Below, piece after piece: positions 1 to 64,000 of a stretch of DNA of 64,000 bases. Position 1 is the first letter of the stretch. Every line of letters begins with the position of its first letter. The position numbers were made by a program, and so were the translations under genes. Source of the DNA: Paenibacillus sp. FSL K6-3182 (lineage in GTDB: Bacteria; Bacillota; Bacilli; Paenibacillales; Paenibacillaceae); NCBI RefSeq assembly GCF_037976325.1, contig NZ_CP150265.1, positions 4,025,501-4,089,500 of the forward strand, written 5' to 3'. A model generated the notes under the pieces. It was not told the DNA's origin. It did no database searches and worked only from the letters and a program-made list of their open reading frames with translations.

Positions 1-817
1 AAGCTTCCCATAACGTTACAATCGGGCTAAAGCCTTGCTCCTGATAGAGGAAATACAACTGCTCCCATTCCTTCAGAAAATCAGCAATAACTTCTTCTCT
101 TGACCATTTCTGCTGGCCGCTGATGCGAAGTGATGTTGCTTTCTCCAGCAATTCCGCTGGGTAATCAGCTTCTTCTAGATTTACGCTAATGCCTATCCCT
201 GCAATAACATATCGAAGTCTTTCGTCTTCTGCTGCTGATTCAAGCAAAATACCGCTAATTTTTTTACCTTCAATTAGCAAATCATTTGGCCATTTAATTC
301 CAATTGGCAGCCCAGTTAAACGCTTCAGGCTGCGGCATAACGCTACCGCTGTCAATAAGGTAAGCTGCGGTGCAAAATGAATCGGTACGGAAGGACGCAG
401 CACCATGCTCATCCAAATGCCTTTGCCGCGCGGCGAGATCCATCCTCGTCCCATACGGCCGCGGCCTTTAACCTGCTGCTCAGCAACAAATAAGGTACCC
501 TCCAAGGCGCCTTCTTCTGCTGCAGCACGTGCAAGATTTTGAGTGGATTCCACCGTTTCAAAATAATGAATATGCTGTCCAAATATGTTGCCCTGCAGCT
601 GATTTTCAAGTTTCACTACAGACAGCATGTCCGGTATGCTTAGAAGTCGATAACCAAGACGTCTTGAAGCTTCAAATTGATAACCAGCCGCTTCAAGCTT
701 GCGAATATGCTTCCATATCGCCGTTCTGCTGACGCCGAGCTCTTGGCTAATGTTTTCTCCCGACACATATTCACCTGGTTTGTCTATAAACAATTGAAGC
801 AAGAGCTCCTGATTCAT
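1..817 (-). CDS. birA: Biotin operon repressor / biotin-protein ligase BirA (3' end outside window)
   Basis: Bifunctional enzyme that makes biotinyl-AMP, attaches biotin to acetyl-CoA carboxylase, and represses biotin genes. About 272 codons are visible before the left edge; the family is usually near 320, so the C-terminal domain is missing here. The first 60 residues form a winged helix-turn-helix (region around GVSRTAIWKHI). The catalytic domain carries the ligase loop GRGRMGRGW near residues 118-126 and IKWPND near 172. Start ATG at 815-817 is preceded by a GGAGGC-type ribosome site. It is the last visible gene of the run from ypjD and follows cca by about 50 bp, the same order as in Bacillus. 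Identification is firm. Confidence 0.95.
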   Translation of the reverse strand, partial: MNQELLLQLFIDKPGEYVSGENISQELGVSRTAIWKHIRKLEAAGYQFEASRRLGYRLLSIPDMLSVVKLENQLQGNIFGQHIHYFETVESTQNLARAAAEEGALEGTLFVAEQQVKGRGRMGRGWISPRGKGIWMSMVLRPSVPIHFAPQLTLLTAVALCRSLKRLTGLPIGIKWPNDLLIEGKKISGILLESAAEDERLRYVIAGIGISVNLEEADYPAELLEKATSLRISGQQKWSREEVIADFLKEWEQLYFLYQEQGFSPIVTLWEA

Positions 818-869
818 CTGCGCGTGCCTCCTAAAATAATGCAAAACAATCTGCTGTGAATGTTATTGT

Positions 870-2147
870 TCATCGCTCGAGCGACGCTTGCTCAAGCAAA
901 ACATTTCGTTCATTCTCAATCTCACCGAGTGCTGTTAGCAATAGTAATTTGCTTAATGTTTCACTAACCCATGGACCAGCATCTCGTTGCAAATGATTTG
1001 TTAGATCCTTGCCGGTCACTTTAAGCTGCTTAAGTGATGAAACGGTCAATAAATCACTCCAGTTCTCCAAACGTCTTAGAAACGCAGCAGTGAAGGCTAG
1101 CTCTTGCTTCTCTAGCGTTCGCATAACATGAATCCATTCGCCGCAAATCCCTTTTCCATAACGAATGACAAGGCTTAACCAGCTCGAGTGAAGCTCACGC
1201 TCATTAGTTTGCGTCGAGACAACTAGCATTTCTTTATGTATCGCTACAATTGTACTTATGGTCTTACTGCGCGTATTTGAAAATTTCAACACTTGCAGCG
1301 CCTGCTGCGCTGCCTCAACAGATAAATGCAACCCTATTGCCAGTGCCGCCCAGCGAGAATCAACAGCTGTCAGCTCATGCAAGCGAGAATAAATCGTTTG
1401 TGCTTGGTCTCCGTGTCCCATCTCTTTCAGCGATAACAATGTTTCTTCATGGAAGGACTCCTTCAAATGAAACAAAAGTCCGCTTGCGGCAACAAAATGC
1501 AGCGCTCTTTGCGGAGCAGTTCCAGCTACCATTTTATCTAGCTCGACTTGCACACGCTCCATCGCAATATAATTTAACAGCTCGCGATAACGAATGACTG
1601 CTTTCCATGTTCGGAGCGAAGGAGTGAGCCTGTAGACGCCAATAAATCTGACCGCTCTTAACATACGAAGCGCATCCTCTTGAAAACGTGCGTTCGGATC
1701 GCCGACTGAGCGAAGCCTCTTGGATTGCAAATCATAAATTCCGCCATATGGATCATAAAGCGTACCATCGCTATAAAGCGCCATCGCGTTCATCGTAAAA
1801 TCACGGCGCAGCAAATCACCGTCAAGTTCGGTAATATAAAGGACACTTTCTGGCTTGCGATGATCCTCATATGCAGATTCTTGCCTAAACGTCGTCACTT
1901 CATATGTGATGTTGTCTTGTATAACCGTTATCGTGCCATGCTGCAAGCCCGTTGGTATGCATCGCTCAAACAGCTCAAGCACCTGCTCTGGACGAGCAGA
2001 TGTAGCGATATCAACGTCTTTGATTGGTATATCTAAATACGTATCACGAACTGCGCCTCCCACAAAAACGGCTTCGAAATGATGCTCTCGAAGCCGCTCA
2101 ATGATAGGCAATGCAGCTATGATCGGTGTTGATAATGAAAGCTGCAT
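870..2147 (-). CDS. cca: CCA tRNA nucleotidyltransferase
   Basis: Adds or repairs the 3' CCA of tRNA. The N-terminal nucleotidyltransferase head shows VGGAVRD followed by the metal-binding DVDIAT, then the RRDFTMNAMA motif and an RLLRAVRF-like segment (ALRMLRAVRF) typical of the class II poly-A polymerase/CCA family; the rest is helical neck and body. About 425 aa, normal length. A GTG three codons upstream is in frame, but it lies inside the AGAGGTG ribosome site, so the ATG at 2147 is preferred. The gene lies 30 bp downstream of bshA and upstream of birA in a conserved Bacilli gene string. Essentially certain at family level. Confidence 0.95.
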   Translation of the reverse strand: MQLSLSTPIIAALPIIERLREHHFEAVFVGGAVRDTYLDIPIKDVDIATSARPEQVLELFERCIPTGLQHGTITVIQDNITYEVTTFRQESAYEDHRKPESVLYITELDGDLLRRDFTMNAMALYSDGTLYDPYGGIYDLQSKRLRSVGDPNARFQEDALRMLRAVRFIGVYRLTPSLRTWKAVIRYRELLNYIAMERVQVELDKMVAGTAPQRALHFVAASGLLFHLKESFHEETLLSLKEMGHGDQAQTIYSRLHELTAVDSRWAALAIGLHLSVEAAQQALQVLKFSNTRSKTISTIVAIHKEMLVVSTQTNERELHSSWLSLVIRYGKGICGEWIHVMRTLEKQELAFTAAFLRRLENWSDLLTVSSLKQLKVTGKDLTNHLQRDAGPWVSETLSKLLLLTALGEIENERNVLLEQASLER

Positions 2148-2177
2148 GTCATACACCTCTTCTTGCAGGGGAAATGA

Positions 2178-3344
2178 TTAGCTATCGCTGCAAACAGCGA
2201 TTGGCAAATCTGCCTCTATGCCGAGTACCCGATAATAGATCTGCTCATATTGTGTTGTAATTACGTCATTACAAAACTCGTTTCTTGCTCTAAACATACA
2301 AGCCTGCTTAAACTGCTCATGCAGCTTCTCATTCGTAAGCAGCCTCTCCGTATTTTTAGCCATATCTTCGACATCGCCGATCTCTGACAAAAATCCAGTT
2401 TCTCCATGGGTAACAAGCTCCGGAATACCACCAGCGTTAGAACCAATAGTTGGAACGCCGCAAGCCATTGCCTCAAGCGCAACAAGCCCGAAGCTTTCTT
2501 TCTCTGATGGAAGCAACAGCACATCTGCCATTGAAATGACTTGTGCAACATCCTCTTGCTTGCCCAGAAAATGGACACGGTCTTCAAGGCCAAGCTGGCG
2601 AATGCGGCATTGAATTTTTGAGAGCTCAGGTCCTTCACCAACTAAGAGAAGTTTCGAAGGAACCTTTTCGGAAACGCGAGCAAATATTTCAACTACATCC
2701 CCAACTCGTTTAACCGGACGGAAATTAGAAATATGCATCAAAATTTTCTCATTAGGAGCCGCATAATCAGCTCGCAAGGAAACGGCATCGCGTGGATAAT
2801 AAACACGTTTATCAACAAAATTATAGGTTAAATCAATTGGTGTCGTAATATCAAGCAGTTGTCTAGTCTCTTGAATCAGATCCCTTGAAACGGCAGTTAC
2901 AGCGTCGCTTTGATGGATCGCAAGACGAATTAAAGCTTTTAACGATTCATCCTGAGCCAGCACCGTTATGTCCGTGCCATGCAGCGTTGTGACCGTTTTT
3001 AAGCCATCGCCATTCATCTGCTTCGCCAAATAGGCGCAAACCGCATGAGGCACCGCATAATGGACATGAAGCAAGTCAAGCTGCTGCATTTTTGCTACCT
3101 GTGCCATCTTGCTTGCTAAAGCTAGATCATAAGGGGGGTAACGAAACACATAATAATCATTAACTTCTACCTCATGATAAAAAATATTTTTATTAAAGTG
3201 TCCTAATCGAAAAGGAATACTGTGTGTAATAAAATGAATTTCATGACCACGTTCTGCCAGTAATTTACCTAATTCGGTTGCAACTACGCCCGATCCGCCC
3301 AAGGTAGGATAACAGGTAATACCAATCTTTAATTTTCTCGCCAC
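2178..3344 (-). CDS. bshA: N-acetyl-alpha-D-glucosaminyl L-malate synthase BshA
   Basis: First step of bacillithiol synthesis: transfers GlcNAc from UDP-GlcNAc to L-malate. GT4 glycosyltransferase, 388 aa. The N-terminal Rossmann domain starts with the glycine-rich PTLGGSGVVATELG; the C-terminal nucleotide-sugar site has the EX7E motif (EKESFGLVALE) followed by AMACGVP. Start is GTG at 3344 behind AGGAGGTG with 8-nt spacing. bshB1, which acts next, lies 64 bp upstream on the same strand, supporting the pathway assignment over a generic glycosyltransferase. bshC is not in this window. Confidence 0.95.
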   Translation of the reverse strand: MARKLKIGITCYPTLGGSGVVATELGKLLAERGHEIHFITHSIPFRLGHFNKNIFYHEVEVNDYYVFRYPPYDLALASKMAQVAKMQQLDLLHVHYAVPHAVCAYLAKQMNGDGLKTVTTLHGTDITVLAQDESLKALIRLAIHQSDAVTAVSRDLIQETRQLLDITTPIDLTYNFVDKRVYYPRDAVSLRADYAAPNEKILMHISNFRPVKRVGDVVEIFARVSEKVPSKLLLVGEGPELSKIQCRIRQLGLEDRVHFLGKQEDVAQVISMADVLLLPSEKESFGLVALEAMACGVPTIGSNAGGIPELVTHGETGFLSEIGDVEDMAKNTERLLTNEKLHEQFKQACMFRARNEFCNDVITTQYEQIYYRVLGIEADLPIAVCSDS

Positions 3345-3408
3345 TGTTGTCGCACCTCCTGTGTTCGTTACGTATAACTATTGTATTACACAAGAGCTGT
3401 ACGAATTG

Positions 3409-4104
3409 TCAAAAATATTGTATGGCGTGAGGACGCTTAATTGCGAAACCCTCTGCATATGCCCAGCCTCTTGCTTGTCCAAGCAATGAATCACGTGCTT
3501 CTACTCGTTCTATGTAATGATTCGTTAATGGCGTAGCCACTCGGTCGGAGCCTGCTGCCGCATCGAATTGTGAACGGTAAGCAAGCAGCGCGTTTCTTTT
3601 GGTTGCTTGAAAATCACTAATATCAACGGTTAACGATACTTGATCCACATCATTTATATAGTAATAAATAAGCTGTGATACCTGTACGGCAGGCAGCTCC
3701 GGCATATAGCGGCGCAGCTTGGCGTTAAACACAGCTTCTTCAATTAATCTACTGCAAGCCACATGATCGGGATGACGATCTACCCAGTAAGGGGCAAATA
3801 CAACCCGCGGCTTAAAATAACGAATTTCTGCTACAATACGTTCGATTTGATCGCGTGAAGGCTCCAAACCCCGATCAGGCAAACCCAAATTAGTACGAGC
3901 ATGCAGTCCAAGCACTTTGGATGCTTGATCCGCTTCTTGTTTCCTCAGCTCAACCGTTCCGTTTGAAGACATCTCTGCCATCGTTAAATCACATATGCCG
4001 ACCTTATAGCCAGCTTGTATATGTTTGGCGATGGTACCGCCCATTCCAATTTCAGCATCATCCGCATGAGCGCCAAAAACGAGAATATCGAGTTCTGTCG
4101 TCAT
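3409..4104 (-). CDS. bshB1: Bacillithiol biosynthesis deacetylase BshB1
   Basis: Zinc-dependent deacetylase of the LmbE/PIG-L family that removes the acetyl group from GlcNAc-malate in bacillithiol synthesis. 231 aa. The metal site motif AHADDAEIG near residue 12 (family form AHPDDxExG, here Ala-Asp in place of Pro-Asp) and the downstream DRHPDHVA supply the expected His/Asp ligands. Its ATG overlaps the mgsA stop by one base (TAATG), so the two are translationally coupled. Order mgsA-bshB1-bshA is the Bacillus order. Confident. Confidence 0.94.
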   Translation of the reverse strand: MTTELDILVFGAHADDAEIGMGGTIAKHIQAGYKVGICDLTMAEMSSNGTVELRKQEADQASKVLGLHARTNLGLPDRGLEPSRDQIERIVAEIRYFKPRVVFAPYWVDRHPDHVACSRLIEEAVFNAKLRRYMPELPAVQVSQLIYYYINDVDQVSLTVDISDFQATKRNALLAYRSQFDAAAGSDRVATPLTNHYIERVEARDSLLGQARGWAYAEGFAIKRPHAIQYF

Positions 4105-4523
4105 TATTCAATACCTGGTTTATATTTATGGACAAGCTCTCGCCAAGCAAAATCACCGCGTTCAAGTGCTTTAACCAGCAGTTCAGCAGACGCTACGTTA
4201 GTAGCAACCGGTATGCCTTGTACATCGCATAAACGCAGCAAAGCAATAATATCCGGCTCATGAGGTTGTGCCATTAATGGGTCGCGTAAGAAGATAATTA
4301 AATCCATTTCATTTTGGGCAACCATCGCACCGATTTGTTGATCGCCGCCGAGCGGGCCTGACATGAACCGATGAATGGACAAGTTCGTTTGTTCCATTAT
4401 CCGTGTTCCCGTCGTGCCAGTAGAGTATAGCTTATGCGGTACAAATACTTTCTCATAAGCGATTACGAAATTAACGATTTCTTCCTTCTTCCGATCATGC
4501 GCAATAAATGCAATATTCAACAT
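4104..4523 (-). CDS. mgsA: Methylglyoxal synthase
   Basis: Converts dihydroxyacetone phosphate to methylglyoxal and phosphate, a bypass of lower glycolysis. 139 aa, normal size. The single-domain MGS fold opens with [12 protein letters not shown]; the phosphate loop STGTTG (residues about 36-41) and the catalytic aspartate region [11 protein letters not shown] are intact. It lies 30 bp downstream of dapB. Bacillithiol detoxifies methylglyoxal, so co-transcription with bshB1 and bshA is biologically sensible as well as conserved. Confidence 0.95.
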
Positions 4524-4552
4524 GCGGTTCCCCTCTCCTGCTGCCTAATAAT

Positions 4553-5368
4553 CTAATCCATAATATGTTCAAATCCGTAAATTAAACCGCTGTATGTCAT
4601 TACCTTCTTCACAGCCACGTTTACACCAGGCATATAGCCTGCGCGATCATAGGAATCATGACGAATTTTGAGCGTTTGTCCATGGCCGCCAAACACAACC
4701 TCTTGTTGAGCAAATACACCAGGAAGCCTAACGCTATGTATACGGAATCCGTTGTAATAGCCGCCGCGCGCACCTTCAATGACTTCTTCCTCATTCGGGT
4801 TGCCCTGACGGAACTCTTTACGCACTTGTGAGATCAACTCCGCTGTTTTTATGGAAGTGCCCGAAGGTGCATCCAGCTTTTGATCTCCATGATATTCTAT
4901 AATTTCAACATGAGGCAAATATTTTGATGCTTCTGCAGCGAACTTCATCATCAGAATCGCTCCGATGGAGAAGTTAGGGGCGATTAAACCGCCGATTCCT
5001 TTTTCGAGGCAAAGCTCGTCCAGCTCCACGATCTGTTCAGGCGTAAAACCCGTTGTCCCCATAATAGGACGTACTCCTAAATCAATTGCCGTCTTCGTAT
5101 GGCCATATGCCATCTGAGGAATGGTGAAATCAACGAGTACATCGGCTTGAGCACCTTGAAGTGCTTCCTCAAGTGTTGCACTAACTATAACTCCAGTATT
5201 AGCTTTCCCTGCAAATATACCCGCATCTACAGGACCAGCAGATGGAGCGACGGCCGCCACCAATTGAAGCGACTCGTCCTCCAGCACCATTTTTACAACT
5301 TCGCGTCCCATTCTTCCACTTGCACCAGCTACTGCCACGCGTATTTTTTGTGTCGTCAACTTTATCAC
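4553..5368 (-). CDS. dapB: 4-hydroxy-tetrahydrodipicolinate reductase DapB
   Basis: NAD(P)H-dependent reductase of lysine, diaminopimelate and dipicolinate synthesis. 271 aa. N-terminal Rossmann motif VAGASGRMG at residues about 13-21, then the catalytic segment EYHGDQKLDAPSGTS, which keeps the catalytic His and Lys and the DAPSGT substrate loop; the second His seen in E. coli is Gly here. The start is probably GTG, overlapping the TGA of the upstream TPR gene (GTGA), so translation is coupled. Neighbours match Bacillus ypjD-dapB-mgsA except for the inserted TPR gene. Confidence 0.94.
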   Translation of the reverse strand: MIKLTTQKIRVAVAGASGRMGREVVKMVLEDESLQLVAAVAPSAGPVDAGIFAGKANTGVIVSATLEEALQGAQADVLVDFTIPQMAYGHTKTAIDLGVRPIMGTTGFTPEQIVELDELCLEKGIGGLIAPNFSIGAILMMKFAAEASKYLPHVEIIEYHGDQKLDAPSGTSIKTAELISQVRKEFRQGNPNEEEVIEGARGGYYNGFRIHSVRLPGVFAQQEVVFGGHGQTLKIRHDSYDRAGYMPGVNVAVKKVMTYSGLIYGFEHIMD

Positions 5369-5907
5369 CTGTTCCTTTTTCTTTTTGCATCCAATTGAAA
5401 TCGCAGCATTCGCCTCTTACGATTAACGTCAGCAAAGAGCCTTCTCGCTGCCGAATGGCTGGGATCGAGCCTCATTGCTTCCCTCGCATTAATAACCGCT
5501 TTATCGTATTGGCTAAGCGATGCATACAAAACGCCAAGCGTATAAAATGCATCGAAGCTTAATGGGTCAAGCAGTGCTGCTCTCTCAAGTAACGGTGCTG
5601 CCTCATGGAGCTCAGGCGGTACTTTGGCCAGCAAAAAATTAGCCTCCGCTTGCAAAATTCCGGCTTCTACGGTTTGAAGATGATATCTATATTCCGCAAG
5701 CTCGGGCGCAAGCCTAACGGCTGATTCTGCATGCTGCTTCGCTTTTGTCCATTTACCGCTTCGTGCGCAAGATACGGCGCATGTATGATAATAGAATGCA
5801 TTTTCCGGTTCAACCTCAATGGCTTTCTCAAACCAATATATCGCTTGCTCGAAATCACTATTAAAGATGAATTCATAAGCCTTTTTCATGCAGCTCTCTC
5901 CATCCAT
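5365..5907 (-). CDS. Tetratricopeptide repeat protein
   Basis: About 180 aa of TPR-like helical repeats: visible units are FEQAIYWFEKAIEVEP, WTKAKQHAESAVRLAP and YDKAVINAREAMRLDP, each ending in the typical P after a 34-residue period. No signal peptide or membrane segment, so a cytoplasmic scaffold is likely; partner unknown. ATG at 5907 follows AAGGAGG with 8-nt spacing; ATG at 5889 is an alternative. It lies between ypjD and dapB, an insertion relative to the Bacillus subtilis order, and overlaps dapB by four bases. The basic tail (KRKRNR) is unusual. Confidence 0.8.
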   Translation of the reverse strand: MDGESCMKKAYEFIFNSDFEQAIYWFEKAIEVEPENAFYYHTCAVSCARSGKWTKAKQHAESAVRLAPELAEYRYHLQTVEAGILQAEANFLLAKVPPELHEAAPLLERAALLDPLSFDAFYTLGVLYASLSQYDKAVINAREAMRLDPSHSAARRLFADVNRKRRMLRFQLDAKRKRNR

Positions 5908-5961
5908 CCGCCCATCCTCCTTGTACACAGGTTGATGGTACAGCATATGTATGGAGCTTGT

Positions 5962-6297
5962 TTACTGTTCGGTTATTTTCTTCGTCCACCGATTCGCATC
6001 GCGAGTAGTGAATTTATGCATAACCTTATTATGCGCTTCGGTTAAATCTATATTGAGGGAATTCGCGAAGCAAGAAAGAATAAATAAAATATCACCAAGC
6101 TCCATTTCAACGGAATTATCCGCTTCATCGGCTTTTTTAGGTTTTTCGCCGTAGAAATGGTTTACTTCACGAGCAAGCTCGCCCACTTCTTCGGACATTC
6201 TAGCCATCAAAGCAAGAGGACTGAAATAACCTTCTTTAAATTGAGAAATATAATCATCAACTTCTCGCTGAATATCTGATAACGTTTTTTCCGACAT
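5962..6297 (-). CDS. ypjD: MazG-like nucleotide pyrophosphohydrolase (YpjD)
   Basis: Small all-alpha NTP pyrophosphohydrolase of the MazG/dUTPase-2 type, 111 aa. The metal-binding ExxE and ExxxD pattern is visible as EEVGELAREVNHFYG and MELGDILFILSCFAN. Start ATG at 6297 has AAAGGA nine bases upstream; a longer reading frame upstream lacks a ribosome site. It is the first gene of the run towards birA, as in Bacillus, separated from ypjB by a long hairpin terminator. Confidence 0.9.
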   Translation of the reverse strand: MSEKTLSDIQREVDDYISQFKEGYFSPLALMARMSEEVGELAREVNHFYGEKPKKADEADNSVEMELGDILFILSCFANSLNIDLTEAHNKVMHKFTTRDANRWTKKITEQ

Positions 6298-6395
6298 CTG
6301 TACATTTCCTTTCTGTCGATAGCTATACATTCATATGTTAACTTAAAGACGCAAATAAAATCAATGTTTTTAAATTGCTTTCTTTAGATAGCAAA

Positions 6396-6467
6396 AAAGT
6401 CGTCTATTGCATCATTCTGCAGCAACTAATTTGGCTGCTAAAAATGAATGTGAGCAATATCGACTTT
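6396..6467 (-). terminator. Long three-segment hairpin terminator after ypjB
   Basis: On the minus strand, outer arms AAAGTCG/CGACTTT, middle arms CATTC/GAATG and ATTGC/GCAAT, and inner arms GCAGC/GCTGC nest into one long stem, followed by a run of six T. It sits directly after the ypjB stop and before ypjD. Confidence 0.75.
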
Positions 6468-6540
6468 CATGTCTTTATTCTAATCATTGCTTCAAAAAAA
6501 CAATGCATTTACATATCATTTAGGATATATCATCTACCCA

Positions 6541-7410
6541 TTAGGAAATAGGCTTGACTCCAAAAGGATTTTCTTTATATTTTCTCCAGCCTGTGTATGT
6601 AAGAATGGCTGAAATAAATGCGCCTAATAAAAGTGTCCAGCGCAAAGGATTCGAAATAGGCACTGCTGCGACAACGGGAACATCCGCTTCTAATTGATTC
6701 TGATTAAACATTCGAGTGAGTGTATCCTTTAGTTCCTGCACTGATCGATTAATGCTGGCGACATTATTTTTATCTTTGCGAGATGCTTCCAGCAGTCGAT
6801 TCGTATACTGAATTCGCTCCATCAACTCTGTTTCATGCTTGCTCCCGTACATCATACTGACAGCAGGTTTAATACGATCTGCATGTTTTTCCAAGCTTAT
6901 CATTACAGCTCGTGCTGCTATAGCACCATCATCAGTTTGGCGCTTCCAAGCTTTTTCCACACGTGAAATATCATCCAGCATGATTTTCTCATATTGCAGC
7001 CACAAGGCGTTATTAGGCCTTGCAAGAGCATCAGCAGTTAATTTAATTCGGGCTGCCTCTACAAACCAGCTTGTCCCAAGTGAGCCTTTAATGAGCGTTT
7101 TCTCAATTGTATTGACATCTCGTTCAACAGCTTGCCACCCTTCGGCATTACCAGCTGCATATTTAAGTTCACCATCAACCAATTGCTGAAGCTGTTGGAC
7201 ATATTGATAAGCTGCTTGTCGATTATTTGTATAAGCCGCTTCATATAATGAGCTTGCAATATTATCCATCCGTTGAACCTGTTTACTTGGATCTGGCGTC
7301 AGCCGGGACGCAAAAGCTTGAAGACTAGCTCCGCTGCCCCAGACTAAATTAGCATAACCTATCGTCATGACGATACATACGACGAATGGAATAATAAAAC
7401 GTATCTTCAT
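6541..7410 (-). CDS. ypjB: Sporulation protein YpjB
   Basis: Membrane-anchored protein of unknown molecular role, named from the Bacillus sporulation gene ypjB. About 289 aa: N-terminal signal segment (IIPFVVCIVMTIGYA), a long helical extracellular region and a C-terminal membrane helix near residues 260-280 (WTLLLGAFISAILTYTG), then a short tail. ATG at 7410 directly follows GGGGGGAT. Its start region is buried in an 11-bp inverted repeat that begins 3 nt after the ypjA stop. Position between ypjA and ypjD fits the Bacillus order. Confidence 0.85.
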   Translation of the reverse strand: MKIRFIIPFVVCIVMTIGYANLVWGSGASLQAFASRLTPDPSKQVQRMDNIASSLYEAAYTNNRQAAYQYVQQLQQLVDGELKYAAGNAEGWQAVERDVNTIEKTLIKGSLGTSWFVEAARIKLTADALARPNNALWLQYEKIMLDDISRVEKAWKRQTDDGAIAARAVMISLEKHADRIKPAVSMMYGSKHETELMERIQYTNRLLEASRKDKNNVASINRSVQELKDTLTRMFNQNQLEADVPVVAAVPISNPLRWTLLLGAFISAILTYTGWRKYKENPFGVKPIS

Positions 7411-7450
7411 GGACATCCCCCCATAATACAACTTATGAAGGGATGTCCAT
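7409..7450 (-). promoter_or_regulatory. Inverted repeat burying the ypjB ribosome site and start codon
   Basis: A perfect 11-bp inverted repeat, arms ATGGACATCCC (minus-strand 5' arm at 7440-7450) and GGGATGTCCAT (7409-7419), with a 20-nt loop. The 3' arm contains the ypjB Shine-Dalgarno and ATG. The 5' arm begins 3 nt after the ypjA stop codon, so a ribosome finishing ypjA could open it. Function is inferred. Confidence 0.6.
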
Positions 7451-7452
7451 CG

Positions 7453-8082
7453 TTATACCTTCTTTCTAAAACGCCATACGAGTAATCCAGCTGCTAAACT
7501 AAAGAAAGACAAACCATAGGTAAATGCACGAACCGCATCCAAATCATCGTACAATTGATCGGCAAGGTATGGAAATATACCATATGTATAATCTACTGTG
7601 TCATTTAGAAGAAGCCATCCTGTAGCTACGATAAGCGAGACAGCACCTGCTTTCATAAATCTGAAAAAAAGCAATGCCTCAAACGCCATTCCAAGATGTG
7701 AAGCCATAAGCATATAATGCTGCCAGTTCAGCTCAGAGCCCTGCCATGCTCCCGCTACAATCATCGATACAGCCCATATGCCGTATTTGACTGAGCATAC
7801 AACAGCTAAACCTTCAATGATGTAACGCAAAATTGTAACAAGGCCGTTTGAACGCTTAGGCGGGAACAAAAAATATAGCAGAGCAATCGTAAAAAACAAA
7901 CTTGCTGTAGGTGAATCGGGTACAAAAACAATTTGCCATACGGGGTGGGTCTCTAGTGTTGCTGCTAATTGTGACTCGTACCAGATGTAGCCATAAACCG
8001 TTCCAAAAAAATTAACAATAAAAAGCAACCATAAAAATGGTCGGCTTAGTAAAAATTCACGGCTCCAAAAAATAGCGAGCAT
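7453..8082 (-). CDS. ypjA: DUF1405 membrane protein YpjA
   Basis: Integral membrane protein of 209 aa with about six hydrophobic helices (for example FLWLLFIVNFFGTVYGYIWY and YFLFPPKRSN between helices 2 and 3). Family DUF1405, function unknown. Always found near qcrABC and ypjB in Bacilli, as here. It ends about 40 nt before ypjB and is separated from qcrC by a terminator hairpin. No catalytic motif is recognisable. Confidence 0.88.
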   Translation of the reverse strand: MLAIFWSREFLLSRPFLWLLFIVNFFGTVYGYIWYESQLAATLETHPVWQIVFVPDSPTASLFFTIALLYFLFPPKRSNGLVTILRYIIEGLAVVCSVKYGIWAVSMIVAGAWQGSELNWQHYMLMASHLGMAFEALLFFRFMKAGAVSLIVATGWLLLNDTVDYTYGIFPYLADQLYDDLDAVRAFTYGLSFFSLAAGLLVWRFRKKV

Positions 8083-8133
8083 AATGAATCACTTCTCCTT
8101 CGCTTTATCATTAAAAAGGACTTTTATTCGAAG

Positions 8134-8166
8134 AAAAACCTGACCGTGTAATACGATCAGGTTTTT
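8134..8166 (-). terminator. Terminator after qcrC
   Basis: Arms AAAAACCTGA and TCAGGTTTTT (8134-8143 and 8157-8166) with T runs on both sides, so it may stop transcription in either direction. It lies between qcrC and ypjA. Confidence 0.75.
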
Positions 8167-8175
8167 TTCGATGAT

Positions 8176-9045
8176 TTATTCTGTTGCCGCTTTTTGTTTG
8201 GACAGCCAAGTCGTCAGCTGATCAATTTCTTCGGCAGATAAAGTATCAGCGAAAGCTGGCATGCCGTTACGTCCATTCGTAACTACTTCTACAAGCTGCT
8301 CTTTCGACAAAACGTCACCAACGCCAACCAAGCTAGGAACAGATCCTTGGCCTTTTAGGTCAGCTGCATGACAGCTGATACATTTTGCTTGCTCAGCAAT
8401 TTTCATTGCTGGATCATTCGCATCAACAAGTGATGCTTCTACTGCTGGTTTCGTGTAGTTCGGACGCTCTTGGCCTGCTAGTGCAGCCTCACGCGCCTTC
8501 TCTTCACGCTCAATATGTTCCGGTACTTGTCCGTTAATTTCAAGCTGATGCTGGTAGTGATCCCAAGAAACAACTGTCAAGTAAACGCAAGCTACAAGTG
8601 TTAGCCCCATCAATGAAGATGCAATCGGACGACGGTAGAAGCGGCGTTCCTTGCCAGTGTCGAGGAATGGTGCTAGCAACAATGCGCCAAACATGACTCC
8701 GGGAATACCTACTGTTCCGAGCAAGATGTAATCTTGCGAAACATATGGGTATTTCAAAAATTGATACAAGAACAAAAAGTACCAGTCCGGCATCGGTATA
8801 AATGCCGCATTCGTTGGATCTGCTGGATAACCAAGTGGTGCTGGCTCAGCAATAACCCATACAAGAAAACCAACCAAAACGACACAGCCGACCATCCATT
8901 CCTTAAGCAGGAAGTTTGGAATAAACGCTTCCGATTTACCTGGAAAAGACGTGTAGTCCGGAGGAATGTTCGGATGGTTGTTTTTCTTAACACGCGAGTC
9001 GCCTACATAGACAACCTTCTCGTTCGAATTATGACCATGCGCCAT
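8176..9045 (-). CDS. qcrC: Menaquinol:cytochrome c reductase, cytochrome b/c subunit QcrC
   Basis: Fusion subunit of the Bacillus-type bc complex: an N-terminal part equal to subunit IV of cytochrome b6f (three membrane helices, first near residues 50-67) and a C-terminal cytochrome c domain with the haem-binding motif CISCH near residue 221. 289 aa, normal size. Last gene of qcrABC, 18 bp after qcrB. The complex passes electrons from menaquinol to cytochrome c in the cytoplasmic membrane. Confidence 0.96.
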   Translation of the reverse strand: MAHGHNSNEKVVYVGDSRVKKNNHPNIPPDYTSFPGKSEAFIPNFLLKEWMVGCVVLVGFLVWVIAEPAPLGYPADPTNAAFIPMPDWYFLFLYQFLKYPYVSQDYILLGTVGIPGVMFGALLLAPFLDTGKERRFYRRPIASSLMGLTLVACVYLTVVSWDHYQHQLEINGQVPEHIEREEKAREAALAGQERPNYTKPAVEASLVDANDPAMKIAEQAKCISCHAADLKGQGSVPSLVGVGDVLSKEQLVEVVTNGRNGMPAFADTLSAEEIDQLTTWLSKQKAATE

Positions 9046-9063
9046 AAGTATGCCTCCCTTCGC

Positions 9064-9735
9064 TTAAAGTGGTCCCGAAATACCTTGTTTCCGAATCATG
9101 ATAAAGTGCGCTGCCAACATTGCAATCAAAGCGCCAGGTAAGAAGAATACATGGATCGCGAAGAAGCGAGTTAGTGTTTGTGCGCCTACGATATCGCCGC
9201 CGTAAAGGAATGAAGCGAGATACGGTCCGATTACCGGTACGGATTCAGCAATTTGGACACCAACTTTTGTTGCGTAGTAAGCTTTGTTATCCCAAGGAAG
9301 CAGGTAACCTGTAAAACCTAGGCCTAACATGATGAAGAAGATCAGCATTCCGACAACCCAGTTCATTTCCCTCGGCGCTTTGTAAGAACCGGTAAAAAAC
9401 ACTCGAAGGGTATGTAAGAACATCATAACAATAACTAAGCTTGCCCCAAAGTGGTGCATGCCTCGAACGATTTGTCCGAATGCAACCTTGTGCTGCAGGT
9501 AATCAACGCTTGCATATGCGTTGATAATATCCGGAACATAATACATCGTCAAAAACATACCGGACAAAATTTGAATAACAGTGATAAAAAACGTCAGACC
9601 GCCGAAACAATATACGAATGCGGAAAAATGATGCGCTGGGTTAACGTGCTCAGGCACTTCATGGTCAGCCACATCTCTCCACAGAGGCGTAATGTCAAGA
9701 CGCTCGTCAATCCAGTTGTAAACACTTTTAAACAT
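9064..9735 (-). CDS. qcrB: Menaquinol:cytochrome c reductase, cytochrome b subunit QcrB
   Basis: Short cytochrome b6-type subunit, 223 aa, four membrane helices. Haem ligand histidines lie in GMHHFGASLVIVMMFLHTLR and in the third/fourth helices (FFAIHVFF and AAHF); GYLLPWDNKAYYATKV matches the quinol-site loop. An AAGGAGGT site lies 10 nt upstream of the ATG. Middle gene of the operon. Confidence 0.96.
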   Translation of the reverse strand: MFKSVYNWIDERLDITPLWRDVADHEVPEHVNPAHHFSAFVYCFGGLTFFITVIQILSGMFLTMYYVPDIINAYASVDYLQHKVAFGQIVRGMHHFGASLVIVMMFLHTLRVFFTGSYKAPREMNWVVGMLIFFIMLGLGFTGYLLPWDNKAYYATKVGVQIAESVPVIGPYLASFLYGGDIVGAQTLTRFFAIHVFFLPGALIAMLAAHFIMIRKQGISGPL

Positions 9736-9751
9736 CTGCCATACGACCTCC

Positions 9752-10285
9752 TTATTTCATTCTTGTATTCGGCATTACTGGACCCAAGTACACGAAGCCG
9801 TCTTCAAGCTTCACTTCGTACTCATCCAATGGGTTCGGGGCAACTGTAATGTTTTTCCCGTCTTTCGTGTAGCGCGCATCGTGACAAGGACAATCGTATT
9901 CATTTTGACCTTTTGTGTTCCATCCGATCGTACAACCTAAGTGTTTGCAAACTGGTGAAAGTGCAAAGATCTTGCCATTTGCATCCTTCGAAATCCAAGC
10001 TGCAAGCTCTGGGTCACTTACGTACCAACCGTCGATCTGATGAATTTTAAATTTAAATTCTTGCGGTTCGTTCGTAATTTTGCTCTCTTCCACAACTTTT
10101 ACGTATGTACCCTCGCCCTTTTTCTTAAGGAGTGGATCCACTGCGAAACGAACCATTGGTAATACCGCGCCGCCCATCATAAATGCAGTTGTGCCACCAA
10201 GCGTATATGACAAAAATTGACGCCGGGACATTTCTTTGCGCTGAACCGGTCGATGCGCGGTCTCGTGTTGTTCATGGTTACTCAT
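9752..10285 (-). CDS. qcrA: Menaquinol:cytochrome c reductase, Rieske iron-sulfur subunit QcrA
   Basis: Rieske 2Fe-2S protein, 177 aa. The cluster motifs CKHLGC and CPCHDARY are both intact. An N-terminal twin-arginine-like segment (MSRRQFLSYTLGG) precedes a hydrophobic stretch, consistent with Tat-dependent insertion. First gene of qcrABC; a sigma-A promoter is visible about 85 bp upstream. Confidence 0.96.
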   Translation of the reverse strand: MSNHEQHETAHRPVQRKEMSRRQFLSYTLGGTTAFMMGGAVLPMVRFAVDPLLKKKGEGTYVKVVEESKITNEPQEFKFKIHQIDGWYVSDPELAAWISKDANGKIFALSPVCKHLGCTIGWNTKGQNEYDCPCHDARYTKDGKNITVAPNPLDEYEVKLEDGFVYLGPVMPNTRMK

Positions 10286-10366
10286 CTTCTGTTCTAACCC
10301 CCTTTGCCAACCATATCTCGCGTCTTGCCGCAGGGCAAAAACACATGACGAACTAGGACATAACTT

Positions 10367-10395
10367 ATAATAGCCTAGGTGCTTGGGAGCGTCAA
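10367..10395 (-). promoter_or_regulatory. Sigma-A-like promoter of qcrABC
   Basis: On the minus strand: -35 TTGACG (10390-10395), 17-bp spacer, -10 TATTAT (10367-10372). It lies about 80 bp upstream of qcrA with nothing else between, so it is the likely operon promoter. Confidence 0.7.
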
Positions 10396-10526
10396 GAATA
10401 TGGCTTCATATTTGAACGTTTATCAAATTATCGTTCAATAATTTGTTATCATTTTGTCACATTTGACCTTGTCTGGCATTTGTTTTCCCCGAAATCTAAC
10501 TATATTATACGACAATTTTATGAAAT

Positions 10527-10949
10527 TCATGTAGTCTGTCCACTCCATAAACTCCGTATCGCATTAGAAACATCAGATTGCTGCGGAATCTCACCATCTA
10601 GATTCGGACCAAACCATAAATCCACTTCTGGACACTCGGCAATCAATTGATTATTTGCAGTTACTGCAATAACATAACGAAACCCGCCGCGCTTCGCCGC
10701 AGCACACCACTCATTCAAATGCTCTGAGAGACGCTCGCTGTCGGATATGTAATGCCATGCAGGATAAGTGACCACCCTCCCTTTAAAAGGGATTTCAATT
10801 AAATCCATTATGCCCCTAAGCTGCTCAAGCCATTCTGTTGCCTCATATGGCTTTGCTGCATTCGGCATTCCAGTCACAGGAAGCAGGCAAGTATCCAAAT
10901 ATGGACTTAATTCATCCCATTGCTCTTTCGTTATTTCACTAAATTTCAT
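10527..10949 (-). CDS. ypiF: DUF2487 protein YpiF
   Basis: 140-aa cytoplasmic protein matching Bacillus YpiF (DUF2487) in length and position immediately upstream of qcrA. No signal, membrane helix or known catalytic motif. Conserved-looking blocks are DTCLLPVTG near residue 19 and WFGPNLDG near 112. Function unknown; linkage to qcr suggests, but does not prove, a respiratory or stress link. Confidence 0.8.
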   Translation of the reverse strand: MKFSEITKEQWDELSPYLDTCLLPVTGMPNAAKPYEATEWLEQLRGIMDLIEIPFKGRVVTYPAWHYISDSERLSEHLNEWCAAAKRGGFRYVIAVTANNQLIAECPEVDLWFGPNLDGEIPQQSDVSNAIRSLWSGQTT

Positions 10950-11051
10950 CGTTTACATTCTCACTCCTTAACATAATTGCAGCCTATATCAACATCACTG
11001 CTTCTATGTTAACTCCATTTCCCCTCATTGCCAAACCAAATGTACAGAAAA

Positions 11052-11105
11052 AAGCCTCCCTGTGTCAAAACGGAACAGATTCGTTCGCATTTAACTGGGA
11101 AGCTT
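11052..11105 (-). terminator. Terminator after the IDEAL-domain gene
   Basis: Minus-strand arms AAGCTTCCC and GGGAGGCTT (one G-U pair) followed by a T run, 40 bp after the stop of the IDEAL gene. Confidence 0.65.
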
Positions 11106-11145
11106 CCTCGCTCAATCGTCATTTTAACAAAAAAGACGATATGCG

Positions 11146-11328
11146 TTATTTTTTTAAAGCATTTAGCTGTTTTGCGAGACGGTAAAACGTATCCTCGTCA
11201 CCAGAGGCCAATGCTTTGTCAATTGCCGTATAAATTTGGTTGGTTTGAAATTTCAATACCGCTTCGTCAAGCACAAACTCTGCGGCCAAACCTAGCATGG
11301 CTTCATACGTTACTTTCATTTTGTCCAT
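11146..11328 (-). CDS. IDEAL-domain small protein
   Basis: 60-aa protein whose C-terminal half is an IDEAL domain (ILDEAV-type core seen as FVLDEAVLKFQTNQIYTAID, followed by the typical L-A-S-GDEDTFYRLA pattern). In Bacillus the homologous region is part of YpiB/YqxD-type proteins near ypiF. Start chosen at 11328 because GGAGGTG lies 6 nt upstream; the upstream TTG is inside that site. Molecular role unknown; IDEAL domains occur in small regulatory adaptors. Confidence 0.75.
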   Translation of the reverse strand: MDKMKVTYEAMLGLAAEFVLDEAVLKFQTNQIYTAIDKALASGDEDTFYRLAKQLNALKK

Positions 11329-11350
11329 AGGATACACCTCCAAACCGGCG

Positions 11351-11857
11351 TTAAGAGATCCTATATTCTATTCCCTTAGTCACGTAGCTCTCCATCGTTT
11401 TTTTCATACGCAGTAAATCGTCCTCTGTTAACTCTCTTACGACTTTGGCGGGTGATCCGATAGATAGAGTATAGGATGGTATTTTTTTGTTCTCTGTAAC
11501 AATCGAACCGGCTCCTATTAAAGCATATTCACCAATGTCTGCGCCGTTAAGTACGATTGCCCCCATTCCAATTAATGTGCCTCTGCCTATCGTACAGCCG
11601 TGTATTATAGCGGCATGGCCGATAGACACCTCATCAGCTAGAATCAAAGGTTGATTCACATTCAAGTGACCGACGACTCCATCTTGAATATTGCAGCTAT
11701 GACCGATTTGTATAGGTGCAAGATCCCCTCGCAGTACTGCATTAAACCAAACGGTGCTTTTCTCAGCAATCGTTACGTCACCAATTATTTTTGCACCTTC
11801 AGCTATGTATACATCTTCATGAATCTTTGGCATTACGCCTTTGTATGGGATCAACAT
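11351..11857 (-). CDS. Gamma-carbonic anhydrase-like hexapeptide protein
   Basis: 168-aa left-handed beta-helix protein of the YrdA/PaaY/gamma-carbonic anhydrase family: repeated [LIV]-G-x-x hexapeptides such as AKIIGDVTI and GTLIGMGAIV, with the candidate zinc histidines in GHLNVNQ and IGHAAIIHGC. Whether it is a carbonic anhydrase or a carrier of another activity cannot be told from sequence. ATG at 11857 with GGAGAGG upstream is preferred over a TTG seven codons earlier. Confidence 0.85.
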   Translation of the reverse strand: MLIPYKGVMPKIHEDVYIAEGAKIIGDVTIAEKSTVWFNAVLRGDLAPIQIGHSCNIQDGVVGHLNVNQPLILADEVSIGHAAIIHGCTIGRGTLIGMGAIVLNGADIGEYALIGAGSIVTENKKIPSYTLSIGSPAKVVRELTEDDLLRMKKTMESYVTKGIEYRIS

Positions 11858-11963
11858 TTTTTCTTCAGTCCTCTCCAAGCGATCAAATATAACAAGCCAT
11901 TTCTGTCGTATTCTTATACTGTAGCTTATATTTGATCTTACTCCAAGAGCACGATTCCCAAAA

Positions 11964-13139
11964 TCAATGAACCACTATCGGGCCTGATTCCTCAAGGCTG
12001 ACGCCAGCAACTACAGCTCGTCCTGCCTTGGTCATACGGACTACAGCCCCATAAATCGGATGCTCCCCAAGCCGAAGCAGCCCCAAATGAACCATCATAG
12101 CCATAATTCTCTGTTCCAAAATCGTATTTGCATCATCGTAAAAGTAAGGCTTAATAAACGGAACAAGAACCGTTCTGAGTGACTCAACCGTAACCCATTC
12201 CACAGCGAGGGTATTAATCCAATGCACGAGCGACAGTAAATGTGTAATTGGTCCCTTGTAAAGCTTCAACCAATATCGGTAGATTTGCTCTGCTTCACTT
12301 GAAGGCCTGCTGTTCATGCGCTCTTCACCTGGACCCGTAACTGTCAAAAGCGTCTGATTTTCATTAATATACTTTGCGTGATAACAGTAATCGTATACGA
12401 ATGAGAAACGATTCGGATATTGGTTAAAATGTCTGCCATATCCAAAACGCCATGCTCCTTTTGCAGGCAGCTCCTCTTGCACGCCAAAACGATCAAGCAG
12501 CTGTAGCGTAAATCGCTTGTACATCGACCCATCAGCTGTTAGCTGGATTTCATTATGGTACGTGTAATGAAGCAGATGCGTAATATCGTCGTGAATAAGC
12601 ATTTGCTCATCCCGGTAAATAGGCGGCTCATCCGTATACTGCAGATCAGCGGCAAACCTCCTCGCAAGCGTATCGCGGAAGCGCGTCTTCAAATCGTTTG
12701 GAACCTGAAAGAGATATCTGCTTGGGCCACTGAAGCCATTAAACAACCAACCGTGATGCTTGAATTTAGCTATCATTTCTCGCGGGCTAAGCTGCTTTTC
12801 GACTGCTTCTGTCTTTTTTTTGCTGCGTTTTGTTTTTTTCGGCGGGTCCAACTCCGGTTTGATGATCTCTTCTCCAAATCTGCTGTGCTGCACCCGAGCG
12901 AGCAAATCCTCTAAACTAAAGGAGTTTCTTGCTTCGAATAGCAAAGAGTTAAGGAATCGTAAATCCTCCATCTTCATGCTGCTTATTTGCGCTTCAAAAA
13001 CATCATTTCGACTTACGGTAGAGAGAATGGATTGGATCAAATCGTTTTTGGAATGTCCATTGCATTCGCAACGGTAAACATCTGCAATTCTGCTAAGTTG
13101 TTGAATATCAGCGTACCCTAGCATATCCGATAAATTCAT
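11964..13139 (-). CDS. Uncharacterised 391-aa protein, possible multi-winged-helix
   Basis: Not recognised at family level. A helical N-terminal region of about 95 residues (segments YADIQQLSRIADVYRCECNG and MKMEDLRFLNSLLFEARN) is followed by a lysine-rich linker at about 99-115 and a mixed alpha/beta C-terminal part. No signal peptide, membrane helix or catalytic signature. The N-terminal helix pattern resembles SAP or helicase-associated winged domains, but this is only an impression. AGGAGAGAG precedes the ATG. It stands alone between the carbonic-anhydrase-like gene and a terminator. Confidence 0.7.
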   Translation of the reverse strand: MNLSDMLGYADIQQLSRIADVYRCECNGHSKNDLIQSILSTVSRNDVFEAQISSMKMEDLRFLNSLLFEARNSFSLEDLLARVQHSRFGEEIIKPELDPPKKTKRSKKKTEAVEKQLSPREMIAKFKHHGWLFNGFSGPSRYLFQVPNDLKTRFRDTLARRFAADLQYTDEPPIYRDEQMLIHDDITHLLHYTYHNEIQLTADGSMYKRFTLQLLDRFGVQEELPAKGAWRFGYGRHFNQYPNRFSFVYDYCYHAKYINENQTLLTVTGPGEERMNSRPSSEAEQIYRYWLKLYKGPITHLLSLVHWINTLAVEWVTVESLRTVLVPFIKPYFYDDANTILEQRIMAMMVHLGLLRLGEHPIYGAVVRMTKAGRAVVAGVSLEESGPIVVH

Positions 13140-13280
13140 AGCTCTCTCCTTTCTACAGAAGCCGCCTTATCACTCGGGCGCCCCGCTTCGTAAGGGTATT
13201 GTGTAATGAATAAGCGTCAGTTGATATCATTATGGGAAAATATCTATTGTTTTATAACCTAGATTACAAGGAGTTTATAC

Positions 13281-13317
13281 AAAAAAAGCCGTACCTTTAA
13301 AAAATAAAGGCGCAGCT
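13281..13317 (-). terminator. Terminator after the histidine phosphatase gene
   Basis: Minus-strand stem AGCTGCGCCTTT / AAAGGTACGGCT (one mismatch, wobble pairs) followed by seven T. It lies just after the phosphatase stop. Confidence 0.65.
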
Positions 13318-13329
13318 CGTATGCGATTC

Positions 13330-13911
13330 CTATGCTTCATTTAAATGGATCGTGCAATTATACAGCTGGGGATGCCATTTCTCATCTCGCAGCTCCAAGA
13401 TAGAATAAGACAAGTTGGATAAATATTGATCCTCAAGACCCGAACATATCTCTTCCATGATTTGAGCCAAAAAACTACCATGAGAAACGACAAGCAAGTT
13501 GCGCTTTGGATACTTCAGCTTCCATTCATTAATTGCGCTCAAGCCTCTTGCTCTGACCTCATCATTAGACTCTACACCTTCAGCAATTTCTCGCCAATTC
13601 GTTCCCCAGCGCTCGTGACGCTCTTGCTCCTTCGTGCCTTCAACCTCGCCAAAATACCTCTCTCTCAAGCGCGGCTCACTTTCAAGCAAGGGAATATTCA
13701 ACTTCGAAGCGATAATCTGTGCTGTCGCATGAGCCCGCTGCAGATCACTTGATATAACAGCATCCCATATCTGGTCTTCACGGCTTAATCGCTCTGCCAA
13801 TGCTTTCGCTTGTACAATACCTACTTCATTCAATGGAATATCCGTTTGCCCTTGAATCTTTCCTTGTTCATTCCAGTCCGTCTTACCGTGGCGCACTAAT
13901 CCAATCAACAA
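13330..13911 (-). CDS. Histidine phosphatase family protein
   Basis: Phosphoglycerate-mutase-like phosphatase of about 193 aa. The catalytic motif RHGKTDWNEQG is near the N terminus and the second catalytic histidine is in VVSHGSFL. Substrate unknown (family includes alpha-ribazole phosphatase and broad-specificity PhoE). TTG at 13911 is preferred as start: AAAGGAG lies 8-10 nt upstream, whereas the longer in-frame reading would begin inside a terminator palindrome. Confidence 0.85.
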   Translation of the reverse strand: MLIGLVRHGKTDWNEQGKIQGQTDIPLNEVGIVQAKALAERLSREDQIWDAVISSDLQRAHATAQIIASKLNIPLLESEPRLRERYFGEVEGTKEQERHERWGTNWREIAEGVESNDEVRARGLSAINEWKLKYPKRNLLVVSHGSFLAQIMEEICSGLEDQYLSNLSYSILELRDEKWHPQLYNCTIHLNEA

Positions 13912-13946
13912 GCCGTATTCAGCTCCTTTATATAGTAGACATAACA

Positions 13947-13966
13947 AAAGCTCCCTAGGGAGCTTT
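13947..13966 (-). terminator. 20-bp perfect palindrome after the anti-sigma gene
   Basis: AAAGCTCCC-TA-GGGAGCTTT is its own reverse complement and is followed on the minus strand by TGTT after a short T run. It lies 14 bp after the anti-sigma stop and upstream of the phosphatase ribosome site. Terminator is the simplest reading; an operator is possible. Confidence 0.55.
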
Positions 13967-13980
13967 ATCATACATCAACA

Positions 13981-14583
13981 TTAGCTTCGTGTTCTAGAGA
14001 GCCAGTTCAAAATCAGCAGCGTCATAATAAGACCAAGCAAGGACAATGCAACATAATATTGCGGGAAGGCCGGCATAACCTTTAGAACGAATGGCTCGCT
14101 AATGCTGGCAACCGGAACCTCTGCATAAAATCCTGCTGTAATTAAACCATCACCAGACGCATTTGCTGTGTCCATCAATCCGCTTAGCTCGGCGATTTCA
14201 GCTTGTGAAACACCGCCATCATTATCAAATATGAATACAAAGAATGCACTTGCAAACAAAGCCATGCAAGCTGCAACGATCAGCGCGATATTACGGCGAA
14301 ACGACTTCGAAAACTGATAGCTTTTGTGCGGAACAGGCATTAACCAAGATTCCTCAGCGTAAATGCGATCCATCACATTTCGATTCACATGCTCCATAGG
14401 ACCGAGGTTCTCATCTTCCTCCGATAAGAAACGAATGATATCCTCGCTCTCTTCCCACAGCTCAAACTGCTCCGCACATGTCTTGCACTCAAGCAAATGA
14501 GTGTCTATTGCTATCCGCACTTCATCGTGATCAGCTAAATCCCAATATTCGCCGAATTTGTCTTGCGCATCGTTGCAATTCAT
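13981..14583 (-). CDS. Zinc-finger anti-sigma factor
   Basis: 200-aa anti-sigma factor with an N-terminal ZAS domain: His29, Cys33 and Cys36 form HxxxCxxC. A membrane helix follows (ALIVAACMALFASAFFVFIF) and a second one lies near the C terminus (YYVALSLLGLIMTLLILNWL), leaving a roughly 55-residue extracytoplasmic loop. It overlaps the sigma gene by four bases and surely holds that sigma factor at the membrane. The signal it senses is not evident. Confidence 0.88.
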   Translation of the reverse strand: MNCNDAQDKFGEYWDLADHDEVRIAIDTHLLECKTCAEQFELWEESEDIIRFLSEEDENLGPMEHVNRNVMDRIYAEESWLMPVPHKSYQFSKSFRRNIALIVAACMALFASAFFVFIFDNDGGVSQAEIAELSGLMDTANASGDGLITAGFYAEVPVASISEPFVLKVMPAFPQYYVALSLLGLIMTLLILNWLSRTRS

Positions 14584-15176
14584 CTCGTATTCATCCCTTC
14601 GAATTCCTCCATCAGCGGCGATTGTCCGAAATACGGCTCCAGCTGCGTTTTCACGCTTGCTCTTGCTCGGAATAGCAGTGATTTAACAGAACTGACCGTT
14701 TGTCCTAAAATATTAGCAATTTCTTGATAGTCCAGCTGGTCATATTCCCGAAGAATAAGCGCTGAGCGTTGTTTTTCAGGCAAGTTGTTTATCGCTTCTC
14801 GCACCATCGCCATACGTTCATTTCTTAGCACATGCTGCTCAGGAACCGCATCAAGCGCTGCAACAGGCTCGAATCCCGATTCATCAAGCGACACATGCGC
14901 TGATTTTTGCTTGCGAAGCTCGCTAAGTACTGTATTTCGCGCAATCGTATATAACCACGTCGAAAAAGAAGCATCCAATTCGCGAAACGAATGAAGGCTG
15001 CGGTAGGCTTTATAGAACGTCTCAGAACACAAGTCTTCGGCCATAAGCTCGAGCTTTGCACTCTTCAGCATGTGATAAATAAACGCTAAAATTTTTCGTT
15101 GGTAGCGCCGCATAAGCTCGGAGTACAGCTCGACATTGCCATCCTTTATCTCTCGTATCAACTGGGAATCAGTCAT
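14580..15176 (-). CDS. ECF-family RNA polymerase sigma factor
   Basis: 198-aa sigma-70 family, ECF type. Region 2 is seen in LCSETFYKAYRSLHSF and FSTWLYTIARNTVLSELRK; region 4 in NLPEKQRSALILREYDQLDYQEIANILGQTVSSVKSLLFRARA. The downstream anti-sigma gene overlaps (ATGA). Strong AGGAGG site upstream. A GC-rich inverted repeat in its upstream region (15207-15244) may belong to its control. Confidence 0.93.
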   Translation of the reverse strand: MTDSQLIREIKDGNVELYSELMRRYQRKILAFIYHMLKSAKLELMAEDLCSETFYKAYRSLHSFRELDASFSTWLYTIARNTVLSELRKQKSAHVSLDESGFEPVAALDAVPEQHVLRNERMAMVREAINNLPEKQRSALILREYDQLDYQEIANILGQTVSSVKSLLFRARASVKTQLEPYFGQSPLMEEFEGMNTR

Positions 15177-15499
15177 GACAGGCGAACCTCCTCCACCTGC
15201 GGATTATTCCCGGACCGCTATATATCATTGTACCGACCCGGGAACGAAAAGTTGCGGTGTTTATCATAATTAATTCAAAAAACACGAATATACATATAAT
15301 TCGTGTTTCGAGGGCAAATTCCTGCCTCTTTCGACAAAAGGATAAAATACAATTTTTTTACAAATGTGGATGCGAAATTATAGATTTCGGACTCAAGCTG
15401 ATCGATAGCTATGTATTGGAAATAAAGTTTTATTCTACTCGCCTTACAGAGTTCTTGCAATATAAATCGCTTTCTTTAGGCTGGGAAAGGTTCACATTC
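15177..15499. other. Intergenic region between the sigma gene and the microprotein
   Basis: Holds a GC-rich inverted repeat, arms TTCCCGGACCG and CGACCCGGGAA (15207-15217, 15234-15244), and an AT-rich hairpin with perfect 10-bp arms AAACACGAAT/ATTCGTGTTT (15280-15289, 15299-15308) that has a T run on the minus strand. The rest is AT-rich with short unconvincing reading frames. Confidence 0.6.
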
Positions 15500-15634
15500 A
15501 TGATTATTGGCTCCAATAACCTACATGCTAAAAGCTTGAAAGCAAAAACTTTGAAGGCAAAAAACTTGAGAGCAAAAGAAATTACTAAAATGCCGAAAAC
15601 CGGCTTCGGCGGCGCCAGCGAACAAGCTGAATAA
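15500..15634 (+). CDS. 44-aa pentapeptide-repeat microprotein with an LPXTG-like end
   Basis: Starts at ATG 15500 with GAAAGG nine bases upstream. After MIIGS come four five-residue units of the form [NST]-L-x-A-K (NLHAK, SLKAK, TLKAK, NLRAK), then EITK and the end MPKTGFGGASEQAE. MPKTG resembles a sortase recognition pentapeptide and the next gene is a sortase, 45 bp on. There is, however, no signal peptide and no hydrophobic anchor after the motif, so it may be a remnant or an unusual substrate. A longer in-frame reading from 15257 exists, but its upstream part looks non-coding. Confidence 0.5.
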   Translation: MIIGSNNLHAKSLKAKTLKAKNLRAKEITKMPKTGFGGASEQAE

Positions 15635-15646
15635 ACAGTAATAAAC

Positions 15647-15667
15647 GAGGGGATCTACTCTCCCCTC
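15647..15667 (+). other. Hairpin between microprotein and sortase
   Basis: Perfect 7-bp arms GAGGGGA and TCCCCTC with a 7-nt loop. It has no good T run, and it masks the only Shine-Dalgarno-like G-rich stretch upstream of the sortase TTG start. Confidence 0.5.
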
Positions 15668-15678
15668 TCTTACTAACT

Positions 15679-16371
15679 TTGAAAAAGTTTATATTGCAAT
15701 TGATAGCTGCAGCTATTTTTGCCGGGTGTACAGCCTGCAGCTACTCAAATGATCAAGATCATGGTATTAAGCCTCAAATAACAACTTCAAAATCTGAGTA
15801 TAATGAACCCATTGTAAAAGCAGAAACCATGCCGAGTCCACCGCCTACAAATCATAATCAAATCATTCCGAATACAATTTCTAAAGTAAAATTAGAGGGA
15901 ATCGTACCCATTAAACTTTCCATTCCCGCTCTAGAAATCGATGCGATCATAGATCCAGTCAGCATAACAGAAAACGGCCAAATGGATGTTCCATCAAGCA
16001 CCAAAAGGGTAGGGCTATTATCTAATGGCATTCTTCCTGGCATGGTCGGCAATTCAGTTATAAATGGACATGTTGACAGCCATACAGGACCAGCCGTATT
16101 TTACAGATTAAAGAACATAAAATTAGGTGATATGATTTCAATAAAAAGTAAAGAGGACTGCACCATCGATTTTTTTGTGGAATCGATTGAAATATTCAAA
16201 ACATCCGAGGCACCACTTTCGAAAATTTTTGGTCCCGCGGATGAGTCTCGTTTAAATTTAATTACATGCACTGGTAAATTCAATCGTCAAAATCAAGAAT
16301 ACTCAGAACGGGTCGTCGTTTTTGCAAAACGGCACTCCGATAAAAAAATATGCAAATCTACAAGCAGCTAA
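15679..16371 (+). CDS. Class F-like sortase
   Basis: Cysteine transpeptidase of the sortase family, 230 aa. Catalytic triad visible: His131 in INGHVDSHTGP, Cys197 in LITCTG and Arg211 in ERVVVFAK; this spacing and the TC-[GT]-x-F segment fit the class E/F group. The N terminus is a signal-like KKFILQLIAAAIFAGC with a possible lipobox cysteine at 17, rather than the usual membrane helix. A Pro-rich linker covers about residues 50-65. The start (TTG) has no clear ribosome site. Probable substrate: surface proteins with LPXTG-like ends; the only nearby candidate is the preceding microprotein. Confidence 0.85.
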   Translation: MKKFILQLIAAAIFAGCTACSYSNDQDHGIKPQITTSKSEYNEPIVKAETMPSPPPTNHNQIIPNTISKVKLEGIVPIKLSIPALEIDAIIDPVSITENGQMDVPSSTKRVGLLSNGILPGMVGNSVINGHVDSHTGPAVFYRLKNIKLGDMISIKSKEDCTIDFFVESIEIFKTSEAPLSKIFGPADESRLNLITCTGKFNRQNQEYSERVVVFAKRHSDKKICKSTSS

Positions 16372-16445
16372 AACCCATGATCTGATTCAATTGTATAGTG
16401 GATGTCAAAACGACGCCATTATTTGAATCATTGATGGTTTTTTTC
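16371..16445 (+). terminator. Terminator after sortase
   Basis: Long imperfect stem, arms starting AAACCCATGATCTGATTCAA and ending TTGAATCATTGATGGTTT, followed by a T run; begins at the stop codon. Confidence 0.7.
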
Positions 16446-16626
16446 TATCGTATTCATACTTCTAACCGCATATGTACTTTTACTTTTTTATCATATCCCT
16501 CCCCTACCTATTTCCTTCTAATAGTCACATGACATAGAAACTATGCCTCTGTAACAAACACACAAACACTTAAATAGATACAAACATATCTTATAGAGCA
16601 GTCAAATAAGAGGAGGTTTTTAAATA

Positions 16627-16812
16627 ATGGCTCATAATATCGGTATTATCCTCGTTCTTTTCATTCTATTGGTTATTGTCGCTTGCAGCTGCGGTGTTTT
16701 CGGCCGTAATGAGAGAAACGATGACCGAGAAGAAAACAACGATGTACGCAGCAATGAAAACAATAGAGTAAGCGACAGAGGTTACAACGGCGGTTGTGGA
16801 GTAGGCTATTAA
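16627..16812 (+). CDS. Tiny membrane protein, YjcZ-like, long form 1
   Basis: 61 aa. An N-terminal hydrophobic helix IGIILVLFILLVIVACSCG matches the tiny transmembrane proteins of sporulating Bacilli (YjcZ group), followed here by a charged Asn/Arg/Glu/Asp tail and a Gly/Cys/Tyr end (GGCGVGY). GAGGAGG precedes ATG. It belongs to an array of five; its closest paralogue is at 17203-17382, with which it also shares about 100 bp of upstream DNA. Role in spores or cell surface is inferred from the family. Confidence 0.7.
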   Translation: MAHNIGIILVLFILLVIVACSCGVFGRNERNDDREENNDVRSNENNRVSDRGYNGGCGVGY

Positions 16813-16928
16813 TCCCTCAACTTAGCTTCAGACATGGATAATTTGTATTTCCCTGCCAAACAACCAATAACTATACGGCATCCATGTATAACTTACTTTC
16901 TAAACAGCAGTTAGGAGGTGAATTTCTA

Positions 16929-17039
16929 ATGTCAGGATCAGTTGGCGGTGTTAACAATAACATCGGTTTTATTCTCGTCTTGTTTATTTTGTTAGTCATC
17001 ATTGCTTGCAGCACAGGTATTTTTGGCGGCAGCTACTAG
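16929..17039 (+). CDS. Tiny membrane protein, YjcZ-like, short form 1
   Basis: 36 aa: Gly/Asn-rich start (SGSVGGVNNN), one hydrophobic helix (FILVLFILLVIIAC), then STGIFGGSY. GGAGGTG precedes the ATG. It has Thr where the other short forms have Cys in CSCG. Second gene of the array. Confidence 0.7.
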   Translation: MSGSVGGVNNNIGFILVLFILLVIIACSTGIFGGSY

Positions 17040-17202
17040 AAATATACTGTCGAGCTTAACAAGCTCCCATTTGATTATTTTCTCTTTCTTCATTTACTAG
17101 TCTAATGACATTGAAACTATGTCTATGTAACAAACACACAATCAAAAAATGAGAGTCAATCATACGTTATATAGTAGTTAAATAAGAGGAGGTTTTTAAA
17201 TA

Positions 17203-17382
17203 ATGTCTCATAATATCGGTACGATCTTGGTTCTTTTCATCTTATTAGTCATTGTTGCTTGTAGCTGTGGCGTATTGGGCCGCAATGAAAGAAGAAATGA
17301 AAATCATGTTGAAAGTGTCAACGAAAAAAGAAATGACAGAGTGAGCGACAGAGGTTACGGCGGCTGTTGCGGAGGCTACTAA
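17203..17382 (+). CDS. Tiny membrane protein, YjcZ-like, long form 2
   Basis: 59 aa, near-copy of the protein at 16627: same hydrophobic helix, then GVLGRNERRNENHVES and an end of VSDRGYGGCCGGY. Upstream DNA (including ATAAGAGGAGGTTTTTAAAT before ATG) is nearly identical to that of long form 1, so the pair arose by segmental duplication. Third gene of the array. Confidence 0.7.
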   Translation: MSHNIGTILVLFILLVIVACSCGVLGRNERRNENHVESVNEKRNDRVSDRGYGGCCGGY

Positions 17383-17509
17383 TCCTATTTTGACCACTTT
17401 GCTCGTTCTATGAGATGGATAAACATACTCTATCTACCCATTATCCTGTCTTCTAGCTATAGCTTTGACTAACTTGCTCTATAAGATAATCCAAGGAGGT
17501 GAATGTTTC

Positions 17510-17623
17510 ATGTCAGGATCAGTTGGCGGTGCTCACAATAACATTGGTTTTATTCTTGTACTCTTCATTTTGCTCGTGATTATCTCTTGCAGCTGCGGAA
17601 TTTTCGGTGGCAACAACTACTAA
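17510..17623 (+). CDS. Tiny membrane protein, YjcZ-like, short form 2
   Basis: 37 aa: SGSVGGAHNN, hydrophobic helix FILVLFILLVIISC, then SCGIFGGNNY. AAGGAGGTG precedes ATG. Fourth gene of the array; it pairs with long form 2 as short form 1 pairs with long form 1. Confidence 0.7.
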   Translation: MSGSVGGAHNNIGFILVLFILLVIISCSCGIFGGNNY

Positions 17624-17825
17624 TCATTAGCTATTGGATATGACTTCTTCACTTGTCCTACAGACTACAGAGTATCCTTAACGGCCTTCCCATTACAAAA
17701 CCTCTAATCCCCTATTTTAGGCTAATGATACTAGGCATATGTCACCCCATGACAAATATCCAGTCACTAAGCTTTTGCAATGCATACCTTACAATGTATT
17801 CAAGTCGCAAGGAGGTGGATGTTTA

Positions 17826-17936
17826 ATGTCAGGATTCGTTGGTGGTGCTAATAATAGTATTGGTTTTATTCTGGTACTGTTTATTTTGTTGGTGATTATC
17901 TCTTGCAGCTGCGGTATTTTCGGTGGAGGTTACTAA
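17826..17936 (+). CDS. Tiny membrane protein, YjcZ-like, short form 3
   Basis: 36 aa: SGFVGGANNS, hydrophobic helix FILVLFILLVIISC, then SCGIFGGGY. The start at 17826 follows AAGGAGGTGG; an upstream ATG at 17739 is in frame but lacks a ribosome site and paralogue support. Last gene of the array, followed by a terminator. Confidence 0.7.
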   Translation: MSGFVGGANNSIGFILVLFILLVIISCSCGIFGGGY

Positions 17937-18005
17937 TAAATAATAAATGATGGGCTTACTGCTGCCTTCACGCATTCAAAATGCTGAATACACTTAAGCC
18001 TCTCC

Positions 18006-18037
18006 AGAAGACCCATTATGTGGGTCTTCTTTTTTTT
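18006..18037 (+). terminator. Terminator closing the tiny-protein array
   Basis: Perfect 10-bp arms AGAAGACCCA and TGGGTCTTCT with a 5-nt loop and a run of seven T. Confidence 0.9.
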
Positions 18038-18136
18038 ATATTGAATCTAATCCTTGCTTACATAGTCAAAAAATGTCTACACATGCTCTTTTAGATGCAG
18101 CCCTCATGAATTGAATTACCTTTTTTTATGAAAGTA

Positions 18137-18199
18137 TTGACAAAATAGTAAAACCACTAAATAATAAAATCAATACATTAGTTAGTAAATTAATTAATT
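18137..18199 (+). promoter_or_regulatory. Promoter and candidate MarR operator of the SDR gene
   Basis: -35 TTGACA (18137-18142), 17-bp spacer, -10 AATAAT (18160-18165). Downstream, at 18178-18199, is an AT-rich element containing TTAGTAAATTAATT, close to TTAGTAAATAATTT found over the -10 of the neighbouring marR gene. Repression by that MarR is inferred. Confidence 0.6.
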
Positions 18200-18214
18200 G
18201 GAGGAGGTTTTTTA

Positions 18215-19117
18215 TTGAAAGTGTTTATTACAGGCGTTACTGGGTATGTCGGCTTCGCGGTAGCTAAACAATTCCTATCCCAAGGTTATCAAGTTTCCGG
18301 ATTAGTTCGAACACAAGAAAAAGCTGAGCATTTAATTAAATTAGGCATCTCCCCTGTAATAGGCGATCTTGCTGATCTGGCTTTGCTGGCGGAATGTACT
18401 TATGCTGCTGATGGTGTCATTCATACTGCTATCTCGCATAATTCTGACATGGAAAAATTAGATGTTCATGCAGTTGATGCCATGTTAGACGGTTTGGAGG
18501 GCACTGGCAAAACATTCGTATATACGAGCGGAACGTTAATCTATAACGATACGCTTCATAATGTCGTTGATGAGGATTCGGCTGTAAATCCATTGCCGTT
18601 CTTGCAATGGAAAGCAAATCAGGAGCAAAAAGTGCTGACAGCTGCTGAGAGAAACATTTGTACTGTCGTTATTCGACCAGCTCTCGTTTACGGACGTGGT
18701 GGCGGTTTAGTTGGGGCGACTATTCAAAGAACGAAGCTCGCTCAATTCGCCAAATACGTTGGTGATGGACTAAACGCATGGTCAACCATTGATGTAGACG
18801 ACTTGGCAAACCTTTATGCATGCGCTTATACATTTGCATCTCCTGGGGCGTTATATAACGCAGCTTCCAAGGAACTCATTACAACCAAAGAGCTCATGAT
18901 AGCAATTGGCAAAATTGCCGGCGTCGCTGAAATTGAATCGTGTAGTTATGAAGAAGCTGTTCATGTTTTGGGCCCTGCTGCTTGGGGAGCGAGCATTAAC
19001 CAAAGAATATCTGGTTTACGTGCTGAACAGCAGCTGCAATGGAGCCCCTCTGCCAACTCGATCGTCAAAGAATTGGAGGAAGGTTCTTACCAAGCTTTTG
19101 CAAAAATAAAACGATAG
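18215..19117 (+). CDS. NAD(P)-dependent epimerase/dehydratase-like SDR
   Basis: 300-aa extended/atypical short-chain dehydrogenase. Rossmann motif TGVTGYVG at residues about 7-14; active-site region YTSGTLIY and a substrate segment PFLQWKANQEQKVL, where the usual YxxxK is changed to WxxxxEQK-like, so the chemistry is uncertain. TTG start behind GGAGGAGG. It ends in a hairpin shared with the convergent marR gene, and both promoters carry the same AT-rich motif, so the MarR protein probably controls it. Confidence 0.82.
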   Translation: MKVFITGVTGYVGFAVAKQFLSQGYQVSGLVRTQEKAEHLIKLGISPVIGDLADLALLAECTYAADGVIHTAISHNSDMEKLDVHAVDAMLDGLEGTGKTFVYTSGTLIYNDTLHNVVDEDSAVNPLPFLQWKANQEQKVLTAAERNICTVVIRPALVYGRGGGLVGATIQRTKLAQFAKYVGDGLNAWSTIDVDDLANLYACAYTFASPGALYNAASKELITTKELMIAIGKIAGVAEIESCSYEEAVHVLGPAAWGASINQRISGLRAEQQLQWSPSANSIVKELEEGSYQAFAKIKR

Positions 19118-19138
19118 TCCGTTACCGGACTATCGTTT
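19109..19138. terminator. Bidirectional terminator between SDR and marR
   Basis: 13-bp perfect arms AAACGATAGTCCG and CGGACTATCGTTT with a TTAC loop. The stop codons of both convergent genes lie inside the arms. Confidence 0.8.
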
Positions 19139-19636
19139 GGATGCTTCGCTATCTTCATAAGTATTCAGAAATTTTATGGATTTAGCTAATATTCGTATGA
19201 GTTGCTCGGCGTCATCTGCACCTAGATGTTCTCTTAAGTGCTGAAAACGTTCAAATAGCTCTGTCTCCCTTGCTCCAACAAATTCATGTCCAGCTTCAGT
19301 TGCTGTAACAAGAATGGATCTCCGATCACTTGCATCCATCGTACGAGTAATATACCCGATCTGTTCAAGCGATTGTATGACATGCGTCACAGCAGCTGAG
19401 GTTATTTTCAACTGTTTGCTTAGATCGGAAACTTTAATGCCATTAGAACCCGGCGGACATAAATACGTCAAGTAAACAAGCAAATTGGATTCGCTCTGCC
19501 GGAGCTCCTTAGAAGGACTAAACACATGCCCGACACGCTTCAATTGGCCGAATACGAGCGCAAGTTCCTTCGTTAAGTGATCTATATTCGTTCCTTGAAA
19601 GTTATCGTCATTACTCATACCATTATGAGCCCCCAT
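19130..19636 (-). CDS. MarR-family transcriptional regulator
   Basis: About 168 aa. Winged helix: recognition part IKVSDLSKQLKITSAAVTHVIQSLEQIGYITR and wing MDASDRRSILVTATEAG, the MarR signature. The promoter (TTGACA/AATAAT) lies at 19661-19689, so a longer reading from 19702 would begin upstream of transcription; ATG at 19636 (or 19618) is the real start. Ligand unknown; probable target is its own promoter and the convergent SDR. Confidence 0.85.
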   Translation of the reverse strand: MGAHNGMSNDDNFQGTNIDHLTKELALVFGQLKRVGHVFSPSKELRQSESNLLVYLTYLCPPGSNGIKVSDLSKQLKITSAAVTHVIQSLEQIGYITRTMDASDRRSILVTATEAGHEFVGARETELFERFQHLREHLGADDAEQLIRILAKSIKFLNTYEDSEASKR

Positions 19637-19658
19637 AAGCTTTTTCCAATTTATTTTT

Positions 19659-19689
19659 AAATTATTTACTAAATTAATAATGATGTCAA
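19659..19689 (-). promoter_or_regulatory. marR promoter with candidate autoregulatory site
   Basis: Minus strand: -35 TTGACA (19684-19689), 17 bp, -10 AATAAT (19661-19666). The spacer and -10 hold AATTTAGTAAATAATTT, which shares TTAGTAAAT with the SDR upstream region. Confidence 0.6.
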
Positions 19690-19741
19690 GATGGAAAGTC
19701 AAGCTTCATTCTTTATGGATGGATAAACATTAATTCATTCA

Positions 19742-20587
19742 TTATTTTTCATTTAACGGTTTAAACGTCCTGCCCGCGATGAGTATGTACTGTAATTCAT
19801 TTGGCTGAATGATCGTGCCTCCACCTGCGTTTAATTGTTTTTTGATGATGGCATCCTTTTTAACAGCTGGTCTTGGCCTATCCTTAATATCCACTGTAGA
19901 ATCATCTGCATCCATGATGGATGAGTGTTCAAAATATATGATAGTATGCAGATCCTCTTGTCCCTCCGGTATATCTTTCCCTGTACTATTTTTGGCAGTT
20001 ACGGTTAGATCAATGAGCGATACTTTATTTTTCACAAAGACATTATATGAAATTTCTATTGGCTGGAACGCATTGGGGTCTGCTGTTCTTGCTATCCCTA
20101 CTCGGTCATCATCAGAAAGATACTTCAGTTTTCCTTGCTTTAATAATCGTTCGTCATTCAAAGTGATCACATTATTTTCATTCGTGACTTTAAAAGAGAA
20201 GGAATCAAAAAGTATTCGAGCTGGAACGAGCAGAAAACCTTTCTCCACTACTGCTTTAGTGTCCATCTCTACATTTTGACCATTAACCTTTGCAGTCTTA
20301 TTGCCTGCCTGAATTTGAACAATGTTCTCCCCTTCTTTAATTTCAGCTGTTTTCGTTTGGTTATTATAAGAAACTGTAGCACCGAGCAATTCACTTACAG
20401 ATCTTAATGGTAAAATCAATCGATTCTGTTTATCAACATAAGGCTCCTTTGGATAGGTATATGCCACATAATAATCGTTCATTTTCAAAATAACGGGTGT
20501 ACTTTTTTTGGGTGCAGCATAACTGACAGCTGTTATGGAGAACATCATTACACCCGCAATGGTCAATTTTATTAATTTTCTCATCAT
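19742..20587 (-). CDS. Secreted protein with copper-amine-oxidase N-terminal-like domain
   Basis: 281 aa. Signal peptide (LIKLTIAGVMMFSITAVSYA) then a Cu_amine_oxidN1-type domain at about 35-150 (RLILPLRSVSELLGATVSYNNQTKTAEI and LLVPARILFDSF), a stalk-like module very common in Paenibacillus exoproteins. The C-terminal 130 residues (ending NELQYILIAGRTFKPL) resemble a beta-sandwich with no enzymatic motif. Not an amine oxidase. Function unknown; outside the cell. Confidence 0.8.
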   Translation of the reverse strand: MMRKLIKLTIAGVMMFSITAVSYAAPKKSTPVILKMNDYYVAYTYPKEPYVDKQNRLILPLRSVSELLGATVSYNNQTKTAEIKEGENIVQIQAGNKTAKVNGQNVEMDTKAVVEKGFLLVPARILFDSFSFKVTNENNVITLNDERLLKQGKLKYLSDDDRVGIARTADPNAFQPIEISYNVFVKNKVSLIDLTVTAKNSTGKDIPEGQEDLHTIIYFEHSSIMDADDSTVDIKDRPRPAVKKDAIIKKQLNAGGGTIIQPNELQYILIAGRTFKPLNEK

Positions 20588-20805
20588 TTAACAAACACTC
20601 CTTTTTTAGCATTTATCGATAAAACGTAATTCTCTATCCATTTGTTGCGCTAAAGCCCGAATTAGGTAATGCTTTTCAAATTTTGAAATGATATATTGAA
20701 ATCATTAGCTAGGAAAGGATGATTACCGATGTTATGCATCTTTATCGAATACTTCAATATTACTAATGTCAATAATCTACCTATAAATCAAAAGGATGGT
20801 CCTAT

Positions 20806-22296
20806 TTGAAAATTAACAATAGCAATAATATCCCTGTCCGTTTTTTCATAAACGACAAAATTAAGCTTGAAAAAAATGCTTTAGCAGAACTTGATCAACT
20901 CCTCACCGTCAATGAATCTGTAGAAACCCTGAAACAGCACACTAGCGGTTATTTTACGAACGAAAATGCAAAAATAGAAGAGGTAGCGATCACTCCCGAT
21001 TTCCACAAAGGCAGCGGCATTCCGATTGGTACAACCATCTTCACCAAAGGATTTGTCATCCCTCAAGCTGTAGGCAATGACATTAATTGTGGCATGCGGT
21101 TATACACGACATCGCTGAAGGAAAATGATATCCGGTCAAATCTTAAACAAATCGAATCCGATATTCGTCATATTTTCTTTGAAGGCGGACGTCATATACC
21201 AATGACAAGGGTGCAGCGTGAAGCTATTTTCAAAGAAGGATTAATGGGTATTCTCGAGACACAGAAATCGATTAAGTGCAATGGTTTGTGGGAATTTTAT
21301 GATGCTAAGCAGCAAGAGGACGACCTTTTAAAGGTAAATCGATTTGGTTCATTTATTACGGATAAAGTAGATGGACTGGATAGTTATTTAGGAAGCGATG
21401 ATCTGTCCTATGATAGTCAGATTGGATCGATCGGCGGCGGCAATCATTTTGTAGAAATTCAGAAAGTAGTGAATATACGCAATCATGCTTTGGCAAAGGA
21501 ATGGAATATCAAAGCTGGCCAAATCGTCGTTATGATTCATACAGGCTCTGTATCTATAGGGCATCACGCAGGTCTAAACATCAAAGAAATGCTGAAAGAA
21601 ATTTACCCTGCCTCTCTTAAGCATCCAAGCAATGGGATCTATGTCCTGCCTCATTCCGAACAATATGAATATCAATGGAATCGTTATTGGAACCTCCTTC
21701 ATAACGCAGCAAACTTCGCTTTTGCGAATCGCTTATTTCTGGGGCTTATGCTTCAAAAGTCATTGTCCAAAAGCATAAAGGATTTTGAGTATAAATTGCT
21801 CTACGATGCCCCTCACAACTTCGTATGGGAAGAAACGATTGAGGGCAGCGAAGGTTTTATCCATCGCAAAGGCTCTTGCACAGCAAAGTCAGCTGAACAA
21901 ATGGCCAACACCCCTTTTCAATTTACGGGTGAGCCGGTCTTTATACCTGGATCCATGGGAGCGAAAAGCTACATTCTTGCAGGACTTGGCAATCGTGAGA
22001 GCTTATTCAGCGCTAGTCATGGTGCTGGTCGAAGCCTTTCAAGAGGAGATTCAGTAAAAGTAGATGATGCTTTGTTTCGCGAATTTATTTCCAAGTTTAA
22101 TATTGTTACACCTATTGATCCGAACCGTAACGATATTAAATCCAGACAGGATATACTCAAGAAATGGGAAGAAGAATTAAAGAAAGAGGCTCCGTACGCT
22201 TACAAGGATATCAATGCCATCATCGAATCACATGAAGAACACGGCATGGCACAAATTGTTGCAGAAGTTGAACCTATTTTAACGATAAAAGGGTAA
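20806..22296 (+). CDS. RtcB-family RNA ligase
   Basis: 496 aa. Hallmarks of RtcB (GTP-dependent ligase of 2',3'-cyclic phosphate or 3'-phosphate to 5'-OH RNA): PDFHKGSGIPIG at 64-75, DINCG at 92-96 (Mn-binding Cys), GGGNHF near 210-215, PGSMGAKSY, and HGAGR near 405-409 containing the guanylated histidine. All catalytic positions seem intact. TTG start behind AAAGGATGG. No archease or rtcA-like partner is nearby, so it is an orphan, and its RNA target is unknown. Confidence 0.9.
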   Translation: MKINNSNNIPVRFFINDKIKLEKNALAELDQLLTVNESVETLKQHTSGYFTNENAKIEEVAITPDFHKGSGIPIGTTIFTKGFVIPQAVGNDINCGMRLYTTSLKENDIRSNLKQIESDIRHIFFEGGRHIPMTRVQREAIFKEGLMGILETQKSIKCNGLWEFYDAKQQEDDLLKVNRFGSFITDKVDGLDSYLGSDDLSYDSQIGSIGGGNHFVEIQKVVNIRNHALAKEWNIKAGQIVVMIHTGSVSIGHHAGLNIKEMLKEIYPASLKHPSNGIYVLPHSEQYEYQWNRYWNLLHNAANFAFANRLFLGLMLQKSLSKSIKDFEYKLLYDAPHNFVWEETIEGSEGFIHRKGSCTAKSAEQMANTPFQFTGEPVFIPGSMGAKSYILAGLGNRESLFSASHGAGRSLSRGDSVKVDDALFREFISKFNIVTPIDPNRNDIKSRQDILKKWEEELKKEAPYAYKDINAIIESHEEHGMAQIVAEVEPILTIKG

Positions 22297-22361
22297 AGCT
22301 TTTTATACTGAAGGTTTAGTGGTTTAAACTAAAATATTTCATTTTTAATAATTAAAACAGC

Positions 22362-22388
22362 AAAAAAGCCACGTCCTTGTGACGTGGC
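22362..22388 (-). terminator. Terminator of the gerA-C-D transcript
   Basis: Arms GCCACGTC and GACGTGGC with a 5-nt loop, followed on the minus strand by six T. It also sits after rtcB. Confidence 0.8.
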
Positions 22389-22419
22389 TAACAGATGACA
22401 TTCTATATTTTAGACATCT

Positions 22420-22653
22420 TTATTTTAACCATGTGTCCAATAAGTGTGTAACAGGATTATATATGTAGATAATCCCATCCAAAGGGTTGGGGAGTCCAAT
22501 ATGTAAAGCTTCAGCAATACCTATTAAGGTTCCAAACAGCAGAAGAATGGAAAATATCCATAATTCTTTTTTGGATTTTCCTCTTAATAGCGCAGGAACA
22601 TCAATAGCGATAATTAAAGCGACCGCTACAAGGATCACTATGATAGGTACCAT
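22420..22653 (-). CDS. Small spore-germination D-type membrane protein
   Basis: 77 aa with two hydrophobic helices (IIVILVAVALIIAIDVPAL and WIFSILLLFGTLIGIAEAL) joined by a basic turn GKSKKE. It lies 10 bp after the GerC gene on the same strand. Small two-helix D proteins encoded next to ger operons are known to modulate germinant receptors; assignment rests on size, topology and position. Confidence 0.65.
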   Translation of the reverse strand: MVPIIVILVAVALIIAIDVPALLRGKSKKELWIFSILLLFGTLIGIAEALHIGLPNPLDGIIYIYNPVTHLLDTWLK

Positions 22654-22663
22654 ATGTGCATCT

Positions 22664-23866
22664 TCACTCCTCTTTCTTCATCTCTTCCAGAAAGGAATTA
22701 GACACCGTACCTAAATGTCGAATTTTATGATTTACCTTCACGTTTACTGGCATTGTCTCAAAAGTGTGATCCCAATTTTTTTTGAGCTTTCTCCATTCTT
22801 TAGGATTCGAACGATGTATAACATCCCCAAATCCAAAAATATCGACTTTGTATTTTTTCTGCACTTTTTTTACTGTCGCGTCAATGAAACCTTCGACTTT
22901 GCTGTTTGCTAGCCTTTCTACTTCAGCAATATTTTTCGTCTCCAACAAATCTATGGAGCATTGAACTTCCCCAATATTAATTTCTATTCGTATTTCGATA
23001 TCGATCTGAGGTTGTCCATCCTTTACGCTGCCCTTGACCTTCGTCTTAGACCGAATGACCTCGAACGTAATTTTGCCGCCTTGTGGACAAGTAACATAAC
23101 CCACTGTGCTTTTAATTTCATCGCTAATATAGTTGTATGCTTTGCTTTCAGTTTCATTTAGCCAACCAACCAACTTATCCTTCTTAAATACCGCTAGTCC
23201 CGAATATTGCAATGTAGTTGGGGTCAGAACCTTCTCCATATTTCTCTTTTCTTGCCCTATTTGCTCGTCCCCCAAAATAACAAGACCTGTTAATACAGGG
23301 TCTCTTCCTTCGCTAACGAGTGTAGTAATAAGCTGATCCAATGTAACCGTTGTTGTTGGAGCCCATTGCTTCTCTGAAGTCTGAAGGGTAGAGAACAGAC
23401 TGACCGCAGGAATCGTTTCCAGCTTTGTTAATACTTTTAGCGTATTCTCGGCAGTCGTATGCTTTGATACAACGATAAAGAAATCAGTACGAATTTCTTC
23501 ATCTCTTGACAAGAGATCTAACGCCTGACCAATTCCTTCCTTAGCTAAGGATTCGCCAAGAACCACAATTCGCAAATGGGAAGGATAAATTTTACGAGGG
23601 TTTATAGTGGTCATTTTGCGTACCGCTTCGAAAATGGTATTAGCCGTGATTTGATACGTCGTGACGGGTGTCTTGTCACCGCCCTTCTTCCCTGCAACTT
23701 CAGTCGGCTCGACGACCTGAACAGAAACCTTATATTGATTTCCGACCTTGTCAATTCCCAAAGCTACCGCGATTGCCAGCTCATTCAACTCACGGCCTTT
23801 CCAACAACCTGTGACGAATATAAGCGAGATGACAATTAAACAGAGTAAACATCTTTTACGCTTCAT
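22664..23866 (-). CDS. Ger(x)C family spore germination lipoprotein
   Basis: C subunit of a nutrient germinant receptor, 400 aa. Signal peptide with lipobox FVTGC (Cys near 21), then the conserved N-terminal WKGRELNELAIAVALGID. Located on the outer face of the spore inner membrane in known systems. It starts 3 bp after the A gene. Confidence 0.92.
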   Translation of the reverse strand: MKRKRCLLCLIVISLIFVTGCWKGRELNELAIAVALGIDKVGNQYKVSVQVVEPTEVAGKKGGDKTPVTTYQITANTIFEAVRKMTTINPRKIYPSHLRIVVLGESLAKEGIGQALDLLSRDEEIRTDFFIVVSKHTTAENTLKVLTKLETIPAVSLFSTLQTSEKQWAPTTTVTLDQLITTLVSEGRDPVLTGLVILGDEQIGQEKRNMEKVLTPTTLQYSGLAVFKKDKLVGWLNETESKAYNYISDEIKSTVGYVTCPQGGKITFEVIRSKTKVKGSVKDGQPQIDIEIRIEINIGEVQCSIDLLETKNIAEVERLANSKVEGFIDATVKKVQKKYKVDIFGFGDVIHRSNPKEWRKLKKNWDHTFETMPVNVKVNHKIRHLGTVSNSFLEEMKKEE

Positions 23867-23869
23867 CGT

Positions 23870-25474
23870 TTATCCACCTGCATTATCACGCGTCGGTTCA
23901 GAATGACTGCTTTGTTCGCGAATGATGTTGTTTTTATTGATCAATCTAGGCCTCGTTAGCATTGCCCAGCGGGGGAATCGGAAAATGGTATCCTTTTGCT
24001 CCTCAAGATTAAATGGTGCAAACGGACTCAAATAGGGAACACCGAATGAACGCAAACTGCACAAGTGAAGTACGAGTGCAAAAATCCCTATGATTATCCC
24101 AAACAACCCAAAAGAAGCAGCAAGTATCATCAAAGGAAAACGAAGCATTCTAAAGGTCATGGACATGTCGAAGGCCGGAAGCACAAAGCTGGCAATTCCC
24201 GTTAGTGCAACGACGATTACCATGGCAGCAGATATAATACCCGCCTCAACAGCCGCTGTTCCAATGACTAATGTTCCTACAATGGAGACGGCCTGTGCAA
24301 TCGCTTTTGGCATTCTTAAGCCAGCTTCCCGTAAAATTTCAAATGTTACCTCCATCATGACGGCCTCGATGAACGCTGTAAAAGGTACCCCTTCTCGTTG
24401 AGCAGCCAAACCGATCAATAGCTGCGTGGGTAACATTTCCTGATGAAATGTAGTAATAGCAATATAAAGCGACGGACCTAACAGAGAAATAAATATACTA
24501 AGAAAACGAAGCATACGAATAAGTGTGCTGATGTCCGCGCGCGTATAATAATCCTCAGCAGCCTGTATAAACGAGATAAATAATGCTGGGACGACCAATA
24601 CAATCGGCGTTCCGTCAACCAAAATGGCTACTTTCCCTTCCAAAAGCTCAGCTGCTATGACGTCCGGACGTTCCGAATGATACAACGTAGGAAATGGAGT
24701 ATAGGTTTTTTCCTGAATTAATTCCTCAATGTAGCCGCTCTCCAATATGCCATCAATATCGATCCGATCGAGACGACGATGCACTTCTTCTACTATCTTG
24801 TCATTTGCAATTCCTTTGATATACATGATCGATACATCGGTTTTTGTCACTCTCCCAATTGACGTTGTTGTGAGCCATAAATTAGGATCTTTTATTTTGC
24901 GGCGGATTAACGCCGTATTGGTTCGAATACATTCTGTAAAGCCTTCTTTCGGTCCCCGAATAACGGTCTCTGTCGTGGATTCCGTGACTGCACGGTCTTT
25001 CCAGCCTCTCATGCCGATGATGAACCCTTGGGCGCAACCGTCCAATAAAAGAATGACATCTCCAGACAACAAGGCGGTTGCCAAAGAACCAAATTCCGTA
25101 ACATCCTTTATAGCTCCGACCGTTAGAATTTGATCCTTCACAACTTGAAAGATCTTATCTGGGCTAGATACGTTTGGGTCAAGCTCCGCATTAGGGATGC
25201 TTGGCATAAGCGATTCGATGATGAATTTCTGCACAGATTGCAGATCCGTTAATCCATCTGTATAAAATATCCCGGCTTTAAATTTCTCTCCTGCTCCAAT
25301 CTGAATTTCTCTGATCACAATATCGCTGCTATCACCTAGCATATTTTTTACATATTGGATATTATCATCAAGGCTTAAGTTCAACCTTTTTTCTTGGGCA
25401 GCTTTGTTGGAATCTACTCGCTTGCTTGCTGGAAGCTCCATCTTGTTTTTTGATTGATTATTGAAAAACCCCAT
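23870..25474 (-). CDS. GerA-family spore germination protein (A subunit)
   Basis: 534 aa. Large N-terminal soluble domain with the typical sequences VREIQIG and GDVILLLDGC, then the RGPKEGFTE and LLEGKVAILVDGTP motifs, and four to five membrane helices in the last 200 residues (for example MILAASFGLFGIIIGIFALV). Likely part of a ligand-gated ion channel triggering spore germination. First gene of a leftward A-C-D set; its B subunit is encoded divergently. Confidence 0.93.
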   Translation of the reverse strand: MGFFNNQSKNKMELPASKRVDSNKAAQEKRLNLSLDDNIQYVKNMLGDSSDIVIREIQIGAGEKFKAGIFYTDGLTDLQSVQKFIIESLMPSIPNAELDPNVSSPDKIFQVVKDQILTVGAIKDVTEFGSLATALLSGDVILLLDGCAQGFIIGMRGWKDRAVTESTTETVIRGPKEGFTECIRTNTALIRRKIKDPNLWLTTTSIGRVTKTDVSIMYIKGIANDKIVEEVHRRLDRIDIDGILESGYIEELIQEKTYTPFPTLYHSERPDVIAAELLEGKVAILVDGTPIVLVVPALFISFIQAAEDYYTRADISTLIRMLRFLSIFISLLGPSLYIAITTFHQEMLPTQLLIGLAAQREGVPFTAFIEAVMMEVTFEILREAGLRMPKAIAQAVSIVGTLVIGTAAVEAGIISAAMVIVVALTGIASFVLPAFDMSMTFRMLRFPLMILAASFGLFGIIIGIFALVLHLCSLRSFGVPYLSPFAPFNLEEQKDTIFRFPRWAMLTRPRLINKNNIIREQSSHSEPTRDNAGG

Positions 25475-25716
25475 TTGTCTATGTTCCTCTCTGCTCTGAA
25501 ATAGGGTGAGTTTTGTGAAAATATCTTTTACATTTGTTAACCAAACTTCGTTGATTCATACATTCATTGAATGAAGAGAGTAACTAGGACGAATGTTTAT
25601 CTAACAAAGTAAAAGGTAACAATGAGAAGATGCTGCAATGCTTTAGTCAAAGCTAATGGGGAATGGTTTTTATGGACTATATAATATAACGCGGATAACT
25701 TGGAAAGAGGCCAAAA
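25475..25716. promoter_or_regulatory. Divergent ger intergenic region
   Basis: 242 bp between gerA-type (leftward) and gerB-type (rightward) genes; must carry both promoters. A 13-bp odd palindrome CATTCATTGAATG lies near 25562. No convincing sigma-G promoter could be assigned by eye. Confidence 0.35.
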
Positions 25717-26814
25717 ATGGTAAGAGACATCAAAATAAATGTGCGTCAATTTACTGTGTTAGTCATATTGTATTCCGTTGGTACTGCTGTCTTGATTATT
25801 CCATCAACATTAGCTGAAATCGTCAAACAAGACGCTTGGATCGCAGCTGCTCTCGGCGTGGGATTAGGGATGTTACTCGTATTATTGTACAATGCCGTAG
25901 GCAATATTTATCCAGAAAAGACCCTAGTTGAAAAAAATGAGAAGCTTCTCGGACGCTGGCTGGGCAAGGCCGTTTCTATTACTTTTGTTTTTTTTGCATT
26001 CATCACAGCAGCAGATCTTTTGTATTATATGGCGGATTTTATAACAACACAGATCATGGCCGACACACCAGCCCAAGCTATTCATATTCTTTTTGCTTGC
26101 GTAGTCATCATGGGAGTTCGACTTGGTCTTGAAAATCTTGCTCGGACAGCGGAGTTTTTTTTCCCTTGGTTTGTTTTATTATTTATCATTTTAGTCATTT
26201 TCATTTCGCCGCAAATCGACTATCACAACATTCAACCCGTATTTGATAATGGAATAAAACCGATGATTCGTTCTACCTTAATCTTCACAAGTATTTTCTC
26301 TCTATCCCCTGTTATTTTATTAATGATTTTCCCTGTTTCAGTGAATCAACCTAAAAAAGCTCAAAAAGCTTTTTTGATAGGAACATTTATAGGGGGAGTT
26401 ATTTTAATTATTATTATCGCTTTGGCTGTTCTAGTTCTCGGTCCGGATACAACAGGAAGACATATGTATCCAAGTTTTGCGCTAGCTAAAAAAATAAACA
26501 CAGGAAATTTTATACGTATTGAAGCCATAATGGCTGGCTTATGGTTTGTCACGATTTTTTTTAGAACATCACTGTATTTTTACGCTGCTGTAATCGGTCT
26601 TGCACAAACCTTGAATTTAAAAGACTACCGCTCACTTACGTTACCTTTAGGGATGATCATGGTCGTATTTTCCCTCATTTTACATCCTAACGTCCTTCAT
26701 GGAAGTGATTTCAACAAAGGAGCATGGATACCTTATGTCTCGACATACGGACTCATTCTTCCTTTGATTTTATTAGGGGTTCATGCGTTTCGAAAACAGT
26801 TTCAAAAAAACTAA
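25717..26814 (+). CDS. GerAB/GerKB-type germination permease (B subunit)
   Basis: 365 aa, ten predicted membrane helices of the APC-superfamily spore germination permease family; N-terminal INVRQFTVLVILYSVGTAVLIIPS and NEKLLGRWLGK are typical. In known receptors the B subunit binds the germinant. AAAGAGG precedes ATG. It is divergent from the A, C and D genes, unlike the usual co-directional operon. Confidence 0.92.
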   Translation: MVRDIKINVRQFTVLVILYSVGTAVLIIPSTLAEIVKQDAWIAAALGVGLGMLLVLLYNAVGNIYPEKTLVEKNEKLLGRWLGKAVSITFVFFAFITAADLLYYMADFITTQIMADTPAQAIHILFACVVIMGVRLGLENLARTAEFFFPWFVLLFIILVIFISPQIDYHNIQPVFDNGIKPMIRSTLIFTSIFSLSPVILLMIFPVSVNQPKKAQKAFLIGTFIGGVILIIIIALAVLVLGPDTTGRHMYPSFALAKKINTGNFIRIEAIMAGLWFVTIFFRTSLYFYAAVIGLAQTLNLKDYRSLTLPLGMIMVVFSLILHPNVLHGSDFNKGAWIPYVSTYGLILPLILLGVHAFRKQFQKN

Positions 26815-26825
26815 AGCTTGAAATC

Positions 26826-26874
26826 AGGCTGTCCTAGCAGGTCATTCAGACGAATGGACGGCCTATATTATTTT
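26826..26874 (+). terminator. Terminator after the ger B gene
   Basis: Stem AGGCTGTCC/GGACGGCCT with an inner CATTC/GAATG hairpin, followed by ATATTATTTT. Confidence 0.6.
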
Positions 26875-27009
26875 ACCCTCACTTACTTTTGAAGTGTTCA
26901 TCAGTTCGTTACATTTCAACCTCCATATAGCTCTATCGAGTCATATTATTTTCACTTCATAAAGGGCATACTGATTTAAGCCCAATTGGAAGCTGTAATC
27001 ATTTGTTTA

Positions 27010-27027
27010 TTGTGAAATACATCACAT
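27010..27027 (+). promoter_or_regulatory. Fnr/Rex-like operator upstream of cydABS
   Basis: Perfect TGTGA-N6-TCACA (27011-27026), the Fnr/CRP consensus. The left half TTGTGAAAT also equals the Rex half-site. A weak -35 TTGTTT lies at 27003 with the element in its spacer, which favours repression, as Rex does for cyd in Bacillus. Confidence 0.65.
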
Positions 27028-27048
27028 AGTTTGAAGGCGAGTGAAACC

Positions 27049-27162
27049 ATGAAAGAAAATAAACAAAATCGTTCAAAACAACAAGAAAAAAAATTAATTA
27101 TGTTATGTGCGGTTGTGACTCTGCTCATGCTGTTGTCGATCATCCGTAAATTTTTGAGCTAG
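27049..27162 (+). CDS. 37-aa single-helix protein upstream of cydA
   Basis: Lysine/glutamine-rich start (KENKQNRSKQQEKK), then one hydrophobic segment LIMLCAVVTLLMLLSII and a basic end. ATG has AAGGCGAG 8 nt upstream. It ends 34 bp before cydA and lies just after the Fnr/Rex-like site. No known family recognised; could be a leader or a small oxidase accessory protein. Confidence 0.5.
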   Translation: MKENKQNRSKQQEKKLIMLCAVVTLLMLLSIIRKFLS

Positions 27163-27196
27163 TTCAAAAGAATCAATCATCTAAGGAGTGAATCCC

Positions 27197-28549
27197 ATGC
27201 TGCTTAACGGCTATGATCCCGTTGTATTCAGTCGTATACTAACCTCTCTCACCCTTGGCTTCCACATCATCTATGCCACGATAGGTGTCGGCATCCCGCT
27301 GATGATAGCACTAGCCGAATGGATCGGCATTAAACGGAATGACTTTCATTACCTGTTGCTTGCAAGGCGCTGGGCTCGCGGCTATGTAATCACCGTTGCA
27401 GTCGGCGTCGTGACAGGAACAGCAATTGGACTGCAGCTAAGTCTGCTATGGCCAAGCTTTATGAAAGTTGCTGGACAATCTATCTCCCTGCCTCTTTTTC
27501 TTGAAACCTTTGCATTCTTTTTTGAAGCCATCTTTCTCGGTATTTACCTCTACACTTGGGATCGCTTTAAAAGTAGGATGACGCATTTTTGGCTGTTGAT
27601 TCCCGTCGTTATTGGTTCATCAGCTTCAGCTTTCTTCATTACGATCGTGAATGCATTTATGAATTATCCGGTTGGATTTACTTTAGTTAATGGTGAAATC
27701 GCGGACGTTAATCCTATCGCAGCAATGCTTAGCCCGGCCATGCCGACTAAAGTAGCACATGTGCTCTCTTCAGCTTACTTAACCTGTGCTTTCATACTCG
27801 CAGCCATTACGGCTTGGTCGCTGCTTAAAGGAAAAAACCATATTTACTATAAGAAAGCTTTAAAGCTCACAATGGTTTGTGCCTTTGTTTTTATGATTTC
27901 TACAGCGCTTATCGGCGATTTGTCGGGAAAATATCTTGCAAAATATCAACCCGAGAAGCTGGCTGCAACGGAATGGCATTTTGAAACGATGGGCAAAGCG
28001 CCGCTTATACTCGGGGGTATCCTTACCGAAGACAATGAAGTGAAATACGGACTTAAAATCCCGTTTGGACTAAGCATTCTCGCTCACAGCAATCCGTTTG
28101 CTGAGGTCACTGGATTAAATGAATTTCCTGAGGATGAGCATCCGCCTCTATGGATTCATTACCTCTTTGACATTAAGATGGCTTATGCAGCCTTTATGGT
28201 GCTGGTCTCCCTTCTATTTATTATTGAAATGGTTCGAAAAAAAGGGAATACATACCGCCGCTGGCTTCTATGCGCCGTTGTTATTGCTGCCCCTGTAGCG
28301 ATACTCACCATTGAGCATGGTTGGATTTTCTCAGAGGTTGGCCGGCAGCCGTGGATCTTAAGAGGCATTATGCGTACAGCGGAAGGTGCAACGACATCCG
28401 ATCATGTCGATTTGATGCTTTTGCTATTTGCTCTGCTTTATCTTGTGCTTGGCATTTCTTCTGTAAGAGTTCTAATAAAAATGTTCCGAAATAATCACGC
28501 TGAAGATGAAATAGCTGCCTACGAGAAGGAGGCTCATGATCCATTATGA
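27197..28549 (+). CDS. cydA: Cytochrome bd oxidase subunit I
   Basis: 450 aa membrane protein that carries haems b558, b595 and d and oxidises quinol to reduce O2. N-terminal FSRILTSLTLGFHIIYATIG holds the b595 ligand His; GRQPWILRGIMRT is the conserved late motif; the Q-loop is of the short Firmicute type. ATG at 27197 follows TAAGGAG by 8 nt; the GTG at 27188 is inside that site. It overlaps cydB by four bases. Confidence 0.95.
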   Translation: MLLNGYDPVVFSRILTSLTLGFHIIYATIGVGIPLMIALAEWIGIKRNDFHYLLLARRWARGYVITVAVGVVTGTAIGLQLSLLWPSFMKVAGQSISLPLFLETFAFFFEAIFLGIYLYTWDRFKSRMTHFWLLIPVVIGSSASAFFITIVNAFMNYPVGFTLVNGEIADVNPIAAMLSPAMPTKVAHVLSSAYLTCAFILAAITAWSLLKGKNHIYYKKALKLTMVCAFVFMISTALIGDLSGKYLAKYQPEKLAATEWHFETMGKAPLILGGILTEDNEVKYGLKIPFGLSILAHSNPFAEVTGLNEFPEDEHPPLWIHYLFDIKMAYAAFMVLVSLLFIIEMVRKKGNTYRRWLLCAVVIAAPVAILTIEHGWIFSEVGRQPWILRGIMRTAEGATTSDHVDLMLLLFALLYLVLGISSVRVLIKMFRNNHAEDEIAAYEKEAHDPL

Positions 28550-29559
28550 GTTATGAAGTCATTGGTATTACCGTGCTTTGGACTTTTCTGTTTGGCTACC
28601 TCATTATCGCTTCTATTGATTTTGGCGCCGGTTTTTTCAGCTATTACAGCTCTATTACTGGAACGAGGCATCTGATCCATTCCATCATTGATCGGTATTT
28701 GTCCCCAGTATGGGAGGTCACGAATGTTTTTCTCGTTTTCTTTTTTGTCGGGTTTATCGGATTTTTTCCGGATACCGCCTATTATTATGGTACTGCCTTG
28801 CTTATACCGGGAAGCATTGCCATCGTGCTGCTAGCCATTCGCGGGGCTTATTATGCTTTTAATCATTACGGCTCACGAAGCCGGAAAATCTATACACTCA
28901 TGTACGGGGCTAGCGGCTTGCTTATTCCAGCTGCCTTATCAACAGTACTAACGATCTCAGAAGGAGGATACATCAAGGTTACAGATGACGGAAAAGTAGT
29001 ATTTCTCGTTAACGAACTGTTTAGAAGCAGCTATTCCTGGTCCGTTGTTCTGCTCGCCCTTGTAAGCGTGCTGTACATATCGGCTATGTTCTTAAGCTTC
29101 TATGCCCATAAAGCGGGTGATGCTCCTGCATTTAAGATCGTTCGAACATACGCGCTCGTATGGAGCTTGCCGACAATACTTAGCAGCCTACTTGTTTTCT
29201 TCGCCATCCATGACCATAATCGTGAGCACTATGAGAAAATGCTGGACAGATCATGGATGTTCGCTTTATCCTTTCTCTTTTTTTTGTTAGCCGTTTACTT
29301 GGTATGGAAGCGCCAGCGACTTGGATTATCGTTTATCTTCGTCATTTTGCAGTTTGCTTTCGCGTTTTATGGATACGGTTCAGCTCATCTGCCTTACATT
29401 CTGTATCCCTATTTGACCATACACGATAATTTCACCAATGACTCGATGGCTATAGCGCTAATCATAGCATTTGTACTCGGCTTGCTGCTTTTGATCCCTT
29501 CACTATACTTGCTGATGCGTCTGTTTTTATTTAACACAAAATACGTCAAAGGCAAATAA
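28546..29559 (+). CDS. cydB: Cytochrome bd oxidase subunit II
   Basis: 337 aa, eight or more membrane helices, N-terminal LWTFLFGYLIIASIDFGAG matching the family start. Structural partner of CydA. Overlaps cydA (ATGA). cydCD assembly genes are not in this window. Confidence 0.94.
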   Translation: MSYEVIGITVLWTFLFGYLIIASIDFGAGFFSYYSSITGTRHLIHSIIDRYLSPVWEVTNVFLVFFFVGFIGFFPDTAYYYGTALLIPGSIAIVLLAIRGAYYAFNHYGSRSRKIYTLMYGASGLLIPAALSTVLTISEGGYIKVTDDGKVVFLVNELFRSSYSWSVVLLALVSVLYISAMFLSFYAHKAGDAPAFKIVRTYALVWSLPTILSSLLVFFAIHDHNREHYEKMLDRSWMFALSFLFFLLAVYLVWKRQRLGLSFIFVILQFAFAFYGYGSAHLPYILYPYLTIHDNFTNDSMAIALIIAFVLGLLLLIPSLYLLMRLFLFNTKYVKGK

Positions 29560-29588
29560 ATACCGTAAACGAAAGCAGGTGTACGATA

Positions 29589-29693
29589 TTGGAAATTACT
29601 TTAATTATGATTGCCCCACTTCTCATAATAGTCATCGCAGTAGTGTTCCTATTTGTATGGGGTGCTAAAGGCCAAACTTCGCCTAGGGAATAA
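29589..29693 (+). CDS. cydS: Cytochrome bd oxidase small subunit CydS
   Basis: 34 aa starting at TTG 29589 behind AGGTG. The pattern TLIMIAPLLIIVIAVVFLFVWG with a short polar tail resembles CydS of Geobacillus (about 33 aa, one helix, directly after cydB). It stabilises the haem region of the oxidase in that genus. Position 29 bp after cydB supports the call. Confidence 0.75.
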   Translation: MEITLIMIAPLLIIVIAVVFLFVWGAKGQTSPRE

Positions 29694-29700
29694 TCTCAAT

Positions 29701-29742
29701 AAAAAACGCGTCTTTTTCCTTTTGGAATTGGACGCGTTTTTT
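29701..29742. terminator. Bidirectional terminator between cydS and the carotenoid cluster
   Basis: 12-bp arms AAAAAACGCGTC and GACGCGTTTTTT; A and T runs serve both directions. Confidence 0.85.
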
Positions 29743-29756
29743 ATTAAGATCTATAT

Positions 29757-31226
29757 TCACGATGAAAGTATAGCCTCTGCTACAAGCTGCCCCGATAGGG
29801 TTACCATCGGTGTTCCCCCGCCTGGATGCGTCGTACCTCCGACAAACCATAAACCCTTTAGATCGGCTTGATTGGAGGGCCTTGCAAAGGTTTGCCGTGC
29901 TGTATTGGAGGAAATGCCATATATAGCTCCGCGGTATGCCGATGTCTGCTTTTGCATTTGGTCAGGAGTGTAGACTGCTGAAAACTCTGAATCATCAATT
30001 AAACCAGACAAGCCATATGCTTCAAGTTTCGTTAAAATGCTTTTCTGATACGATTCGGCTTCTTGCTCCCAGTTCAACAGCGGAGAAGTGTATGGAGCGT
30101 TAGTCAGGATAAACAGGTTGCTGCCTCCAGCAGGGGCCATCCCATCCTCTGAGTAACCTGAATGGCAAATGTAAATTGCAGGGTTCTGAGGTGCTCTTCT
30201 TTGCTGGAAGATGTCGTCAAACTCACTGCCATAGTGTTCTGGGAAAAACACAGTATGATGCAGCAGCTGGCTGTAGGTCTTCTTACTGCCAATGAGGGAA
30301 ACAAAACCTGATAACGATGGCTCATACGATGAGATTTTGGCATTGCTCATGCTTGGTCGCTTTGATTCTTCCAGCAGGTTTTTGCAAATAGCCAGCACAT
30401 CACCATTTGCGATGATGATATCAGCTTTATAGTCCGCCTTGCTCGTAACAACACCTGTGATGCGACCGTTTACTGATGTAATCTGTTGAACACTCTCGGA
30501 CGTATGAATCGTTACACCTAGCTCCTTTGCAAGACGGCCGAATGCCTCCACAATCTGGTAGGTGCCGCCTCTCACTCCATAAATACCTAACTGCAGCTCC
30601 AAATGAGCAAGCATTGCAAAGATAGACGGAGCCGTCCGAGGCGCCGATCCAACATAGGTCGCATACCGTCCAAAGAGTGCAAGTGTATTCGGATGCCTAA
30701 AGTAACGGCGAAGCAGCCGTTCCAATGTCAGCCATGGACGAATCCGCAGCAAACCCGCAAGCAGCCTTACGTCTGCTTTATCCTTCCATGACAGCAGCAG
30801 CCGATTCATGAATAGCTGATCAGCTTGTTGATATAACGCAGCAGCCTCTTTCATGAATGAGCGATACTGCTTCGCATCCTCTGGACTATATGCAGCAATT
30901 TGCGCTTCCATTAGAACGAAATCAGAGCATAAATCAACTGTCGTTCCGTCTGCAAAATAATTTCTCGTACCCGGGTTCAGCGGATAAAAAGTAACGTAGT
31001 CGTCCATTCTTCGACCAACGCTCTCGAATACCTGCTGAAATACATGAAGCATCGTAATCGTGCTTGGTCCACGATCGAAGCGATAACCGCCAAGCTCAAT
31101 GCGCTGAAGCTTTCCGCCGAGTGCTGCCTGTTGTTCAAGCACAGTGATGTGATAACCCGCATATGCCAATCGAATCGCTGCAGATAATCCGCCTAAACCT
31201 CCGCCAATGACAATGACTCGCTTCAC
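29757..31226 (-). CDS. CrtI-family carotenoid oxidase, CrtP-like (copy 2)
   Basis: 489-aa FAD-dependent carotenoid desaturase/oxygenase. Dinucleotide motif VIGGGLGGLSAA at the N terminus; C-terminal signature GLWFVGGTTHPGGGTPMVTLSGQ. The segment HHTVFFPEHYGSEFDDIF and the RGAIYGISS motif are closer to Staphylococcus CrtP (diaponeurosporene oxygenase) than to CrtN. GTG start at 31226 overlaps the glycosyltransferase stop by four bases. Last gene of the leftward crt operon. The substrate end group oxidised cannot be read from sequence. Confidence 0.85.
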   Translation of the reverse strand: MKRVIVIGGGLGGLSAAIRLAYAGYHITVLEQQAALGGKLQRIELGGYRFDRGPSTITMLHVFQQVFESVGRRMDDYVTFYPLNPGTRNYFADGTTVDLCSDFVLMEAQIAAYSPEDAKQYRSFMKEAAALYQQADQLFMNRLLLSWKDKADVRLLAGLLRIRPWLTLERLLRRYFRHPNTLALFGRYATYVGSAPRTAPSIFAMLAHLELQLGIYGVRGGTYQIVEAFGRLAKELGVTIHTSESVQQITSVNGRITGVVTSKADYKADIIIANGDVLAICKNLLEESKRPSMSNAKISSYEPSLSGFVSLIGSKKTYSQLLHHTVFFPEHYGSEFDDIFQQRRAPQNPAIYICHSGYSEDGMAPAGGSNLFILTNAPYTSPLLNWEQEAESYQKSILTKLEAYGLSGLIDDSEFSAVYTPDQMQKQTSAYRGAIYGISSNTARQTFARPSNQADLKGLWFVGGTTHPGGGTPMVTLSGQLVAEAILSS

Positions 31227-32437
31227 GAATACCTCCTCCCCTTCCATTCATAACCAGTGCCATTTAAGCTCGCCCGCCACGAGGCCAACGCAATCGCTGA
31301 CAGCAGAAATATACTTGCAGGTAAACATAGGGATAAGTACCAGGGCTGTCCACTTTTCCTATCAATGATTCTCTTCAGACAAACGCCTAGTAGATAGCAG
31401 AGCGAGCTTGGCAATAAAACAGTTGTAAGCCATCCTTCCGGATATGCATGCATGATAAGCCCAGCTAAACTAATGATCATCATTATCGGAGGCAGTATAT
31501 AAAGCAAGGTGTATATAAACAACATAATCCCAAGCAATAAGCTGCTGCGACCTACACCTGCAAATATATTTTTCTTATAGCCGTTCCAAACCCCTGCAGC
31601 GTTCTGATACATACGCATGGAAATTTGGGGACAAACGTAGGCTAAAGTGACGGGGAGCCCGGCTTTTTTGACTGCACCAGCCAGCTGCATATCATCGACG
31701 AGATGACCTTTGAAGCCAGCATGGCCGCCTGTCGCCCAGTAGCTTTCTGCTGAAATCATCATAAAAGCACCGTGTGCGGCGACGAATTTTGGATCTGGCG
31801 ATTGCCGAACGAGTCGTATCGGCAGATGGCAGGCAATCGAGAAGCTCATCATCGGGACGATAAGCTTCTCCAGCCATGTTCCAGTTTCCTGCTTAGGGAA
31901 ACCGGTCACGAGCCCTTGATCTTGCGCTAACGCGGTGTCAAGCGCATCCGCGAGCGCACCCGGCTCAAGCCGCGCATCCGCGTCGAGGAATAACCACCAT
32001 TCGCCGTACGCCGCTTCGGCGAGCTGATGACATGCGTGCGACTTGCCCAGCCACTCGAACGGCAGCACATCACCGGGCAAAACGCGAACACGGCTGTCGC
32101 CTGCTGCAGCGAGCCGCGCAGCTTCTGCTGTTCCGTCTGTAGAACGATCATCCAGCACCAGCACCTCAATAAATATGGAAGGCTCCAGCAGCACCGATTG
32201 TATACATGCTGCAATGTTATCCGCTTCATTACGCGCCGGGATAAGAACAGACAGCCGTGGTCTAGGTGTAATTCCGTGAGCATGTGGAGCATCAGCTTGA
32301 ATGGACTCAGCTCCTCCTGACAGCCAAACTCGTCCTATACCGCTGCCTCCCAACGAAGGCATTTGCGAGAGGTTCCATAACACAAATAATAGCTGCAGCA
32401 TCAGGGCTGCAGCTACCGTCCAAAAAAAGATTTCCAC
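31223..32437 (-). CDS. Family 2 glycosyltransferase, CrtQ-like (copy 2)
   Basis: About 404 aa. N-terminal membrane helix, GT2 catalytic domain with SVLIPARNEADNI, VLDDRSTDGT, and DADARLEPGAL (DxD), then three C-terminal membrane helices. Probably glycosylates a carotenoid hydroxyl or carboxyl, as CrtQ does in staphyloxanthin synthesis. Overlaps the upstream acyltransferase by about 25 bp and the downstream crt gene by four. Start uncertain between GTG 32437 and TTG 32458. Confidence 0.82.
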   Translation of the reverse strand: MEIFFWTVAAALMLQLLFVLWNLSQMPSLGGSGIGRVWLSGGAESIQADAPHAHGITPRPRLSVLIPARNEADNIAACIQSVLLEPSIFIEVLVLDDRSTDGTAEAARLAAAGDSRVRVLPGDVLPFEWLGKSHACHQLAEAAYGEWWLFLDADARLEPGALADALDTALAQDQGLVTGFPKQETGTWLEKLIVPMMSFSIACHLPIRLVRQSPDPKFVAAHGAFMMISAESYWATGGHAGFKGHLVDDMQLAGAVKKAGLPVTLAYVCPQISMRMYQNAAGVWNGYKKNIFAGVGRSSLLLGIMLFIYTLLYILPPIMMIISLAGLIMHAYPEGWLTTVLLPSSLCYLLGVCLKRIIDRKSGQPWYLSLCLPASIFLLSAIALASWRASLNGTGYEWKGRRYS

Positions 32438-33168
32438 CTTGTCACCCCGTTCATCCAAGCATCAAAAACCTCGTTCGTTGACCGTTTCGCCTTCAGCATT
32501 GATCGATACTCGGCTAGCTCCCCGCGAGCTGCTGCTATTACTGCAAGGCGGTGTTCATTCAGTTGATCCTCCAAAGCCGATTCAAGCATTGTCGTAATGG
32601 TTTTACGTCCCAGCTGCTGCCATGCTCTGTGGATAGGTTTACCGAATTGAAGACTGACTTCTGCCTTTTGATGAAGTCCTAGCGAATAATATGCGGTTAC
32701 GGGCTGAACAATCGTTCCCGGACAGCGCTCCAATAAATAGCCCGCGCCGGTTTGAAATCTTAAAGGTCTACGCTCCAGATGCTCGATATCTCCTTGTGGA
32801 AACAACCAAACTCCATAACCTTGATTTAATAAACTCTCACTATATCGAAGGGAAGCAACGATCGCTCGGCTTGACTTCTTATCAATCGAGAAAGCTCCTA
32901 TTTTGCGAAAAAATCGATACCGCTTCATTTGCTCTTCATCCATCATCATATAGTGTTCACGCGCTGAAGCGTTTGCGATCGCATGATATACAACCATTCC
33001 ATCCCACCAAGAGCTATGATTCATAAGATAGAGCACAGGCTGGCCTTGCGGAGCTGGATCGATCTCACCGCTCAGCTGAAACGAGTGAAAATGTCGTCTT
33101 AACAAATAGTTTTCATTGTATTGCGCGAATATTCGTTTAAACCACTTGCTTGAGTCGGATGCGATCAA
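32413..33168 (-). CDS. PlsC-type acyltransferase
   Basis: About 251 aa lysophospholipid-acyltransferase fold. Catalytic NHSSWWD (NHx4D) and the phosphate-binding-like FPQGDIEH (family form FPEG) are visible. Unlike CrtO it belongs to the PlsC/AGPAT family. Likely esterifies a fatty acid to the glycosyl carotenoid; a lipid role is also possible. TTG at 33168 with AAGGAG nine bases upstream gives a 32-bp overlap with cruF. Confidence 0.8.
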   Translation of the reverse strand: MIASDSSKWFKRIFAQYNENYLLRRHFHSFQLSGEIDPAPQGQPVLYLMNHSSWWDGMVVYHAIANASAREHYMMMDEEQMKRYRFFRKIGAFSIDKKSSRAIVASLRYSESLLNQGYGVWLFPQGDIEHLERRPLRFQTGAGYLLERCPGTIVQPVTAYYSLGLHQKAEVSLQFGKPIHRAWQQLGRKTITTMLESALEDQLNEHRLAVIAAARGELAEYRSMLKAKRSTNEVFDAWMNGVTRWKSFFGR

Positions 33169-33859
33169 TCCTTCCCGCTCCTTCCGCCACAACGATAGCT
33201 GCCAATGCGATGATGAACGGCATCATTAAACCTTCTTTGGCCCCTAAGAGACCAAACATAAACAGCATCATTTGCGTGAGTCTTACAGCCTCGATTCGAA
33301 CGTTAGCCGATACTTCTCTTAAAGGGAACAGAAAAGATATAGCTGCTGATATAACGAACCAACTGATGAAGTTTGCTGCCGGTATCCCGTAGAAATCACC
33401 AGGCTCATGCCAAATCCAGAACTGCCTAGCGAAAGCCACTGGATCGAGTACGAGATCAAAAACAACCGTCCATAAGCCGGTATGAAGCGCACGCGTCCAT
33501 CGATTCGAGAAGGCAGTCATTCGCATCACAGTGACAATGACACCGATCCACGCACAAAATATGGCGAGGGGTACTCCGCCAAGCGAGATGCCAAGTAAAG
33601 ATGTGTATTTGTAGTCTCCAAACGGCCATCCCATCGTCACACCAAGCCATTCTACAGCAAACGTAAGTACCCCAACGAGCATTATTCTACTCCAGCTGCG
33701 ACGGCGCTCCTCGCCCATCATGCCTTCAATATGAATGGCATACAGGGCAAAAAACACGAGAAACAAACCATTGGAAAAGGAAAGCCACGTTGGAACGCCA
33801 ATGGTCAGCATGAGGATTAACCCGAAGCAATACCAAAAAATAAATAGGTAGCGGATCAT
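33137..33859 (-). CDS. cruF: Carotenoid hydratase-like membrane protein, CruF family
   Basis: 240 aa, about seven membrane helices, DUF422 carotenoid biosynthesis family. Hydrophilic conserved pieces: EWLGVTMGWPFGDYKYTSLLG and FDLVLDPVAFARQFWIW, the latter with Asp and Trp residues typical of CruF, which hydrates the psi end group to a tertiary alcohol. Overlaps crtM by four bases. Suggests that the pigment carries a tertiary hydroxyl, which could be the glycosylation site. Confidence 0.8.
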   Translation of the reverse strand: MIRYLFIFWYCFGLILMLTIGVPTWLSFSNGLFLVFFALYAIHIEGMMGEERRRSWSRIMLVGVLTFAVEWLGVTMGWPFGDYKYTSLLGISLGGVPLAIFCAWIGVIVTVMRMTAFSNRWTRALHTGLWTVVFDLVLDPVAFARQFWIWHEPGDFYGIPAANFISWFVISAAISFLFPLREVSANVRIEAVRLTQMMLFMFGLLGAKEGLMMPFIIALAAIVVAEGAGRIDRIRLKQVV

Positions 33860-34731
33860 AGCGATACCGCATTGCTGTCATTAACCTCTGATAAGAGTGT
33901 ATATTTCATTTTTATATTCGTATAAAGCTTTAATTTATTTAATGAGCTGACGATAGCTCGCTTCTTATAGACTTCGTAGTTGGCAGCCTTTACTTCATCC
34001 AAAATTGCTGCATAGAAGCTTGCGGCCAGCTCAACTGAAAAAGCGCTGCTGGCAGGATACGTTTCAAGCCCGCGCAAGCCTCGTGCGAACCAACTGCGTG
34101 AAAGTGTATCCAGCTCTTGCACAAGATGTTGAAATCGTTCGTCGACAACGCCCATTTCGAAGTCGCTATCGGTATAGCGATGACGAGCGAGCAGCTCAAG
34201 CGGCAGGTAACGACGCCCTCTGCTCTGATCTTCGCCAACGTCGCGAACAATGTTTACAATTTGCATGGCTTTGCCAAGCCATATTCCCGCTTCTATTACT
34301 TGAATATCTGGCTGATCATGCAAGACTGGCAATAGCATCTCACCAACTGTTCCGGCAACCAAGTAGCAATAGTCCTCCAACTGCTCCATCGTCTCATAGT
34401 GGGTGAAAGATAAATCCCGGCGCTGTCCCTCCATTTGTCTGAAAAACGGTTTTTTGCTGAGTGGAAAAGTATCAAACAGCCACCGTAAAGAAGGCCATAT
34501 GAAATGATTCGCTGCCTGATCCAACCGGTTAAAATGTTGTTCAAGCTCATCAATGGAATAGGGAGAACGTTGCGGCTCATCTACTGCATCGTCTATCATG
34601 CGGCAGAAAGCATAAATAACGTAAACGGCTTCGCGCCTTGGGCTAGGCAAATAACGAAAAGCTTTATAGAACGATGATGATCCTTTCTGAATCATCGCTT
34701 CACATTGCGCCAAACAGACAGTGGGTTCCAT
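33856..34731 (-). CDS. crtM: Squalene/phytoene synthase family, CrtM-like
   Basis: 291-aa head-to-head prenyl synthase. First Asp-rich motif DDAVD at 47-51 and second motif NIVRDVGEDQSRGRRYLP are intact. In this context (CrtN/CrtP/CrtO homologues) it most likely makes C30 dehydrosqualene from two farnesyl diphosphates rather than C40 phytoene, but chain length cannot be proved from sequence. AAAGGAG precedes the ATG. Only synthase in the cluster. Confidence 0.85.
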   Translation of the reverse strand: MEPTVCLAQCEAMIQKGSSSFYKAFRYLPSPRREAVYVIYAFCRMIDDAVDEPQRSPYSIDELEQHFNRLDQAANHFIWPSLRWLFDTFPLSKKPFFRQMEGQRRDLSFTHYETMEQLEDYCYLVAGTVGEMLLPVLHDQPDIQVIEAGIWLGKAMQIVNIVRDVGEDQSRGRRYLPLELLARHRYTDSDFEMGVVDERFQHLVQELDTLSRSWFARGLRGLETYPASSAFSVELAASFYAAILDEVKAANYEVYKKRAIVSSLNKLKLYTNIKMKYTLLSEVNDSNAVSL

Positions 34732-34735
34732 GAGG

Positions 34736-36178
34736 TCACTCCTTTAACAAATAGTTGGCTAGCAATCTGGCACCTTGCATAACAATCGGGATTCCACCGC
34801 CAGGATGCACCGATGCCCCTACAGCATACAATCCTTTTATCGGATATGGCACGATTTGTGGACGGAACACTGCCGACTGTCCAAATGTTGGCGCGATGCC
34901 GAAGCTGCCCCCATGATAGAGACCATCCGACTCCGCGTCCTGCGGCGTCCTTACTTCCTTCCATTGAATCGCAGCTCTCAAGCCGGGAAAGCCCCTCTTC
35001 TCAGCCTCATCAATTACACGCTCGACTAACGCAGGCACTTCATCCTCCCACGCTACAGAACCGTGCGGCGGAGCGGGAATTAGCATATACATGACGCTCT
35101 CACCCGGAGGTGCTGCTTCCATATCCATAGCTGATGGATAAAATATGTAAAAGGATGGATCTTGCGGAAGCTGATTGTTTTGAAAAATTTGTTTTAATCC
35201 GCTCTGTAAATTGTCAGGCAAAAAAAACTGGTGAACAGAAGCTTGCTCCCACTGTTTGTTTAAGCCTAAATAGATCAAGATTGTTCCTGAAGACGGCTTA
35301 TAGGCTTTCATTGGAACAGTGTTCTTTGGCATCAATGAGGCTAGATGAGGAAAATCACCGTTATATACAATCGTATCATGCAGCATTTCCCTGCCGCCTT
35401 CGTCTATCACGCCAATGCAGCGCCCATTCTCAAGTACCAATTGCTCAATCTGAGTTTCTGTCTTGATTTGAACCCCTCTACTCCGCAGCTCCTCTTCCAA
35501 AATGGATACGATTCCGGCATAACCTCCTTTTACATACCAAATACCATAAGCATGTTCAGCGAAGGGCAATAACGTATACAATCCCGGAGATTGAAAAGGA
35601 GCGCCGCCTATGTATAAGGTTTGTAGAGAGAACGCATCAAGCAGCTTCTCACTTCGGAAATATCGTCCTGCAAAGGAACGCACGCTTTTGTAAGCTTTAA
35701 GCTTCGTTAATAACGTTAAGTTTCGAAAAGTATAGAACTCTCGTTTTCGCAAAAATGGACGTTCCAGAAAAGCTTCCTTTCCTTGTTTAAAAGCCACTTC
35801 CATGTCCGCCATATAACGCTGAAAGCCATCAACTTCCTCTGGAAACATTCGCTCCAGCTCTTCGATCTGTCGCTGCTGATTCCGCCATTTGTGAAATACT
35901 GTGCCGTCTGCATAATGAATACGGTAAAGCGGATCGCATTCGAGCAGAGGTATGCGTGATCGCTCGATTCCAGCTTCCTCCAAAATACTAAGCAGCATTT
36001 CAGGCAACAGCACAATTGTAGGGCCTTGATCGATCCGATAGCCTCCGCCTTCCTGAAAAGCTAATCTACCGCCAAGCCGGGAGCCTCTTTCATAAATAGT
36101 AACCTGCTTGCCTTGCTTGCTAAGCAGCAGAGCTGCTGTTAAACTGCCTATTCCACCACCGACAAAAGCTACTCCCAC
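34736..36178 (-). CDS. CrtI-family desaturase, CrtN-like (copy 2)
   Basis: 480-aa FAD protein: FVGGGIGSLTAALLL, YERGSRLGGR and C-terminal GLYAVGASVHPGGGIPIVMQGA. The central SLQTLYIGGAPFQSPGLYTLLPF segment resembles CrtN-type desaturases. GTG start behind GGAGG; overlaps the upstream crtN by ten bases. Likely adds double bonds to dehydrosqualene, or acts on one half of the molecule. Confidence 0.83.
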   Translation of the reverse strand: MGVAFVGGGIGSLTAALLLSKQGKQVTIYERGSRLGGRLAFQEGGGYRIDQGPTIVLLPEMLLSILEEAGIERSRIPLLECDPLYRIHYADGTVFHKWRNQQRQIEELERMFPEEVDGFQRYMADMEVAFKQGKEAFLERPFLRKREFYTFRNLTLLTKLKAYKSVRSFAGRYFRSEKLLDAFSLQTLYIGGAPFQSPGLYTLLPFAEHAYGIWYVKGGYAGIVSILEEELRSRGVQIKTETQIEQLVLENGRCIGVIDEGGREMLHDTIVYNGDFPHLASLMPKNTVPMKAYKPSSGTILIYLGLNKQWEQASVHQFFLPDNLQSGLKQIFQNNQLPQDPSFYIFYPSAMDMEAAPPGESVMYMLIPAPPHGSVAWEDEVPALVERVIDEAEKRGFPGLRAAIQWKEVRTPQDAESDGLYHGGSFGIAPTFGQSAVFRPQIVPYPIKGLYAVGASVHPGGGIPIVMQGARLLANYLLKE

Positions 36179-37719
36179 CGAAAGGCCTCCTTCTGTGAGT
36201 GGATGACTGCTGAAGCTCCGCCAACCCTTATACGTTCACTATCATCCTGCGCCATAAGTAGACGGGTACTAATGCGCGCTGATTCGAAGATCGTCGGCAA
36301 GCCGCTGCCAGGGTGAGTTCCTCCCCCTACAAGCCAACAATTAGCGAGCTCTTCGAAGCGGTTATGTGGACGAAGCTTCATCATTTGATCCAGTGAATGT
36401 GCAAGATTAAACGTTGCTCCTTCATAGACATGATGATCATTGCGCCAATCTAATGGTGTAATGATGGCTTCCTCCTCGATGTCAGCCGAGAAGCCTGCAA
36501 GCTCTGGCTCCTGCTCCATACGCTCGATCATCTTTTCTCTAACGAGTTTCCGCTGTTCCTCCCAACTGATATTCGCAGTCAGATTCGGTACCGGCATAAG
36601 CGCGTATAAAGCGGTTTTCCCAATAGGCGCCAGCGTTGGATCGTTAAGCCCTGGATTATGTATATAAATAGATGCGTCTGAAGACAGCATCTTTTTTGTC
36701 ATGATTTCATGTACGTTTTGGCGATAGTTGTTGGCAAATAAAATGTTATGGTGCGGCATATGTATTTCACGATTTACTCCGAGGTAGAGCATATAAGTAG
36801 AGCAAGAATATTTCTTCTTGGCAAGCTTTGCCGGACTGTATTTCTTAAGCTCACCCGGTTCAAACAAGTGGTTCATAGCGGTTGCAAAATCAGCATTGAT
36901 GATGATATGATCCGCTTCTATTTTTTCACCATTTTCCAAAAGCAGACCCACTGCTTTTCCGCTGCGGCTCAGCACTCTTTGCACACCGCAGGAGGTAACA
37001 ATCTCGCCATCGTACTCGCGAATCACTTCAGCCATTGCCTCGCAGACGCGGTTAACGCCTCCAACGGGATGAAAAAGGCCAAATTTATGTTCCAAATATG
37101 CGAGAATTGTAAATGTACCCGGGCATTCCCATGGCGACATGCCTAAATATTTTGCTTGGAAAGTAAAAGCATATTTCAGCCTTTCATCTGTAAAATAACG
37201 TGAAAGTCTGTCATACACGCTTCCTACCGCATTCAGCCGCGGCAGCGCTTGAAACACATCCCGAGAAATATAGTCGCTTAGCTTGCTGAAAGGCCGCTGC
37301 AGCAGCGGGGAAACCTTGTTATATTTCTCCCCCTCCTCTTTCATAAACTGAAGATAACCTTTACCGTTGCCGGGAAATAGCGCCTCGATCCTCTCAACCA
37401 TCTGCTTCTCGTCCCGTGTCGGTGAGAATGCAACATCGCCGAATTGCAGCCTATATAGCGGATCAAGCGCAATGAGCTCAACATAGTCGTACAAGGAGCG
37501 ATTTACAGATTGAAACATTTCTTCAAGCAGGTGCGGCATCATGAAAAACGTAGGTCCTCGATCAAAAAAATACTCCCCCAGCTGAAGCCTGGAGGTCCTC
37601 CCACCTATATAGGGCTGCTTCTCATAGACGGTAACTCGGTAACCTCGGCCAGCCAGCTCCATTGCAGCTGCTAAACCGCCAGGGCCTGCTCCAATAACGG
37701 CCACGATTCCCTTGTCCAT
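36169..37719 (-). CDS. CrtI-family desaturase, CrtN-like (copy 1)
   Basis: 516-aa FAD-dependent desaturase: VIGAGPGGLAAAMELA, YEKQPYIGGRTS, FDRGPTFFMMP and C-terminal WLVGGGTHPGSGLPTIFESAR. The HHNILFANNYRQN and HNPGLNDPTLAPIGK blocks are common to phytoene/dehydrosqualene desaturases. ATG at 37719 follows AAAGGAG by 7 nt. First gene behind the candidate CarH operator, so it heads the main light-controlled operon of at least seven overlapping genes. Confidence 0.86.
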   Translation of the reverse strand: MDKGIVAVIGAGPGGLAAAMELAGRGYRVTVYEKQPYIGGRTSRLQLGEYFFDRGPTFFMMPHLLEEMFQSVNRSLYDYVELIALDPLYRLQFGDVAFSPTRDEKQMVERIEALFPGNGKGYLQFMKEEGEKYNKVSPLLQRPFSKLSDYISRDVFQALPRLNAVGSVYDRLSRYFTDERLKYAFTFQAKYLGMSPWECPGTFTILAYLEHKFGLFHPVGGVNRVCEAMAEVIREYDGEIVTSCGVQRVLSRSGKAVGLLLENGEKIEADHIIINADFATAMNHLFEPGELKKYSPAKLAKKKYSCSTYMLYLGVNREIHMPHHNILFANNYRQNVHEIMTKKMLSSDASIYIHNPGLNDPTLAPIGKTALYALMPVPNLTANISWEEQRKLVREKMIERMEQEPELAGFSADIEEEAIITPLDWRNDHHVYEGATFNLAHSLDQMMKLRPHNRFEELANCWLVGGGTHPGSGLPTIFESARISTRLLMAQDDSERIRVGGASAVIHSQKEAFRWE

Positions 37720-37751
37720 ACAAATTCTCCTTTCCAATAAAACGAATTAAC

Positions 37752-37800
37752 TATACAAACATTATACAAACATAATACATACTCGATAATAGTCTGTAAA
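37752..37800 (-). promoter_or_regulatory. crt promoter with three tandem 11-bp repeats (candidate CarH operator)
   Basis: Minus-strand promoter: -35 TTTACA (37795-37800), 17 bp, -10 TATTAT (37772-37777). On the plus strand three adjacent 11-mers, TATACAAACAT (37752-62), TATACAAACAT (37763-73) and AATACATACTC (37774-84), cover the -10 and start region. Tandem 11-bp repeats with a TACA core are the known CarH operator design. The regulator gene ends 14 bp away. Confidence 0.75.
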
Positions 37801-37813
37801 GTTAATTTATTTA

Positions 37814-38740
37814 TTAGAATTGGAAACTTAACCCTAAAACCTTATCTTTAAACCATCTTTCCCATTCTTCTTGATTGCCATTCGGCAGCACCCAATCTGA
37901 ATAAGGTTCTGGTACGCCTTGGAAACCTTGTCCGCCTAAAACTATCTCCAGATCAGCATGATGAGCCAATAAACGGTTTATAAAAGCAAAAGTGGGTTCC
38001 ATCAAGTTTGCGTCAGTTAACGATATACATAGGACTCGAATTTGCTGCGACTTAATCAACTCTGTAATGCCATCCTCCGGAGTATCTGGTCCAAGATACA
38101 GCACGTCAGCCCCTTTTTTACGCAAAAATAAAGAAAATAAAAGTAGTCCTGCTTGGTGATGTTCACCAGATGGACATAAAGCAAGCATGCGGGGCAATCG
38201 ATTATCAATCGGAAAAAGTTGAAAGAAACTAAGACAACGCTGAATCACGAACTGTGTAATAAAGTGCTCCTGCGCGACAGAAGCTCTGCCTTCTTCCCAC
38301 TCCGTGCCGACTTTAATCATTACTGAAAATAAGATTTGATAGATCATAATGTCATAGCCATACATGGAAAACCCTAAATCAACCATCGTTTTTGCTTGTT
38401 CCGTACGAAAGTTGCAAAGCGTGTTATATAAGCGCTCCACCATCTCTTGATGAGCCTCTTCAGCCCCAACTATAGCATGGGTCTCTGTCTTCGTTTCCAA
38501 CATACGCTCGCGCAAAAGCTGCTGTTCCTTTAGCAGTCTAACAGCTTGCGAAATCGTTACACCTTTCTCATCCGTCTGGTTTTTGAGGAAGCGTAAATCC
38601 TCCATATTTTTATCATCAAAGAGGCGATAGCCTGTTTCTGTCCGAATGGGCTTAATCGCTTCATATCTTGTTTCCCAAGCACGAATCGTAACTGCAGGAA
38701 TACCTAGCAGTGTTGAAGCTTGTCTGATTGTGTACATCAT
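37814..38740 (-). CDS. carH: CarH/LitR-type B12-dependent light-sensing MerR repressor
   Basis: 308 aa. MerR DNA-binding domain at 1-75 (MYTIRQASTLLGIPAVTIRAW); four-helix bundle with W148 and E158-H159 (the Wx9EH motif that caps adenosylcobalamin); cobalamin domain with E193-x-H195-x-x-G198 (lower axial His). All hallmarks of the adenosylcobalamin photoreceptor CarH. In the dark such proteins form DNA-binding tetramers that block crt promoters; light breaks the Co-C bond and releases them. Lies between crtO (TAATG overlap) and the crtN operon it probably represses. Confidence 0.9.
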   Translation of the reverse strand: MMYTIRQASTLLGIPAVTIRAWETRYEAIKPIRTETGYRLFDDKNMEDLRFLKNQTDEKGVTISQAVRLLKEQQLLRERMLETKTETHAIVGAEEAHQEMVERLYNTLCNFRTEQAKTMVDLGFSMYGYDIMIYQILFSVMIKVGTEWEEGRASVAQEHFITQFVIQRCLSFFQLFPIDNRLPRMLALCPSGEHHQAGLLLFSLFLRKKGADVLYLGPDTPEDGITELIKSQQIRVLCISLTDANLMEPTFAFINRLLAHHADLEIVLGGQGFQGVPEPYSDWVLPNGNQEEWERWFKDKVLGLSFQF

Positions 38741-39240
38741 TACATTTCACTCTTTTCCTTCAGTTTCCAAAAAATGCGCTGCAGCCGAAAACGATTATAG
38801 CGCTGTACAATGATAAATGGGACATTGGCGACAATGGCATAAACGATCATGATCCAGCCATATATGCTTTCGTTCCATAGGAAAAATAGTGGCGCAGGCA
38901 GCATCGATATGATGTGAGTCCACTCTCCGCGCCGCGTTTCAAGTATAAAGGTCTGCAAGTAAGCTTTCTCAAGGACAGCTAATTTTTTCTTGGCAAAGCC
39001 TCCTTGAAACAAGCTTCCTCCGTCTGGCAGTTTGTCTTTCCAAACACGAATGAATATCAATCGTTCATAAACCAATTCTTCTCTGCGCCTCTTTGTCTGA
39101 GGCTTCATGCGATCAGCAGTGCGACTGAACCAAGCATCAGGCATTTTCAAAAACAAATAGGACACACCCATATGCACAAGCAGCCATGCAAAAATATTTA
39201 CAACCAATGTCCAAAACGGTGAAAATTCAAAAATTCTCAC
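38740..39240 (-). CDS. crtO: CrtO-like glycosyl-carotenoid acyltransferase
   Basis: About 166 aa, close to Staphylococcus CrtO (165 aa). Conserved blocks RVWKDKLPDGGSLFQGGF, ILETRRGEWTHIISMLP and ANVPFIIVQRYNRFRL match that family, which transfers a fatty acid to the sugar of the glycosyl carotenoid. Two to three membrane helices. GTG at 39240 overlaps the glycosyltransferase stop (GTGA); a longer reading from 39285 is less likely. Confidence 0.88.
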   Translation of the reverse strand: MRIFEFSPFWTLVVNIFAWLLVHMGVSYLFLKMPDAWFSRTADRMKPQTKRRREELVYERLIFIRVWKDKLPDGGSLFQGGFAKKKLAVLEKAYLQTFILETRRGEWTHIISMLPAPLFFLWNESIYGWIMIVYAIVANVPFIIVQRYNRFRLQRIFWKLKEKSEM

Positions 39241-40373
39241 TTTCGCCCGCTTCCCTTCATAGTTGAAATCGAGCGACCTTTCCATGTGACCTTGCGGCGA
39301 AAAAAGGTTTGCAGCGTTGAACTAGCGAAGATTCCCATAAAAAAGAGAAGCGGTATAGGAAACAGGAAAGCGGTCTGGAAACCAAAATTTCCAGCTCGGC
39401 TTAACTGTATATTTATTAACAAAACATAAGCGAGGTAGCTGATTATTCCTATCGTTATATGGTCGCTTGATCGCCAAATTTGAGGATTCAACCATTGTGT
39501 AACAACCGTAATCGAACCAGTTAGCCACCAGATTATAGCTAGTAAACGCAGCGTTGTCGTAGAAGATGCACCTGATGCGAAGCTTTTACTCCAGCCTGCA
39601 CACAATTGCCGAATGCCTTCCGGGTACATTCGGAAAGCAATAACGCTTTTTCCGCTACAATTTCGAACCGTTTGCTGCTCAGCAAATAGAAGGCCTAAGC
39701 TGTAATTTTCGAGAATACGCTCACGAACAGCCTCGTGCCCACCTGTTTGAAAATATGATTCTCGGGTACAGACTATACAAGGACCGAAAGCGCCTACAGC
39801 CTTCTTCTTTGTTGCCGCAGCAGTTTGAGGTGCTCCAACCGCTGCTAAGACGATGATGTTGAAGAAAGCTGACAACCATTCATAGGGCCGCTTCATCTTG
39901 TGGTAAGGCTGGATCGAAAGCAGCCCGTTCTGCTTTGAATGGGCCTCAGCCAGCACCGCCAACCCAGCATCCTCTAAACAAGTATCTGCATCAAGGAAAA
40001 TAAGTAAATGACCGCTTGCTGCCTGCGCGCCATTCCAGCACGCCCAGCTTTTACCAAGCCAACCATCCGGCAGCTCGCCCGGGTTTACAACGATTGCACC
40101 AAATGATTCAGCGATGGCTGCTGTTCGATCAGTTGATCCATCATCTACTACAATCACTTCATATGGAGCGAACTGCTGACCCTTTATTGATGGAAATAAC
40201 TGTGTCAGGTTTCTCTCTTCATTTCTAGCTGGAATGATAACTGAAATGCTTGGGAGACTCTTTCTATCGTTCTTTGTGAAAAGCACCGAGTCCTCTTCTA
40301 ATGGTCGGATTTTGTTCAGCAGCCAAGCACCACAAATAAGTCCGCCAAGCAACAGCACAACATTCCCAATCAT
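39237..40373 (-). CDS. Family 2 glycosyltransferase, CrtQ-like (copy 1)
   Basis: About 378 aa. GT2 domain with SVIIPARNEERNL, VIVVDDGSTDRT and FLDADTCLEDAG (DxD), membrane helix at the N terminus and several at the C terminus (for example FPIPLLFFMGIFASSTL). Same architecture as CrtQ of staphyloxanthin synthesis; it immediately precedes crtO, its natural next step. ATG at 40373 with AGAGGA 8 nt upstream is preferred over TTG 40403, which lies only 2 nt from its ribosome site. Confidence 0.83.
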   Translation of the reverse strand: MIGNVVLLLGGLICGAWLLNKIRPLEEDSVLFTKNDRKSLPSISVIIPARNEERNLTQLFPSIKGQQFAPYEVIVVDDGSTDRTAAIAESFGAIVVNPGELPDGWLGKSWACWNGAQAASGHLLIFLDADTCLEDAGLAVLAEAHSKQNGLLSIQPYHKMKRPYEWLSAFFNIIVLAAVGAPQTAAATKKKAVGAFGPCIVCTRESYFQTGGHEAVRERILENYSLGLLFAEQQTVRNCSGKSVIAFRMYPEGIRQLCAGWSKSFASGASSTTTLRLLAIIWWLTGSITVVTQWLNPQIWRSSDHITIGIISYLAYVLLINIQLSRAGNFGFQTAFLFPIPLLFFMGIFASSTLQTFFRRKVTWKGRSISTMKGSGRK

Positions 40374-40852
40374 AGATCTAATCCTCTGTATGAAAGGTAC
40401 CAAAACTCCTTATATGACTCGTTAATCCATGTTTTCTTATACAAACAGCTCATTTTCCCCAAAGTTGTGTACCACCTTTCACCAGGCTGATTAGGTCATT
40501 CCATTTGGCAGTTAATAATGGTTATACAAACTTACAACCACAGCCCTATCTTTGGTGAAAATGATGGCATTCAAACTATACAGCCATTATTCGCTCTTTT
40601 TATAGCCTCATTCTCGTCGTTTAACGACGAAATAGCAGGAGCTATCCGAAGATTTGATCCTGCAAAAGCTGCATGTTATAGGTAAAATTTGTTAATACTT
40701 AAAATGGAAAAGTGTTGGTTAAATGCATATCACGCATTCTGCTTATCGCATTAACCTTTTACGTTAGTTCTACAACGATTATACGATTGTGTATATAGTT
40801 TGTCATCTGCATCGTTTCGGCTAAATGACCAATGATGAGAGGAAGTGCTCCT
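40374..40852. other. Intergenic region between crtQ and crtP
   Basis: Non-coding. Contains isolated TATACAAAC motifs at 40438-40446 and 40523-40531, a TATACAG at 40577, a 17-bp palindrome TCGTCGTT-T-AACGACGA (40614-40630) and the crtP promoter with degenerate 11-bp repeats (40769-40801). It must carry the leftward promoter for crtQ-crtO-carH as well. Confidence 0.6.
40769..40801 (+). promoter_or_regulatory. crtP promoter with degenerate 11-bp repeats
   Basis: -35 TCTACA (40769-40774), 17 bp, -10 TATATA (40792-40797). The same 33 bp divide into 11-mers TCTACAACGAT, TATACGATTGT and GTATATAGTTT, a weaker version of the operator at 37752. Control by the CarH-like repressor is inferred. Confidence 0.5.
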
Positions 40853-42358
40853 ATGAGCAAAAAGATTATTGTCGTCGGAGGCGGACTCGGCGGACTATCA
40901 GCTGCTATTCGCCTCTCTGTAGATGGGCATCAAGTGACCATATTAGAAAAAAATGAACGCGTTGGCGGCAAATTAAACATAAGATCAGGGCAAGGCTACA
41001 CTTTCGATACAGGTCCTTCTATTCTGACGATGCCTTGGGTGCTCGAACAGCTGTTTGAAAGTGCTGGCCGCAATCTAGAGGATTATATGAAGCTGGTTCG
41101 TGTTGAACCTCAGTGGAGAACTTTTTTCGAAGATGGGGTAACACTTGATATAACAGGTGACTTCCCTGACCTAATCAAGCAATTCGAACAAATCTCACCG
41201 GTTGATGCACAGCAATTCCTCTCTTATTTGGATTATTGTCAGCAAATGTATCAGCTCAACACAAAAAGCTTTTATAACAAGAGCCTTAGTGGTCTGAGCG
41301 ACCTACGGCGTCACCACAGTATGAAGGAACTGTTAGCGATGGACCCGATGAAGACGATGCATCAGACGACAAACCGCTTTCTGAAGGACAAGCATTTGCG
41401 TCAATTGTTCGATTTTTTCATCATGTATATCGGTTCCTCGCCTTATGCCGCTCCCGCTGTGCTGTCACAATTAATCTATGTACAAATGGGGCTTGGCATC
41501 TATTATGTAGAAGGCGGTATGTACCGAATTGCGGAGGGTATGCTTAAGCTGCTTGATGAGCTCGGTGTGGAGGTTCGCACTTCAGCTCCAGTTGCTCAAA
41601 TGAATACAGTCGACCAAACCGCAACAGGAGTAACTTTAGAAGATGGCAGCGTAATAGAAGCTGATCTGATTGTGTCTAATCTTGAGGCAATTCCAGCGCA
41701 TCAGACACTGCTGCAGCATCATCCGAAATCGGCCGACCGCGTAAAGGATTTAGCTAAATACGAGCCTACTGTATCAGGACTTGTGCTGCTTCTTGGCGTG
41801 GATAAAGTGTATGAACAGCTTCTGCACCATAATTTCTTCTTCTCTGAAGATCCAGATAAAGAGTTCAACGATATATTTGTCGAAGGCAAACCTACAGATG
41901 ATCCAACAGTGTACATCGGGGTTTCAAGCAAAACCGATCCTGGACAGGCGCCGCAGGGCAAAGAAAATCTATTTGTGCTTACTCATGTGCCGCCGCTCAA
42001 ACCTGGAGAAAGCTTTGAGTCACAGAAGGCGGCTTACAGAGACCTAGTTCTGAATAAGCTCGAACGTATGGGATTAACGGAGCTGAGACAGCATATTGAG
42101 TTTGAATATACGTTCACTCCAGATGATATTCAGCAGCTTTATGGTTCTAATGGCGGTTCCATCTACGGCATCGTAACGGACCGCAAGCTTAACGGCGGCT
42201 TCAAAATTCCAAGCAAAAGCAAGCTGCTCGATAATCTTTATTTCGTTGGCGGATCAACGCACCCCGGTGGCGGTGTCCCGATGGTCACTTTATCCGGACA
42301 ACTCACCGCTGACCTCATTAAAGAGCAATTGAGCATTGCTGCAAAATCCGTCATGTAG
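40853..42358 (+). CDS. crtP: CrtI-family carotenoid oxidase, CrtP-like (copy 1)
   Basis: 501 aa. FAD motif VVGGGLGGLSAA, TFDTGPSILTMPW, MYIGSSPYAAPAVLSQL and C-terminal NLYFVGGSTHPGGGVPMVTLSGQ. LLHHNFFFSEDP, DDPTVYIGVSSKTDP and SIYGIVTDRKLNGGFK follow Staphylococcus CrtP almost block by block, so oxidation of a terminal methyl group is the best guess. ATG at 40853 behind GAGAGGAAG; an ATG at 40832 is inside the leader. It is divergent from the rest of the cluster and ends in a terminator. Confidence 0.86.
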   Translation: MSKKIIVVGGGLGGLSAAIRLSVDGHQVTILEKNERVGGKLNIRSGQGYTFDTGPSILTMPWVLEQLFESAGRNLEDYMKLVRVEPQWRTFFEDGVTLDITGDFPDLIKQFEQISPVDAQQFLSYLDYCQQMYQLNTKSFYNKSLSGLSDLRRHHSMKELLAMDPMKTMHQTTNRFLKDKHLRQLFDFFIMYIGSSPYAAPAVLSQLIYVQMGLGIYYVEGGMYRIAEGMLKLLDELGVEVRTSAPVAQMNTVDQTATGVTLEDGSVIEADLIVSNLEAIPAHQTLLQHHPKSADRVKDLAKYEPTVSGLVLLLGVDKVYEQLLHHNFFFSEDPDKEFNDIFVEGKPTDDPTVYIGVSSKTDPGQAPQGKENLFVLTHVPPLKPGESFESQKAAYRDLVLNKLERMGLTELRQHIEFEYTFTPDDIQQLYGSNGGSIYGIVTDRKLNGGFKIPSKSKLLDNLYFVGGSTHPGGGVPMVTLSGQLTADLIKEQLSIAAKSVM

Positions 42359-42378
42359 GCAGATTCAATTCAAATAAA

Positions 42379-42414
42379 AAACCTCTAATCCGTTATCGCG
42401 GATTAGAGGTTTTT
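42379..42414. terminator. Bidirectional terminator between crtP and chrA
   Basis: 12-bp arms ACCTCTAATCCG and CGGATTAGAGGT with a 6-nt loop, flanked by A and T runs. Confidence 0.88.
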
Positions 42415-42430
42415 ATCAATTGATTAATTA

Positions 42431-43612
42431 TTAAATAAGTTCAAGGACCATTCCGCCTAATGCACCGGCCACAACAATCATCCAAGGTGGAAGCTTCCAA
42501 AAAACAAGCATAATAAACAATACGGCAGCCAGCATAAAATCACCTGACTCTACTATCGCGCTAGTCCAAAGCGGATCATACAGTGCAGCCAGCAATATGC
42601 CAACTACAGCGGCGTTAACGCCAACTAATGCACCTTGGATTTTTGAGTTATTTCGCAACATATTCCAAAACGGCAATGTTCCAGCAACGAGAAGAAATGC
42701 CGGCAAAAAAATTGCAGTAGTTGCAACAATGGCTCCAGTTAATCCACCAGAGAGAGTACCAAGATAACTAGCGAATGTAAAAAGTGGTCCAGGAACAGCC
42801 TGCGCAGCGCTATAACCTGCTAAAAAATCCGATTCATTAACCCATCCGGTAAAGACAACTTCATTCTCAAGTAGCGGCAGCACAACATGTCCGCCTCCAA
42901 ACACCAGTGAGCCTGCACGATAATAGCTATCGAACATCGCAATCCATTCCATATTTCCCCATTGCCTTAGAAATGGCAAAACAATTAGAAGCGTGAGAAA
43001 TATAACGAGGCAGGAGATCGCAAGGGAACGGCTAATTCGAATGTTCAGATCAGGAGTTCCCTCGACTGTTTTCATACGATATAACCATACCCCGATCAGT
43101 CCAGCTGCAGCAATAATGATTACTTGACTATAGGCCGCTTGCCAATATAACGTTACCGCAGCAGCGATGACTGCTATCGTAGCTCTATTTCGATCCGGTG
43201 TTAGTTTCTGCCCCATCCCTAGAATGGCATGAGCAACGATGGCCACCGCTACAATTTTCAATCCATGAATCCAACCTGTGTTTCCAAGATCAAATCCTTG
43301 CAGCAGAAAAGCAAAGGCCACTAATGCAATGATCGATGGCAGTGTGAACCCTAACCAAGCCACTAGTCCGCCCAATAACCCAGCCCTAACTATCCCTATA
43401 CCGATCCCAACTTGACTGCTGGCTGGCCCGGGTAGAAACTGACATAAAGCAACGAGGTCTGCATAACTTCTTTCATCCATCCATTTACGGCGACGAATAT
43501 ACTCATTGTGAAAATAACCCAGATGGGCTATCGGACCTCCAAATGAGGTAAGTCCTAGTTTAGTAGATACAGCCAGTACCTCTACCAAAGATGCGATTGT
43601 TCCTCTTTTCAA
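42431..43612 (-). CDS. chrA: Chromate transporter ChrA
   Basis: 393-aa long-chain CHR protein made of two homologous halves: LGLTSFGGPIAHLGYFHNEY with QFLPGPASSQVG in the first, and YRAGSLVFGGGHVVLPLLENEVV with AQAVPGPLFTFASYLG in the second. About ten membrane helices. Exports chromate in characterised relatives; the physiological ion here is not certain. Confidence 0.9.
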   Translation of the reverse strand: MKRGTIASLVEVLAVSTKLGLTSFGGPIAHLGYFHNEYIRRRKWMDERSYADLVALCQFLPGPASSQVGIGIGIVRAGLLGGLVAWLGFTLPSIIALVAFAFLLQGFDLGNTGWIHGLKIVAVAIVAHAILGMGQKLTPDRNRATIAVIAAAVTLYWQAAYSQVIIIAAAGLIGVWLYRMKTVEGTPDLNIRISRSLAISCLVIFLTLLIVLPFLRQWGNMEWIAMFDSYYRAGSLVFGGGHVVLPLLENEVVFTGWVNESDFLAGYSAAQAVPGPLFTFASYLGTLSGGLTGAIVATTAIFLPAFLLVAGTLPFWNMLRNNSKIQGALVGVNAAVVGILLAALYDPLWTSAIVESGDFMLAAVLFIMLVFWKLPPWMIVVAGALGGMVLELI

Positions 43613-43710
43613 TCCTATAGCCTCATTCCATTACTCATGATACTTACATTGTAAGCTTGCGAATTATTGACTTACAACCCTTTAACAAATACTTAATAAA
43701 TGGTTACATA

Positions 43711-43737
43711 AAAAAAAACCACCTCGTAAGGTGGTTT
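43711..43737 (-). terminator. Terminator after the NlpC/P60 gene
   Basis: 8-bp arms AAACCACC and GGTGGTTT, six-nt loop, T run on the minus strand. Confidence 0.8.
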
Positions 43738-43753
43738 GTAAAATCATTACGCT

Positions 43754-44230
43754 TTATTTAGACTCCATCATCGCAGCAAATGTATCTTCCGTTACGACAC
43801 GCCTTGCTGTTACATAACGCTTTGCGTAATAAGAATCGTTAAGATTTGTAATCGTAACCCCTTTGCTTGTAGAAGAATGAGCAAATTTCCCATCCCCAAT
43901 GTAAATGCCCGCATGAGAAACGCCTTTGCCGCTTGTGTTGAAGAACACTAGATCACCCACGCGTAGTTCATCTTTATTGACCTCTGTGCCTGTGTCTGAT
44001 TGCGATTGAGATGTTCTAGGCAGCTTAACATCAAATTGATTAAAAATATGTAGAATAAAACCCGAGCAGTCAAACCCTTTGCTCGTTGTGCCTCCCCATT
44101 TATAAGGAGTTCCAACAACCTCGCTTATGGAATTCGTAAGCACTGACTTGTCCGACTTATCTGCAAGCACGCTTCCTCCTCCAGTAAGCAGCAGCAAGCA
44201 GGATAACAATAAAATAAAACCCTTCTTCAA
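43754..44230 (-). CDS. Secreted NlpC/P60 peptidoglycan hydrolase
   Basis: 158 aa: signal peptide (LLLSCLLLLTGGGSVLA) then a bare NlpC/P60 domain. Catalytic Cys55 in FDCSGF, His106 in SHAGIYIGDG and the third polar residue at His118 (FAHSS). Probably a D,L-endopeptidase cutting the gamma-D-Glu-diaminopimelate bond. No cell-wall binding module is present. A c-di-AMP riboswitch immediately upstream ties it to osmotic and wall homeostasis. Confidence 0.92.
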   Translation of the reverse strand: MKKGFILLLSCLLLLTGGGSVLADKSDKSVLTNSISEVVGTPYKWGGTTSKGFDCSGFILHIFNQFDVKLPRTSQSQSDTGTEVNKDELRVGDLVFFNTSGKGVSHAGIYIGDGKFAHSSTSKGVTITNLNDSYYAKRYVTARRVVTEDTFAAMMESK

Positions 44231-44239
44231 AACAACTTC

Positions 44240-44365
44240 TCCCTTCGGTGCCTACGAGGTTAGCTTATGGGTTCGGTTGAAGATCCCTATGCTTAAAAAA
44301 ATACATTAAGCAATTCACCCTGGGTGGTTCCCCCGTTTCCGATATACAGAACTCGGCATGTGAAT
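44240..44365 (-). ncRNA. c-di-AMP riboswitch (ydaO/yuaA class)
   Basis: Minus-strand leader between about 44365 and the NlpC/P60 start. It shows the class hallmarks in order: CGGGGGAACCAC, then AGGGTGAAT, TAGGGATCTTCAACCGAACCC-type and AGCTAACCTCGTAGGC followed by GAAGGGAGAAG (ribosome site). In known members c-di-AMP binding turns off expression of wall hydrolases and osmolyte transporters. Confidence 0.88.
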
Positions 44366-44561
44366 AAACCTTATAGTATCGTTAAATTCGATTGTTTTTA
44401 CCATAATCCTGCAATTGGTTTATTAGAATACTTTCATTTTTCTTCATTATTAATATTTATTTAGCTGTTCACTACATGATTTTTGTCAAAGGTGCTGATT
44501 TTTTTATAATTAAAATAGATGAATTTCCAATCACATTTTCAAAATATAACGGTTTAAACAC

Positions 44562-44599
44562 AAAAAAAGAGTATCCGTATTTTCATACAGTTACTCTTT
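44562..44599 (-). terminator. Terminator after the MATE gene
   Basis: Arms AAAGAGTA and TACTCTTT extended by GTAT/ATAC, followed by seven T on the minus strand. Confidence 0.75.
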
Positions 44600-44603
44600 C
44601 TAG

Positions 44604-45956
44604 TTAAGCAAGTTTCGCCAAAATATCGACCTTTTGCCAAGAACGTCTCCTCCATCTGTAGAGCATCAGTAAAGCTCTTATCCATTCATCGATTGAAAAG
44701 GCCAACCATATTCCTACCAACCCCATGTCGAACACAATCCCGAACACGTATGCAAGCGGTACACTAATCCCCCACATGGATACTAACCCGGCAGCAACTG
44801 GAAATTTCACATCTCCAGCCGCATTTAGACAACTGATAAGCACCATGTTGCAAGCCCGAGCCGGCTCCAGCATAATCGATAACAACATGAGCTGCTTGCC
44901 TAACAATATAATTTCTGCATCATTAGTAAAGAGGCTGAGCAATAGACCTGAGAAGCTATAGATGAAAATACCAAGCGCAAGCGAAATGACAAACGCCAGC
45001 TTCAAACTTTGAATACTGGATCGATAAGCATCATCCTTCTGATGGGCTCCAATCAGATGTCCAACAATAATTTGCGTTCCTTGACCTATTGCCATTGAAA
45101 AAACAAAAACAAAAGAAGTTATGCTCTGCGAATAAATTTTTGTCGTTAACGCTGCCGTACCGATCAGCGTGATTAGATATGTGATTACAACCTGTGAAAG
45201 ATTATAAGAAACATGCTCACCTGCCGAAGGAATACCTAATTTAAATATAAGGCCAATATTTTTTCTTTGAATCTTAAATGGACTAATCAAGCCAACCTTA
45301 TACTCCAAGCTTCGAATACATAAAATCAAATAAGCGATCATCCCTATGGCACGGGTTATCCATGTAGATGCTGCTACTCCTTCTACACCTAAATTAGGTA
45401 AGCCGAAGGGCTCCATCAGCACCAGATAATTTAAAGTAATATGCAGTACATTTATCCCCAATGCGATGAACATCATTTCTTTCACTATACCGCGGCATCG
45501 TAAAATAGTACCTAACGTCATGCTGATTGCTGTGATGAAGACGGAGCTGCCGACAATCGATAAATAGCTGACTCCTTCTGCCATCACATCCTCGGGCACT
45601 TTAAAAAGCGCTAAAAACACGTCGGCATAGACAATCAATCCTGCGCTAGCTATTAAACCGAGCATAACATTCAAAGTAAGCGCCGTTCTCCCGATTCGAT
45701 CGGCGCCATGCAAGTTGCCTGCGCCGAGCCATTGATTGAGAATGACACTTGTACCCACCGTAACAAAGCCAAACATCAAGCCCACTACAACTAAAATCTG
45801 GTTAGCTATCCCAACCGCTGCCACTGCTCCATCAGAGTAGCTGCTTAGCATCATCGTATCGACCGTTCCAATCAGCATCCCAAATAAAGCTTCAATAAAG
45901 ATAGGCCATGTTATCGAGATGATGCTCTTTTGGCGCGGATCAACCTGTTTACTCAT
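44604..45956 (-). CDS. MATE family efflux transporter
   Basis: 450 aa with twelve membrane helices in two halves; the N-terminal WPIFIEALFGMLIGTVDTMMLS and the repeated pattern in the second half are typical of the NorM/DinF-type MATE exporters. Cation-coupled export of drugs or metabolites; substrate unknown. It stands alone with its own terminator. Confidence 0.9.
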   Translation of the reverse strand: MSKQVDPRQKSIISITWPIFIEALFGMLIGTVDTMMLSSYSDGAVAAVGIANQILVVVGLMFGFVTVGTSVILNQWLGAGNLHGADRIGRTALTLNVMLGLIASAGLIVYADVFLALFKVPEDVMAEGVSYLSIVGSSVFITAISMTLGTILRCRGIVKEMMFIALGINVLHITLNYLVLMEPFGLPNLGVEGVAASTWITRAIGMIAYLILCIRSLEYKVGLISPFKIQRKNIGLIFKLGIPSAGEHVSYNLSQVVITYLITLIGTAALTTKIYSQSITSFVFVFSMAIGQGTQIIVGHLIGAHQKDDAYRSSIQSLKLAFVISLALGIFIYSFSGLLLSLFTNDAEIILLGKQLMLLSIMLEPARACNMVLISCLNAAGDVKFPVAAGLVSMWGISVPLAYVFGIVFDMGLVGIWLAFSIDEWIRALLMLYRWRRRSWQKVDILAKLA

Positions 45957-46034
45957 TCAAATTCACATTCTTCCTGTTCATGTACTACCCTGCTGTTATC
46001 GTCAGACTACTGTTATCATGTATGAGAGTACACC

Positions 46035-46934
46035 CTATCCAACAAATAGGGGTTGAGAGAATGCGCCAAAACCGCCTTCCAAATAAACTGCCGCCCTTAC
46101 GTAACCTTCGTCACCACGACACTTGTAACTAACGCTATTGAAACGACCAGAAGTCTCGTATAGTACATTTCCGTCTTTGCCAAACAAGGTTGCGTATTTG
46201 TACATCCGGTTCAATCCTTCGCTCGCAAGCAGCTTAAACTCGATCGTCCCATCCGTTGTATGGATTGATTCAAACCCATAGCCTGTGGAAACATAGAAGC
46301 TTCCGGCTTTCATTGCTGCTATAATACTCTCATTGGTGTTTTGCTCTGCGAGCACCATATTCCAAGTTCGTTTTTCTTGCCCATACACATGAAAATCATC
46401 TCCGCCAAACCCCCATACTTTCCGCCCAGCTGAGAGCAGCGCATCCCATTTGTCAAACGCAATGTCGAACGCTGGATTTCCTTCGCCATTTACGATCTCG
46501 ATTCCGGTGTAGTAAGGCATCGCGAGCATATCTTCAATCGGCCAATACTGCGAATAATAACGATTCGGATGAACGAGTACGCTCATTCCTCCTTGCTTCG
46601 TGCAAAGGTCAGAATACTGCTGATACCGTTCTACCGAAAACTCGTTGGAATAGCTGTCCATCATCGAGCGCGGAGGGTTAATGAGTAGCATATGCCTTTG
46701 CGGACTGCTAACCTCCATTGCTTCAAATACGGTCGTAATTGAACGTTTTCCTTCATGAACGGTAATGAAATCGTGGTCGGAAATGCCGAGGAAATCGTAT
46801 TGCCCATACATCCGGTAAACCGTCTCAAGCGTTTGAGAGCCGCAAGCACTATTTGTCGTATGGTTATGGAAGCTCCCTTTCAGCCACATGCCCTCTTGTT
46901 TATCATAAGGATTTGAAATGATTACTTGTGTCAT
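46035..46934 (-). CDS. PHP-domain metallophosphoesterase-like protein (CehA/McbA type)
   Basis: 299 aa. PHP-fold motifs: GSFHNHTTNSACG near 20-32, GISDHDFITV near 51, LVHPNRY and FGGDDFHVYG, supplying the His/Asp set for a trinuclear metal site. C-terminal about 80 residues form a small beta domain. Acts on phosphate esters in most relatives. It follows the ABC permease by 24 bp and is the last gene of the importer operon. Confidence 0.8.
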   Translation of the reverse strand: MTQVIISNPYDKQEGMWLKGSFHNHTTNSACGSQTLETVYRMYGQYDFLGISDHDFITVHEGKRSITTVFEAMEVSSPQRHMLLINPPRSMMDSYSNEFSVERYQQYSDLCTKQGGMSVLVHPNRYYSQYWPIEDMLAMPYYTGIEIVNGEGNPAFDIAFDKWDALLSAGRKVWGFGGDDFHVYGQEKRTWNMVLAEQNTNESIIAAMKAGSFYVSTGYGFESIHTTDGTIEFKLLASEGLNRMYKYATLFGKDGNVLYETSGRFNSVSYKCRGDEGYVRAAVYLEGGFGAFSQPLFVG

Positions 46935-46958
46935 TCAATATGTTCCTCCGTTCCTGCC

Positions 46959-47870
46959 TTATTCTTTGACCGAACCGATCATAACGCCTTTGGCAAAATA
47001 CTTCTGAATAAATGGATAAATCATAATAATCGGTGTGATGACGATAATAATCGTCGCCATTTTCAGCGAGTTTCCTGTCACCTGAATTTTGTCCAGCATT
47101 TCATATTGCGTCGAACCAGCCGCTTGCTCGAGCGTATTTCGAAGCGCATCTGCCCGGGTCAGCATTTCCTGCAGCAATGTCGATAAAGGCCGCAGATTGC
47201 TCTCTCGAACATAGAAGGCACCTGTAAACCAATCATTCCAATGCCCCACTGCGTTAAATAACGCAATGACAGCAACAACCGGCCTGCTGAGCGGCATGAT
47301 CACCTTCATGAAAATTGAAAAATCATTATATCCATCAATTCTTGCAGATTCTTCGAGGCTCGGACTGATCTCTTGGAAGAAAGTCCGCATAATTATTAAA
47401 TTCCATGCACTATACAAGCCCGGAATGATATAAACCCAGATTGTATTCGTCAAATGCAAGTCTTTCAACAACAAATAATATGGAATGATGCCACCGCTAA
47501 ACAACATGGTGAAAAAAATAAGCATGGTAAAAAACCGAACGCCTGGCATCGCTTTTCTCTTTAATGCGTAAGCTGCCATAGCAGTCAAAAAGACGCTCGC
47601 TAATGTCCCGACAATCGTTCGGAACAACGAAATGCCGAATGCACTTACAATATTGGAGGATGAGAAAACTTCCTTATAGTTTTCAATAGACCATAATCTC
47701 GGCCACAAATAGATGCCTCCTCTTTCCGCATCTTTGCCTGAATTAAAGGACAAAGCAAAGATGTTCAGAAACGGAAGAATGATAGATAAACATAAAAGAA
47801 TGATCAATACGTAGATGGCAATCTGAATTAATTTTTCTCCTGTAGAAATCTTATAAAATGGTTTATCCAC
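46959..47870 (-). CDS. Carbohydrate ABC transporter permease, LplC-like
   Basis: 303 aa, six membrane helices, MalG type. Inner-membrane coupling loop EAA motif seen as EISPSLEESARIDGYNDFSIFMKVIMPLS. Pairs with the LplB-like permease at 49814. No ATPase gene is in the locus, as is usual for Lpl/CUT1 importers that share an MsmX-type ATPase. Confidence 0.9.
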   Translation of the reverse strand: MDKPFYKISTGEKLIQIAIYVLIILLCLSIILPFLNIFALSFNSGKDAERGGIYLWPRLWSIENYKEVFSSSNIVSAFGISLFRTIVGTLASVFLTAMAAYALKRKAMPGVRFFTMLIFFTMLFSGGIIPYYLLLKDLHLTNTIWVYIIPGLYSAWNLIIMRTFFQEISPSLEESARIDGYNDFSIFMKVIMPLSRPVVAVIALFNAVGHWNDWFTGAFYVRESNLRPLSTLLQEMLTRADALRNTLEQAAGSTQYEMLDKIQVTGNSLKMATIIIVITPIIMIYPFIQKYFAKGVMIGSVKE

Positions 47871-47933
47871 GTTATTTGCACTCCTTCAACATTTGCGAAG
47901 CAAAACAGCCTCGGAAGCATGTCCTTAGCGTTA

Positions 47934-47982
47934 GTGGTCCGTCTCATCGCAGTACATTTCATGTACGAATGAAACAGACCAC
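47934..47982 (-). other. Stem-loop between solute-binding protein and permease genes
   Basis: In minus-strand RNA the arms GUGGUCUGUUUCAU and AUGAGACGGACCAC pair (two G-U wobbles) around an inner GUACAU/AUGUAC hairpin. The plus strand cannot form it as well. No U run follows, so it is more likely an mRNA stabiliser than a terminator. Confidence 0.6.
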
Positions 47983-48000
47983 CAGCAGCTTTAATGAATG

Positions 48001-49722
48001 TTATAGTTCTACTTTTGTATTTGGATCGCTATCTTTTTTCTCAAGCAATGCTAAGTAATCATCCAAGCCTGCAGCCTTTAATTGTTCAGATGCTGACTCC
48101 AATATTTTCGTTACTTGATCCTGGCTTTTAGCATAATAAGCACGTTTGAGGCTTTCGTCATAATTATCAAGTGCAGCTTTTAATTCCGTTTCCTTCGCAA
48201 ATTCGCCAAGGAAAGCCGTTGGAGCATACGTATCTGAGATTATTGCATTCGCTCTTTTCTTATCCCACTCCCAATACTCAGCAATCTTGAGCGGTCCCTC
48301 ATTGATATTAGGTTTCGCAGCATTCCCGTATTCTGTTTCACCAAAATCCGCTATACGATCAACATCTGTATTGCCAAGAATTTCGCCCCAATAGTTGCCT
48401 ACGCCAGCAAACCCAAGCGCTTTCGCGGCTTTCGAATCTTTATCTTTCAATTCCAATACTTCATTTTTTACAATCGGGTTGCCCTTATCATCAAGTGTGT
48501 AGTCTCTTCCTTCAATTCCGTATTGCCAGAGCAGCTTGCCTTCGCGGCTCGCCAAGAAGTCAGCGAATTTGACGATATCCTCAGGATTTTTAGTTGAAGA
48601 AGGAATTGCCCAAGCGCCGCCAGCCGTTTTATAGCTCAGCTTCATTTGGTAAGGCTTGTCCGCTTCATTTAATGGACCAATCGGCAAGTAATGCATATCC
48701 TTATTAAAATCAAGGTAGTTATGCATATCAGCAATAATCGCGAAGGAGCCGTTCAAAATACCTTCTGTTGCACGATTTTCTTCCATCGTATAAAACTCAG
48801 GATTCATCAGCTTTTCTTTCAGCAGCTTTTGAACAAACGCTACACGCTTGAGCGGGTAATCCGTTTGACTCTCGTGAACAATTTTACCTTCCTTATTCCG
48901 TACAAAGGTTTGGTTCACATTTACAGTCAAGTCACTATACAACGCTTTAACTTCTGTTCCACCCCAGTATCTTGGACCAATAACGCTGGCAATGTCTTTT
49001 CCATTGTTGTCTTTGAAATTTCCAGCTTTAATTTTTTGTGCCGCCTCATACAACTTCTCGGAAGTTGTAATCGTTTTTGGATCGATATTAAGCGCTTCGG
49101 CAATATCCTTGCGAATAAATGGTCCGCCTAACATTTTCCGCGTTTCATAGCCTGTTTCTCTCGAAACATTCATGTGCATGAAATAAGCTGAGCCGTTAAA
49201 CTCTGGACGGAACATGACACCGTTTTTCGTATCAAGCGGCAGATAGCCATCTTCTAGATACTTGCTGTATACTTTCGTATCCTTCATAAACGGAGTCAGA
49301 TCTGTGAACATGCCTTCGCGCGCAGCTTTTAGTACAACCGGCATTTCTGGTCGACCGCTATGATTCAAATAAAATCCGATAAAGTCTGGCAAGTCACCCG
49401 AAGCAAGTCCAGCAATTAAGCCGTCAAGCGAACGATTGGCTGGCATTATATTAATTTGATAATCAATTCCCGTTTTCTCTTTAATTTGTTTTAATACTTC
49501 CGGGTTCATCTCTTCCGTATAATCGTCTGCCCCCATAAAGATTAAGCCTTTAATTTTGCGGTCGGCAATCCAAGTCGCAGGTTTATCTTTGTTATCTTTG
49601 ATGCCTTCCTGCTTGTTCCCTGAATTTGTTGAATTTGTTTCTTTGGCCGCACAGCCTGTAATTAACAAGGAAGCTATAATCGGAACCGTCAACAGTCTTG
49701 CCCAATTTTTGTTCTTAAACAT
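48001..49722 (-). CDS. Extracellular solute-binding lipoprotein, LplA-like
   Basis: 573 aa. Lipoprotein signal with lipobox LITGC (Cys near 24), then an acidic spacer and a family 1 binding protein of the large Paenibacillus LplA type (sequence WIADRKIKGLIFMGADD marks the mature start). Captures the substrate outside the membrane for the LplB/LplC-like permeases. Ligand unknown; neighbours suggest a phosphorylated glycan or glycerophospho compound. Confidence 0.9.
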   Translation of the reverse strand: MFKNKNWARLLTVPIIASLLITGCAAKETNSTNSGNKQEGIKDNKDKPATWIADRKIKGLIFMGADDYTEEMNPEVLKQIKEKTGIDYQINIMPANRSLDGLIAGLASGDLPDFIGFYLNHSGRPEMPVVLKAAREGMFTDLTPFMKDTKVYSKYLEDGYLPLDTKNGVMFRPEFNGSAYFMHMNVSRETGYETRKMLGGPFIRKDIAEALNIDPKTITTSEKLYEAAQKIKAGNFKDNNGKDIASVIGPRYWGGTEVKALYSDLTVNVNQTFVRNKEGKIVHESQTDYPLKRVAFVQKLLKEKLMNPEFYTMEENRATEGILNGSFAIIADMHNYLDFNKDMHYLPIGPLNEADKPYQMKLSYKTAGGAWAIPSSTKNPEDIVKFADFLASREGKLLWQYGIEGRDYTLDDKGNPIVKNEVLELKDKDSKAAKALGFAGVGNYWGEILGNTDVDRIADFGETEYGNAAKPNINEGPLKIAEYWEWDKKRANAIISDTYAPTAFLGEFAKETELKAALDNYDESLKRAYYAKSQDQVTKILESASEQLKAAGLDDYLALLEKKDSDPNTKVEL

Positions 49723-49813
49723 GATATCTCCATTCCTACCTTCTCTTTTTAATTTATATGGAAAAACGCGGTTAAGCGTCTTTCTTCAAGGAAAAATGCT
49801 TCTATCGAACAAG

Positions 49814-50773
49814 TTACCAAACCGAAGTGCCGGACACTTTTCGTGCGAAACGATTGGCAGTGACTACAAGAACTAAAGCGATAACACCTTGCATCATACC
49901 GACTGCCGTTGCATATCCGTATTGGCCTTGCTGCAAGCCCACGCGAATCACATACGTATCCAGAATATCTACCAGATCACTGTTTCCTGGCATCTTGAGC
50001 AAATATAGCTGGTCGAATCCCGCTGACAAAATGCTTCCAAGCGATAGAATAAACACGATGAGAATGGTCGGACGAATCGACGGGAGGGTTATATGCCATA
50101 TTTCCGCCCATTTGCTTGCCCCGTCAATTTTGGCCGCTTCATACATGTCTTGATTAATTCCAGCGATGGCTGCCAAATAGATAATGGAATCCCAACCGAT
50201 TGTTTTCCATATGTGGCTGCCGAACATGATTTGATAAAAATATTTGGCTTCATTCATAAAGAATGTGCTGCCGTCCCCCCCAAAATAGGTGATCGCTTCA
50301 TTAAGCAAGCCAGTATCCGGCGCCAATGTTCTTTGTACTAAACCAATAACGATGACCCATGACATAAAATGCGGTAAATACGAAATACTCTGGGCGATGT
50401 TTTTAAAGGCACGGTTTTTAATTTCATTGAACATTAGCGCAAGTAAAATCGGGAACGGCAAACCGAGAAACAGCTTCATTGAGCTGATGATGAGTGTGTT
50501 TTTGATCAGCGTCATACTTTGAACATCGTTGAAAAACTTTGCGAAATATTCGAAGCCGACCCATGGACTCTCAAGTATGGTTTGATTAAATTTGAATTCC
50601 TTAAACGCCAGAAGCAATCCGCCCATTGGGATATAGGAAAAAATAATGAAGGACGCTAGACAAGGCAGAAGCATGAAGTACAAATAGCGGTATAACCATA
50701 TTTTTTTCAACAAATAAACAAAACGCTGTTTTTTTCGATTTCCAGTTGGAACTAAAGCCACTTTGGTTTGCAA
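49814..50773 (-). CDS. Carbohydrate ABC transporter permease, LplB-like
   Basis: 319 aa, MalF-type permease with six membrane helices; EAA loop visible as DMYEAAKIDGASKWAEIWHITLPSIRP. First permease of the importer, 92 bp before the binding-protein gene and 33 bp after the GDPD gene. Confidence 0.9.
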   Translation of the reverse strand: MQTKVALVPTGNRKKQRFVYLLKKIWLYRYLYFMLLPCLASFIIFSYIPMGGLLLAFKEFKFNQTILESPWVGFEYFAKFFNDVQSMTLIKNTLIISSMKLFLGLPFPILLALMFNEIKNRAFKNIAQSISYLPHFMSWVIVIGLVQRTLAPDTGLLNEAITYFGGDGSTFFMNEAKYFYQIMFGSHIWKTIGWDSIIYLAAIAGINQDMYEAAKIDGASKWAEIWHITLPSIRPTILIVFILSLGSILSAGFDQLYLLKMPGNSDLVDILDTYVIRVGLQQGQYGYATAVGMMQGVIALVLVVTANRFARKVSGTSVW

Positions 50774-50805
50774 TGAGGGCTTCTCCCTTCGTTATCATTT
50801 TTGAA

Positions 50806-51531
50806 TTAACCTGTTTCCATCTTTAATTGTTTCAACAGATTAACCTCGTTTGTCGTTATTTCGTCGACACCTAAATGAATCATCTCGATAAGAGATTCCC
50901 TATCATCAACGGTATAGACCCACACTGCCAAACCCAGCCTATGTGCGTATTCCACCAATTCGCTGCGGCAAGTTCGGTAATTCAGGTTTAAGCCGTAATA
51001 TCCGCCTACATTTGCCCATTCGCAAACGATTCGCGCCCATCCGATATAGTCGAGTTCCTCTTGTTCAGTAAGTACATCCGGCGTGTTATAAAGAACCTTA
51101 ATTCCTCGGTGGCGGTTCGAAATTTCGTCCGAGCACCCCGTAATAAAAACAAACTCCTCCATTTCAAAATTCCTTATGCTCTTAATCGCTGGTTCAATTA
51201 CCGCTTCTGTTTTGATATCCAAATTGAGCTTTATCCCGTATTCCCTTGCCAAGCCTAGAACTTCATCGAGTGTAGTAATGGTGTGGCTTTCGTAAACTGG
51301 GCTGAGCTTTACGCGGTTTTCCGGCCGGTTCAATTGCTCAAATGTCAACTCGGCAAGCAGCGGGCTATGGTCATGCAGCAATACCACCTTACCGTCCTCT
51401 GTCACCCTAAGATCAACTTCTGCCACGTCTGCACGCATAGCTATGCTCTCCAGAAAGGAAGCCCTTGTGTTATCCGGTGCAGCACCGCTACCTGTATGGG
51501 CGCAAATGAGCGGAAAAGCTCGACAAGTCAT
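50806..51531 (-). CDS. Glycerophosphodiester phosphodiesterase family protein
   Basis: 241-aa TIM-barrel GDPD without signal peptide, so cytoplasmic. The first motif is AHTGSGAAPDNT, where most family members have HRG and PENT: catalytic His12 stays, but Arg is Thr and Glu is Asp. The second motif AEVDLRVTEDGKVVLLHDHS is normal and carries the other catalytic His. Hydrolyses glycerophosphodiesters to glycerol-3-phosphate in the family; the motif changes may mean another diester. Start of the importer transcript. Confidence 0.85.
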   Translation of the reverse strand: MTCRAFPLICAHTGSGAAPDNTRASFLESIAMRADVAEVDLRVTEDGKVVLLHDHSPLLAELTFEQLNRPENRVKLSPVYESHTITTLDEVLGLAREYGIKLNLDIKTEAVIEPAIKSIRNFEMEEFVFITGCSDEISNRHRGIKVLYNTPDVLTEQEELDYIGWARIVCEWANVGGYYGLNLNYRTCRSELVEYAHRLGLAVWVYTVDDRESLIEMIHLGVDEITTNEVNLLKQLKMETG

Positions 51532-51760
51532 AAAGCATTCTCCTATTCTTCTAATTTCAAAATTTCTCTAATGAGTAATTAATGAAGCACTTATTACTGT
51601 TGTTGTGATATTTATAGTGTAGTTAAAGATTGTTATCGTGGTATTTTCGTAATAATAAGGTATCATTAAGCCCGATGTTGTTGTTTGTTGTATAATTGTT
51701 CAATTTCAAGCCAAAAATCTAGCCGTACCTATATTTTTAGCTAATCATTTTCGCAAAATA

Positions 51761-51794
51761 AAAAAGAAGAACCGGAGCTGCGTCCGATTCTTCT
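51761..51794 (-). terminator. Terminator after the deoR gene
   Basis: Arms AGAAGAATCGGA and TCCGGTTCTTCT (one mismatch) followed by six T on the minus strand; splits the HAD-phosphoesterase-deoR transcript from the GDPD-importer transcript. Confidence 0.78.
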
Positions 51795-51797
51795 CGC

Positions 51798-52592
51798 TTA
51801 ATTGATTTGACTTGCGTTAATCCAAGTAATCCCTTTTATTTCGAGCTCTTGTGCCCATGCTTCAGGATGGTCCTTCTCACATACGACAACATCAATCGAT
51901 TCTAAAGGCGCAATATGGCAAAATGCCTGTATACTAATTTTGCTGTGATCCGCTAACACGATCACTTCCTTCGCCTTCAATATAATCATTTTTGAAATAA
52001 CGGAATCATTCATATCGTAATCGCTTATTCCTGTCTCGATTGAAATACCGCCTACGGAAACAAAAGCTCTATCCACGTAAAAGTTTTTAAGTATTTCCTG
52101 TGATATATGACCGCTGACTGATTGCTGCTCTGGCGAGATTTCGCCTCCCAAAATAATGACTCGTCCGTTAAACAGACCTTGCGTTAATGATTCCGTTAGA
52201 AGATTCGCTACCGTTAAGGAGTTGGTAATAACTGTTATCCTTTTTTTACCTCGCAGAGCTCGTGCCATTTCATGAATCGTTGTACCAGTATCCATATAAA
52301 TCGTGTTTCCGTCATTGATCAGATCTACCGCTCGCTGCCCAATCACCTGTTTAGCTTCAAGATTGAGAATTTGACGCTGCTGATAGGGTGGCTCGCCTTT
52401 CTCATATTGCACCTTTACAGCTCCCCCATATACACGTTTAAGCTTTCCTTCCTCCTCCAGCACAAACAGATCACGTCTAATCGTTTCAAGAGAAACCTGA
52501 AGCTGTTCTGCTAACGAAATGACCTGCACCTTCCCGAAGGTATCCAGCTGAACGAGAATATACTGTTTTCGATCTTCTGATAAAAGAGACAT
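51798..52592 (-). CDS. DeoR/GlpR-family transcriptional regulator
   Basis: 264 aa. N-terminal HTH (VQVISLAEQLQVSLETIRRDLFVLEEEGKLKRVYGGA) and a DeoR sugar-phosphate sensor domain with YMDTGTTIHEMA and GGEISPEQQSVSG. Such repressors respond to phosphorylated sugars or polyols. It lies inside the phosphoesterase locus, 8 bp after the metallophosphoesterase gene, so it probably controls both transcripts. Confidence 0.9.
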   Translation of the reverse strand: MSLLSEDRKQYILVQLDTFGKVQVISLAEQLQVSLETIRRDLFVLEEEGKLKRVYGGAVKVQYEKGEPPYQQRQILNLEAKQVIGQRAVDLINDGNTIYMDTGTTIHEMARALRGKKRITVITNSLTVANLLTESLTQGLFNGRVIILGGEISPEQQSVSGHISQEILKNFYVDRAFVSVGGISIETGISDYDMNDSVISKMIILKAKEVIVLADHSKISIQAFCHIAPLESIDVVVCEKDHPEAWAQELEIKGITWINASQIN

Positions 52593-52599
52593 TCAAAGA

Positions 52600-54375
52600 T
52601 CACTCCATTTCTAGCCTTAAGCTATTGTTCACAAAGGAAAACCGTTTTTTAAAATCAAATGAAATGGTAAACGAATCATATTTTCCTGTTAAATAGCGAT
52701 AATCCGGATAGGTCAAAGATTCGCTTTGCCCTAACATGTCCACCCAAGGAGAATAGGTTTGAAAACAAATATGATTGTCGTTCTCGTTAAATTGAGCCAA
52801 TCTCATCCAACCATTGCCGCCGCGGTAGCTGTCTTGATAATTGATTAGCAGCTGTATAACCTCGTGACCTGAATTGTTCTGCCTTGTTTGATGAAAATTG
52901 CCGTTATAATGCCCATTAGCCGTCATGAACACTTGGTTATAGGGAGCAACCAGCTCATCCCATATGATTTTCCCGTTTTCCGATTCATGTGAAATTAGAT
53001 TCTGACTATCACCCGTTGTATATAAAATATCATGCGAAACAAGAATAGTTGGCATATCGCTATGTTCATCAAGCACTATTTTACACCATGCCAAGTCCTG
53101 TATAAGATGCTGCATATCTACCATTAACCATAAATAATGATAGCTTCCAGCCTGTACAATGCCATATGAACTATATCTTGATGGTGAACTGCCCTTATAA
53201 TAATCTTTGCTCAGAAAACGTTCTGGGCCAAAATAATTCAAATACGTATCTTCCTCATTATAGTCATGATTTCCAGCTGTCATCAAATACGGGGTTCGCG
53301 ACTGATCCATAGCAGAGATTGCACTGGAGGAACGTTCCCACTCCTCTAAGGCATCACTATGATCGACAATATCACCTACAAAGGCAGTCATTGCAATTTT
53401 GCTGCTCAACTCATTATTCACAATCCAATCAACCTGTGCTTCAAACATTTCCGGATTTAAGTAGACCAGCTTCTGAGCATCTGGAATAAAAGCGAAATTG
53501 TAATTGGTTTCCTGCTGCAAAAGTGAAACATGCTCATTCGTACCTTGAAGAACTTGCTGTGGACTAATGTTTTGCAACCAATCCGCTCTGTCCAGAGGCT
53601 CATTAGCAATACGGATTTCTCGAATGGTTCCGGAAAATAATTGATCCAAGTGACCGCCCCACTCCGATGCTCCAATATTCCATCCTTTGCCTTCAACTCC
53701 AGAAACGCCGACAATAGATTTGGCAGGACTGCTGTAATCACAAATTCCGTTCACATACATGAGCGTTTGTTCCCTATCGTTCACAATTGCGATATGATGC
53801 CATTGTCCTGGATTCAAATAACGCGACCAGCTCGTTACCGAGGATGATCGATTCGTTGGATGACATATCCATTGGTATTCCTTGCAGTTCGAAACAGACA
53901 ATGTCGCGAGCAGCTCATTTTCTCCCGAGTTGCCGATGTCAACGCCCCTGCCCTGTCTCGTAAGCACCCCCATCCAGCTATGTTTATCCTCATGAAATGG
54001 CTCAGGCAATTGAACGATTGCTTCAATCGTGTACCCATGTTCTAATCGGTCAAGGTTAATAGGAGCATTCTCCACCGTTTGAAAATAACTACCGCTTCCT
54101 TTAATACATCGATCATTTTGAAAAGTCAATCCCGCTTCGTCACGGCTTCCTTCCATCCATCCAAGCAGAACCTTATCAGGCTGCTCCAAAACATCCTGCG
54201 TCGTAACCATCTTAATATGATTCCCGCTGCCACTTACATCGTTTAAAACCAAATTCCTTTCCTCAATCGAACCAGACAATGTGTTCACAGAATCAAATAT
54301 CCAATGCGTCAACACATTGACAGGCTGCTTCCGCTGCGGAATCTGCATGACACGTCCTTGTTCCATAGTGCTCAA
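52600..54375 (-). CDS. LamG-like domain fused to calcineurin-type metallophosphoesterase
   Basis: 591 aa, no signal peptide. Residues about 25-265 form a concanavalin/LamG-like jelly roll (YTIEAIVQLPEPF, WHHIAIVNDREQTLMYVNG, GTIREIRIANEPL). Residues about 310-550 hold a metallophosphoesterase: VGDIVDHSD, TAGNHDYNE, LVSHDILY and NGHYNG, i.e. the metal ligands in order. Cytosolic location is odd for a LamG module, which suggests binding of an imported glycan. The start overlaps the HAD gene stop by four bases (TTGA); ATG at 54366 is an alternative. Confidence 0.82.
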   Translation of the reverse strand: MSTMEQGRVMQIPQRKQPVNVLTHWIFDSVNTLSGSIEERNLVLNDVSGSGNHIKMVTTQDVLEQPDKVLLGWMEGSRDEAGLTFQNDRCIKGSGSYFQTVENAPINLDRLEHGYTIEAIVQLPEPFHEDKHSWMGVLTRQGRGVDIGNSGENELLATLSVSNCKEYQWICHPTNRSSSVTSWSRYLNPGQWHHIAIVNDREQTLMYVNGICDYSSPAKSIVGVSGVEGKGWNIGASEWGGHLDQLFSGTIREIRIANEPLDRADWLQNISPQQVLQGTNEHVSLLQQETNYNFAFIPDAQKLVYLNPEMFEAQVDWIVNNELSSKIAMTAFVGDIVDHSDALEEWERSSSAISAMDQSRTPYLMTAGNHDYNEEDTYLNYFGPERFLSKDYYKGSSPSRYSSYGIVQAGSYHYLWLMVDMQHLIQDLAWCKIVLDEHSDMPTILVSHDILYTTGDSQNLISHESENGKIIWDELVAPYNQVFMTANGHYNGNFHQTRQNNSGHEVIQLLINYQDSYRGGNGWMRLAQFNENDNHICFQTYSPWVDMLGQSESLTYPDYRYLTGKYDSFTISFDFKKRFSFVNNSLRLEME

Positions 54376-54938
54376 CCATCCTTCTCTACATTAAGATCGT
54401 CTGTTTGTCGTTCCTTGTCCATGAAATAATCCCTTACTTCACCCCAGTTATGCACCCGAACATACCCGGTCTTATGAATATTGTGCGGAGCATCGTAAAG
54501 AATGCCTTGACCTCGAAAACGTTCAAGCTGCTTTACATTGTCATCAATCAAATAATCAGCGTGAATGACACTCTTATTTCCGCAAAACACAAAATTCATA
54601 TTGTTTAGAAAACTAAAGTGCTCGAGTAACCACTCGTACTTGGCTTTAAATGATGCCGGAACCTCCATCGCAGCAGTCGTAATATAAATCTCATAAAATT
54701 GACTGAGCTCGCGTATGACTTCTTGGCTATGTTCAATAACTTTTAGTTCGCGAAAAAAAACTTCATTGTCAAAACAACGGTCTATTTCTTTTTTTAGCTG
54801 AGGCCTCAATTCCGACAAGGTTGTTCCATGTAAATCCGTAATCAGCAGGTTATCGTTAAAATCCCTGTTGTACCATTCCAAATGCGCACCCGCAGTATCC
54901 GCCATTACCTCATCCATATCAATCGCTATGCGTTTCAA
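54372..54938 (-). CDS. HAD-family 5'(3')-deoxyribonucleotidase-like phosphatase
   Basis: 188 aa. HAD motif I is DMDEVMAD near residues 7-14, motif II the TTAAM segment (YITTAAMEVP), and motif IV LIDDNVKQL. This layout matches the NT5C deoxyribonucleotidases, but other monophosphates are possible. First gene of the leftward phosphoesterase-deoR transcript. Confidence 0.82.
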   Translation of the reverse strand: MKRIAIDMDEVMADTAGAHLEWYNRDFNDNLLITDLHGTTLSELRPQLKKEIDRCFDNEVFFRELKVIEHSQEVIRELSQFYEIYITTAAMEVPASFKAKYEWLLEHFSFLNNMNFVFCGNKSVIHADYLIDDNVKQLERFRGQGILYDAPHNIHKTGYVRVHNWGEVRDYFMDKERQTDDLNVEKDG

Positions 54939-55113
54939 TCCAATCTCTCCTTGTTCAAAGCATGTAATTGTTCAACAAAACAAAACGAATCGGTAACAAA
55001 CAGTCTACATACCACAATTATAGGCACGAATTGTTTTCACCATCTCAAATACATATTAACTTACTGTAAATCTAATGGTGTGGAAAGCAGCTAAAAAAAT
55101 CAACATGATACAT

Positions 55114-55143
55114 AAAAAAAGACCATCCCAAAGGATGGCCTTT
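55114..55143 (-). terminator. Terminator after asd
   Basis: Minus-strand arms AAAGGCCATCC and GGATGGTCTTT (one G-U pair) followed by further T. Confidence 0.8.
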
Positions 55144-55188
55144 AATCATTATGAACCTGTTAATCATTTTAAAAAGCTTATGCGCTGC

Positions 55189-56274
55189 TTACTTTGCCTG
55201 AATATAGCCTTCTGCTTTAAGAAGCTCGGCAATCAGCACAGCACCGCCCGCAGCTCCACGTATTGTATTATGAGATAGTCCTACAAATTTATAATCGTAT
55301 ACAGAGTCTTCACGCAATCTTCCCGCTGAAACGCCCATGCCCTGTTCAATGTCACGATCTAGTCTCGTTTGCGGTCTGTTCTCTTCCTCAAAATACGTAA
55401 TAAACTGTTTCGGTGCGCTTGGCAAGCCAAGCTCCTGCGGACGACCTTTGAATTGCTGCCAACGATCGAGAATTTCTTCTTTCGAAGGTTTGTTTTCGAA
55501 TGAAACAAACACAGTTGCCAAATGTCCATCCAATACGGGAACGCGGATACACTGTGTTGAAATTAAAGGTGCGTTCGCTTTTACGATTTCATTATTTTCG
55601 ATGCTGCCCCAAATGCGTAGAGGCTCCTGCTCGCTCTTTTCTTCCTCGCCGCCAATATAAGGGATGACGTTGTCTAACATTTCAGGCCAATCGGTAAAGT
55701 TTTTGCCTGCTCCAGATATCGCCTGATACGTCGATGCAATGACAACTTGTGGTTTGAAATCAAGCAGTGCATGAAGTGCAGGTACATAGCTCTGAATGGA
55801 ACAGTTGGGCTTAACAGCAATAAATCCAGTTTCTGTTCCAAGGCGCTTTCTCTGTGCTGCAATGACTTCCAAATGACCAGGATTAATCTCTGGAATGACC
55901 ATAGGAATATCAGGCGTCCAGCGGTGAGCTGAATTGTTGGATACAACAGGCGTGCCTGTTTTTGCATAAGCTTCTTCCAACGCTTTGATTTCATCTTTTT
56001 TCATATCGACTGCACAAAAAACAAAATCGACCTGATTAGCAACTTCCTCTACTTTCGAAGCATCCAGAACGACAATATTTTTTACAGCTTCAGGAATAGG
56101 GCTGGTGAGCTTCCATCTGCCTTGTACCGACTGCTCGTAAGTTTTACCTGCCGAGCTGGCGCTAGCTGCAATAGCTGTAACCTCAAACCAAGGATGCTGA
56201 TCCAGCAGGTCAACAAACCGCTGGCCCACCATGCCTGTTCCTCCAACAATACCTACTTTTAATTTTTGTGTCAT
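55189..56274 (-). CDS. asd: Aspartate-semialdehyde dehydrogenase
   Basis: 361 aa; reduces aspartyl phosphate to aspartate semialdehyde for lysine, threonine and methionine. Rossmann motif GGTGMVGQRF; catalytic Cys158 in KPNCSIQ; substrate Arg/His segment CIRVPVLDGHLATV. The sequence is of the yeast/archaeal subfamily rather than the common Bacillus type. Controlled by a T-box leader just upstream. Confidence 0.93.
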   Translation of the reverse strand: MTQKLKVGIVGGTGMVGQRFVDLLDQHPWFEVTAIAASASSAGKTYEQSVQGRWKLTSPIPEAVKNIVVLDASKVEEVANQVDFVFCAVDMKKDEIKALEEAYAKTGTPVVSNNSAHRWTPDIPMVIPEINPGHLEVIAAQRKRLGTETGFIAVKPNCSIQSYVPALHALLDFKPQVVIASTYQAISGAGKNFTDWPEMLDNVIPYIGGEEEKSEQEPLRIWGSIENNEIVKANAPLISTQCIRVPVLDGHLATVFVSFENKPSKEEILDRWQQFKGRPQELGLPSAPKQFITYFEEENRPQTRLDRDIEQGMGVSAGRLREDSVYDYKFVGLSHNTIRGAAGGAVLIAELLKAEGYIQAK

Positions 56275-56384
56275 TAGATATTCAATCCTTTCTATATCGT
56301 TTAATCATTCTGTAACTAACGATTCGAATATTTTAAATTGTTATACCTTATATACAATGTACATTGAGCAATCTTTGCACCAAT

Positions 56385-56685
56385 AAAAAAAATCCCACCC
56401 CCAAGACTATGGTAAGTCTTAGGGACGAGATTAATATGCTCGTGGTACCACCCCAGATTCGTCAATATGTCGCCATATTAACCTCTTCAAGTACGGCTAT
56501 GCAAGCGCATGCTTATACTCTAGCTCTGTAACAGGAGCTCCTGTCACACCATCCCCGTAACTCGGTTCCGATGTGCTGCTCTAAGTCTTTGTTCAATAAG
56601 GAACTCTTACTCCTTTTCAGCTAACGGAGCTCTCTGTGAAAGAATTCATTTATTTACTCATCTCTTCATCGCATTTGAATGTTGC
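56385..56685 (-). ncRNA. T-box leader upstream of asd
   Basis: Minus-strand leader. Stem I begins around 56680 with GATGAAGAG...AGTA; distal part AGAGAGC...GTTAGCTG; specifier-loop 3' strand reads GAACAAAGA (56586-56594); T-box sequence GGGGTGGTACCACG near 56443-56456; terminator stem CCCTAAGACT/AGTCTTGGGG followed by eight T (about 56389-56424). Candidate specifier codons are AAA (Lys) or ACA (Thr). The stretch 56686-56857 upstream holds nothing else clear. Confidence 0.88.
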
Positions 56686-56857
56686 GATTATATTATCAAA
56701 AATCTGTTCTAACGTAAACAACAATTTTTGAAAAGTAGAAAAAATTACACATTTGAGTAACTGTGCTCCGTTTAGTACAAGATCTCGAGATGCTGTTTTT
56801 TGCCCAAAATAGTGCATTGCTCTCTTCAAATATTCTTTTCATGAAGCTAGGACACTG

Positions 56858-57865
56858 TTATTTTTTGAGCAGTAAATAAACAAAATACGGTCCGCCGATC
56901 AATGAAACCATGATGCCGGCAGGTATACCGTCAGGATCGACGATATTGCGGCCAATCGTATCCGCCACTAACAGCAGTAATCCGCCGAGCAAAACAGCGA
57001 CAGGAATGAACAGCTGATTGCGTTGACCAACCAATGCTTTCGCAATATGCGGTGCCAACAATCCAACAAAGGCAATTCCTCCTGTAACCGATACAGCTGA
57101 CGCAGATGCTGCAACCGCGGTTAGAATCAACACGAGACGTTCCCGTTCAAGCTTTAGACCGACACCAACCGCTGTTTCTTCGTTCAATGAAAGAAGATTG
57201 AGCCGATGTGACTTATACAAGGTGAACGGAATGAGTAAGCACAACCATGGAAGCAACGCCCAAATGAACGGCCAATCCGCCCCCCAAATATTACCTGCAA
57301 TCCATTTTGCGATAAAATCGACCTTCGAGCGTTCTGCCGAGGAAATAATGACGATCATAATCCCCGACAGCGCCATCGAGAAACCGACACCGACGAGTAC
57401 CAGTCGAATGGGGTCAAGCCCGCGCGTTCGGCTGTACGAGAAAAAATAGATTAGAGCCGCTGTGAGCAATGCGCCAATGAAAGCGACTAACGGTAACATA
57501 TAAACGAATGATCCTACATCAATCGGGAAGTAGAGAAAAAATATAGCGATCGCCACGCCTGCACCAGAATTGATGCCGATTATTCCAGGATCTGCGAGAT
57601 CGTTGCGTGTGACGCTTTGCAATATTGAACCAGCCAGTGCAAGTGCCATACCCGACAGCAAGGTGATCAAGATCCGCGGCAAACGTACGGAAAACAGGAC
57701 AAAATCCTCTTTGAAGGTGCCATGGCCTAGCAGCACAGGAAGCAGTCTGTCAAACGACAGCTTAGAGTACCCTACTCCCATGCTAATGACAGCTGTAACA
57801 ACAATCAGTACAAAACTGGCTAGCAGAATCAATCGTTGTTTGCGAATGAGAGCTGACAATATCAT
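56858..57865 (-). CDS. FecCD-family siderophore ABC permease (second subunit)
   Basis: 335 aa, about ten membrane helices; conserved GMALALAGSILQSVTRNDLADPGIIGINSGAG region (GxxLAxAGxxxQ...NPLADP-type) and GFVGLLAPHIAK near the C terminus. Inner-membrane half of an iron-siderophore importer; overlaps the first permease gene by four bases. Confidence 0.92.
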   Translation of the reverse strand: MILSALIRKQRLILLASFVLIVVTAVISMGVGYSKLSFDRLLPVLLGHGTFKEDFVLFSVRLPRILITLLSGMALALAGSILQSVTRNDLADPGIIGINSGAGVAIAIFFLYFPIDVGSFVYMLPLVAFIGALLTAALIYFFSYSRTRGLDPIRLVLVGVGFSMALSGIMIVIISSAERSKVDFIAKWIAGNIWGADWPFIWALLPWLCLLIPFTLYKSHRLNLLSLNEETAVGVGLKLERERLVLILTAVAASASAVSVTGGIAFVGLLAPHIAKALVGQRNQLFIPVAVLLGGLLLLVADTIGRNIVDPDGIPAGIMVSLIGGPYFVYLLLKK

Positions 57866-58869
57866 GAGAATGCTTTCCCTCCTCTACGCACGACGAATAA
57901 GAAGAAAGGCAAACCCAGCATAGCAACTATAGCTGCTACAGGCGTCTCATAAGGTGCGTTAATCGTCCGGCTCAGCATATCAGCGAGCAGCATGAAGATT
58001 GCTCCTGCAAAAGCGGAGAAGGTCATGACATGCCGATAATCGGTACCTACGAACCTACGCACGATATGCGGAATCATCAAACCTACAAAGGCCATATTGC
58101 CAACAAGCGCAACCGAAGCACCAGTAAGTACAATAACTAGAACGAACAAAATCGCTTTGATCATCATCAGCTTTTGTCCAAGCCCCATCGCTACCTCATC
58201 ACTCAGACTCAGTATGCCTACTTGGTTCGAGAGAATCAAAGCTGCCGCAATGCCAATAAGAATGACCGGCGCAATGGCTTGAAGCTGCCACCAAGTTGTT
58301 CCGATCAATCCTCCAGCAGTCCACATCGTTACATCCTTGGAAATTTTGAAAAAGATGCTGACGCCATCTGAGATCGCGTACAAAAAAGCTGAAACGGCTG
58401 CTCCAGCAAGTATAATTCGCATCGGAGACAATCTTCCTCGCCGAGTTGCGCCAAGAGCCATGACTAGCGCTGCTCCAAGAGCAGCTCCGAGGAAACAAGC
58501 AAGCATGATGCCGAAATAATTCAGCCCCGGTATGAATACAAAAGCCAGCGCGAGCGCCATGTTAGCGCCGGAAGTAAGACCTAGCAAGCCTGGATCTGCA
58601 AGTGGATTGCGTGTGACCCCTTGCATAATAGCGCCGGATACGGCGAAAGCAGCACCAATCAATATCGCTGCTATCGCACGAGGCAGCCGGATCTCGCGAA
58701 GGACGAGAATATTATCGTCCTTCACGTTGGTCGTGATAGCCAGCCACAGCTCTCGAAATGTCGTATCCGCTGCTCCGAATTTCATGGATAGAAAGAAGCT
58801 CAGAACAACCATGAGTAAGCAGCCTATGAGCTTATATGAAATTAAAACAGATTGTCGTTTACTTTTCAT
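57862..58869 (-). CDS. FecCD-family siderophore ABC permease (first subunit)
   Basis: 335 aa; same family: GAAFAVSGAIMQGVTRNPLADPGLLGLTSGAN and FVGLMIPHIVRRFVG. It lies 18 bp after the binding-protein gene. No ATPase gene follows, like the Bacillus feuABC arrangement where a shared ATPase (YusV) is used. Confidence 0.92.
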   Translation of the reverse strand: MKSKRQSVLISYKLIGCLLMVVLSFFLSMKFGAADTTFRELWLAITTNVKDDNILVLREIRLPRAIAAILIGAAFAVSGAIMQGVTRNPLADPGLLGLTSGANMALALAFVFIPGLNYFGIMLACFLGAALGAALVMALGATRRGRLSPMRIILAGAAVSAFLYAISDGVSIFFKISKDVTMWTAGGLIGTTWWQLQAIAPVILIGIAAALILSNQVGILSLSDEVAMGLGQKLMMIKAILFVLVIVLTGASVALVGNMAFVGLMIPHIVRRFVGTDYRHVMTFSAFAGAIFMLLADMLSRTINAPYETPVAAIVAMLGLPFFLFVVRRGGKAFS

Positions 58870-58887
58870 TGGACTCTCTTCTTTATT

Positions 58888-59856
58888 TTATTTTCCTAGA
58901 AAATTTTGAATGAAAAATTCTAATTGATATTCCATGCTAAGCGGGTCATTAAAGTAGAACGCTTTGGCATCAGCTTCAAAAACGTGTTGGTTTTTGACAG
59001 CAGCAATATTTTTGTACGTCTCTGTGTCTTGGAACGTATTGTCTTCATCTGCGTTTTTGCTGAAAATGACATAATCCCCACTGTAGTCCTTCAGAACTTC
59101 CGTTGAAACTGCGAAAAATCCTTCTGCTTTCGTCGCTTCTTTAACTTTCTCAGGCATGCCTAGCCCGAATTGTTGATAGAGGATTTCAGTTCCGCGGCCG
59201 AAATTGTCACCATAAACATAAAGCTGCTTATTGAATGTCTCGATAACCGAAACTGTCGCATCCGCACCGATTTTTGCTTTGATTTCTTCGCCAACTTTTT
59301 TCGTACGCGCGTTAAAATCATCGACCCAGTTTTTAGCTTCCTGCTCTTTATTCAACAGCTTGCCAATTTCAATCTGTTGCGTTAAGAAATCTACTTTGCC
59401 ATAAGTATAAGTAACTGTTGGAGCAATTTGCTTAAGTTTGTCAATGTTCTTAATATCGGATAGTCCAATAATAAGATCTGGATTCAGCTCGATAATTTTT
59501 TCAAGACTTTCATCTGTAACTGCTTCTGTATTTGCCAGCTTTACTTTAAAGTTTGGGTTATCCTTGGACATTTCATCCACGCCGACAAGCGGCACACCTA
59601 ACGCCATAACGTTACCTGTTAAGAACCTTGTAATTACAATGACGCGTTGTGGATTGGTCGGAACTTCCACAGGTCCATTTTCTGATTGATAAGTAAAGGT
59701 GCCCGAATCTGAAGTTGTTGATGGTGACGCCTCATTTTTCGGTGCATCCGTGGATGATACTTCAGGCGTGCTGCTTGCATTATTGTTTTGATTGCCGCCG
59801 CAAGCGCTCAGAATAAGAACTAAAGATAGAACGAACGGAACAAAAAACTTTTTCAT
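58888..59856 (-). CDS. Iron-siderophore binding lipoprotein
   Basis: 322 aa. Signal with lipobox ILSACG (Cys near 19), Ser/Thr-rich linker, then a FeuA/FhuD-type (cluster A-II) binding domain starting VEVPTNPQRVIVI. Start ATG at 59856 follows GGGAGAG by 8 nt; an upstream in-frame ATG lacks a ribosome site. A Fur-type box lies 44 bp upstream. Substrate probably a catecholate or hydroxamate siderophore. Confidence 0.92.
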   Translation of the reverse strand: MKKFFVPFVLSLVLILSACGGNQNNNASSTPEVSSTDAPKNEASPSTTSDSGTFTYQSENGPVEVPTNPQRVIVITRFLTGNVMALGVPLVGVDEMSKDNPNFKVKLANTEAVTDESLEKIIELNPDLIIGLSDIKNIDKLKQIAPTVTYTYGKVDFLTQQIEIGKLLNKEQEAKNWVDDFNARTKKVGEEIKAKIGADATVSVIETFNKQLYVYGDNFGRGTEILYQQFGLGMPEKVKEATKAEGFFAVSTEVLKDYSGDYVIFSKNADEDNTFQDTETYKNIAAVKNQHVFEADAKAFYFNDPLSMEYQLEFFIQNFLGK

Positions 59857-59899
59857 AAGATGACTCTCTCCCTTTTCTTTTGCTATCATGTATAGGCAT

Positions 59900-59920
59900 T
59901 GAAAATAATTATCATTTTCA
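59900..59920 (-). promoter_or_regulatory. Fur box upstream of the siderophore importer
   Basis: 21-bp near-palindrome with outer arms TGAAAAT and ATTTTCA around ATTATC, close to the Bacillus Fur 7-1-7 consensus TGATAATnATTATCA. It lies between the regulator stop and the binding-protein start. Confidence 0.75.
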
Positions 59921-59993
59921 TTACCATAACGTTATTATAGGGATGCATTATGCTCTGATCCATGCCTTTTTGTTGGGAAATTAACTTGGACTA

Positions 59994-61649
59994 TTAGTTG
60001 CTTGTGAATAAAGATACCGCACGTTGAAGCTGCAAACGAATAGATACAGGATTGTATGGAATCCATTCATCATGGCTGAGCAGATGTACGTTACCTTGCT
60101 GTACGGCAGGAAGCTGACTCCAATAATTAGATTTGAATATTACATCTGAATGAGCAGTTGATCCTTTCGCATCAGGAAAAACGATAACTAATATTCGATC
60201 ACCAGCATATTGTGCAAGCTCCGATATCTTAATCGGAATGGAATGAAATTTATCGCCAAGCTTGTCCATATCCTCCTTGATCCGTGCAGGAGGCTGTAAT
60301 CCGAGCGATTGATAAACCACACATCCGACATTGCGCGCTCCATAAACGAGCAAATGTTCAGGCTTGATGACAAGAATCGTTATAATTTCTTGCGCGGCTC
60401 TGCTTTGCTGAACCAAGGAACGCGCGAGCTGTTCCTCTCTCTGATACTCTGTTAGCCACTGCTCCGCTTTATCTCTTCTCTGTATAACTTGAGCGATAAG
60501 ACGAAGATGCTCTTTCCAGCCAAATTCCATCCATGATATTTCCACAATAGGCGCAACTGCCCGTAATTGTTCTGCATTCAGCCCATACTCGTCCAAATGC
60601 TGTTTTGCCGCAATAATCAGCTCAATATTGTTTTCGAGCAATAACGATATTACTTGTTCTGCCGAACAGTCAGCGTTTATAAACATCATGGTTTGAGGCG
60701 ATTGAAGTCCGGACGTATTCAAATATTCACTGCTGTCCGAGATGATTACCGCCGGCTCCAAACCAAGTAAAAGCAGATGGCTCGCATAGGGTGTCAGCAA
60801 TACAGCCACTCTCTTGAAAGTGCCTCGGTTGTACGCCGAAGGTGCTGCCCCCGTTTCCTGTTTAAAACGCCGGCTGAGATAAAATTCATCCTTGTACCCA
60901 ACCTTCAGGGCAATTTCCCTGAGCGTGCCCGAACCGCAAATCAATAGCTCCTTGGCACGATGCACACGAAGGCGCGATAAGTAATCGCTTGGCGAAAACC
61001 CGGTTAACTGCTTAAAGAGAATGGAGTAGTGGGACCGACTTACACCTGCAATTTCTGCTAATTGCTCACGCGTTATTTTTTCACTAAAGTGGCTCTCTAA
61101 GTAAGTAATGCTGCGTTCCATAGATGGTTTTTCGCTTGAGGCAAACTTAGCCTCTTGCCCCTCTAGCAATTGGAGAACAATTTGATGAAACACAATTTGA
61201 TTTTGTACATGGCGGATTTCATTTCCTGGCAATCGGTGAATATATAGCTCCTCCACAGATGCTGTAATCGCAGGTTCATTAGGAAAAAAATGAACACTAG
61301 AATTTGATGCTGCCTCACTCTTTCTCATCATTGTGCCTGATGACTGAGAATTCGCCTGCTTTCGGGTATTTATAGCAAGCTTGTACATATGAAGAGGATG
61401 CATCATATTTGCACTCAGTACTGCCTCTGTGTTCGCTGGAACGAGGATAACGCTGCCTTCCATCAGCTCGTAGAGCTGATCCTTGATCCGAAGGCTGCCT
61501 TTGCCGCTAACAATTGCAATCAGCACCGTTAAGCTCTCGTTTATTTCATACATTGGGCGATTCGTTGTACTATAAATCGAATCAATACTCTCAGCCGTAT
61601 ATAATGGAAAGTGGGATTCTGCCCACTCCGAGTCAACATTTTTTTTCAC
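59994..61649 (-). CDS. Btr-like AraC regulator with siderophore-binding domain
   Basis: About 551 aa. N-terminal cupin-like part (LTVLIAIVSGKGSLRIKDQLYEL), AraC double HTH near 165-270 (ITREQLAEIAGVSRSHYSILFKQLTGFSPSDYL and IALKVGYKDEFYLSRRFKQETG), then a substrate-binding-protein domain of FeuA type (about 280-551). Bacillus Btr, of the same make-up, senses bacillibactin in the cytoplasm and activates feuABC. Here it is upstream of and co-directional with the importer. GTG start behind GGAGG. Confidence 0.88.
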   Translation of the reverse strand: MKKNVDSEWAESHFPLYTAESIDSIYSTTNRPMYEINESLTVLIAIVSGKGSLRIKDQLYELMEGSVILVPANTEAVLSANMMHPLHMYKLAINTRKQANSQSSGTMMRKSEAASNSSVHFFPNEPAITASVEELYIHRLPGNEIRHVQNQIVFHQIVLQLLEGQEAKFASSEKPSMERSITYLESHFSEKITREQLAEIAGVSRSHYSILFKQLTGFSPSDYLSRLRVHRAKELLICGSGTLREIALKVGYKDEFYLSRRFKQETGAAPSAYNRGTFKRVAVLLTPYASHLLLLGLEPAVIISDSSEYLNTSGLQSPQTMMFINADCSAEQVISLLLENNIELIIAAKQHLDEYGLNAEQLRAVAPIVEISWMEFGWKEHLRLIAQVIQRRDKAEQWLTEYQREEQLARSLVQQSRAAQEIITILVIKPEHLLVYGARNVGCVVYQSLGLQPPARIKEDMDKLGDKFHSIPIKISELAQYAGDRILVIVFPDAKGSTAHSDVIFKSNYWSQLPAVQQGNVHLLSHDEWIPYNPVSIRLQLQRAVSLFTSN

Positions 61650-61972
61650 AAATAAAGCCTCCAATAGTAAAAGTGAACACTTGCAGCGTATTCAGACCAT
61701 ATAAATGAGATGATAATGAAAGTCCTGATTATATTGTACAACCATAAGGATAATATCATCTACACTGGGGTTTGGAAACTAGAGGCACTTAATTATAAAC
61801 GCAAAATAACCTCCATTCGTATGGAGGATTTTGGCTGCAAAAGCGCGCACTTCAACGATCGCTTTCTAATCACACTTTATGATGCTAATATGAATAATGA
61901 AATCACTCATAGTAAGTACAAGCTTACATGTACTATAGTATACAAAAATACTGTAAGGTGGAACGAAACGAA
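61650..61972. other. Intergenic region between btr-like and hxlR genes
   Basis: 323 bp. A hairpin with arms CCTCCAT and ATGGAGG lies at 61810-61827, a Fur half-site TGATAAT near 61711, and the hxlR inverted repeat at 61937-61952. Short reading frames here have no convincing coding features. Confidence 0.5.
61937..61952 (+). promoter_or_regulatory. Inverted repeat upstream of hxlR
   Basis: Arms AGTAT and ATACT separated by six bases, just upstream of the ribosome site; HxlR/YodB family proteins bind similar TACTA-type inverted repeats at their own promoters. Weak evidence. Confidence 0.4.
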
Positions 61973-62320
61973 ATGGACAAGCAGCCCGAGTTATGTAATG
62001 TAGATGATGCCCTTAGTATCTTAGTAGGCAAATGGAAGCCCCTCATTTTGTTGCATCTTATGCATTCAGGCACAAACAGATTCAGTGAGTTGAAACGAAA
62101 TCTACCAGGAATAACGCAGAAAATGTTAACCCAACAGCTGCGTGAGCTCGAAGAAGAGGACATCATCTCTCGAAAAGTATATGCTCAAGTACCGCCAAAA
62201 GTAGAATATTCCATAACAGAATACGGCAAGAGCATAGAACCTGTTCTCGATATTATGCACGAATGGGGCACCAAGCACACCTTGTATAAAATGCAAAAAA
62301 AGAATCAAAATAGCCTTTAA
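61973..62320 (+). CDS. HxlR-family transcriptional regulator
   Basis: 115 aa winged helix: VDDALSILVGKWKPLILLHL, RFSELKRNLPGITQKMLTQQLRELEEEDIISR and the wing PPKVEYSITEYGKS. N-terminal LCN cysteine near residue 7 is at the redox-sensing position of YodB/HypR-type proteins. ATG at 61973 behind AAGGTGG. Faces the FMN reductase/monooxygenase pair, its likely targets; response to quinones or electrophiles is inferred. Confidence 0.88.
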   Translation: MDKQPELCNVDDALSILVGKWKPLILLHLMHSGTNRFSELKRNLPGITQKMLTQQLRELEEEDIISRKVYAQVPPKVEYSITEYGKSIEPVLDIMHEWGTKHTLYKMQKKNQNSL

Positions 62321-62323
62321 GTA

Positions 62324-62353
62324 AAAAAGATGAACTCTTCTGTTCATCTTTTT
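62324..62353. terminator. Bidirectional terminator between hxlR and the FMN reductase
   Basis: 12-bp arms AAAAAGATGAAC and GTTCATCTTTTT with a six-base loop. Confidence 0.88.
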
Positions 62354-62396
62354 ACTCTATGGCACAACGGGACTGCAACGTCTTCAAGCAGCTGTC

Positions 62397-62963
62397 TTAG
62401 AAATCGTACTTTTCTTCTTTCTGTTCACGAATCTTGGTAAATGTTTCGGTCAATACAACGGTATCCTCTACCAAACGTTCAATTCGAAAGATAACATCGT
62501 CATTCGCAATTTCTTTCCGCTGAAAGTCCTTCTCTTCAATAAACACATAGGTTTGCACGATCTGAGCTTTCATATAAGCTAAAATTGGCTTCAATTGTTG
62601 TTCTGCAATTAAATAGTGCTTGGATGACCCCGCTGTTACAAGCATACTCACAATTTTATCGCGAAAAGCATTAACGGGCAGCAAATCAAAAATATTTTTT
62701 AAAGTAGCTGGAATGGAAGCTTGAAAGACGGGTGTCCCAATAATAATGGCATCTGCATCCATAATGGTTTTCGTAACGTAGCCCGTATCTCCTTCATATT
62801 CCAAGTAATTTCGACCATCGCTGAATTGAATCGTATAATCGGCCAAATCAATTAACTTCACTTCCGCATCAGGGTATTGCTTTTTGACCGATTCCAAAGT
62901 GTAATTCATTGCTGTTCTTGTTTTTGAGCCCACGATTGATCCCGACAAACCAACGATTTTCAT
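62397..62963 (-). CDS. NAD(P)H-dependent FMN reductase
   Basis: 188-aa flavodoxin-fold reductase. N-terminal phosphate loop GLSGSIVGSKTRTAMNY and GTPVFQASIPATLKNIFDLLP are typical of the SsuE/azoreductase-like family. It lies 15 bp after an LLM monooxygenase gene, so it probably supplies it with reduced flavin. Confidence 0.88.
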   Translation of the reverse strand: MKIVGLSGSIVGSKTRTAMNYTLESVKKQYPDAEVKLIDLADYTIQFSDGRNYLEYEGDTGYVTKTIMDADAIIIGTPVFQASIPATLKNIFDLLPVNAFRDKIVSMLVTAGSSKHYLIAEQQLKPILAYMKAQIVQTYVFIEEKDFQRKEIANDDVIFRIERLVEDTVVLTETFTKIREQKEEKYDF

Positions 62964-62978
62964 AATAAATCCCTCCTA

Positions 62979-64000
62979 TTATTTCGCTGCTGTATATTTT
63001 TTTATAGCGGGTAAAATAACAGTACCAATCGTTTCAATCATCTCCATGATTTTTTCAAATGATACGCCGCCAAATTCGATTTGAGCGAGAAAACGCTGGT
63101 GACCAAACAGCTCATATTGATATAGAATTTTTTCAATAATTTCTTGAGGACTTCCGACCATCAAAGCATTGCGGGTATCGGCACCTTGAGCAAAATGCTG
63201 CTTCGGAAAACCGCGTCCGTTAGAAAATTCCATACCTTTGTTAACATGAGGGTACGCTTCCTTCATCGCTTGCTGTGAGGTTTCCGCTACATAAAACAAG
63301 CTAGTGGTTGCAACTGGCAGCGCTGCTGGGTCAAAACCACTTTGTTCAGCAGCTCTTCGGTAGGCGTCAACAGATAATTTGAAGCTTGATGACGGTCCTG
63401 CTAATGTCGCCAGCATCATTGGGACCCCTGCCATTCCAGCTTTTATCGCACTAGCTGGTGATCCCCCTACTGCACGCCATATCGGCAAAGAGCCGTTTAA
63501 CGGGCGTGGCAATATTTTTGCATCGTTAAGAGGAGCACGAAATTGTCCATTCCATGTAACCGTCTCCTGATTATTGATTACATTTAACAGCTCGAATTTC
63601 TCTTCATACAGCTCTTCATAATCACGAAGATCATACCCAAGCAATTGAAACAATCCGATTCGTGATGCTCTGCCAGCCACGATTTCTGCTCGTCCACTCG
63701 ATATCAAATCGATCGTCGCAAAGTCTTCATAGACACGAACGGGATCAGAAGTGCTTATAATCGATGCTGAGCTTGATATTTTAATTTTATCTGTCGCCTG
63801 AGCAATAGCGCTAAGAATAACTGCATGGGCTTGGGATACAAAGTATTCCTGGTGACTTTCACCAACGCTGAACACATCAAGACCTGCTTGTTCAGATAAT
63901 TTGGCCGCTTCAATGATTTCTTTAATGCGCTGCTGTGCAGAGATCCGCTCACCCGTATGCGGGTTGGGCATATGATCCCCTAGAGAGTAAAGCCCAAACT
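62979..64000 (-). CDS. LLM-class flavin-dependent oxidoreductase (5' end outside window)
   Basis: Luciferase-like monooxygenase; about 340 codons visible. The frame stays open through FGLYSLGDHMPNPHTGER to the right edge, so the true start lies beyond 64000 and the ATG at 63971 is internal. Visible motifs: SVGESHQEY, SSASIISTSDPVRVYEDFATIDLISSGR and GSPQEIIEKI. Oxidises an unknown substrate with reduced FMN from the adjacent reductase. Confidence 0.88.
   Translation of the reverse strand, partial: FGLYSLGDHMPNPHTGERISAQQRIKEIIEAAKLSEQAGLDVFSVGESHQEYFVSQAHAVILSAIAQATDKIKISSSASIISTSDPVRVYEDFATIDLISSGRAEIVAGRASRIGLFQLLGYDLRDYEELYEEKFELLNVINNQETVTWNGQFRAPLNDAKILPRPLNGSLPIWRAVGGSPASAIKAGMAGVPMMLATLAGPSSSFKLSVDAYRRAAEQSGFDPAALPVATTSLFYVAETSQQAMKEAYPHVNKGMEFSNGRGFPKQHFAQGADTRNALMVGSPQEIIEKILYQYELFGHQRFLAQIEFGGVSFEKIMEMIETIGTVILPAIKKYTAAK

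Follow-up and report, generated by a model that had tools for sequence, protein, structure and literature searches.

A candidate CarH operator over the predicted promoter of a Paenibacillus carotenoid operon and its conservation in related carH-crtN loci

The CarH operators of Bacillus (Priestia) megaterium are reportedly the subject of a study by Fernandez-Zapata et al. (2018). CarH operators consist of tandem 11-bp repeats of the form nnnnTnnACAn, which overlap the -35 or -10 element (PMC9304148). The same source gives three repeats for Thermus, where one repeat includes the -35, and four, or three plus a degenerate one, for B. megaterium; binding extends to operators that have only one or two full repeats. 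A literature search, with subscription papers mostly beyond reach, yielded no publication on a Paenibacillus CarH operator among the matches listed. In the present study, we analyzed a 64-kb stretch of Paenibacillus DNA (the window), in which an array of such repeats (site A) is flanked on the right by carH and on the left by the start of crtN, the first of seven carotenoid genes, both on the minus strand (Table 1). Judging from the comparison with related loci, site A is very probably where a vitamin-B12 light sensor docks to keep the pigment genes off in the dark.

Table 1. Features of the crt cluster and of its putative control sites in the window
Feature	Position	Strand	Remarks
Seven crt genes downstream of site A	29757..37719	-	Three crtN/crtI-family oxidoreductases, a phytoene/squalene synthase-type gene (crtM), a CruF-like gene, an acyltransferase and a glycosyltransferase
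Site A, repeat 1, TATACAAACAT	37752..37762	+	Full CarH-type repeat (TnnACA)
Site A, repeat 2, TATACAAACAT	37763..37773	+	Full repeat (TnnACA)
Site A, repeat 3, AATACATACTC	37774..37784	+	Degenerate (leading T to A); holds the -10
Alternative -10, TATAAT	37761..37766	-	Junction of repeats 1 and 2; same element in loci L016 and L017
Predicted crt-operon promoter, TTTACA-N17-TATTAT	37772..37800	-	Consensus scan 10/12; -10 (37777-37772) inside site A
CarH, MerR and B12-binding domains	37814..38740	-	308 aa; Wx9EH and B12 motifs intact
crtO-type acyltransferase	38740-39285	-	Upstream of carH, same strand
crtQ-type glycosyltransferase	39237-40403	-	Upstream of carH, same strand
Isolated TATACAAAC	40438..40446	+	Near the crtQ start; candidate, possible auxiliary half-site
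Second isolated TATACAAAC	40523..40531	+	Upstream of crtQ; candidate, possible auxiliary half-site; also in Paenibacillus sp. FSL A5-0031 (L005)
Site B	40758..40785	+	Three phased repeats (TTTACG, TCTACA and TATACG, separated by TTAGT and ACGAT), two with ACA changed to ACG
Predicted promoter toward crtQ-crtO-carH, ATGACA-N17-TATAAT	40778..40806	-	Scan 11/12; -10 inside site B
crtN2, crtN/crtI-family oxidoreductase	40832..42358	+	Divergent; downstream of site B

Repeats and promoter upstream of the crt operon

At site A, two copies of TATACAAACAT and one of AATACATACTC abut head to tail on the plus strand with zero gap, as the original prediction had described. That prediction had also extended the feature over 37752..37800 and taken all three units as matches to the CarH repeat. 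The array itself is real, but it stops at 37784, positions 37785-37800 being the spacer and the -35 of the predicted promoter; repeats 1 and 2 are full, and repeat 3 is not. The third repeat reads AATACA, with the TACA core present and the leading T absent, and is thus degenerate with respect to the published nnnnTnnACAn; as a full CarH repeat it was rejected. A deviation of this kind in the repeat bearing the -10 recurs among relatives. The stretch 37752-37784 is thus a tandem array of full and degenerate 11-bp repeats of the published form.

The seven crt genes overlap or are separated by gaps of a few bases, and so presumably form an operon. The -10 of the TTTACA-N17-TATTAT promoter predicted in front of them lies within repeat 3, so that the repeats do cover it, as had been claimed, and the array overlaps a promoter element of its presumed target. 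The consensus scan by itself proves little, since it returns nine promoter-like sites in the 3.3 kb from 37600 to 40900, against an average of 6.7 in shuffled sequences; the best of the nine is the promoter at site B. An alternative -10 where repeats 1 and 2 join has counterparts in L016 and L017, two loci in which repeat 3 of site A is lost. In L017 the junction TATAAT, located 17 bp from TTGCGA, is the best -10; in L016, TATAAT lies 17 bp from TTGATT, a -35 that sits in the end of carH, and a scan beginning after carH picked TATAAC instead. In both of these loci the TATAAT at the junction looks like the -10.

Loose versions of the motif are found at chance level. Three TnnACA units in phase with at most one mismatch occur 37 times in the 7.56-Mb genome and 34 times in a backward-read control, and genome-wide counts were rejected as proof of site A on that account. 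TACA-N7-TACA-N7-TACA and TATACA-N5-TATACA each have a single match in this genome, which is site A, and each also has one in the control. In other genomes, TATACA-N5-TATACA gave one match at site A in G033 (control 0), two matches with one at site A in G049 (control 0), four with one at site A in G043 (control 2) and a single match elsewhere than site A in G029 (control 0). Within the 87-bp region, 53 of 20000 dinucleotide shuffles contained three phased repeats of site A quality on either strand, and 1 of 20000 contained an exact 11-bp tandem copy. The strength of the case for site A as a putative CarH operator is comparative and does not lie in the loose motif alone.

Conservation of phase and strand in carH-crtN loci

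We searched for carH in 51 genomes of the genus, 394 of the family and 398 of the class, together with a named collection (7 loci); 146 of the 394 family genomes have a CarH-family protein at E <= 1e-25. The 152 carH loci used here are a hand-made selection spread over genera and not every match; weak partial MerR matches, L005 and L012 (same species or self) and the Thermus locus L116 were left out. Removal of redundancy reduced them to 117, and in 53 of these the gene after carH is a crtN resembling the one at 36169. The TACA-spacing test was applied to the 51 of these with a spacer of at least 60 bp (L077 and L115 are too short), and the strict TnnACA test to 52 (L077 is too short).

On the strand antisense to crt, a TACA pair at exactly 11 bp was found in 50 of the 51 regions, which are related by descent and thus do not represent 50 independent events; the rule is post hoc, because it was picked after the alignment had been viewed, and shuffle and other-strand controls were run alongside. 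In 200 sets of dinucleotide shuffles the mean was 0.63 and the maximum 4, and on the sense strand none of the 51 regions has such a pair. Antisense spacings of 22 and 33 bp occur in 28 and 17 of the regions, respectively, and every remaining spacing from 5 to 34 bp in zero to four. A strict rule that had been set earlier asks for two or more full TnnACA repeats. At period 11, 28 of 52 regions pass it (24 fail it), compared with 1 of 52 on the sense strand; all other periods between 7 and 16 yield zero to six regions each. The original prediction had named loss of the 11-bp period in relatives that keep this gene order as evidence against itself. Such loss was confined to L100, the sole testable region without the TACA pair, and to L077, in which carH abuts crtN with zero spacer and no site. 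P. marchantiophytorum (L007) and P. alginolyticus (L008) are near relatives, and the 3 and 4 substitutions in their respective arrays all spare the TnnACA positions. Site A of strain CC-CFT747 (L011) has TnnACA at spacings of 11, 12 and 11, with a further one in between.

The predicted promoter is also conserved. The pattern T[TA][TG]ACA-N17-TATNAT was found in 35 of the 51 regions (mean 0.04 and maximum 1 in 100 shuffles), the fourth position of its -10 being occupied by T (18 regions), G (14) or A (3). Of these 35 regions, 32 (32 of 51 overall) have the -10 within a repeat that is followed by another at 11 bp; the repeat bearing it is usually the degenerate one, as it is in the window. When promoters were ranked by a simple score, the -10 of the best one overlapped the strict TnnACA array in 21 of 28 regions.

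These counts bear on two other explanations of the repeats. The loose motif is common and slippage can yield an exact 11-bp duplication; however, a chance tandem duplication in an AT-rich spacer would hardly recur with identical phase and strand in 50 of the 51 regions when 200 shuffles never rose above four, and we regard it as extremely improbable. The region is AT-rich and a DNA pattern by itself names no protein, so that the repeats could also be explained by a different regulator or by AT-rich units whose phasing curves the DNA. This too is improbable, if less so, since TACA is conserved beside carH on one strand only (50 of 51 regions at 11 bp, against none on the other strand) and the repeats match the published CarH repeat (PMC9304148).

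Conserved phase, strand and promoter in the relatives, together with the signatures of the neighbouring protein, strongly support a CarH operator over the crt promoter, and it is highly likely that the adjacent CarH uses site A as its operator to repress the seven-gene crt operon. The repeats, their phase and strand, the overlap with the predicted promoter, the protein signatures and the conservation were observed directly. CarH binding, its dependence on B12 and light, and repression at site A are what we infer, by the following steps. In the dark, the DNA-binding domains of adenosylcobalamin-bound CarH oligomers would occupy one 11-bp repeat after another across the -10 and so keep RNA polymerase out; on illumination the Co-C bond would break, the oligomer would loosen and the promoter would open. 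The switch appears to be of a known type, and the relatives examined appear to use it too. The reading of a single promoter becomes a testable regulon: the carH-crtN loci examined share the operator phase and the promoter, which allows binding sites to be predicted in them.

Site B and the control of the whole cluster

A second array, site B, lies between the divergent crtN2 and crtQ-crtO-carH and had been overlooked in the earlier note. The ACA to ACG changes in two of its repeats are common to the window and L005, and in L006 (strain FJAT-28004), L007 and L008 site B consists of three full repeats. The full-repeat form is located upstream of the divergent crtN2 in L007 and L008 and upstream of carH itself in L006. 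Site B of L011 has five phased repeats, four of them full; several cluster genes of this locus are split over frames, perhaps by sequencing error, and the pieces were kept apart. An aldehyde dehydrogenase gene (L007 1318-2865) is located between site B and crtQ in L007, and in the window crtQ and crtN2 are separated by about 430 bp.

Sites of this kind are frequent upstream of carH. Within the 250 bp before the gene, 41 of the 53 carH-crtN loci and 36 of 50 others have an antisense TACA pair at 11 bp; a sense-strand pair was found upstream of carH in 18 of the 50 loci without the carH-crtN arrangement. The window contains four copies of TATACAAAC, all in the crt cluster and on one strand (expected 0.48, maximum 2 in 100 shuffles). 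Those at 40438 and 40523 were set aside as further operators, being without a phased full partner.

The original prediction had the whole crt operon shut through site A. The part that places a CarH operator over the crt promoter stands, but control of everything through one site is too simple, given that site B exists upstream of crtQ-crtO-carH and crtN2 and that a terminator scan between carH and crtN found none, so that read-through into the crt genes is possible. Both sites are probably required to control the cluster as a whole, and site B would let CarH control its own operon together with the divergent desaturase crtN2. One may go further and propose that the repeats of site A bind CarH while pigment control runs mainly via site B, with site A as a lesser site or a roadblock. 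The best promoter score of the region (11/12) at site B, the lack of a terminator-like site between carH and crtN in the scan, and the frequency of sites upstream of carH (in both groups of loci) agree with this proposal. However, site A is the better preserved of the two in the window species and has a matching promoter conserved over it in 35 of 51 regions, whereas site B carries the two ACA to ACG changes in the window. We therefore consider it unlikely that site B is the main point of pigment control, although the odds of this proposal overlap with those of repression at site A, which we prefer.

The CarH protein and comparison with described systems

The product of the window carH matches CarH of PDB 5c8d (7e-26) and is the only match in the window genome at E <= 0.001. 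It has an N-terminal MerR domain (PF13411, 1e-15), and both B12-binding Pfam domains score above their cut-offs. Its recognition helix is of the RxWERRY type; it reads RAWETRY, thus RxWExRY and not exactly RxWERRY, and RxWExRY is found in 96 of 103 CarH homologues. The adenosyl-contacting motif Wx9EH is present as WEEGRASVAQEH (101 of 103 homologues), and the B12 motif D/ExHx2G-x41-SxT/V-x22-27-GG is complete; the full motif occurs in 62 of the 103 homologues and its [DE]xHxxG part in 101. The protein is 97% identical to CarH of L005. The NCBIfam CarH equivalog NF052513 was the best of nine families with 125 bits, below its cut-off of 400, which makes the protein a CarH-family relative rather than the equivalog itself.

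The residue after the Trp of Wx9EH is Glu in the window CarH, where Thermus CarH has His132. Glu was found at this position in 52 of the 53 carH-crtN loci and in 95 of the 103 homologues; among the remainder, one has His, five have other residues and two lack the motif. His132 of Thermus CarH is the upper ligand in the light state and is found in many, not all, CarH proteins (PMC9304148), and other B12 photoreceptors vary at this position (PMC11796333). The Thermus H132A protein was mostly tetrameric in light, whereas an earlier study cited there saw disassembly (PMC10442372). We give an even chance to the idea that a CarH lineage of Bacilli stops binding DNA in the light but dispenses with the bis-histidine ligand step of Thermus CarH: Glu occupies the His132 position in most homologues examined, while the operators are conserved. 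If this is true, these proteins would have to get from Co-C cleavage to DNA release in some other way. The Glu offers a natural test of whether the CarH photoresponse needs the bis-His ligand switch.

Strain FJAT-28004 (L006), whose CarH is 82% identical to that of the window, may provide a decayed control, its crt locus being gone. No crt gene was found at 1e-6 in its 9.9-kb carH locus, where chrA and cyd genes flank carH and what appears, by eye, to be the end of the last crtN-like gene follows it; carH and a full site B are kept (L006 4400-5700). The single PF00494 gene of this genome scores like the second, unlinked PF00494 gene of the window genome and unlike crtM. In the L006 CarH, W is replaced with R in Wx9EH and G with E in HxxG. 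The dN/dS ratio of carH between the window and L006 is 0.135, mostly purifying (of other pairs tried, one gave no dS and one a saturated dS); thus, any decay of this CarH would be recent or local. This single case fits a sensor that is losing its purpose along with its targets.

Among described clusters, that of Paenibacillus aurantius has similar genes, with a "cobalamin B12-binding domain-containing protein" between CrtNa and CrtO; the accessible part of that account gives no operator or light control (PMC10673419). The Thermus thermophilus operator likewise has three tandem 11-bp repeats, and the same repeat scan on Thermus HB27 recovered three full repeats upstream of carH. We read the -35 in a Thermus repeat as TTGACA, on the strand that runs toward carH, whereas the window repeats read antisense and hold the -10; the proteins differ in the His and Glu described above. 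The myxobacterial CarH/CarA operators resemble site A in mixing full and degenerate 11-bp repeats at Pcrt, and have the -35 within a repeat where the window has the -10 (PMC9304148). Compared with B. megaterium, which has four repeats or three plus one degenerate, site A has two full plus one degenerate, the cluster is of the crtM/crtN type with carH inside it, and site B is degenerate in the window species. Nevertheless, B. megaterium, whose operators are treated in PMC9304148 and PMC8156234, is similar in being a Firmicute with tandem 11-bp TnnACA repeats, overlap with the -35 or -10, and more than one operator.
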